Of a stretch of 64,000 bases of DNA, positions 1 through 64,000 are shown piece by piece; within the stretch, counting starts at the first letter, position 1, and the number at the start of each line of letters is the position of its first letter. This stretch comes from Crambe crambe (taxonomy: Eukaryota > Porifera > Demospongiae > Poecilosclerida > Crambeidae). The stretch lies in contig OZ004590.1 of the NCBI GenBank assembly GCA_963924555.1, forward strand, positions 6,874,001 through 6,938,000, given 5' to 3'. Under the pieces are notes generated by a model that worked only from the letters and a program-made list of their open reading frames with translations, had not been told where the DNA came from and ran no database searches. A program made the translations under genes and the position numbers.

Positions 1-651
1 TGTGCAAAGTCTATATTTATGCACATGCGTAGCTCTATATTCAAAGCGCATGCGCAGAGAGCCCGACTTGCTAATTTTAGCCCTACTGGGTCTTTTGTGG
101 CAGTCATGCAAGTACATTAGTCACTCAAGTACATTAGTCACTGACTCTGACTCAACTAGCTACCTGTGTTCTTTAGCTAACCTATTCTGAACTCCTACTT
201 TTAATTCTGTACCTACTCTATATGCCCACTGGGCCTTTACAATGAACTTTGACTTGGATCATGATGGCTTCTCTGTGAGTTCACTTACAAATACTACAGA
301 AAAGAGCCTTACTGATCACCTACAGCACCTAAAACAAGAGGCACTGGTCACCTCTGCAAGGTCACCGTCAGTTACTCCAATTTTGGAAGCAGTGCTAAAG
401 CTACAGCTTTCTAGTCTAGACCCTTTCCCGGTTTTTGGCTAAAAACCGGGAAAGGGTCTGGCTACGCGAGACTAACAGCTTTCATAGAAGTTTTGAAGGC
501 TAAAAGGCCAGGGAAGAATCATTTATAGTTTTATGTAACGTCGTGCATTTTTAGTTCATTTGTTGAAGCCCTAAGGGCAAAGCGCAATGGATGGGATAAC
601 AAAGTATTTTCATATTATGAATACTGTACAGGCCACAATCATAAATATAAA
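1..651. other. Left-edge non-coding stretch
   Basis: No exon can be supported here. A 66-codon open frame at 242-442 has no recognisable homology and runs into a perfect hairpin. A 17-base direct repeat (agtacattagtcactca-like) is present twice near 110-140. The stretch lies downstream of the symplekin stop codon and probably holds its 3' UTR on its right side; no canonical AATAAA was seen there. Confidence 0.5.
418..459. repeat. Perfect 19-bp inverted repeat (hairpin)
   Basis: Bases 418-436 and 441-459 are exact reverse complements, separated by the 4-base loop GGCT. Shorter outer complementarity (TAGTCT near 412, AGACTA near 470) suggests the hairpin is the core of a larger decayed palindromic element. 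It could be a small transposon remnant; no target-site duplication was identified. Confidence 0.8.
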
Positions 652-3600
652 CTATGCTATTGATGATGAATTGGTATTCTCCAAGTTAGCAGTGTCTTTG
701 TCACCCTTGTCACTTGTCCTGCTGGACTGCCGTCTCTTCTTCTCAGATTTCACTTTCTTAGCAACTGCACCAGACGGCTCCAGCTTTTCTATCACTTGGA
801 GCAGCGGTCTAGAAATAGTGGCTTTCTGCAGTAGTATAACAGAGTTGTGATGGTAAGGACCAGGTCCCAACATCAACTTGAATCTTGGTTATTTACTGAA
901 CAAACCTGGTGGTTGGGGAGTTTCTGAATGTGGCTGTAGAAAGGTGCTTGAATTGAAGGACATGACTGCATTATTTAAAGAAAGAATTGTCAGACCTATA
1001 TCACAATGTCATGTACTTCATTTCCCTCCCCTAAGGGAATGAAGACACACCTTCAAGAGATTATCCAGCTGCTGAGAGGGCAGTCGCAACAAAACTTGGA
1101 AGGAGTGAGGTTTAGTCACCTGCAATCATTATAATGATAATCATAGGGACATCCTCCTTCTCTGTACCATACCTCACAGCATTTGACAAAACCTTGCCAC
1201 ACTTTAGGCTGCGTCCAAACCTGCAAACAGGTTTTAGTATGTTTATTAAAGCACACCAGTATGAACAGTGTTGACTGTACCTGCTTGCTTATTAGCTTTA
1301 TCAAGATTGTCATGACAAAACTAGTCAATTTCGGACAGATGGCAAGAGACTGCAAGACCTTCATAACACAAGTAATGCAACAATTCACATAAAAAGGAAA
1401 TGAGTTGTGTTCTATTTAATACCGTTCTCATAAAGAGGACAGGAATGGGATCTTGCTCAAGCAGCTGCTGCAGGACAACAGCCAGCACTTCCTGTGAGAA
1501 GATGGACCTCTCTTGGAAACATAAGTTAGTGGCTACAGTACCAAAGGTGAAGAGAGACCTTTCTACAGTGCTGAGTGTACTAGTAGTGAAGTAGATCTAA
1601 CCTTTTATCACACACTTCATGAGATTATCGTCTCCTTTGCAATAGATGTTGTGAAGAGCTATGAGTAGCTCCGAGGGAGTCACTGGACAGTGTCCCTGAT
1701 CTCCTGCAAAAAAAAAGAAAAAAAGATCAAAATACAAACCTGGAGTGAAAGGAGTCATGGAGAACTCCCTCCAAAGAGGGTATACCATCTCCCTCACCTC
1801 TGTGGGAAACCAGTAGTCGATCAAAAACACCCTTCACGAGATTGGCACTCAAACGTACGAATTTTGGAAGAGCTGTGATGATTTCTTTCTGTCACATGCA
1901 GACAACGTGTTAGTACACAGAGTTCAAAGTGCGCATGTGACTTCTAACCTTTGTAAGGCCGTGCAGAACTGGGATGAGGAATCGAACATCATGGTAGTTA
2001 CGCTGATACAGTTCCCTCACTCTGTTCACCAACTCCGGAGAAGGAGCAGCTAGAAAAAAGGAAAAGAAGGAGGAGGAGGAGGAGAGAGATCAAGTATACC
2101 ACCACACAGTAGTGTTAATGATAAGGGACCTACCCCCTTCAGTGAGGATATGGAGCATTCTCATTATCAAGGTTTCTCCACCAGGAGGACAGCTCTCTAT
2201 CAGCTGAAGAAGATCTGGAGATGTCATTCCAATGCTACGAACCTACAAGTACAGGGAAACTTGTAGCTGCCTGAACTTCCAGCTTCTATAAACTAGTCAT
2301 ACTGGTTGGTCCAGTTGGCGTAGAATGACTCTCTTGACAGTAGGTGATGTGCTGGTGTACACGAAAGCAAGGCTACATATTATATAGTACCCAGAGGAAG
2401 TCACAGAGAGGGAGGAATTAAGTATTCAGACAGTCACAAATGATAGGGACTTACTCTCTCAGGAGTTTGTGATTGAGTGGCAAGAGAGTGACAAACAGAC
2501 TGAAGCATTTCTTCACGCTAGCTTCTGTCCAATCCACTGCCACAGCTGACATTTGCAAAATTAAATCAATACAGCAACTGGCATTGGTATTAACTATGTA
2601 CCCCACATATGTACCTGTGCCATCGTCCATGGTTTGCTCCTCAAACATCGGATGGTCCTGCAGCAAAAGTTGCAACCTCTGCAGTGCAACTCTCTGCACA
2701 CACAGAGAGACACACAGAGAGTAAAGAAAGGATCATAAGATGTTATCTTGTGTGCACACACCTCAATCTTCATTGCTAGTTCAGGTTTGGCATAGAACTT
2801 CTTGGCTATGTGCATGGATTGAATTCTTGCCTTCAAAATACAAGTAAAATAGTCATATACATACATACATACATACATACATACATACATACATACATAC
2901 ATACATACATACATACATAGATACATACATACATACATACATACACACACACATACCAGTTCGATGTCACTGATGGTGATCTCCAGCAGTGCCTGTAAGA
3001 AGTCCTCAGTTCCTCCTGGACCACGAGGTCTCCGCAATACCAACTCCTTCAGAGTGGACACGCCCAGAAATGCTCGCTCCTGTGTGGGCATGTGCAGTAA
3101 AGAAGGGGAGGGTTCAATCAGACTTGGAATTATTGAAGCAAATAAACTCTTTGCTCCTCTTTATCTATCATGATATCACCTTACCTCTTCACAACAGTAA
3201 GACTTTATGATCTCGAGAGCGTCTGGCGTGACTTTGGGTGATTCCAAGATCAATTTGGTGAAGAGTCTATCTCTAGGTTCCAACTTTTCTTTAGTGCCCA
3301 ACATGAGACTGATCAAACAGGAATTGTAATTATTACTGCTCTGGTCAGAGTTCAAGTAACCCTCAGCGATGCAGTACTCTGCATAGAGCCAAGCTATGGC
3401 TATGTCCAGTCTGCCTCGAAAGTCCTCCAGTATGAATTCCAGGAGTGCTAGAGGGAGGGTGAGGGGGGAGGGGGAGGAGGAGGGAGGAAGGGGGGAAAGG
3501 GGGGGAGGAGGGAGGAGAGGAAGGGGAAAGGGGGGAGGAGGGAGGAGAGGAAGGGGAAAGGGGGGAGGAGGAGGGAGGGGGAAAGGGGGAGGAGAGAGGA

Positions 3601-5498
3601 AGGAGAGGGAGGGGAAAGGGGGAGGAGGGAGGAAGGAAAGGGAGGGGAAAGGGGGAGGAGGGAGGGAGGGGGAAAGAGGGGAGGGATTGATTAGTTTTTC
3701 ATTCGTCAGCAGCAGATAATTTTCTTACTATCTTTGAAGTCTTGTCTGAATAAAGTGACAAGGTTGACAATGAGCCTGACCCTATCTGCACCTGCTCCTC
3801 CTCGACAGACACTCTCTGAGGTGGATGAGGGAGGAGCAGAGGGAAGAGAGTTAAAAAGATGAGGGAATTAAGAGGCATCTTGTAAACTGTATCTCCAGAC
3901 TCACTCTCGGAGTTGAGTATCCTCCTGAAGGCAGCCACAGTCATTTCCCTTGCATGCTCCTCATCAAGCACCTTCACTAAAGAACTTACTTCAAACTTAT
4001 GAATCCTTTTCAACTTCTGTAGAAAATGGAGAAAAGAACAATAGAACTTGCCATAGATTCATAAAGTATCTCTTCACCTGTGGAATTGTGGCTTGCAGCT
4101 GCATCTAAAGGGGGAGAGTGCAAATGAAATAGTCATGTGATAAGTCATGTGACATTGTTCCCATGCAAACCTTTCGCTTATCTTTCTCCTTTAATTCTTT
4201 TGAATCTATTAAAATAATAGTATGACATGATATAACAAATTGGGCGCCAGTTTGATTAAGTACCTTCTTCAGATGGAGTTGTGGGTATTTCCACAAGCTG
4301 CAAAGATACAATGAACGTAATGACCAATCAGACTCTAACCTAAAGGGCTCACATTTGATGCATGGACGAATTCCGTCTTCTCTGTTTTTATCTCTGTTTT
4401 GACACCACTGGGGCCAAAGAAAGTGGCATAGGCAATAGGGAACATGGGGTCCATGATGTTCGGCAAACCCAACAATGACCCCAAGTATGACAACTCCCTC
4501 ATGCTCTTCTCCAGGTTGTGATCCTAAACAAGATGGTTAAATGGTTGCTAGATGGTTACAATATAATGAACTATGATCACTTTGACTGTTAAAACCTAAA
4601 TCAGTCACAAAAAAATTAAGCCATTTTTTTTTCAGAAATGACAATGTCTGTAGACTTGCAAAAAATGGCCTATTTTTTCTGAGATCACTAGCATTCAAAT
4701 GCATGATGCCTAGATTGACTTGACTGTTAATTTCATCTGCCTGTTATTAGAACATACATACTTCACTGGTGTCTTCTTCTTCATCTTTTATCTTTTTCCG
4801 TTTCCCATCCCTCTTGTCATCGTCGTCACCTTCCTTGTCGCGAGGACGCTTCCGGGGGTCCCTAACCACAGGAGAACAGCCTGGACTCTCTGAATGAGTG
4901 CTCTAATTAAAAGGAAACCAAACCCAATCAATTCTCCTTCCTTTATATTATGTACATACACACACACATTACCTACCTGCTGTTGCGGTAAAATTCCTTT
5001 AGCCTGAGCTCCTACTCCAATACCTGCTGAGGTCATTTGAGAGGCCAGCAACCGGGCCAAGTGCCTAACCTGAGAGTGAGGAAGGGGAATGAACTCTTTA
5101 TTACTCTATCAAGAATGGGGTTGGTTGTAGGACCTGTGCTTCAGTGCCTGCAGCTGCTATTGGAGTGTAGGAGTGTCCAAATGATTTAGGCTGACTGGAG
5201 GGGATGTTGTCCATGTTGGCTATGACCAGTTCAGTGACAGCTTCAGGTGTCAGCAAAGGCTTCAAATCTTCAGGGGAACAAGAGAAAAAGAGAATAATTA
5301 TTATAAAGAAAGACCTGCTTTTTTTTTTTCCATTACATACATACATACATACATACCATTGGTGGTCATTTCAATGGCTTCCAGCAGTGCTGAACCAGAG
5401 GTCGGCTTATCGTCACCAGCCCCTCCGCTAAGTCCAGATACCTTCCCTGAGGCTACAGCTGAAGATAATTCTAGACCCTAAAAATGGTGATAATGATG

Positions 5499-5590
<92 letters not shown>

Positions 5591-7539
5591 CGCACACTCA
5601 AACGCATCTTCTTGCTGGCGGATAAGTTTTCAGCTTCTGCTCGTGTCTTCTTCAGAGCCTCTCTGGGAGTGTTCTTAGCTATCTATAAAGAAAGAGATGG
5701 AAAACTAATTAATAGGAGTCTCCCCAATTGTGCGTAGTGCATATACTTCGACTTGGGTGCAACCTAAATCAGTCAGGAGAGTAGTGATCTGTTCCCTGCA
5801 TTCATCTGTAACCACACCCATCATAGAGTCACATGACAATCATGTGATCAAAATAATAGTACTTACATGAGGAAGGTTGTCGTAGTAAATTAATAACTTG
5901 AGTCTAGGAAAGAAAGAAAGATAATATTTCATCAAAGTATTAGAACAAAGAACCATGACTATACCTTCAGTTGTTTTCGTACACTTGAGATTTGAGAAGT
6001 GGCGAAATGAGGGGGAAGATTTGCTATAAAAAGAAGACCAAATAGAAGTAGAATAAGTTAGCCAGGTGGCCATATATATACCATGGAGGAGCTCAAAGGC
6101 CTGCAAAACTGTAGAGATGTAGGAGGGTCTCTGTCTGGCTATGGTTGCCAAGGAGATGATACAGGTCATAAGGTTCACGCTGAAACAAGTAAAAATATAG
6201 TCAACACAATGCATGCAGTGTGTGCATGTCACTGGTTGACCCTTTACCAGTCCAAGGGTGGAACTTTAAATAACATCTGACTCTGACCTTGAAACGGTAG
6301 GGGACACTGTCATCTGCAGGAGGGATCCCATGGTCATTCCCGCTTCCTCCCTGAGCTCAGCAGGGTTGAGCATTGGGTGGGATGCGGCCACCTGTTAATA
6401 TTATGTACATATGCTGACATAATACATAATCATATCAAGAGAGTTACTCACTACATCCAAGGAAACCTCTGTGTCCGATGACTTGTTAGTTTCAGAGCTC
6501 TTGAGAAAAATATATTATTATTAACGTAGATAAGAAAATTAGCTATCTTACCAGCTCCTTCTTGGTCTGTGCCAGTACAAGGAACTCCATAAACTTGATA
6601 GCAATGGTCCGAACTCTGGAAAGGGGGAGGGGGCATTGAGTGGAAAAAAATAAAAATTAAAAAAAAAGGAACTTACCCATCATTGTCTGATTCCACTTTG
6701 CCACAAATGTTCTGTTTGATTCCTTCCAATGTCTACTCAGAATGATATAATTACTTTATCTACATTTAACACATAAAAATGGCCTTACCTCCCACATTTC
6801 CTCCATGTCACTATCAACCACCTTCATTTTCGCCACATACTGAAAGTCATTAAAAAAAACATTTATCACTCCTTCACTAGAACCTCCAGTCACAGCTCAT
6901 TCACCAGAAGAGCAAGTTTATAAATCTGGATGACACTGGCCAAGACTCTCTTAATGACGACAGTAGAATCATCCTCAAGCATGTAATTCAAGATTGGAAT
7001 CACGCGCACAAGCAAACCTGGATCACTCTTACTGCAAGAAAGTGGACAAGATGAAAATAGCAAATATTCCCCTCTGCCTGACAACTTGCTCACCTTGCTT
7101 CTTCCATAAATGTCACCACAAACTTGCGAACATCAGGTGCTGGGTCACGTGCAAACGCTATTACTTCCTTAAAAAATGGAAATTATTCTTGATAACAATG
7201 TCTTCATTGACACCACTACTCATATTCTTACATCAAGAAAAGAATCAAGCAGATTTCTATCCTTATTGATGATCAGCTCTTTCACCTAAAATGTCATGGG
7301 AAATTGAAGTGTATTAGTATATTTCCATACTATAGAGTACCTGATTCAGACAGCTGAGCTTCTTTTCTTTATTGACCATCTGAGCTTCATTGATCAGTCC
7401 TATAACCTGTGGGAGATTGTAGTCACAATGGTGGTGTGCATTAACTGGAATTTACTTTATCTCTTGTTGGAAGAGACGCAACAGCATCTGCATCTTCTTG
7501 CTGTTCGCCTAAAGGAATAAAGGAGCTCGTTTGTGCCAT
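652..7539 (-). CDS. SYMPK: Symplekin (mRNA 3'-end processing scaffold), multi-exon
   Basis: Symplekin is the scaffold of the CPSF/cleavage complex that processes polyadenylated and histone mRNA 3' ends in the nucleus. Exon 1 (7456-7539) opens with MAQTSSF; exon 2 (7341-7406) reads [17 protein letters not shown]. Following exons match the N-terminal HEAT-like Pta1/symplekin domain, for example [16 protein letters not shown] near 6950-7020. C-terminal exons near 1190-1390 match the conserved symplekin C-terminal region ([10 protein letters not shown], and [12 protein letters not shown] across an intron). The last exon ends in a lysine/serine-rich tail with its stop at 652-654. There are many short introns, several carrying simple repeats. 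The start is the first ATG and lies 119 bases from the divergent coiled-coil gene. The family is secure; some internal exon borders were not resolved. Confidence 0.9.
2858..2953. repeat. (ATAC)n microsatellite in SYMPK intron
   Basis: About 90 bases of near-perfect tetranucleotide ATAC repeat ending in a short CACA run. It lies in a symplekin intron just downstream, in the sense of transcription, of the exon encoding [12 protein letters not shown]. Another short ATAC array occurs at 5334-5356. Confidence 0.9.
3446..3690. repeat. Purine-rich (GGGGA/GGA)n tract in SYMPK intron
   Basis: About 245 bases almost entirely G and A on the plus strand. Read in symplekin sense this is a pyrimidine tract ending a few bases before the acceptor of the exon that encodes [14 protein letters not shown]. 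It could form triplex (H-DNA) or G-rich structures. The long Arg/Gly/Glu open frame across it on the plus strand is a translation artefact. Confidence 0.9.
5504..5587. repeat. (GA)n microsatellite in SYMPK intron
   Basis: About 84 bases of pure GA, equal to (CT)42 in symplekin sense. It sits upstream of the acceptor for the exon starting [11 protein letters not shown], after a short (ATC)n stretch, so it extends the intron's polypyrimidine region. Confidence 0.92.
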
Positions 7540-7658
7540 TATATTACATCTGGCTTCACTCTCAGCTATCTACTAGCCCTTCATGTCAAAGTTCAAAGTT
7601 CACCTGTTATAAGCGCGCGCGATCTATTGTCATGGCAATTTGCATGCACTAGCTAGCT
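7540..7658. promoter_or_regulatory. Bidirectional promoter region SYMPK / coiled-coil gene
   Basis: Only 119 bases separate the start codons of two divergent genes. The stretch contains a direct repeat (tcaaagttcaaagttca) and a GC-rich GCGCGCGCG block near 7613-7622. No TATA box is obvious. Both 5' UTRs must lie here, so the genes probably share promoter elements. Confidence 0.6.
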
Positions 7659-10600
7659 ATGGCCACTGCTAATATTCCAGCTCTAAGTTCAGCAAATTCT
7701 TCGATAGCAGAACTGAGTTATGATGTGACGATTGCAGTGCAATACTTGAGAGAACTCGGTGAGCCAGCTCGACCCAGCTAGCTAGCTGGATCTCACTATC
7801 ATTATCAATCCACAGCTCAACACATGAAGACAATCCCTCAGAGTTTTGTACCCAGCGACTTGGTAATAGTTGATGAGATAGTATCTTCCTTGAAAGAATT
7901 GGTACAACCACTGTAGCTACTAGACTTTTAATCCAAGCTTACAAATATCTGATTCCAGGACACCAAAAGACTGAGGGCTCATGAGTTGCTCGAAGCAGAG
8001 ACGATTAAGGCCTCCATTCTCAGGCATAAGCTTGCTATCTTGCCTAAGACACTGAAGGAAGAAATTGACGGTAAGCTAATGAATCACAATGACAATGCAT
8101 ATGATTTTAAGGAGCTAGGATATACAGTTAGTTTAATAAACAAGGAGAAACTGTTAGTCTCTTTGATATTGTAGCAAAAGTCAAGCAAGCAAGAGAATCT
8201 AATGCAGGACGGATTGGCAGCATGCAGGTACAGAATTAATTATAGCAGTGTCTTAATCTTGAACTGTTGTTATTCCTGCTGTTTTAGTCTCGGATTGCTG
8301 AGCTCAACAATCTCATAGAAGTGTCCACACGAAGCCAGCAGTTACTGAAGATGCATAATGAACTCCTTGAGTAAGTTTGTTGTATGGGAGTTTCGCTCCT
8401 TGCAATGCACCAATGCACTTAAACTCTCACAGTTTCCACTGTATCCCTTTCATAGATATGAGCAGGGAAATTCATCAGAAACCTACTCCGAGTTGGTGAA
8501 GAAGCTGAACAACTGTATGGCTGACAAATCCAAGTAGGCATATTAATTTTAACTATAACCCTTCATGTGAGTTCCATAACTTCAGGATGCAAATTCAGCT
8601 AAATGACCTGATTGAAAAGCTAAGAGATGTACTACATAAGGTATTATTTCCAGAATCCAACAGGAGTATGTATGTAGATGACTTGATTTTCTAGAATGAG
8701 CAACTGATGAATGATATGGCTAAAGTAGATAAAGACATGGAGGAATTGAGACAAAAATATACTCAAGAGATGGAATACCTTGATGAAGCACTGGTAAAGA
8801 TACCAGTACACATTGGTTTGAGGGTTAAGCTCAATGACATTATTATACGTGCAGAAAGCAACCAAGAAGAAGCACCGGATCAAAGAGGAAGAAAAGAGAG
8901 TTTTAGATCAGTGAGTTGTACAGCATACAGTGAAATTCAAGTGAATGCATGGTGTTCCTCAGGCAGTTGAAAACAATGGAAACTGAACTTTTCAAAAAGG
9001 AGATGGAGATGAAGGATTTAACAACTGTGAGTAATTTCCAATCAAAGAAAGTTAATTGGAGAAGCGGTCACTAAAGTTCTTCTACAGGAAGTTTTACTAG
9101 CAGAGTCTGAGGTGCGACGGTTTGAGGCTGCTAAGAAGGAATTGAAGCATAATTCTGATTCGGCAAGTAAAGACATACAGAATTTTAAACTGCAATGGTG
9201 ATTTAGAATGAAGACCCTTTCAAGTACTTCAGCTACAAAATTCTATTTTTGCCATGCCATATACAGCACTAAACTGGAGGAAGAGACTGTCAAAATGGGG
9301 GAAGATTATGAAGCTAAAGTGAATGAAATACTCAAGAGAACTGAAAAGATTAGGAAGGAGATAGAGCAGGTTGCTCAGGAAACAAAGGAGCTATCTGAAT
9401 CTGAGCTGAAACTGAAGAAAGGTGTAATTTTGATGGAGCTGTTGGCATCAGATTATACATAGTAATTTTTAGAATTTAGAATTATTGCTGATGATGGTGA
9501 AGCTCAAGTAATGATACTGAAGGATATACAAAACAGGTAACTGTCTGATTGTATAGTTACATAGCTTTGTCAGACTTTGCACTTTCCTTCTTTCTCCAGA
9601 GTTGATTCTGCAAAGAAAACAATGGTGGAAAAGGTTGAAAGAAAAGCCAAAATGTCAAAAAGACGCGAGAATTTATTGTATGATCTGGATGAAATAAAAC
9701 AGCATCATGAGTATGTGAAATAGCTGAAACAATGGCCCCTTAATTAATTATGCTCATAATATCTCTTGTTATAATTATATCACCACTTTAATACCATACA
9801 CACTGATAGAGAAACTGTCGCAAACCTTAAACAGGAGATAAAAAGCTTGCAAGACCAATTGACAGAACTGATAAAAACCAAGGAGATAGTGATGGAAGGA
9901 TACAAGGAAGCAGCTCAGTCAAGTGATGCTGTTGTGGCGCAAAACACAGAGGCCATTACCCAGATAACATCAGAGATCTTTATCAAGGAGAAAAAATCAA
10001 CTGCTATGTTGCAGAAGGTAAGGTATATAAAAGTTACTTGGGTTTACATGGCTAGGTAGGTAGGTATCACATTACTTCTTCTGTTCTCATTGATGCAGAT
10101 AGCACACTTAGAAAATATCCAAAAAGAACAGGAAGAGAGCACAAGTGTTTTGAGGCAACTGGTCAGAAATACCCACCTGAAGTTAGAAAAAACAAAAGAA
10201 ACTCTTTCACAGTCAGTCCAGACATTAGAGGTCAGTCTTATAATGGTTAGAAACAAGAGAATGATTTTTTAATTTTATTTTAAGACTAATATTGCTGACT
10301 TGACTGAGGAACTTAGTAGCCACAATGAAACTCTTGCGATAATGAAGGTAGATGGTGCAAATAATATATATAATAATATGTAACACTTATTCTCTAATCA
10401 TCTCGTAGCCAAAATGGATAGCTTTAGGAAAGGAATGGGAAGAAACTTCTAAAGAAAATGAGATCAAGAAAAAGAAACTTATAGGTATTGCATGGCCTCT
10501 CTGCATGGGTCTAGGCATGTTGGATACATTATTTTCTATTCTAGCCTTCAAGAGTGAAAAGTCAGCTCTAGGAGATAAGAAGGCAGAAGTAAATAAAGAA

Positions 10601-11481
10601 ATCACTGGATTGGAAAAATCTCAAGTAATTATAATAAGAGAGATGTAGTCCTAATCCTATCTTTATTGTGCAGAAAAAGCTGAGGATGGATACACTAAGC
10701 TGTCGGGCACACACACGGCAATGCATTCGTGAACGGACCAAAGTGGTTGAGGAACTGGAGAAGCAAGTAGTGGAGGCTAGTCAAAAGCTACTGGTCATCA
10801 ATAAAGAGAACAAGAAGTATGATGATCATTAATCATAGCTAGAAATGACTTTTGACTTCTTGATATTTTCGTTCCTTTGTTCTGGAGCAGAATTTCAACA
10901 GTAAGTCTGTGATGAATATTTGTACTGAACTATATATTATTAGTCCCTGATAATTATAGGCTAATGATCGTTTCTCCAAAGAAATTGAACGATTGACAGC
11001 TTTATTAGGGGGCAAGGACAGGATAGTATCTAAACTGGGAGCTGCTCTCAAATCATACAGAAGTACATCTAGAATCATTAGCTCATACCACAATTTTAAA
11101 TGTACTTCTACTTCAGATGCATTAGAGGATAATTGGAAAATGAATGGAGAGCTAGATAGAGTGAGTTTTCGGTTATAGTCTTACACTGCATTGCTACTAC
11201 ACTGTAATACTAATACAGGCAGCTGCAGAAAGGGATATGGTAGTGTTGAAGGAGATCACCACACTAAGAGAATTATCAGAAAATCGACTTGAATTGTATG
11301 TCATCTGTCATTCCATACCATACCGGCTACTGCAAAGTTGCTCTCTTCTCTCTTTAGAATTACAAACATCCACGAACATTTCCATGAAGAGCTAAAGAGA
11401 CTTTATAGCTATTTAGAAATCGCAGCATATGGGAACTCTTCAGAGAGTAGAATTGCCAGTGACGCCAGTGTTAAATCATAG
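7659..11481 (+). CDS. Long coiled-coil protein, possibly CCDC175-like
   Basis: A multi-exon gene of about 17 small exons encoding an almost wholly coiled-coil protein. The start is ATGGCCACTGCTAATATTCC (MATANIPALSSANSSIAELS). A splice after YLREL joins an exon near 7961 beginning DTKRLRAHELLEAE. Later exons are rich in Glu, Lys and Leu heptads (for example EEETVKMGEDYEAKVNEI near 9280). The C terminus (FHEELKRLYSYLEIAAYG) ends with TAG at 11479-11481. There is no enzymatic motif. The N-terminal 'IPALSS' segment and overall layout recall CCDC175, but this rests on a weak impression, so no symbol is given. It converges with ZFYVE1, 91 bases between stop codons. Confidence 0.7.
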
Positions 11482-11572
11482 GATTATAAAAATAATAAGA
11501 CAATACTCACTTTGTAACAATGAACAGTGCAAGCATTGGAGTTATGATTCATCTTAAAGACAATGAACTCAG

Positions 11573-14500
11573 CTAGGCTGGCTCCTTTTGTTGTTTTATG
11601 AGTTTCATACACAGATCACACACTCTGACTGGATATTCCCATCCTCTGCTTGGTACAGGAGCCTTGTGGGTGGAGCATTTATCACAAAAACCCTGTCCAC
11701 ATGCCCTGCAGTGGTGCTTGGAGTCTTTAGAACCAAATTCCAACTTGCATTTGTGACAGTGTGTGATTTTGTCGTTAGCGATCCAATAAGTTGGCCTTGC
11801 TGACTCCACTGCAATTTCCTTGGGGTAACTGAGCACACCAGATGCCAGACCCATTGCTGAGTGCAACACTTCCCCCATATAGCGTGCAGTGACACCATCT
11901 CCCCCTCCTCCTGGTGTGCTATCAGTTCTTATCCCCTTTTCCGGCTTCTTGCTCTGATGAGCAGGCAACCCATTCTGCATCTTTTTCTCATTTCGTTGCT
12001 TGTAGCATGCATTGCACACACGGACAGGAACATTACCCCATCCTTTCCAGGGAACGGGCATGGTTTGTGATGAGCATTTGTCACAGAACCCTCTACCACA
12101 CGCTCGGCAGTGGTGTTTAGTCATGGGGGGAAGGAACGATTGCTTGCACTCTCCACACACCTACATATAATGAAATCATGGCTGAAATTTGAACACAACA
12201 CTTACTAATGTGACTCAATCCCCCATTTAAGAGGTAAGTTAGACTTACAGTGATAGTAGAGTCAGGAGCCCAGTATTTTGGTGCTACTTGATTGGATAGC
12301 CACCCAGTCACCATCTGAGCTGGCCTAGAAGAAACACTGCCCACAGCACCAGCCACACTCTCAATTCCATCAAGTAACCGGCGGGCGGTGTTATCAGAAA
12401 CCTGTCCGCTGGGAACATCCTATAATGATTTATATACTCTTGTTGTTGTTGTTGTTGTTGTTATTGTTGTTGTTGTTTATACCTCAGGCCAAATGTGTCT
12501 ATTTTCAGTCCTGACGGCTTGAAGCTCTGGCTCTTTGTTTCCATACCAGTGCTCTCTGCTGCGATAAATCACTCCACAATGCTTACACTCAATGACATAC
12601 CTAAAGAGATAACAGAGCCAGAGTGTCATAATGCTGAATTGGGTACTTGAAGGAAGGGCTTACCCAGACCAAGCATATTTTGCAACTCCAATCCAGCTGG
12701 CATCTTTACTAGATGATGTTTTGGGGAATACAATGCTTTCAATTCCACGGTTATAGCAAGTCTATTGGGAGGTGGGTAGGATATTTCAGAAGAAATTAAT
12801 TTTGGTGAAGCACAAGAAAACAGTGACTTCAGTACAGGCTACACTAAACTTTTACCTTGCAGAGGTAGACTTTGTTGTCATGGGAAGAACTATAGTTACA
12901 ACGAGTGGCAGTGAGTTTGTGCTGGTCTCCATCTCTGTAATGATTCATGCTCAACTCACAACGTCCTCTAGAGATAATAAACACAGTTACTTCTCAATCA
13001 AGCTGGTGTAATGTGGTACTCACCCACAGGCCAGGCAGGACTGAGGACAGGAGAAATAAGCATCAGGGAAGGTACTCACTCTATGACTTGTGATATCACC
13101 ATTAAACTTTGCATTCAAAACCTGGTCGATTATGAAATTCTAATCGAAGTCCTTCCATACAATACTTGAGATTGCGTACCTGTAATGCTTTGAGGACTAT
13201 GACTGGTGTTCTGGGTGCTCGAATGGCATTATTCTTCAGTAGAGTTGTCACGGCTTTCAGTAATCCAGTGAAGTCTGTTGGTGGCCATCTAGTCCTAGTA
13301 CCTACATACTCCACTGAGCAGAATGCCTTTGGAATTCGCCCAACCTCAGAAAATCTAACCAAATGATAGTAAATAGATATGGTTAACTCAAATATATTCC
13401 AGACCTCATTCGTAATAGTTCTTCTGCTGTCATGTGTGGTGTTGCTTGTTTGCTCTTGCCCTCAACTTGCTCACCCTTCTCCTGCTCTCCACCCGATAAT
13501 GTTGAGGTTTCCTTTTTCAGCTTCTGAGGTTGAAATGCTGAAGTGGATCCCAGCAGGTCAGTGTGCTGGGTTTCATGGAATATCACCACTGAAGGGCCCA
13601 GGCTCGAGAGAGGGATATTCAACTTGTAACGATCAGAGGCATTCTATAAAATTGGGTCAGTTAGTGATGTTTGCCATAGAACAACCTCTTAAAGATAGGA
13701 AGAACCTTTAGTTCAGGTGTGAAGTACTTCCAGTATGCATCAGAAGCATCTCCCAGGAAAGTGAACATGTCATTATGTAGCCTCTCGGCACGAGTCCTGT
13801 AGATGACCACGTCAGAAATAGCCAGAATCTTCAAGAGCAGTCTGGTCCTACGATTCTCGTTCTGTGAGGCCCCAAGCAAACCTTCAGAGTCCAGAAATAT
13901 TGCCCTGTGGTGACTTGAATAGGCTGCCCACACTCCCACGGTACAAGACTGCTGGTCAGATGAAGTCCTAAAGACCTGGAGAAATTCATATGCAATCACT
14001 GCATCAAATTATGGTCCAACTAAGTGAAGGTCACTATGTTCTAATTTTACTTCTTTTCCTAGGAAGAAGGTGTGGTTCAGTGTATAAGATTTCCCATCGC
14101 CAGTATTTCCAAAAATAGAAACTATTTTTATTTTTTCTTCCTTATTACAACCAAGGAGCTTGATAAGTTCTTCTTGGTCAGATATCTGTTGGGGGTGGGG
14201 AGAGAGAGAAGAAAAAAGTGAATCTAGCTCAGGGGAGAATCAATTCAATTTACCACCAATTCTTCCTTGGCATTGAGCAGTAAATGACTAGATGGTATAG
14301 ACTCGACTGTCATTGTGGTCGGATTTATGACGTTCCTATGTCTAGAGTGAGCCTGCTTCTTCCCCTGGTGCATTTTACCATCACACGCCTCACACAAACC
14401 CATCTCACATTCTCCACAGAAGACACTGACTGGGTTCTTTGGGGAACACCATAGTTCACACATTTTACTGTCGAACTCTACAACAGGGAGTTTCTGGCGC

Positions 14501-14721
14501 ACGTGTACGCTAATTTCTCTAGTAGTAGCCCTTGAATGCAGGAAGGACTCGCAAGCCAAACATTGATAGGTCAAGCATTCCTGGCAGTAAATACTTGCTG
14601 CCTCTCCCTCCGCACACCTGATATTCTCTTGACAGAGCTTACTTGCATGCTCTTCTTTATTGTCTTTAGCAGACCCTAAACTGGTTTCAGTCGAGCTTAC
14701 TCTTTCAAGTCTTGAAGACAT
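11573..14721 (-). CDS. ZFYVE1: ZFYVE1 / DFCP1: NTPase with tandem FYVE zinc fingers
   Basis: DFCP1 is a PI3P-binding ER/omegasome and lipid-droplet protein. Exon 1 (14254-14721) encodes 156 residues with B-box-like Cys/His pairs (CQECLTYQCLAC, CGECEMGLCEAC). Exon 2 holds a Walker A motif, GNTGDGKS, followed by YTLNHTFFLG. The next exon carries IFLDSEGLLG, fitting the large-GTPase-like NTPase domain. The final exon holds two FYVE fingers, each with the hallmark HHCRACG (TKHHCRACGRGFCDKC and SKHHCRACGQGFCDKC) and CXXC pairs. This order, NTPase then two FYVE domains, is diagnostic of ZFYVE1. The stop is at 11573-11575; the start is 212 bases from divergent RTF1. Confidence 0.93.
12443..12479. 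repeat. (GTT)n microsatellite in ZFYVE1 intron
   Basis: Short GTT trinucleotide array with one ATT interruption, inside a ZFYVE1 intron. Confidence 0.85.
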
Positions 14722-14933
14722 TTCTATGCTTTTAAAAAAATGTTTGCTGAGTCAGCGCTAGTCATAATATCATGTGACGTGACGTCTGTTAGGAGGACAC
14801 ACCCACTAACTTCTGCCTCTATGCTTTTGTGAGAGACGTATAGTGAGTAATCCTTTTTTCGGTGTTTATCCAGATCAGTCGAGCTGTAAGAAGTCCGATT
14901 GGCTACTTATAAACCATTAGAGGGCGATCCATA
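14722..14933. promoter_or_regulatory. Bidirectional promoter region ZFYVE1 / RTF1
   Basis: The 212 bases between two divergent start codons hold both 5' UTRs. Visible are a TGACGTGACGTC-like stretch near 14775-14787, which includes a CREB/ATF-type TGACGTC core, and TGAGTCAGC at 14749-14757, an AP-1/MARE-like sequence. These are motif matches by eye only. Confidence 0.55.
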
Positions 14934-17900
14934 ATGTCAAAGTCTATAAAACGCCCCATTATTGAGTCAGATAGCGAAGATTCTGACTCTGACCAGGTAG
15001 AAGCGAATAAAAATCATATCTATGGATATGTCCTGTCCTGGGGCCTACATCGTTTGTTTCTGTGCCTTTACCATTTTTTACACTTTAACCACAAATCCCT
15101 TCCCTTTCAATTTAATAATACCAAAAAAAGACACCTTATTTCATTCACTTTACACATAGGGTGGTCATTCTCTTGCCTCCATGCCCAAACGACCAAAACC
15201 CTCAGTTCCAGCTGCCCAGTCCAGTGGCTCTGGCTCAACCTCTGACTCGGACAGTGATGCTGAGGTGTGATCACTATAATGATAATTCAATACAATCTCA
15301 CCACAACTAACTATGGGTTGAATGATACCATGTAGTGCAAAGTTTTTTTTGTGGGAAAGTTTAAATTTTTGTTGTTACATGTACAAATCCACAAAAATTC
15401 TTCTGCTATATGGTAATATTCTAACCATTTCATGTGATATGATGAAATGCCTCCAAGTACAATACTTCTGGAAGTGGAGGGGTTACACATTTCTTGAATG
15501 TTTCGCTTTATAGTGGACCATAGGAGGAGGGACTGGGGGGAAAAAGATGGCCTTGGGTGTCACCAAGAAGGGACAGAGTGGAGGGAAGAGTATGGTCCAT
15601 CGCAAAGTATCAGCAAAGAAAGTTCCTCCTCCAGTATCTAGTGATTCCAGCGAGGACGACGAAGATGAAGAAGATGTTGATCAACGGAAGATGGAGAGTT
15701 CCAGCAGTGAGGGGAGCAGTTCGGACAGTGATAGCTCCTCGGAGGAATCGCTCAAGTTTGATGATGGTTTGGACGAACAGCTCCAAGGAGACGAGGAAGA
15801 CCAAAAGAAGCTGAGTCTCATGAATGAGAAGGAAAGAGAGGCAGAGATGTACAACAGGTATGCAGCTGATTTTTGTTTTGTTTGTTTATTTGTTGTTGTT
15901 GTTGTTGTTGTTGTTGTTATTGTTGTTGTTGTTTTGAACAGTCTAATATGACAAGATATTATCGTGTAGGTATGAAAAGCGAGAAGCTCTCAAAGCAAGA
16001 TTTGAGATTGAGCAAAAGCTCCGTCGCCAGAAGAAGCATGAAAAGAGGAAAGCCAAGGAAGAGAAGATGAAACGGATGGTGGTAAGAGGCAAGAGAGGAA
16101 AACAGCAAGACCGAAGCAAGTCCCAAGCCATGGATGAATACAAGGCTAAGCGATCTGCTGGTAATGTGTAGAAAGAAGTAGTCAATCATTGGAGATTCCT
16201 CTTTCTGTTTTCTGACTCACTCCCTCTTATCTTCAGATAAGATCCGCAAGGCAGAAGCAGAGAAGCATCAAGAGGAGAAGGAGCCATTGAAGGCATCGGA
16301 CATCTTTACCAGTGAGTCTGATGACGAAGGGAGCAGTAGTGAGGCTTCAGACTCCGATCAGAGGGACTCAGATGATGAAGCAGGAGCCAAGTGAGTACTA
16401 TGAACCTAAACTGCTCTCATCGTGATGATGCTTGTCACAGGGCAATAACCGGGCTACGTGAGTCTGCTCCAAAGTACATCTCAACGGCACATGAACTGGC
16501 AAAAATTCGACTCTCGCGTTACAGACTAGAGAAGTAAGTAGTGCGTGTGCTTACATAATGGGTCAGCCTGTGACTACCTGTGTTTATGACATCATCAGAT
16601 GGGTCCATATGCCGTTCTTTTCTGAAGCAATCACAGGATGCTATGTCAGAATAGGTATCGGTGCCCATGAAGGAAGAATGATATATAGGGTGAGTAAGCT
16701 AGTTTCGATATTACTATTGTACTCTTAATTAGATAGTATTTTTCCCATGTGCCCATATCAAAAATATAAGATAATATGTAAACATTAATTTGGTAGTGTT
16801 ATGATTTTACTGAGTCTTTCAGTCCATTGATATCACGAGGAATATAGTTCTCTGTGAATTCTTGCATGTTCTGTAAAATTGCTACTTGCTGTGGGTAACT
16901 GGTGTTGGTGCAAGATTGGAGAGTCTCTCTGTCTGGCATCAACAGGACTCCTGGATGTACGATCCTCAAAAGTGCCCTTAAATTCTCCTTCAGATCTCCA
17001 ATACTTTGTATCAAGTAATCTAGTGAACTCCTATAGTTGTCAGATTCTATGTCTTGTGAAATCTGGTGGAAATACTGACAGTAGTCATGCAGACTTGCAT
17101 AGTCATTTCGAAGTCTTTCTCTGAAGTCGGTTCTTGGGTGTGGATGGTAAATAGCGTCTGCTGACCTCTCTTCATAAAAGCATGGTGGTGTTTGTGGCAT
17201 ATTGTGTAGATATCCTCTGGAAAGAAAGTGGGTGGTTAGACAACGCTGAAGATTGGCTGCAGCTCTTCGTGACTGGATGCATAGATCTTTGATGGCTGTT
17301 TGTAGTGCTGGGCGATCAAGTGGAGGAGCAGTTGGTGTCGTAGAGGAAGAGGTCATAGAGCTGGTTCTTGTTGGAGTAATGGAAGGCTGGGGATGTCCAG
17401 TCGAAATTTCGTTGCATAAAGTACTCGATCCGATCATATCCAGTTCTTGATAAGTGCAAGATTGAGCACTACTTAAAAACCCCATGAAGTGGATTAGCAA
17501 GAGACCAATTATTCTCAAGTTCATCTTCGTACTCGGTTATAATATTGAATCATTCTCCTGTACTCCCTTATATAATATTTCTTTCTATCAATGACATCAC
17601 AGATTTATTTGCCTTCAGGGCATGCCTAGGGGAGTTATAGCCAACATTGTTATTTTCACAATGTCCCTCTACGGTAGGCCTGGTTCCTGTCTGTGGTTTT
17701 CATTTCTTAATCTTGTTTTTGGTCTCTTCCTGACATGATGACGCAACTCTTCCCATGCTTCCATTCCATTCTGATCCAGTTCTCATAATCTCCCCTCATC
17801 GCATTCATAATAAAATACAAAAAAATTAACTATAATAGGCTATTATTGGGAAATCTTGCTTTGTAAAACTTTTAGAGAGAATATAATTATATTTAGTAAA

Positions 17901-18136
17901 TCAATAAAAAGACGTGTCTCCCCCAATTACCCCTATTATTATTACAGTTGCTGTGATTGTTTCAGATTTGTGAGATCATAGCCGTCCAGGAAACCCCTAA
18001 AGTGTACACTCTGGGCTCCACCAAGACCAATAAGGGTCTCAAACTAAGGTACCTTGTATCGTATGGTTATGTAATTAAGCTGGTAGAACCTCTCTCTTTC
18101 TTAATGGAGTCTTTCTGGAAGCAACAGAAATTAGGG

Positions 18137-18175
<39 letters not shown>

Positions 18176-19870
18176 TTATGTATGATGTGCTCTATATCCT
18201 GAATAGACATGGGATCCAGGAACGGATATTCCGGATGGAGTATGTCTCCAACAGTCCCCCCTCCGACACCGAGTTCCATAAATGGAAAGTCGAAGTAAGC
18301 TCCTTATTAAGGAAGCCTCATTGGGGAGGGGGAGAATGTTGAGGGGTCTTCATCTCAGAGGGTTAATTGAAGTTGGGGGGGGGGGGGAGGGGGGTCTTGG
18401 GGAGAGACAGTTTGGACCACTGTATTTTTGTAGATGGAGAGAAAAGGTTTGAAACTACCCACTGTGGACTTTGTTCGTCACAAAGCAAGAAAACTGGATG
18501 AGTTCAAGAATATTTCCTTGAAAGAAGAGGATGTGGAGAAGGTGAGTACATCCCGGCATAGGATTTTCATACAGTAATTAATGCACCTTGTGAACCAGAT
18601 CATCCAAGAGAAGCAGAGGTTTAGAAAGAACCCAAGGAACTATGCCATGACCAAGAGCAGGTTGATAAGAGAGAAGGTACGGTATTGTATGCAATCCATA
18701 AAGTGAGAGGCATGAGTTGGCCATTACTGCACGGTGATACCTGTAGGAGATGGCTGAGCAAGAAGGTGATATTGAGAAGGCTGGGAAGCTAGCCGATAAA
18801 CTCCTCGAGCTGGAAGAAAGAGCTGACCAGCTGGATAAGCAGAGAACTAAAGGTCTTTCAGCCATCACGTGGGTTCCAAATAGTTTTAACAGCTATTGAC
18901 TTAAATCTTAAAAAACAACAACAAACTTTTATAGATACATCAATGAAAGAAACAGACAGAGAAATGTCACTCGAGCTGAACAGGCTCTGAAAGTGAGAGA
19001 TAGCTTGTTGTGTGTGTGAGCTCAACATCATGATTGTGTTGTTTATAGGAAGAACTGGCAGCAATGGAGGGCAAGGAAGATGACCCCTTCACACGAAGGA
19101 AATGTCAACCTAAGCTAGTCACTCTGGTATCTCTCTTTCTATTGTGATACTGCTAAACAATTAGTTAATTGGGTTCTTTATTCTTACAACAGGCTGTAAA
19201 AGATTCATCTCTCCCAGATGTCCTTCAGCAACTAACACAGGAAAAGAAAGCTGGTGATAAAAAAACTGACAAGGTAAAAACACGTCTGAAGAATGTTGAA
19301 GTTGAGAGATTAATTTTCATAAATGCAGAAAGAGAAGACTTCAGAAGCAAGACCTGCCACTCCCAATGGACAAGTAATTAACTACAACCATTGCATGCAA
19401 TGGTCATAATGAACTGTGATCTTATCTCTAGTCGTCATCAAAGTTACTTGAAGGGACGCCAAATGCCTCCTTGCTCTCTGCTACTCCAGCTCCTCCTAAA
19501 TCAGAACAGGTGGACGACTTGTTCTCAGCTCACGACTTTGATATCCAGATTGACCTGCCCTCTGCAGGAGATGGTACACAAAAACTAGCTAGCTACAATG
19601 AAACCTCCAAAATATGGACATACTTGGGACCCAATCTTTTATCATTTGTAGAGAGATTGTCCTCTATTTTGTATAGTGTATTATTAGTTTGTCCTGTCCT
19701 TTGTCCCAGCTGTTTTTATCAGTGGGATCATTAATTATTGGGAATATCAATAATCTCTAGATACTTCTACACCTAAAACGATGCCAAAGAGTGATCGAGT
19801 TCCGAAACAAGATGGACCAAGGAGGTCACTAAATCTTGCAGACTATAAGAAGAGACGCGGACTCATTTAG
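14934..19870 (+). CDS. RTF1: RTF1, Paf1-complex component with Plus3 domain
   Basis: RTF1 couples elongating RNA polymerase II to histone H2B ubiquitination. Exons at 14934-14996, 15160-15264, 15514-15857 and 15970-16160 encode the acidic Ser/Asp-rich N terminus and the basic histone-modification region (ending AMDEYKAKRSA). The Plus3 domain spans exons near 16450-18470 (ITGLRESAPKYISTAHEL, PFFSEAITGCYVRIGIG, RICEIIAVQETPKVYTLG). The C-terminal coiled region follows, then SLNLADYKKRRGLI and TAG at 19868-19870. The intron inside Plus3, about 16690-17965, is 1.3 kb and carries a gene on the opposite strand. An ATTAAA poly(A)-type signal lies at 19925-19930. Family assignment is secure. Confidence 0.94.
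15888..15936. repeat. (GTT)n microsatellite in RTF1 intron
   Basis: GTT trinucleotide array in the short intron after the exon ending EAEMYN. Confidence 0.85.
16799..17524 (-). CDS. Single-exon secreted protein, four-helix cytokine-like, nested in RTF1 intron
   Basis: An uninterrupted 241-codon gene on the strand opposite RTF1, wholly inside one RTF1 intron. Residues 1-22 form a signal peptide (MNLRIIGLLLIHFMGFLSSA). Residues 41-68 are a Ser/Thr/Pro-rich linker. The rest is predicted helical in four blocks: A 70-105 (with IKDLCIQS), B 132-160, C 161-190, D 209-240 (LQNMQEFTENY). The A-B loop (about 106-131) and C-D loop (191-208) are long and the B-C turn is short, as in up-up-down-down long-chain cytokines (CNTF, CLCF1, cardiotrophin). 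The DLC-x-S near the start of helix A and the helix D pattern look CNTF-like. It has seven Cys and one NTS glycosylation site at 207. A TATA box lies upstream. Secretion is well supported; cytokine identity is inference. Confidence 0.75.
   Translation of the reverse strand: MNLRIIGLLLIHFMGFLSSAQSCTYQELDMIGSSTLCNEISTGHPQPSITPTRTSSMTSSSTTPTAPPLDRPALQTAIKDLCIQSRRAAANLQRCLTTHFLSRGYLHNMPQTPPCFYEERSADAIYHPHPRTDFRERLRNDYASLHDYCQYFHQISQDIESDNYRSSLDYLIQSIGDLKENLRALLRIVHPGVLLMPDRETLQSCTNTSYPQQVAILQNMQEFTENYIPRDINGLKDSVKS
17567..17574 (-). promoter_or_regulatory. TATA box of the nested secreted-protein gene
   Basis: Minus strand reads TATATAAG, a consensus TATA box, 43-50 bases upstream of the ATG at 17524. 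A CRE/AP-1-like TGATGTCA follows further upstream (reverse complement of 17593-17600). Their placement supports independent transcription of the intron-nested gene. Confidence 0.6.
18138..18176. repeat. (TGTC)n microsatellite in RTF1 intron
   Basis: Tetranucleotide array of about nine copies in a short RTF1 intron. A G-rich run at 18376-18395 lies in the next intron. Confidence 0.88.
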
Positions 19871-20040
19871 AACTTCTTTTCTTTTCTCTCTCTCTCTCAG
19901 TGAAGTAATGTAATCACAGTAATAATTAAACTATGCAGTTTTCATTTTATTTGTATATAAATTGCAGTATAGAGCACTACCATTATTTAACAATAATTTA
20001 TGCAACCATGTACCATCCTGTTGTAATAATCAATATTTAA

Positions 20041-21489
20041 TCACTGAGTTTGAGAGCCGCCACCTTGGAATTTCTCAGCATGAATCTCTAAGTGCGCTTT
20101 GGCATCTTGAGTCAGCTGGTCCTCGTCACCCAAAGAAGATTTATATGCTGTGTGAAGTGTGATATTTGCCAGCTACTTGGCTGCACTGGTGAGTATAATA
20201 GCTATCTACCTTCATAAACCTGCTTAACAATTGGATAGGCTTCTTTCCAAATATCAAGCTGTAGAGCTCTTGGTATCTGTGGCACATACAGTTACAGATG
20301 ATCGAGGAGTCTTCATGTAACACATAATAACTGACTTCTATGTAAGGCCTCTTATTCTGCTGGAGCATAGCCTCATCTCTGTCTGATGAACGCATCTTCT
20401 TGGACTACACTTAGCATAAGATCCCTAGCTATTACCTGTGCATGTATATATTAACTAACCTTCCCAGTTCCTGCTGCCTGAATCCACTTTCTAGCTTTCA
20501 TCTTGGTCATTGCAACTAATACATGATATGCACCATTGCATAAACACAGGTAGGGTACTCTAGCTAGCTATTATACTCACTGCTCCTGAGGTCCAGAACA
20601 CTTGCACCTGGCTGTTGTAATAGAAGAAATCATATCATGTTTTTCCTAACTTGATAGCTACTAACACTGTAGTCACTGTCTGTTAGTGCCTCTTCCATCA
20701 AATGCTCTTCTCCAACTGTTGCCATCCGAGTCAGTACTGGTTTCTGGAAACCAGGATGTTGAACTGCATGTAGAATTCATTAGTTAGTTATCAGTGCTAG
20801 GGCCACATAGGCTTAGGGTGAACTTGGCTTTAACTGTGATAGCTAAAATTTTGCAATTGTAGCACATTCTTATAATTATCACAGTGAAACCTGTAGCTAT
20901 TAAAAGATCACCTTATATATTTCAGAGACATAGCTACCACCTCTTTAAATGCTTTTGACTTCTGTAAGACCACCTTTTGGTGGCTCAGAGATGGTTGCTA
21001 TAGACAGGTTTCAATAACAAACACTGGGTACCTTCCATAAATTCTGGTTGCCTATGGAATGGATTGGTCTGATATTGATGTAATACACTGGTATCAAGGC
21101 TGATTCTACGCTGAGGTTGCATTTGATGATGAAACATGGGGGTGGCCATCAAGCTACTCCTGCGTTGTCTTGCTGGTGAAATTGATGGTCCCAGGCCCAG
21201 TTGGTTTCTGGCAGGATTGGGTTCCAATTGATGCTAATACAAAAATTTCATAATTATTTTTAAAAAACAACAAAAAAAAACAACAAACAAACAAAAAACA
21301 ACAACTAAATAACTCTACCTGACTTGGATACACTATGGAAGGATTGCTTGATCTATGGCTTGATTCTGAAGTAGCAGCTTCACTCTAGTATAAATTTAAA
21401 TAAAGAAGCTACTTAGCTATTTGCTGGTAGATAACAGTCTCCTTGCTTACAAATTGTGAATCCAACTTATTAATGCCAGTGTAGTCCAT
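20041..21489 (-). CDS. Unrecognised conserved-looking protein, six to seven exons
   Basis: I do not recognise this gene. ATG at 21487-21489 begins MDYTGINKLDSQF. The next exons are SEAATSESSHRSSNPS and a Ser/Arg/Gln-rich exon with two basic RRxS sites (RQRRSSLMA, PQRRISLDTS) that resemble kinase targets. A Gly/Glu exon (KPVLTRMATVGEEHLMEEA) follows. The last exons read as a compact domain: MTKMKARKWIQAAGTGK, PYIEVSYYVLHEDSS, CMCHRYQELYSLIFGKK, then LANITLHTAYKSSLGDED and the stop at 20041-20043. The regular GT-AG introns in consistent phases argue for a real gene of about 250-300 residues. The C-terminal part looks folded, the N-terminal part disordered. A MITE-like inverted repeat occupies one intron. 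The gene converges with RTF1, 170 bases between stops. Confidence 0.65.
20882..21015. mobile_element. MITE-like inverted-repeat element in an intron
   Basis: The left end CAGTGAAACCTGTAGCTAT and the reverse complement of the right end (TTGAAACCTGTCTATAGC) share about 10 identical bases plus similar flanks. Length is about 135 bases. The right flank is TA; the left has TA a few bases out. This fits a small non-autonomous Tc1/mariner- or pogo-type element, but it is too decayed to be sure. Confidence 0.5.
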
Positions 21490-21597
21490 GTTGCCAAGCA
21501 GCTGATGTCCACTATAAGAAAGTACTCGATAGAGTAATTTTCAGCAGCAGATTTAATTTAGCTAGTAGTTAACCACGTTCAAAGCAGCTGCAATTCT

Positions 21598-21631
<34 letters not shown>

Positions 21632-21808
21632 TAAAAATCCAAAAGAACACGATAATTATTAATGAAGAAAGTCTGAAGTTATTGTAATAAAAGTCAGTTT
21701 CCAAGATGATTATTAATAATATTAAAGAAGGAAAAAAAATTTTTTTTGAACCCAAAAGAACAAGATATAGATATTAATGAAGAAAGTCTGAAGTTAATGT
21801 AATAAAGG
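21490..21808. repeat. Intergenic stretch with poly(A) run and duplicated gene 3' end
   Basis: Between the unrecognised gene and the mannosidase stop there is an A run at about 21601-21628. The segment from about 21645 to 21707 is a near copy of 21765-21826 (both contain attaatgaagaaagtctgaa and agtttccaagatgat). The duplicated block includes the final mannosidase codons (CYHLGN and stop) and the first part of its 3' UTR. Confidence 0.75.
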
Positions 21809-24800
21809 TCAGTTTCCAAGATGATAGCAAGGTGATCCAGCTTGTACTGTGACTTCACCAGTGAATATCTCCATTGGACCAAGACTTATGGTCACAGTCC
21901 CTTCCATTGAAACCAGAGGAGAGGGGGCTTCTACTTCACCTGTAAGTAACAATAAAAGAGTGGATGTATTTATATGCATGAGGGATGCCTGGGTGTGCCC
22001 CTTAATTACTGGGAGGTTACTAGGAACAACAATGCCTCGTCATCACAAGACTTGTATTATTCACCTTTCATATTGGCAGTCCTCCACTTCAGTGGAGATG
22101 AAGATCTGTACACTCCTCCCAACGACAGCACATTTATAGTGGTTATGTTAAATGGAAACAGCTCCTATGACAAGAACAATAGATCAGTCTCATGTGTACA
22201 TTACACTGGTACTTACTGAAAAAGTGACGTTTGTCTGATCGCCACTCTCATAGAAGTTTTCCAACCTCATGAGGTACTTGTCTGAGCCCACATTCTCAAA
22301 AGTCAGCAAGTGAATGTTGGGAGGAAGAGTAGGAGTAATAAAGGAGCACTACAGAGAGAAAGAAACCATTAATTAGAAGAAGAAGATTAGCTCATTAATT
22401 CAAGTATATTATCCTTTAGTATTGAAAGAAACCATTAATTAGAAGAAGAAGATTAGCTCATTAATTCAAGTATATTATCCTTTAGTATTGAAGGGTTGAC
22501 CCTATTCATTATAAAGGACTACAGAAAGAAAGAAAGCATTATTATTTATATTGCTATTCCTTAGTATTGAAGGGTTGACCCTATTCATTTACATTAGTGA
22601 GAAACTTCTCCTTGTATTGGTCGGGGTCGCTCTGATCCAGGAGGAAGATGGGGTGGGGTCTGAGCATGAAGAGTTGCCCCAGAGCACGATGAAGGGTGGT
22701 CGATCTTTCAATGGTGTCAACAAAGATGTAATGTCGTCCACGTATGATCAGACCGTCCCCAAATGGCCCTGGCTCGTTAAGAGGTTCTGCCACTCCCCTG
22801 GAATCATCTTTGATTGTCCGACGATGAACCTAAATATGAGTCAGTTCGGGGGGAGAGAGGGTCCAAGAGTCCACATCAAGGGGTCAACTGACCAGAGCAA
22901 TATACGTACCATCAGCTCTATCTGTCCATCGTTCAGACTGCTTCCTCCTTGTGAGCGGTCAGTGAACACAGTGAATTGAATACCCTTCTTCTCATCCTTG
23001 AGATAACAGAGAAGAGAAGAATCAACTAGAGAATCTAATCCACTGTAGACTATGCGAAACCTTTATGAATATCCTAGAGTTTACTGGGTAGTAATTCTGG
23101 GATACTGGTTCGGTACTATTCAACTTCCAAGTGGCACGATAGTTTCGGCTGAAGAGAGAGAAGTAAAAGGAGGAGGTATGACTCCAAGCGATAAAGGTGA
23201 AAAGGAAAAACTCACATTCTCTTCTGCATCTCCTTGCCATTAGCATCAGTGTACCAAGTCTGATCAGTCTCCAGGTCTGTTGTGAATCGACTGATTACTT
23301 CTCTCCCATTGAAGTCTCGTATGTATATAGGACCGATGACATAATCCAGCTCAATGTAAGGGAGGCCATGGTAGACTCGCACAGTTTGATATATGCTAGT
23401 GTTGAACTGCTGTCGATATTCAGTGTAGATGTCTCCCTGAGGTGAGTGAGGGGAAAGGGGAGGAAGTGAGGGGGAGGAAGCGAGGGAAGGAGGATGAGGG
23501 GGAGGAAGCGAGGGAAGGAGGATGAGGGGGAGGAAGGAAATGAGGGGAGGGAGGAGGAAGAGGAGGAGGAGGATGGGGAGGAAGCGAGGGGAGGAGGAGG
23601 AAGAGGAGGGGAGGACAGTAGTGAGGGGGAGGAGGAAGAAGAGGAGGAGGATGAGGGGGAGGAAGTGAGGAGAGGAGGAGGAAGAAGAAGAATAGGGGTG
23701 TGACTAGCATGATGGAATGGTTATCTCTCACTTTCACAACAGTCTGATCATGGATTTGATCGCTCCACAGGAAGTCATGTGGCTGTGTCCCATTAGGTCT
23801 AAGGAGGAGGAGATTAATGGTCTTGTGGGTACGTACTCATGTCTGTATGTACATATGGTACCTGAATATATATGCCCCTGAAGCCTGGGTTGAGTTTGTA
23901 TTGTATCCCATGCTGGAGAGGTACCACTGCCATGTTTGGTCGACCTTCACTCCCACGTTGGACTGAGTGTTGTTAATGGCCTTGATTCTCCCCGTAACCC
24001 CATCTATAGTCACCTGCATCGGCTGCAAATAGGTGGGTGTGGTTTATAGGTGTGACTTCGTGATTTCAAATGACTCATAATTACTGGCTTACATTACCAC
24101 TGATGACAAAATCATCGTGTTGTGCCTGCATTTTGGTTTCCTTGGAGCGAGAGGCAGGTCTTCTAATGGAGGAGAATTTGGTTTGTGGTCGCACAAAGTA
24201 AGTTTTGAATCCAAGAGGTGGAAGAGCAGTGTCCTACAGGACAGTAAAAAAAGAAGAAAGAAAGAAAAAGAAGAGAACACCCTCATTTTTGGTGGTAAGG
24301 TAGTACTGCTAAGGAATTCCAGGGTCGAACTTACCATGATGGCTAGTTCGTATTTCGCTGTTCCTCTTGTTTGTCTTGCATTTTGGACGGCCAAACTGAC
24401 TGTCTGAATCTGTAAAGAAAGAGAAGTTTAGCTACATTATGTGAGTATCATACTGGTGCACACCTGTGAGGATATGGTGTTTCCTTGGTCATCCACTACC
24501 GTCAAGGGGAGGCTTGCGATATCTGCACTCAGGGGAACCCACAGAGTAAGGGGAGCTTTCTGAACCAGTGGATTATAGACAAGGATATTGAACTACAGGA
24601 GAATAAGAGGATAATAATTATGATAACATATTAGTGGTTAGCAAGGTTACTGATCAATACATACTGAATGTTCGTTCTCTACTGAAGGGCATACGCTGAC
24701 GTTCAAGTACTCACAAAACGCCATTTCTGGAGAGGAGTCAGTTGACTGACTCGATTTGGTGGTCAGTATCGACCCCACAACATCCTGGATCAGAACTTGG

Positions 24801-24965
24801 CACTCGGTTGAGCCGATGTGGAGTCTCTTGGCATAATCGTTGGCTACATGCTGTCTCTCTGTGCCTCTGAACATGAGTCAGACAAAAGGGAATGTGATGG
24901 AATACCACCCTCCATCTTAACTTACGAAATTGCATCATGATGCTGGCTGACCCCCATTGCTTCCT

Positions 24966-25028
<63 letters not shown>

Positions 25029-27190
25029 CTCTTTGTATATTACTGCACACTCTCAGTGAGTATGTCCCTTTGCTTACTGAGCCTCCTTGTGGTGGTAGTG
25101 GTCTGTCTCTTGAGTCCATTTATCTGACCGAAGGCTTCCATCTGCTTGCACACCTATAGCATTTTCAAAGGTGAGGTTTCTGAGCATGCTCAGTTGAGAA
25201 TAGTTCATACCTGTAACAAACCATTCAGTTCACGAACGTACCCTTTCAAAGCAGGTCGGCTGGTAAAATACCCTAAACAAACAAACAAACAAACAAACAA
25301 ACAATAACAACAGCAGGTGAGGGGAAAACACACACCTGTCCAGAAAGCATATGGATGGTCAGCGTAAGGGAAAAAGTCGTCAGATTTGGTAGTCCACTGC
25401 AAGTTTGCCTGGTAAAGGGCTTCAATGTAGCGAGTGGGAGTGGAATAGAATAATTCAATATTCGAGTTCTGTGTGAATGTATTACAGATCAGAGTTGCAA
25501 CATCATAGATCAAAAAAAGTTGTAGCAATCAATCATCGTACGTTTTCCATTGTATATTTCATCAATTTGTCCAAGTTCTTAAAGACTTCCCTTGCATTCT
25601 CGTATTGGAAGTCCGAGCCCATGGTCAACATGATGTGATTGGTCAGATAGTGCTTCTTCTGGTCCTCAATAGCTGCTACAAATTTCTTCACTAACTCGTC
25701 GACATTGTAGCCAAATAGGTCACGATTATCCTACGGAAGAGAATGACATAAATTATAACAAACACTGGAATGGACAGATGGGATCTTGGCCCTTACTTGA
25801 ACGGGGTCATCGGTACATCGATGATCAAAGCAGAACCCCTTGGGTGGGCCATAACCGTTGTAGAGAATCCCTGTGAAGAGGTCTCCATTGCTCCCCAGGA
25901 GAGGACTCGACTGCCAAACCATCTGCAAAGTGGATTCATTGACACGCTTGGAGTAGTCATCGTAGTCATTCCGTGCGAAAAAGAAGGCATCGAATCCCAT
26001 CTAATGCAAGTTGAATACACCTCAAAAGTATAAACAAAACATGGTCTAAAACAACTAATTTAGAAACATTTCTGCTAACACTAACATGACTCATCATGAC
26101 ATAGTGATGAGAAATCAGAGTTAATGGAACCTTTACCTCAGCCAACATTGTTGCCATGCCGGATGAGTGGCCAAAAGGATCGATATGCCATGCCACACGA
26201 GGACGGGCATCTATTCCAAAGTTATCCACAATGAACCGGAGACCTAAAATACAGACATATTGGTTCCCATAACTACCAACACTGATGGCATGCAATATGC
26301 CCTGAATTCCAATAAGCTGCATACATCCTGCACTAGAATACATAAAAACCCACCCAGAGTCATCTGAAATACATCCTGCACTAGAATACATAAAAACCCA
26401 CCCAGAGTCATCTGAAATACATCCTGCACTAGAATACATAAAAACCCACCCAGAGTCATCTGATCAATGATAGCATTGTAATGAGTACTGGCTTCATCAT
26501 TCATACACCATCCACCATTAACAAACTCCAGCTGCTTCTTTGCCACCAGTTGCTTCACCTACACATTTTAAAATATACTAAGTAAATCAAATTGAATTTG
26601 TTTAGAAAAAAATAAGTTACAATGTCCTTGGTTGCCTGGTTCTGTTCATTCCACCAGCGGGAAAAGAAGGCCATCTCCACATAAATAAAAGTCCTTTTCT
26701 CATCCAGCTGGAGTTCCTGCACCACTGTGTCCAATATGTACTGCACAGCTGCATTCAGCTGTACTGTCTTATTTGCTGCAAGGAAAGGGAACAGGGTGAA
26801 GGGGACAGGGAGGGGTGGGAGCAGTAAGGAAAGCCTAGGGGAGAGGTGGGAAGGAGGGCCTAGGGGAGAGGTGGGAACAGAAGTTCCAGGGTTCCACTAA
26901 CACTAATGGATCATGACTACACACCTATTAATTATTTAGACTAGGAAATGTTAGTATTAGACATAACCCCCAAAGCCAGCATAAATAGCTCTATAGCATT
27001 CCCAAAGTCAGTTAAATAGTTAATGCTTACCTCCATAGTAATATTCATCTACAGTTTTCAGCCATCCTACATCATCATGAGTGTGTGGCACTATATGAAC
27101 GTAAATTTTGGAGTCATCATAGCTTAGGGGGTATCCTAGGACTGCTGTCTGGACAGCAATAAACGTCATATAGAGAAGAACCGACTTCAT
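21809..27190 (-). CDS. MAN2B1: Lysosomal alpha-mannosidase (GH38)
   Basis: A secretory/lysosomal exo-alpha-mannosidase for N-glycan breakdown. Exon 1 encodes a signal peptide ([19 protein letters not shown]) followed by [10 protein letters not shown], the GH38 zinc-binding motif. A later exon has [10 protein letters not shown], containing the catalytic nucleophile Asp. [15 protein letters not shown] and [13 protein letters not shown] are further family blocks, the latter near the zinc His. The C-terminal beta-sandwich ends with ISLGPMEI and CYHLGN, stop at 21809-21811. About 20 exons are present. Introns carry (GA)n, (AAAC)n, purine-rich and 48-bp repeats, some overlapping splice sites. It is head-to-head with the EamA transporter, 258 bases apart. 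Motifs favour MAN2B1 over Golgi MAN2A. Confidence 0.93.
22356..22600. repeat. Tandem 69-bp duplication plus donor-region copy in MAN2B1 intron
   Basis: A block of about 69 bases (agaaaccattaattagaaga ... cctttagtattga) occurs twice, at 22356-22424 and 22425-22493. A third partial copy follows at 22530-22570. The string gaagggttgaccctattcat appears at 22491-22510 and 22568-22587; the second copy abuts the splice donor of the exon ending KEKFLTN. Confidence 0.8.
23443..23697. repeat. Purine-rich (GGA)n tract in MAN2B1 intron
   Basis: About 255 bases of G/A on the plus strand. In mannosidase sense this is a pyrimidine tract ending at the acceptor of the exon starting [10 protein letters not shown] (acceptor near 23440). 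Confidence 0.9.
24968..25024. repeat. (GA)n microsatellite at a MAN2B1 splice acceptor
   Basis: About 57 bases of GA, equal to (CT)28 in mannosidase sense. It is directly adjacent to the CAG acceptor of the short exon encoding [13 protein letters not shown]. An (AAAC)n array at 25273-25303 lies in a neighbouring intron. Confidence 0.92.
26331..26463. repeat. 48-bp tandem repeat duplicating a MAN2B1 exon end and donor
   Basis: Almost three perfect copies of a 48-bp unit. In mannosidase sense each copy reads CAG ATG ACT CTG G|GTGGG ..., containing the end of the exon (QMTLG) and its splice donor, and ends in TTTCAG, an acceptor-like sequence. Forty-eight is a multiple of three, and the open frame continues through every copy as repeats of [16 protein letters not shown]. 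Confidence 0.92.
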
Positions 27191-27475
27191 GATATCTGCC
27201 CTTTTTTGAGTGTTAGGAAAGGATCGCTAGCAATACAGAGTCTCGTAACTGGCCTATTATTAGTGGCTGTAAGTGTGACGACCTCTTCCAGTTATGATAG
27301 AAGATAAATCGAGCTGCACCTCGATGTTTTCGAAGTGGCGAAAAAGTGATCTTTTAGCGAATCTGAAAAAAGGCACGCCTCCCAAATGGTTTATACTATG
27401 TTGTCCAGTATTAGTCAATGTCAGTAAGATCTAAGTCACAATAATTTGATGTGTAGATTAATCTTTGATTTAATA
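27191..27475. promoter_or_regulatory. Bidirectional promoter region MAN2B1 / EamA transporter
   Basis: About 260-285 bases separate the divergent start codons. An in-frame upstream ATG for the transporter lies at 27449. No TATA box was identified. Both 5' UTRs must lie here. Confidence 0.5.
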
Positions 27476-28450
27476 ATGGAGGCCAGCCCCTCTCGGATTA
27501 GACAGCTGCTGTGCAAACATCTTTATCTGGTGCTGCAGTGTTGGTGCACAGTTATTTAACTCCAATGTGTAAAAAAGATGCTCATTTGTAGGTGCACATA
27601 GCTATGGCCACAATGTATAACTCACACAGTAGATGGTCACACCGGTCCTCTCAGCCCTGCCCTTGACACTGCTTGATGAGGACCGGGATGTGCCCAGAGT
27701 GAGAATAACTCCACCTCAGATTGGCTTTGGTCTCTATCCTGTGGCAGTGGAGATTTTTGCCAGTGGATACAAAGAGAAGGCAAATCCTTTCATCTTTACC
27801 TTTTACCGGTCAGCATTGTATTAAACTACTCTCATGTGAAATAAGGCACCCTTTTCCGAGTCCCATTGCAATAATGATTCACCTGACACCTTTTTTTGAA
27901 ATTGAAAGATTCATTATAATGGTTGCACTTAATCCCAATGTTAGTGTTAACATTTCAATGCAATTGAATTGTGTGGTGTATGCATGAATACAAAAAAGGT
28001 CCCTAATGCAGTTATGGTAACTAAAGGAGTGATAAGAGATGATATCTGTTATGCTTTTATTCTTCTTGTATCTTTTCCCAACAGTGCTGCATTTGCGGCC
28101 CCTCTTTTATTCCTTATCTCATATTTGATTGAGGGGCCGGTGCCCATACCAAGCCTGGACATCGCCATGGTGAGAGGTGCGATTAGTAAAGCTGCTACTC
28201 TCAATTATCTCATTTTCAGATGTTCATGATGTTGAGTTTCTTTGGAATGTTCTTAGGGCAGGTAAAGGAATATTAATTAATAGCAGTTTTGCTCAAGGCA
28301 AAATACCTCCAATCACTTGATGCAGCTGTTATCTGTTATTCAATAGTATTGCTATATATGGGGGCTCTACCTTGTTGGACCAGACATCAGCAGTGCTCTG
28401 CAAGTATGACCAAGAATCCACAATTTTGGAAAGATTAGTTTACTGCTAAC

Positions 28451-28481
<31 letters not shown>

Positions 28482-30232
28482 TGTCATATTGAAGCCACTC
28501 ATAGCCGTGTGGACACCGATTGTCTCCATTTGCTGCTGTGTGGAGAAAGTCCCCTCGTTCCTGATGGCAAGTTTGTCATTATTGTTGTTTTTGTTTGGTC
28601 TAGATTTCTATTAAAAAATAACTCTTTTGATTTTCTTCCCAGATTCACACATATGCAAAAATTATAGGCATATTAATGGCAGTAGGTGAGTCAGTAGCAA
28701 CTGACTGACCAGCTGCATTCACTTAGTGTTGCATCATCATTAGGCGGAGCTGCAGCATTGATTTTCTCAGATGACAACTTATCTCACACTGAAGGTGAGA
28801 TGGAATCCAGTATGACATGATGGAATCCAGTATGACATGATGGAATCCAGTATGACATGATGGAATCCAGTATGACATGATGGAATCCAGTATGACATGA
28901 TGGAATCCAGTATGACATGATGGAATCCAGTATGACATGATGGAAGATTGACTGGCTATAATGTTTAGTTTCAAAAGGTTATCAAGCCATTGGTTGCCTC
29001 TCACTGATTCTGGATACTTTCTGTGGGGTGAGGGAGAGAGTTAGCCATAGCACTTGATTGCAGTCGGAAACTTAAGGTTTCTCTATGACTTTCCAGGGCA
29101 TTTACTACACGCTACAGAAGAAACTGATATTCAAGCAGCCTCAATGTATGGATAGTTCTGTGATGAAGCTACTGATACATTATCATGATATTGTCTCCTA
29201 TAATTCATAATTACTGCAGTTTTTTGGAGGGATTACCCCATTGCCCTGACAGCCTATTTCTACTCATTTGGTGGGATGTTTATGGGTCTGTCTGTTCTTT
29301 ACTACATCTTCACTGGACAGTACACATTGTTCTTCATTCCTGAACATGTAGCCAAGTTTTCCAGTCCTTCTGTTATACCCTCCATAATTCACACACTCTC
29401 TCTCCCTCTTTTCCCAGTCCTTCCCAGCCCTGTTGTATAGTATCTTCATCACGTCCTCATTCTGCTACTGGTTAACCACTTGGAGCAATAAACACTTACC
29501 TTCAAGCATCATGGCTGCTTTTTGGCCCGTTCAAGTGTGTACTCTATTATATTTGTGTGATTATTTCCTTTCAATAATATTTCCATGCCCCAAGGGTATC
29601 ATTTTTTCAATACCTTTTGCAGGTGATGGTGACAGTGGTGGCTGCATACCTACTGATTGGTGACGAGCTAACCTTTGGGGTATGCACGTTAGCTTATGTA
29701 TAACATGTGGTAATTTTCGATTGGTGGGTGGTGATTTCCAGCAGTAGTGTCAAGCTCTGAGTGTTATCCTTTCCATGTTGAGATTACTCACACCTTCCTT
29801 CCTGACTACTCAATGACTCCACTGCTGGTATTAGCTGGAGTGTTCTGTTTTGTCGCTTTGTCGTATACTTTCAGATCTACGTAACCCCTCATGCTCAAAG
29901 GGGATGAGACCTTAAAATTCATGTGCACATGCTCATGAAGCTGTACATGATTGAACTAGTCAGAAGTGGCTGTGCTGCCAGACTCTGACAGACTGACATG
30001 TCCCACAAGACTACTTGATGCCAAGTGTTGTCTAATGTATCATTTTTCTATGAGTAATAAGATGAGGTATTTATTTCTTTCCTACAGCAATACCTAGGGG
30101 CATTTTCTATCTTCATAGGCCTTGGACTTGTTCTCTATTCTAATCATGTGGTAAGAGGGTGGACATTATTTTTTCTGACACTAGCTGAGCTATTGACTAT
30201 CGTTATCTTCACAGGATGAACAGTTGGAATAA
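27476..30232 (+). CDS. EamA/DMT-family membrane transporter (WAT1-like)
   Basis: A multi-exon membrane protein of the drug/metabolite transporter superfamily. Hydrophobic blocks include AAPLLFLISYLIEG, MFMMLSFFGMFLGQ, LIAVWTPIVSICCCVE, IIGILMAVGGAAALIF, IALTAYFYSFGGMFMGLSVL, MAAFWPVQVMVTVVAAYLLI and YLGAFSIFIGLGLVLYS. The end pattern 'FWPVQV ... LLIGDELTFGQYLGAFSIFIG' is the hallmark last two helices of EamA domains. About ten transmembrane segments are expected. The stop is TAA at 30230-30232. The chosen start, MEASPSRIRQ at 27476, has an in-frame alternative at 27449; the first intron's borders are uncertain. The substrate cannot be inferred. The pattern is nearest to plant/fungal WAT1-type and SLC35-like carriers; no specific animal orthologue was recognised. 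Confidence 0.8.
28452..28482. repeat. (CTTT)n microsatellite before an EamA-gene exon
   Basis: Transcript-sense pyrimidine tetranucleotide array just upstream of the exon starting PLIAVWTPIVS. Confidence 0.85.
28800..28945. repeat. 20-bp minisatellite in EamA-gene intron
   Basis: Seven perfect head-to-tail copies of tggaatccagtatgacatga followed by a partial copy. The array starts only a few bases after the splice donor of the exon ending DNLSHTEG. There are no spacers, so it is not CRISPR. Confidence 0.95.
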
Positions 30233-30334
30233 TTTTTTTAAAACAATAATATCCATGCGCGCGCATAATAATTATGTACAATTACAATGTGGGTGTGGTC
30301 TACTTAACAAATTTGTCCACTGGAAAAGACAATC

Positions 30335-34344
<4,010 letters not shown>

Positions 34345-34543
34345 CTAGCTGAAAACCTTTCACTCTAGCTAATGATATTCATGGCACCCGTTTATTTTTC
34401 AAAAGTATGCTTTAAAAAAACCAAAGTATAATTTTCCTTATACTCAGTATGGAATGTAGAATAAGGGTTCGAAAAATATGGAAAGTGTCAGGACGGCGGG
34501 ACTAATATAGGATGTAGTTATTATAAAACAGTTGGGGAAAAAA
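34345..34543 (+). promoter_or_regulatory. Intergenic promoter segment of START-B (duplicated before START-C)
   Basis: Holds the START-A 3' end and the START-B promoter. The block around 34478-34545 (ggaaagtgtcaggacggcgg ... aaaacagttggg) is repeated almost exactly before START-C at 36768-36830. The promoter was therefore copied with the gene and has stayed conserved, which suggests it is functional. No clear TATA box was assigned. Confidence 0.6.
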
Positions 34544-36435
34544 ATGTCTTCTCTCTCGGCAGAAGCCAGTGGACGGAGTGGCCAGAAGCTGAACTTTGAA
34601 CTGCCTCACGGTAAGTGAGTCAGTGCTAGTTTCAGTCGTCACCAACATGTGGTGGGTGGGGCTGGTTGATTGCACCTACAGGGTTTGATGACTCCCAGGC
34701 TTTTTTTATTTTCTAGAGAGATAATATCTAATGTGTACAGCTAGCTATTTCACATCGTCTGCTCTCTGATACAGATAAAGATGGCAAAGTTAACTGGGAT
34801 GTTCTTGGAAAAATCTTAACAGCAAAACTGCTGGGAGAGGTACAGTTATGGCTTGCTAGTCAGCACATGAGTTGTATTTGCTTCATGTTTGTTGTTGTTC
34901 CCTCCCTCCCCCCCAACTGTCCCTTTGGTCTCCCAACATCTTTCAGGTGGTTAATGCCTCTCATGTAGACAGAAAATATAGTGAATTGAAACTCACTGAA
35001 AGCTTCAAAGCTGACACAGATTGGGAGTAAGTTAGGATATTAGCCATTCCTTTCAATGTTGGCCACATAATTTTATTATTGCTGTGATACTCTGTAGCTA
35101 TAGCAATCATTTTATAAATAACTTAGGTATTGTTATGAAAAAGACCAAGTCGTTGTTCTTAGGAAGAAAACACAGAGAACATGGTGAGTGGACAATAGCT
35201 AGGCTAGCTACGTAATTGATGGTCATGTGATGTTATCTTCATGCTAGTTTCATGGGACGTGGAGTTATCAACATGCCAATGAACGTGGTGGCAGAGTTCA
35301 TCAAAGACGTCCAGTCTTTCTTCACCTGGGATGACCTCCTCATAGTATGCCAGTTTTTCATAGCTAGCTCTGATTAGTGACTTCATTACCAAATAACACA
35401 GGAAGCACGCTATGTCAAAACAATCAAAGAAACTGAAAGAGAAGCAGATTATATAGGTTACAAGCAATTAAAACTAGTTTGCAGTTTAATACAGAATTTC
35501 TTTTGCATGCATTCAGGATACCACTTCTTTCAAGCTGTTCAACGCTGTGGCATCATTAACGTCAAAAGAGATATGTTGTACTTTGTCCGCTCTGCCTATA
35601 TTGTAAGCAACATTATACCTGTAGAGTTGCTATAGAGACTCTCTCTCATATTAATTTTGTAATGCATCCTTTTACTATGCTAATGGTAGCTATTTATGCT
35701 CTATGGATATAGTGAAGGGTTAAAAGATGCATGTAAATGCTGGCTAGGTAGACTAAGTGTAATCTGACCATCTATGTGTAATTTATTGTTGCTAAGGATG
35801 GAAAGTATGTACATTCGGCCATGTCAGTAGAAGACCCTGACTATCCACCTATGTTGGATGTACCAAGGATGACTGTGAGTGCTAGCTAGTATTAAGGTAT
35901 ATGGTTCTTGCAGTGTATTCATAATTATTGCAGCTGCATATGGGCAGTGGATTTGTGGCAGAACCGTATCACGGTGACCCCCACAAGACCCTCCTAAGCT
36001 ATCTCGCACATGTAAGTTCATTGGAAGGGATTCAAAATGGTGCCGGTGTGTGTGTGTGTGGAGGGGGGGGGGGTCGGTGGGTGGGGGCAGCTGCTGCTTG
36101 GAGCTGCCACATGCCAGCATATAATATGCTACAGTATTATTGCTTGTATAACAAAACAAACCATAAATTCTAAATATAGCTAGTCATTAATTGTACTGTA
36201 TCATCAGATTGATACAAAAGGCATTCCTTCCGTCATCAACTCCCAAGTCCTCAAGAGACATCCAATGGCAATCAGCAAGATTAGAAGAAACTTTGAAAGG
36301 AGGGCTAGTAGAGAACACACTCATTCCTCCAGTGTGACCTCCCCACCCAATTCTCCTACTCACTCCTACAAGAGTGGACGTTACTACAATGATCCCCTTC
36401 AAGTCGGACATTATGTGACTGGCTCATCATCATGA
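34544..36435 (+). CDS. START-domain protein B (296 aa)
   Basis: Exons 34544-34610, 34775-34839, 34947-35026, 35127-35183, 35248-35344, 35402-35456, 35517-35602, 35797-35874, 35934-36011 and 36208-36435 sum to 891 bases with all phases consistent, giving 296 residues. It begins MSSLSAEASGRSGQKLNFEL and has KVNWDVLGKILTAKLLGE, FMGRGVINMPMNVVAEFI and SAMSVEDPDYPPML. Intron positions match gene A, so the genes arose by duplication. The WDRYL block of gene A is replaced by a divergent FTWDDLLI, so ligand properties may differ. The short C terminus ends GHYVTGSSS. AATAAA occurs at 36507-36512. A relic of the longer gene A tail lies downstream. Confidence 0.88.
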
Positions 36436-36465
36436 CAATCATCATCATAATAACAATGTCTGTCA

Positions 36466-36466
<1 letters not shown>

Positions 36467-36513
<47 letters not shown>

Positions 36514-36537
36514 TAACAACAATTATCATTATTATCG

Positions 36538-36572
<35 letters not shown>

Positions 36573-36573
36573 A
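36467..36573. repeat. (TAA)n and (GTT)n microsatellites after START-B
   Basis: (TAA)n at 36467-36512 is followed by (GTT)n at 36537-36572, which are partly self-complementary. They lie between the START-B stop and the relic of the ancestral C-terminal exon. Confidence 0.9.
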
Positions 36574-36590
36574 TTAGCTATTATTATAAC

Positions 36591-36681
36591 TTTGGCCTCC
36601 ACTAGAGATGATGATGGACTGTAGGCTCCCATACTTATCCCAGGAAACTGATGCTTTGGAAGTCAAACAGCCAGCTAGCTA
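36591..36681 (+). pseudogene. Relic of the START-A-type C-terminal coding exon
   Basis: The segment resembles the end of START-A's last exon (34200-34342): 'actttggcctccac', 'gatgatggact', 'cccaggaaact' and 'ttggaagtcaaacag' recur in the same order, but with an internal deletion, frameshifts and stops. Gene B therefore seems once to have had a long C-terminal tail that was lost after duplication. Confidence 0.8.
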
Positions 36682-36829
36682 GAATGATATTCATGGTACC
36701 TGTTTTGTTCTCAAAGTACGTTGTGCTTTACTCCCATTTGCTATATATGCAAGCCAGAAATTAAAATATGGAAAGTTTCAGAACGGCGGGACTAATATAG
36801 CTATTGTAAAACAGTTGGGAGGGGAAAAA

Positions 36830-37160
36830 ATGTCTTCTCTCTTGGCAGAAACCAGTGGCCAGAAGCTGAACTTTGAAATGCCTCACGGTAAGTGAGTCTG
36901 AGTGGGTGGGGCTGGTACAGAGTTAGTTGTGTATTGCACCTACAGGGTTTGATGACCCCCTCCTGTAGTCTTAGCCATCATAGACCTATTTTGTGTAGCT
37001 ATTTTTCACACTGTCTGCTCTTTGATATAGATAAAGATGGCAAAATTAACTGGGATGTTCTTGGAAAAATCTTAACAGCAAAACTGCTGGGAGAGGTATA
37101 GCTATGGCTTGCTAGTCGGCACATGAGTTGTGTTTGCTTATTTTTTGCTCCCCCCCCCCC

Positions 37161-37193
<33 letters not shown>

Positions 37194-38699
37194 ACACCAA
37201 ATGTCCCTTTGGCCTCCCAATCTCTTTCAGGTGGTTAATGCCTCTCATGTAGACAGAAAGTATAGTGAATTGAAACTTTCTGAAAGCTTCAAAGCTGACA
37301 CAGATTGGGAGTAAGTTAGCCAGCCATGACTACATATAATGAGTCTGTAGCTAGTCTAGTCTGTAGCTATAGCAATCATTTTATAAACAACTCAGGCATT
37401 GTTATGAAAAAGATCAAGTCGTTATTCTTAGGAAGAAGACAGAGAGAACATGGTGAATGGACAATAACTATGTAATTTGATTGATAGATGATCTTTATGA
37501 TAGTTTTATGGGACGTGGAGTTATCAACATGCCAATGAATGTGGTGGCAGAGTTCATCAGAGACATCCAGTCTTACTTCATCTTGGATGACCTCCTCATA
37601 GTATGTCAGTGTTTGATATCTAGCTAGTTCTGATCAGTGACTTGACCACAGGAAGCACGCTATGTCAAAACAATCAAAGAAACTGAAAGAGAAGCAGATT
37701 ATATAGGTATAGGTTTACAAGCCATTACAACTAGTTTGTAGTTTATGCTAAATTCTTTTCAGGATACCATTTGTTTCAATCTGTTCAACACTGTGGCATC
37801 ATTAACGTCAAAAGAGATATGTTGTACTTTGTCCGCTCTGCCTATATTGTAAGCTACATTATCTAGTCTATAGCTGTACGTAGTTGCTATAGAGACTCTC
37901 TCACATGATTATAGAGTATTTATAATGCATCCTTTTATCATGCTAATGTGGTGGTCATTTTAGTGCCCAATTATTCTTACTATGGAGATAGCTAGCTAGT
38001 GCATCAAAATTGCTGGTCCATCATACATATATAGACAAAGTGCGATTTGACCATCTCTGTGTTATTATTGTTGCTAAGGATGGAAAGTATGTACACTCGG
38101 CCATGTCAGTAGAAGACCCTGACTATCCACCTATGTTGGATGTACCAAGGATGACTGTGAGTGCTAGCTAGTACTGAGCTGTATGGTTCTTGCAGTGTAT
38201 TCATTTATTTGCAGCTGCATATGGGCGGATATGTGGCAGAACCTTATCACAGTGACCCCCACAAGACCCTTCTCAGCTATCTTGCACATGTAAGTTTATG
38301 GGTAGGGACAGCATATTCAAAATGGTGGTGGTGGGGTGGGGTGGGGTGGGGGCAGCTGCTGCTCTGCCCTCCCACATGCCAGCATATAATATGCTACAGT
38401 AGTATTGCTTGTATAACAAAACAAACCATAAATTCTAAATATAGTCATTAATTGTATTGTATCATCAGATTGATACAAAAGGCATTCCTTCCATCATCAA
38501 TTCCCATGTCCTCAAGAGACATCCAATGGCAATCAGCAAGATTAGAAAGAACTTTGAAAGGAAGGCTAGTAGAGAAGAATGCACTCACTCCTCCAGTGTG
38601 ACCTCCCTGTCCAGTTCTCCTACTCACTCCTACAAGAGTGGACGCTACTATGATGATCCCCTTCAAGTTGGACATTATGTGACCGGCTCATCATCATGA
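36830..38699 (+). CDS. START-domain protein C (about 293 aa)
   Basis: A very recent copy of START-B with the same ten-exon structure. Exon 1 is 36830-36887, exon 2 37031-37095, last exon 38469-38699. Exons encoding EARYVKTIKETEREADYI and DGKYVHSAMSVEDPDYPP give identical protein in B and C. Differences include three fewer codons in exon 1, one codon lost at LHMGGYVAEP, and EFIRDIQSYFILDDLLI. Introns are also alignable, so the duplication is young or gene conversion is active. The predicted length of 293 residues comes from the matching exon phases. Function is presumably lipid binding or transport, as for B. Confidence 0.86.
37151..37192. repeat. Poly(C) run in START-C intron
   Basis: About 42 bases, all C except one T, in the intron before exon 3. 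The same position in START-B has only a short ccctcccccccc run, so this expansion followed the duplication. Confidence 0.9.
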
Positions 38700-38757
38700 C
38701 AATCATGTTTGTCAGTAAACTACACAATATCTATTACTATAATCGCCTATAAAAACA

Positions 38758-38774
38758 ATAACAATAACAATAAC

Positions 38775-38805
<31 letters not shown>

Positions 38806-38828
38806 TGATGATGATGATAATAATAATA
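38758..38828. repeat. (TAACAA)n/(TAA)n/(ATG)n repeat between convergent genes
   Basis: AT-rich compound microsatellite lying between the START-C stop and the D-glutamate cyclase 3' end. AATAAA on the minus strand (plus-strand 38829-38834) sits 16-21 bases beyond the cyclase stop and is its probable poly(A) signal. Confidence 0.85.
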
Positions 38829-38849
38829 TTTATTGTCAGCAAAATTGTA

Positions 38850-40934
38850 TCATTGCACAATGTTTTTTAACTCTGTTACTTTATCAAGATGAACTTGAAG
38901 TGGCAATCCGTCCACAGATAGGTCCTTCTTCCCAGTTATTCCATCAGAGATACCATTCTCATTCATTAACTTCAGCAAAGAAGTAATCTAAAGAAAGGTT
39001 GAAGCTTAAATCTTTGATCTGACTATATTGTTACCTTATCTCCAGTGGGAAGAAAGTTGTCAAGCTCATAAGTCACGATTCTGTCTGTATCAACAGCATG
39101 GTTTCTGTACCGCCAGTGGATGGGGGAGTGAGACAACACATACAGTCCCAGTGAAACTGCATAACCAGCCCAATTGGAGACACCAGCTACTATGACAAAG
39201 TCTGTGGCAGTCGTACAGGCAATTGTCTCCCCATGAGGGATGTATTTGACCACCTGTTCATACACCTTCCCCATACCAAGCTCATTACCACCATCCCCGA
39301 TGGAAATGGTGCTAATAAGTGGATTGGATTCTGCCATGATGAATAGGTCATCCACAGGCTCAACTGACACAGTTTTGGCTTTCATTGTATGATAGGATCC
39401 ATCCTTAGCTCTTCCCGCCCTCTCAATGGCCAACAGACAATCCCACGGAGGAGAATCTGGTCTTCCATTTTGTAAAATCTCCACAGCTGAAGAATATGGG
39501 ATGACTTTCACTGCTGACTTGAGAACTTTGAGTTCTGTCATGTGATCAGCACATGATTGGTATAGACCAACAGTACCACTGTCCGCTATCAAAATGACTT
39601 CCTTATCCAGGGCCAAGAGTGCTTGACAAATGGATAAGGCTCCAGGAAGTCCGTCAGTTTCTTCCTTGACTTCAAGTTCAGTATGAACTGGAAAACCAGT
39701 GGTGATTGCGACCCTCTTAGCATGGGAAAGGGACAGGACCGATTTCAGCAAGTCTGACTCTTGGTACAAGTGGGACACACCCCTTCCACCTTGGTCGTCC
39801 AAGATGGCTTTTTCAAGCTTGTGCATGGTGTTCACAGATCTCTTCTCTAAGACAGAAGCAAAGAAAGGCTGGTGTTCTCTTGAGAGAACCACGACATCAA
39901 AGTCGTCTCCAATGCTCTTAGGCTGAGCCTGAATATCAGTGATGAACATGGATCCTGAGTAATGAGTAAAAGCCAATTGTGGTGCTGCAGTGGAAAAAAA
40001 AAAAGAAAAAAAGGAGAGGATCAATGATCAATATAATCCATGTATCACATGACCAAATTACCATTGAAGCCATGCCACTAGCTAACTTACCAGCATTCAT
40101 CACAGCTTGACTGACAGTGAATCCACACGCCCAAAACACAGGCACTTCATCTTCTTCCACCTCACATGTGTCTCCTGCAGTGGGTTGACCGAGATCAGTC
40201 ACTCCAATCCGTCCTGGGTTGCCCATGTGCACAGGTGCACCATGAGACGTGGGATACTGAGCAGAAATCAAAAAAGCTTCGGAAATTTGTGACTTCCTGA
40301 TTGGTCTCATGGTAACGATCATGTCGGCATTAAACGCCCCAGCTTGCTTTAGTCCAATGTTTGTCAAGTACATAGATGCATTTCTTCCCAAGTTCATGTT
40401 CTTCATTGGAATTCCATGGTTGTTCAGTGCCATCTCGAAAGTAAAGCTGCATCCCAAGTAGAAAGTGACTCGGTCAGCCCAGCTATCCTCAAATCCACTC
40501 AAATCAAGAATGTCTTCCACAACTCCACCTTTGCTGTAAATATAATATCTTGGAAGATCGGTCCTACAGGTTCAGAAAAGATTAATTATGCCAGCTAATG
40601 ATAGGAGTAGAGTCACAGATTTATACTTTATGTCTGACTCTCGAGCTAAGGGAGGTGCAGTACATTCTCCTGGCTGGCTCTTGTAGAGAAGGGGAAAGGG
40701 ACCGGAGTTTCTCTTGCAGAATTCTTCAAAGTCATCAGCCAGTTCCTTGGGGAGGACTATTATGTTAGCCTGAGTGTAGCCTCTACAGAAGCCAGATGTC
40801 GGGCCATAGTACCCATTCCTCCTGAATAATGATCTGGCTTCTGAAGGTTGGAGAACAGACGCCTTTTCAGGTGGAGGGATGAACTTGTACTCCATAATAA
40901 TGCGCATGCATAATTGTCTAATACGCACGCGCAC
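38850..40934 (-). CDS. DGLUCY: D-glutamate cyclase, mitochondrial
   Basis: Converts D-glutamate to 5-oxo-D-proline. The N-terminal half matches the putative hydro-lyase (DUF1445) family: RSLFRRNGYYGPTSGFCRGY, FYLGCSFTFEMAL, MTVRPI-like MIVTMRPI and SHGAPVHMGNPGRIGV, ending at VFWACGFTVSQAVMNAG. The C-terminal half, in a large exon from about 39023 to 39985, matches the glutamate cyclase-like DUF4392 region: AITTGFPV, GLPGALSICQALLAL, SIGDGGNELGMGKV, TDFVIVAGVSNWAGYA. The final exon ends LKNIVQ at 38850-38852. The fusion of both halves is the DGLUCY layout. The ATG at 40934 adds an Arg-rich MRVRIRQLCMRII leader that would suit mitochondrial import; a shorter start MEYKFIPPP is possible. Confidence 0.92.
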
Positions 40935-41042
40935 AAGATCGCCACACCCACTTTATGTTGAAAAATAAACAGCTAGCTAGGCAGCAGGGGAGTGAACATT
41001 CAAAGTGTTTACTGGTGAAAGTTCTTGCATTATTTGATTGCA
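40935..41042. promoter_or_regulatory. Bidirectional promoter region DGLUCY / CFAP36
   Basis: Only 108 bases separate the start codons of the divergent genes, the tightest pair in the window. No RFX X-box was recognised despite the ciliary role of CFAP36. Confidence 0.55.
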
Positions 41043-42636
41043 ATGGAAGATGACTGGGTGGTAGATACCCTCGTGGGCTTTTTGCAGTCAGATACTTGGA
41101 AGGTTCCAGTGAGTAAATTCATTGAAGAAAAATGTATCGGTAAGCAACCTGCTGCATCATTGGTAGCTGCTAATTCTAGTGTAGTAACTATAAAATGCTA
41201 TTACATATGCAGTATTTGACCAAACTGAAGAAAATGAAACTCTCTATGGTGAAGTTCATTATCAATATGAAGAAATGGTATGAACCATAGATACACAGCA
41301 TGCAGCTGCTACACCTTTTGCTAGTTAGCTTGCATGGTGAAATGTTCATTTTACACACATATTAGATTGATAGGCTCCTGGATACATTCACCTCGGAATT
41401 AGGAATCACGCAACATCAACTTGCCGACGTCTGTGTCAAGAGCAAAAATTTGCAATCACAGCATGAAGTATTGGCAATAAGAGTACCTAATTATGTATAT
41501 AAATGTAAGCAAATAATATGCTCACTTTTCTTTATAGAAATCGTTTCAAACACTTCTAGCCTCTGAAGACTTTGAGTTGTTCAAAACCATGATGATTCAG
41601 AGAAATATAGAGCTGGAACGCCAGGCATTGGTGTTGCTGCAGAAACTACTTGGCCAATCTCCTGATGTGTATGAACCCAAGACCAAAGGCTCCCTCACTG
41701 CAAAGGAGATGCAAGCCATAAGAGAAAAAGAGGAAGAAAAGATGTTACAAGAGGCCCTTTTGCTGTCAAAGAAGGAGTACGAATTGGAAAAGTCGGTGGA
41801 TGACCAGGAGATGGAGCGACTTTTGCAGCTGGTAAAACAAGAGAGTTTAAAGACACTCCAAACAGGGGAGAAAAAAAGTGAAAGCTCGGAAGACTTGAAG
41901 GGTTCAGAATTGGTTCCAACCGATCAGCAAGGAAAACAGACTACAAACCAAAACTTAGATGAAAAAGAATTTGACTTTGACAGCAATCCAAATAGTGATA
42001 AGAATAGTTCTAGAAGATTGCTTCAGGAGTCAACTGTGTCCCAACAGCAAGATTTGATCCCTCTTGCGTCAAAGCACTCAGCAGTGAAGAAAGAACTGTC
42101 TGGAGAAGAAGCAGCTCAGTTGTGGTTACAGAGTGCCAAAGCTGAGGCGGCAAATAGAGATTCTCCACCTACTAAACTGAGATTATCTGCTGTAAGTCTG
42201 TAAAGATGAGGGAATTAAACATCTCTTTGATGGGGGTGGGGTCTGTTAATGATAATAATTAGCCTTTATCATTATTATTGAACAGATGCAGCTGCCTGAT
42301 AACCTCAAGGCAAGGGAAGCATATTTGAGAAGACAACGAGATCGCTTACTTGAAACCAAGAAGAAAGCTTGTGCAGACAAACTCAAGAACAACAGAGCAT
42401 CTCGGATTGCCTCTACCCGAACGAATGTAAGTAACAAGCCAGTCCTATCTTCCTACAAAAGGTTCAGTTCTGATGGAGCTGAAATTAAGGAGAGCAGTAT
42501 TGGTAGTATTGGACAAACTGGTGTTAGTGGTACTGAACTAAGTGGTGCTTCAGAGAGGCAGAGCAAGATGACCAAGACAGGGATCCTGTGCACTGTAATT
42601 GCAAGAAAACTGAAGAAAGAGGAGACCGAGTTGTAG
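41043..42636 (+). CDS. CFAP36: CFAP36 (BART-domain protein binding ARL3)
   Basis: A cilia-associated protein with an N-terminal BART domain. Exon 1 begins MEDDWVVDTLVGFLQSDTWK, a strong family match. The following exons encode VFDQTEENETLYGEVHYQY, IDRLLDTFTSELGI and DFELFKTMMIQRNIEL, completing the helical BART fold (about residues 1-130). Next is a coiled-coil region with EKMLQEALLLSKKEYELE. The exon from about 42287 carries the C-terminal motif YLRRQRDRLLETKKKA, typical of CFAP36. The stop is at 42634-42636. It is divergent from DGLUCY and convergent with LYST, whose stop is 158 bases away. Confidence 0.93.
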
Positions 42637-42794
42637 ATAGAAGACTTTACAGCAATCCTATAATTATAAGACATTAATAATTGCCCTTCCATGGCCACTG
42701 AAATAATAGCTGAAAGAAAAAATATATTCCATATAATACCAGTGCACAAATGAATGGAAAAATAATTGTCTACAGTTTATAATTTTCACAGAAT

Positions 42795-59938
<17,144 letters not shown>

Positions 59939-60216
59939 CACCCACCTCAGCTGCAGCACGCTTTATGAAACTACTACCTATTCTAGTACAGCAAGATAGC
60001 CACTAAATTTGAAACTGTGTGGTTCAGACAGGTTAACATCCCCGGCTCCGCTGCATGCACACAGACTGTGCTGCCAGGCTCTATTTGGAAATTTAAGGGG
60101 GCGGATTGAGACTACGCCCCCACCTCACGAAGCCACACCCAAAACAGAATTCGTACATGTATTAGTTTTTATTTTTAAAAATTACGTTAAGTAGGCCACA
60201 CCCACTCCCTCCCTAA
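59939..60216 (-). promoter_or_regulatory. LYST promoter / AKR 3' region
   Basis: The 278-base gap between the LYST start and the upstream same-strand aldo-keto reductase stop. AATAAA on the minus strand (plus-strand 60168-60173) lies 44 bases past the reductase stop and is its probable poly(A) signal. The LYST promoter must lie in the remaining stretch of about 230 bases; no TATA box was seen. Confidence 0.55.
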
Positions 60217-61580
60217 CTAGACAACATCATTTGGGTCCCAGCAGTAATGGTAGGGGGTAGTGAAGAGTGAAGAGAGCTTGTCCACATCATCAGAACTCAA
60301 CTCAAAGTCAAATAATTTGCTATTCTCTTGCACTCGCTCAATTGTTGAAGCCTTGGGGATAACCCCTAACAATTAAGAGAAAGAAATTCTAAAGTTAAAG
60401 GGGTGGGGCTAACCAAATATTTACCGATTCCTTGCTGTACAGCCCACTTTAGCAGCACCTGAGCTGGCGTCCTTTTATAATCAACAGCCATCTTCACAAC
60501 AGTTCCATTCTTGAGCAGCTGCAAGGAGTGTGTAGCAATTTAAGTACAAGACTGCTATCAGCTAACTGTGCTGCCTGAAGGTCTCGTTGTCTCTGCCAAC
60601 ACTCTGTGGCCCGAGATAGCTAGACCAGGTTACTCACCTCACCACGTCCCAGAGATGAATAAGCCTGGAAGAATATGCCCTTCTCCTTGCAATAAGCTCT
60701 CACATCTTCTTGAGGCAATGCTGGATGACACTCACTCTAATTTGTAAAGAAGAGGGAGGCAGTCAGGCTGATAATGGCTACAACATCTAAAGCAATCGCT
60801 AACTTGTAATACATGAGGCATGATGTTTGCATATTCCTCCATCTCCTTCAAATGTCTCACAGTGTAGTTAGATACTCCAATAGATTTAGCTCTCCCTACA
60901 AAACATGTAAATCAGCAATGGTAGGGGAGGGGGCTGCTATCCCCCCAAAAGAAATACTCTACCATTTCTGTTAAGTTCTTCAAGGGCTTTCCAGCTTTCT
61001 TTCCGGATGCGGGCATTTTGAGGGTCATCTCTCTGTAGTCCTTGAACCCCAGGCCAGTGGATCAAGTACAGATCCAAATGCGACCTTTTAAGTTGTTGGA
61101 GTGAAAGGTCAAAGGCTGCCAAGGCCTTTTTGTATCCCTGGTCTGCTGGTGCTAAAGTATAATTAACACTTGAATAATTGTTAATTTCATCACAGCTCAC
61201 AAACAATACCGAGTTTGCTCGTAAGGAAAACATCTTCTGGTTTTAAGTTGTGTTTTGGACAAACTTGCGACAGGATCTCAGAAATAAAATGCTCATTCCT
61301 GTAAACGGCAGCTGTATCTGAGATAATGTTTTAATTATGGCATGTACATACAGCAATACCATACAAAAAATCCTCTTCTGATCTTACCAATCATTCGATA
61401 TCCATTTTCCAGTGCAGCATCAATTGTTGTTAAAAGCACTCTAGGATCTTTTGACTGGTATGTACCAACTGTTTCAATAGTTAGAGGATAGTGTGCAAAA
61501 AATAGGTGAGATGAGCATGCAAACTTACGCCCTAAAGTAGAAATCTTCACTCCATTTCTCAGTACACGAGTCTGCTGCAT
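60217..61580 (-). CDS. Aldo-keto reductase
   Basis: An NADPH-dependent carbonyl reductase of the AKR superfamily with about nine short exons. The start is MQQTRVLRNGVKISTLG. The catalytic tetrad is visible: Asp in GYRMIDTAAVYRNE, Tyr in the same block, Lys in VFLTSKL and His in LYLIHWPG. The signature GVSNYTVRHLKEM, VECHPALPQ and the C-terminal VIPKAST follow. The protein ends YCWDPNDVV with TAG at 60217-60219. The pattern is nearest to the prokaryote-like glyoxal/diketogluconate reductase (AKR5) type rather than vertebrate aldose reductase; the substrate is not inferable. It is head-to-head with the Pellino gene. Confidence 0.9.
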
Positions 61581-61786
61581 TATGCATGTCGATGGGGTTG
61601 AATTACGTCATGTAAGCTTATTTATATATTCAAATTTGACCACAAGCGTTAATTAAAGATAAAGCTTGCTGACTGTGCATTGAGCAAGTTTTAAAAGCGA
61701 TCGCTGAGCTCGGAGAACAAGTGACTGAAGAAGTAGTAAAGAAAATCAAATCAAAAAATTATTAGACTACTCCCTTAGAAAGTACT
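61581..61786. promoter_or_regulatory. Bidirectional promoter region AKR / Pellino
   Basis: The 206 bases between the divergent start codons hold both 5' UTRs. 'ttatatatt' near 61620-61628 could be a TATA-like element. No other motif is claimed. Confidence 0.45.
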
Positions 61787-64000
61787 ATGGCAACCGAAGC
61801 TAACTGGGGGATATGCAGAAGACCCACTGCAGAAGTAACAGATCCAACACGTCCAGTGACAAAGAAATCATTGTCACAGTGAGTGAGGCTACATATAAAC
61901 TAGATTGACAAGCTAGAACGTGCATTTACTCTTAAAAGGGTCCATAGCTAGAGGCACTTTAGCTACAAGATAATGGCCAGCAGCTGTCATAGTGATTTTC
62001 TCCTATTATAGATCAATGGAGGATATTTTGACAGCTCAAGATTCTCCTGATGGTGGTGGGGGCAGAAGAAGATCACCAGACTCCAATGCACCTATCTATG
62101 GAGAGCTCATAGTACTTGGGTGAGTAGCTGGCTAGGAAGTTCGGACAGTTATCAGGTTATCAGTTGGCTGTACTATTCAATAGATACTAAGTAGCCTAGG
62201 ATAATTGCTCTGTTTGTTTTGACCAGCATTTGAGTGGGGACCCGAGATATTAGTCACAGCTGCAAAGCGTATAGATAGAAGCGTTTGAGACTAATTTTGC
62301 AGACTGGCTAAGCATTGAAGACAGAGAGCTGCAGATCCTAAAGGGGTGACTTGTGTGACTTCCATGGATCAATGGCAACCACAGGCACAAGTTGTTACCT
62401 TTGATAACACAAAGCATACCACCACATGAACAACCTCCATTCTCTTTATTGGTTTTTTTTTCCCTTTGATGTGTCAAATTTCAAGACATTCCAGCTGAGC
62501 TGAGCTTGTAAATATTTAGCTTCTTCAAAAGGTCCTCTTTTTTTGTCATCTGCTAGTGAAGGCTGAAGTCATGTGGAGGAGTGACATTACCCTGCTGCCT
62601 CATCACTAATCACTGAAGAGCTTTGAGGTCTTGGAAATTATGCCCTCAAAGATATGGAGATGTCCTGCATGGGCTTGTTGAGCGTAAATGTGGGAATTGA
62701 CCAATTTGGTGGGTGATAAACAGATCATGGTCTATATATAAATTATAGTTTGTTATGACTTGATGGATTAATTGAGCAGCTGGCTGTGATTTCATTGTAC
62801 TGTTAATATCACAAGACTGCAACTAAGTCTCTTTTATGGTAAAGTGTCAGTTTTTTGCATGGAAGCGTTTGAGGAGTAAATGGTGTTTGTTTGTCATTAA
62901 GGCATTGGCTTCTGTTGTAGTCCTCCAATCAGCACTACACACTCTCTCTCTTTATAGCAGTCCTCACCAACGCTCTCTTACCTGAAATAGCTCTCCTTTC
63001 TTTCCCATCCCCCCCCCCCACCCCTTCCCTCTCCTCCTCTTACCCTCATTCTCTCTCATTCCATCTTTACGCTCTCCTCTCCATATCTGCAGGACAAATG
63101 GAAGTCTCCCTTGCAAAGCCCTTTCCACCAAAATGGCTCACAGTTTCGTCCTCCGCAAACAGCACAGGGCTACAGGCGTGTCTCCTCTCCCCAAAAACAT
63201 ACTGGTACGTACTTCACCGTTGGAGTTCAGTTATAGAAGATGAGTTGCATCAAAACCATGTGGCTATCACATGGGTCCAGTTAGGGATATTTGATATCAT
63301 AAGGCACGGGCCCGGGGATATAATATTCTAAGTACAGCCACACCCATAGCCAGAAGCTATGACATTTGATACCAAGCATACAGTCAGTAATGAGATTATC
63401 TTCATACTTGGATAATTTATCACAGCCGCACTCTCCCATCCCATTTTACATAAGTATGATCGGTCAGTTTACCTTGCCATCAGGCAGGTAGCCATAAAGA
63501 CTGCATCTGATTGCAAATGTTGTTGCAACTATGAACTTATCAACATCCTATGAAGATGCCTATAGATAAGTTTGTACACTAGATGACGTGGTTGTTGTAA
63601 GCTGTGTGTGTTATGTATCACAAGATATCTCTTTGTGTGTTCCTTTCCTCTAATTGCACAAGTTGAGTGAGTGCACCTGTGTGTCAACAGAGTGTTGTGT
63701 ATACTACCATGGGTTATATATTTGCAGCTTGCAATGCTGATACTTATAAGTGCACTCTCATCCATTCATTCATTCACAATCAAAATAGCTTTGGTTCATA
63801 ACCATAACGACTCCCAAAACTTTTGCCAGTATATTTGAAGTGGAGGAGGTAGCAAGATGTGTGGCGAGAAAGGGTGTTGATTTTCTTGACCAGATAGTGA
63901 AAATGGAAGCAAACACTTAGAATGGTTGAGTTAAAAACCTCCAATGGTTTTTGTTGATAGGTCAGAGGGTAATGTTGTGTGTGTGTGTGTGTGTGTGTGT
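61787..64000 (+). CDS. PELI: Pellino E3 ubiquitin ligase, 5' end only
   Basis: Pellinos are FHA-RING-like E3 ligases acting on IRAK in Toll/IL-1 signalling. Three exons are visible: 61787-61878 (MATEANWGICRRP), 62012-62117 and 63093-63204. They join as IYGELIVLGTNGSLPCKALS, a close match to the Pellino N-terminal signature (YGELIVLGYNGSLP), followed by SFVLRKQHRATGVSP, which aligns with the family's first beta strands. Phases are consistent. The FHA core and the Cys/His RING-like domain are not found before the right edge, so later exons must lie beyond 64000. The intron of about 975 bases between exons 2 and 3 holds nothing recognisable. Confidence 0.85.
63205..64000. other. Pellino intron sequence at right edge with (GT)n
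   Basis: After the third Pellino exon no further exon could be identified. The stretch ends in a GT dinucleotide run (63974-64000) that continues past the window. Short open frames here have no recognisable homology. Confidence 0.5.

Follow-up and report, generated by a model that had tools for sequence, protein, structure and literature searches.

A hallmark of the IL-6 (gp130) family is the site-III contact, provided either by a Trp or by an FxxK motif where helix D begins. The available text of PMC13203501 reports IL-6-family cytokines solely from vertebrates, traces IL6R no further than molluscs, and credits Porifera with JAK and STAT; CRLF3 is reported missing from Porifera in the available text of PMC6797617. 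On these partial accounts, Porifera have JAK and STAT but neither IL-6-family cytokines nor CRLF3, and a real ligand candidate would make this gap in sponge JAK-STAT signaling testable. Among invertebrate ligands, Drosophila Unpaired-3 is described in an excerpt of PMC7378365 as secreted, as a putative ligand of Domeless, and as acting above JAK and STAT. Our literature search for sponge helical cytokines returned no title reporting one among the matches listed.

An antisense open reading frame in a large RTF1 intron

We analyzed a 64,000-nt stretch of the genome of the demosponge Crambe crambe (the window). It contains a 241-codon open reading frame (ORF) that the initial annotation had described as a single exon antisense within an RTF1 intron, and both the frame (16799-17524, minus strand) and its placement were borne out. 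The ORF start was taken as the first ATG downstream of the preceding in-frame stop. The main features are as follows.

16690..17965, plus strand: RTF1 intron (1,276 nt) splitting the Plus-3 domain and hosting the antisense ORF (Plus-3 matches, splice placement)
16799..17524, minus strand: single-exon ORF, 241 codons, predicted secreted helical protein (translation, hydropathy rule)
17567..17574, minus strand: TATA-like TATATAAG, 50 nt 5' of the ATG (weak)
17459..17524, minus strand: predicted signal peptide, approximately residues 1 to 22 (hydropathy and cleavage-site rule, cut at 19; site approximate)
17315..17413, minus strand: Ser/Thr/Pro-rich linker, approximately residues 38 to 70 (translation; low pLDDT)
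16898..16906, minus strand: N-glycosylation site Asn-Thr-Ser, residues 207 to 209 (N207), the sole NxS/T (translation)

In a profile search, positions 12 to 47 of the Plus-3 domain matched 16495-16692 (plus strand; 34.4 bits, above the cut-off), and positions 45 to 80 matched 17957-18064 (plus strand) with 18.6 bits, which is below the cut-off of 27 but represents the next stretch of the domain. Given these two consecutive Plus-3 pieces on the flanking plus-strand exons, we identified the host as RTF1. Four upstream introns measure 46, 66, 76, and 112 nt, compared with 1,276 nt for the intron hosting the ORF; the placements are our own, and one donor is possibly off by 1 to 2 nt. A 16-nt inverted repeat (94% complementary; 16621-16636 and 17951-17966) spans both ends of this intron; its first arm lies in the upstream exon and its second at the 3' splice site.

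The encoded protein begins with MNLRIIGLLLIHFMGFLSSAQSC. An N-terminal piece with two Cys is followed by the Ser/Thr/Pro-rich linker and then by the helical part, and the seven Cys (residues 23, 37, 82, 95, 115, 149, and 205), the single N-glycosylation site, and the linker are all as initially annotated. The annotated signal peptide was likewise recovered, by a crude hydropathy rule rather than by SignalP: the hydrophobic core at the N-terminus had a mean of 2.68, and no transmembrane (TM)-like stretch was detected in the mature chain (maximum 19-residue mean, 0.75). In terms of secretion, one of the properties by which we compared the protein with the IL-6 (gp130) family, this rule therefore gives a signal-like start and no TM-like stretch. 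The TATA box that had been assigned to the ORF is present 50 nt before the ATG; it is weak evidence because TATAWAAG is not rare in the window (8 observed, 4.6 expected). Of 11 poly(A)-signal variants sought in the 1,200 nt 3' of the stop, only CATAAA (+210) and AATAAA (+908) occurred.

Several other features were noted. A long AG/CT microsatellite (30946-31848) is open on both strands as Arg-Glu or Ser-Leu repeats and is probably no gene. Two neighboring frames at 39023-40433 (minus strand) match D-glutamate cyclase (PF07286) and a GLUCM-like C-terminal domain (PF14336), and a frame at 11573-12124 (minus strand) has two tandem FYVE zinc-finger stretches. Another single-frame protein (260 aa, signal-like start, minus strand) is encoded at about 3307-4089 of locus L019 (C13:6837307-6838089); one stretch of it resembles a CUB domain.

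Working gene or chance frame

Chance frames of this length were rare in simulations. The longest ATG ORF in each of 60 simulated windows (order-3 Markov) was 114 to 237 aa, none reaching 241, and 51.2 Mb of simulated non-coding DNA (order-4) contained three ORFs reaching 241 aa. A signal-like start was found in 0 of the 30 simulated ORFs of at least 200 aa in that DNA and in 14 of 445 real ATG ORFs of at least 60 aa outside masked exons, 9 of the 14 being without a TM-like stretch. The length and the signal peptide of the frame thus make a chance ORF unlikely, and the simulations and counts jointly give well under one such chance case expected genome-wide.

Codon usage of the frame does not look coding and gives no support for a gene. 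Its codon score (-0.037) was below those of all 18 training exons (leave-one-out), and scores equal to it or higher were found for 56% of the other open frames (n = 365) and for 22% of random non-coding windows (n = 2,000); for synonymous choice alone, 3 of the 18 exons were as low. The test is poor in power, however, because an exon resembling a secreted CUB protein scored only -0.015.

The frame might instead be a chance or decayed open frame within a large intron rather than a working gene, and the codon scores, together with the first AATAAA lying as far away as +908, are what this explanation would lead one to see. It has to contend with the expectation of only about 8 chance ORFs this long in 143 Mb, with the scarcity of signal-like starts among non-coding ORFs, with the weakness of codon bias here, and with a host intron more than 10 times longer than the four preceding ones. 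On balance we regard a non-functional frame as rather unlikely and consider that the 241-codon frame is likely to be a working gene.

Protein and DNA searches of the 143-Mb genome each gave one match (only the best candidates were scored), and no homologue was found in Pfam, PDB sequences, the C. crambe genome, or the viral and prokaryote contigs searched. Searches of the locus against PHROGs, NCBIfam, and Rfam and for DNA copies or repeats gave nothing useful.

Predicted helices and structural neighbors

We ran AlphaFold2 on single sequences, for the full-length protein and for the helical domain only. The two models had low confidence (mean pLDDT, 45 and 55; pTM, 0.39 and 0.49), and their packing is unreliable. 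Four helices were predicted, each with low confidence; amphipathicity was compared with that of shuffled sequences.

17222..17314, minus strand: helix A, residues 71 to 101 (amphipathic beyond shuffles, P 0.034)
17051..17134, minus strand: helix B, residues 131 to 158, with the ERLR block (amphipathicity not above shuffles, P 0.30)
16958..17035, minus strand: helix C, residues 164 to 189 (amphipathic, P 0.014)
16805..16894, minus strand: helix D, residues 211 to 240 (amphipathicity not above shuffles, P 0.12)

In the domain-only model, helix D was split (residues 211 to 227 and 232 to 239). These low-confidence predictions agree with the four helical blocks of the initial annotation and with its pattern of a short B-C turn between two long connections, A-B and C-D; the up-up-down-down topology that it had proposed was not supported, as the models are too uncertain.

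Foldseek listed no cytokine among 50 of 92 matches for the full-length model; for the domain model, prolactin chains accounted for 6 among the 50 matches listed. With VIA-align, no class I cytokine was among the best 50 of 605 (domain) and 496 (full-length) aligned chains, an absence that, by the tool's own remark, does not exclude the class I cytokine family. The best superpositions of these low-confidence models were with 6n63, the S23-family protein 2rld, designed bundles, and pectinesterase/invertase inhibitors.

Sequence comparison with the IL-6 family

Curated family models did not place the protein. With HMMER filters on, hmmscan against Pfam-A matched only DUF4250 (E 0.18) and no curated cytokine family, so that a curated Pfam match above the cut-off, one of the family's defining features, is lacking. 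Genome searches with PF01110, PF00489, PF07400, and PF06875 gave no match at the ORF locus; the control genomes were silent for all four. A PDB sequence search with the whole protein gave five matches with E of at most 10, none of them a cytokine (best, telomerase, E 0.023). The by-eye likeness to CNTF was rejected, being no better than shuffles (local BLOSUM62 score, 29; shuffle mean, 29.4; BLASTP E 0.78). The verified sequences of CNTF and CLCF1 both contain FxxK; the candidate has no FxxK and no Trp in its 241 residues, and the site-III contact is accordingly absent.

Three genome matches lay elsewhere. The only one for the IL-6 Pfam profile (E 0.066, C5:8690907) was dropped because it adjoins a P-loop frame (L024 1453-2268, minus strand) that resembles a GIMAP/AIG1 GTPase. 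The IL-11 Pfam profile had a single match (E 1.46, on C1), and the only match of the CNTF protein (E 4.0, C11) was dropped because it contains stops.

Multi-member profiles gave a different result from the curated models and from CNTF. Pairwise, the candidate was weakly similar to IL-11, CT-1, and CLCF1. Against profiles built from 4 to 9 IL-6-family members, the domain scored 9 to 16 bits and ranked 1 of 2,113 translated segments. The signal came mainly from helices B and C, centered on helix C and on the ERLR block, which lies within helix B of the candidate and which the profiles aligned to their own helix B. The four-member score was comparable to those of held-out LIF and OSM, and a global alignment with CLCF1 was collinear across the four helices. 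No comparable signal was obtained with growth hormone, EPO, or interferon profiles.

The signal depended on the members chosen. Without CLCF1, the score dropped to 3.8 bits; there was no signal with IL-6 plus G-CSF (0.9 bits) or LIF plus OSM (-0.2), single-member models gave approximately 0 to 1 bits, and hhalign probabilities for four- and five-member sets were 4 to 9%. We also used class-preserving shuffles, which leave the order of residue classes (hydrophobic, small, Pro, polar) unchanged, under two class schemes. They equaled the four-member score in 2.2% and 0.12% of cases, the nine-member score in 1.5% and 0.16%, the IL-11-including score in 0.46% and none, and the verified-member score in 6.9% and 2.2%. 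Part of the signal thus reflects shared layout, and the remainder is modest. In terms of similarity beyond composition and layout, the score stands above window shuffles and the 2,112 other segments; it is weaker against class-preserving shuffles and is member dependent.

These values should be read with the order of the analysis in mind. The CNTF/CLCF1 label preceded the tests, the profile sets were picked after the first pairwise results, and IL-11 was added once its score was known; in total, the candidate was scored with 26 distinct profiles or single-sequence models (12, then 9 new, then 5 new). Decoys for the pairwise and first profile tests excluded one-residue-rich stretches and anything holding the target, and the final segment test excluded only the target. 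By our scaling to genome size, the profile P values would not be significant as a genome-wide search; they carry weight only because both the candidate and its label had been put forward beforehand.

The cytokine reading of the initial annotation is thus supported in its four predicted helices and its weak profile and pairwise similarity to part of the IL-6 family; it is not supported as regards CNTF, Pfam, and the contact residues, nor, with models this uncertain, as regards topology. We do not file the candidate as an IL-6-family member, as two tested defining features fail.

Receptors and the JAK-STAT pathway

STAT_bind exons are present in the C. crambe genome. A genome search for the JAK-type FERM_F2 domain was silent, as were its controls. 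Blunt searches for class I receptor domains gave no match to PF09240, for which the controls were silent too, and none to PF09067, for which controls rang only below the cut-off in two prokaryotes.

Possible roles of the protein

The product is probably a secreted four-helix orphan. As the best explanation, held tentatively, we propose a secreted ligand of long-chain-cytokine layout. A nested single-exon gene, which we infer to be transcribed, would yield a secreted protein from which the signal peptide is removed; the mature chain would comprise the short two-Cys N-terminal piece and the linker, perhaps O-glycosylated, followed by a four-helix bundle presumed to fold up-up-down-down. Once released, the ligand may be recognized by a sponge cell-surface receptor and possibly feed JAK-STAT signaling. 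Because it lacks the residues that usually contact gp130/LIFR, it would have to work through another receptor or interface.

A serious contender, with a probability somewhat short of even, is a helical protein that is lineage specific and secreted but has no signaling role (matrix or spicule associated, defensive, or an enzyme inhibitor); its likeness to cytokines would then come down to being secreted and to having four amphipathic helices and Pro-containing loops. If the protein is only a secreted orphan, it would be an ordinary case of a young or fast-evolving intron-nested gene. The proposed ligand also has a stronger form, counted within its likelihood, in which the protein is a true homologue of the vertebrate gp130 cytokines. 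The LIF- and OSM-like profile score and the collinear CLCF1 alignment argue for such homology; the missing curated Pfam match, FxxK, and Trp argue against it, as do the reported vertebrate-only range of the family and the tracing of IL6R no further than molluscs (PMC13203501, in part) and the reported absence of CRLF3 from Porifera (PMC6797617, in part). We consider true homology improbable. It is similarly a long shot that a relative of the CLCF1/CT-1/IL-11 branch exists in demosponges as a secreted long-chain helical cytokine and acts through JAK-STAT with an unrecognized receptor; if true, this ligand class would predate nervous and adaptive immune systems. More generally, were the cytokine likeness of the proposed ligand to hold, such messengers would date back to the earliest animals, for which the evidence is merely suggestive.

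Comparison with known systems

The superposed helical bundles (6n63, 2rld, designed bundles, and pectinesterase/invertase inhibitors) are like the candidate in the number and lengths of helices; their Z values are in the tool's "common" range, and identity in these entries is 3 to 15%, with no evident sequence relation. Prolactin, for all its chains among the Foldseek matches, had a pairwise Z of -0.6 and growth hormone one of 0.45, and the candidate scored 2.1 bits against the growth hormone/prolactin profile, a value reached by 3.9% of shuffles. Unpaired-3 is comparable by its description as a secreted invertebrate ligand (PMC7378365, excerpt).

Compared with the CLCF1/CT-1/CNTF group, the candidate is without a curated-model match, Trp, or FxxK, has an extra two-Cys N-terminal piece with a Ser/Thr/Pro linker, and comes from a sponge as a single exon with a putative topology. 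With CLCF1, cardiotrophin-1, CNTF, IL-27 p28, and IL-11, it has in common a similar chain size and a layout of four predicted helices in which the A-B and C-D connections are long and the B-C turn is short; the weak profile similarity centers on helix C and on the ERLR block within helix B.
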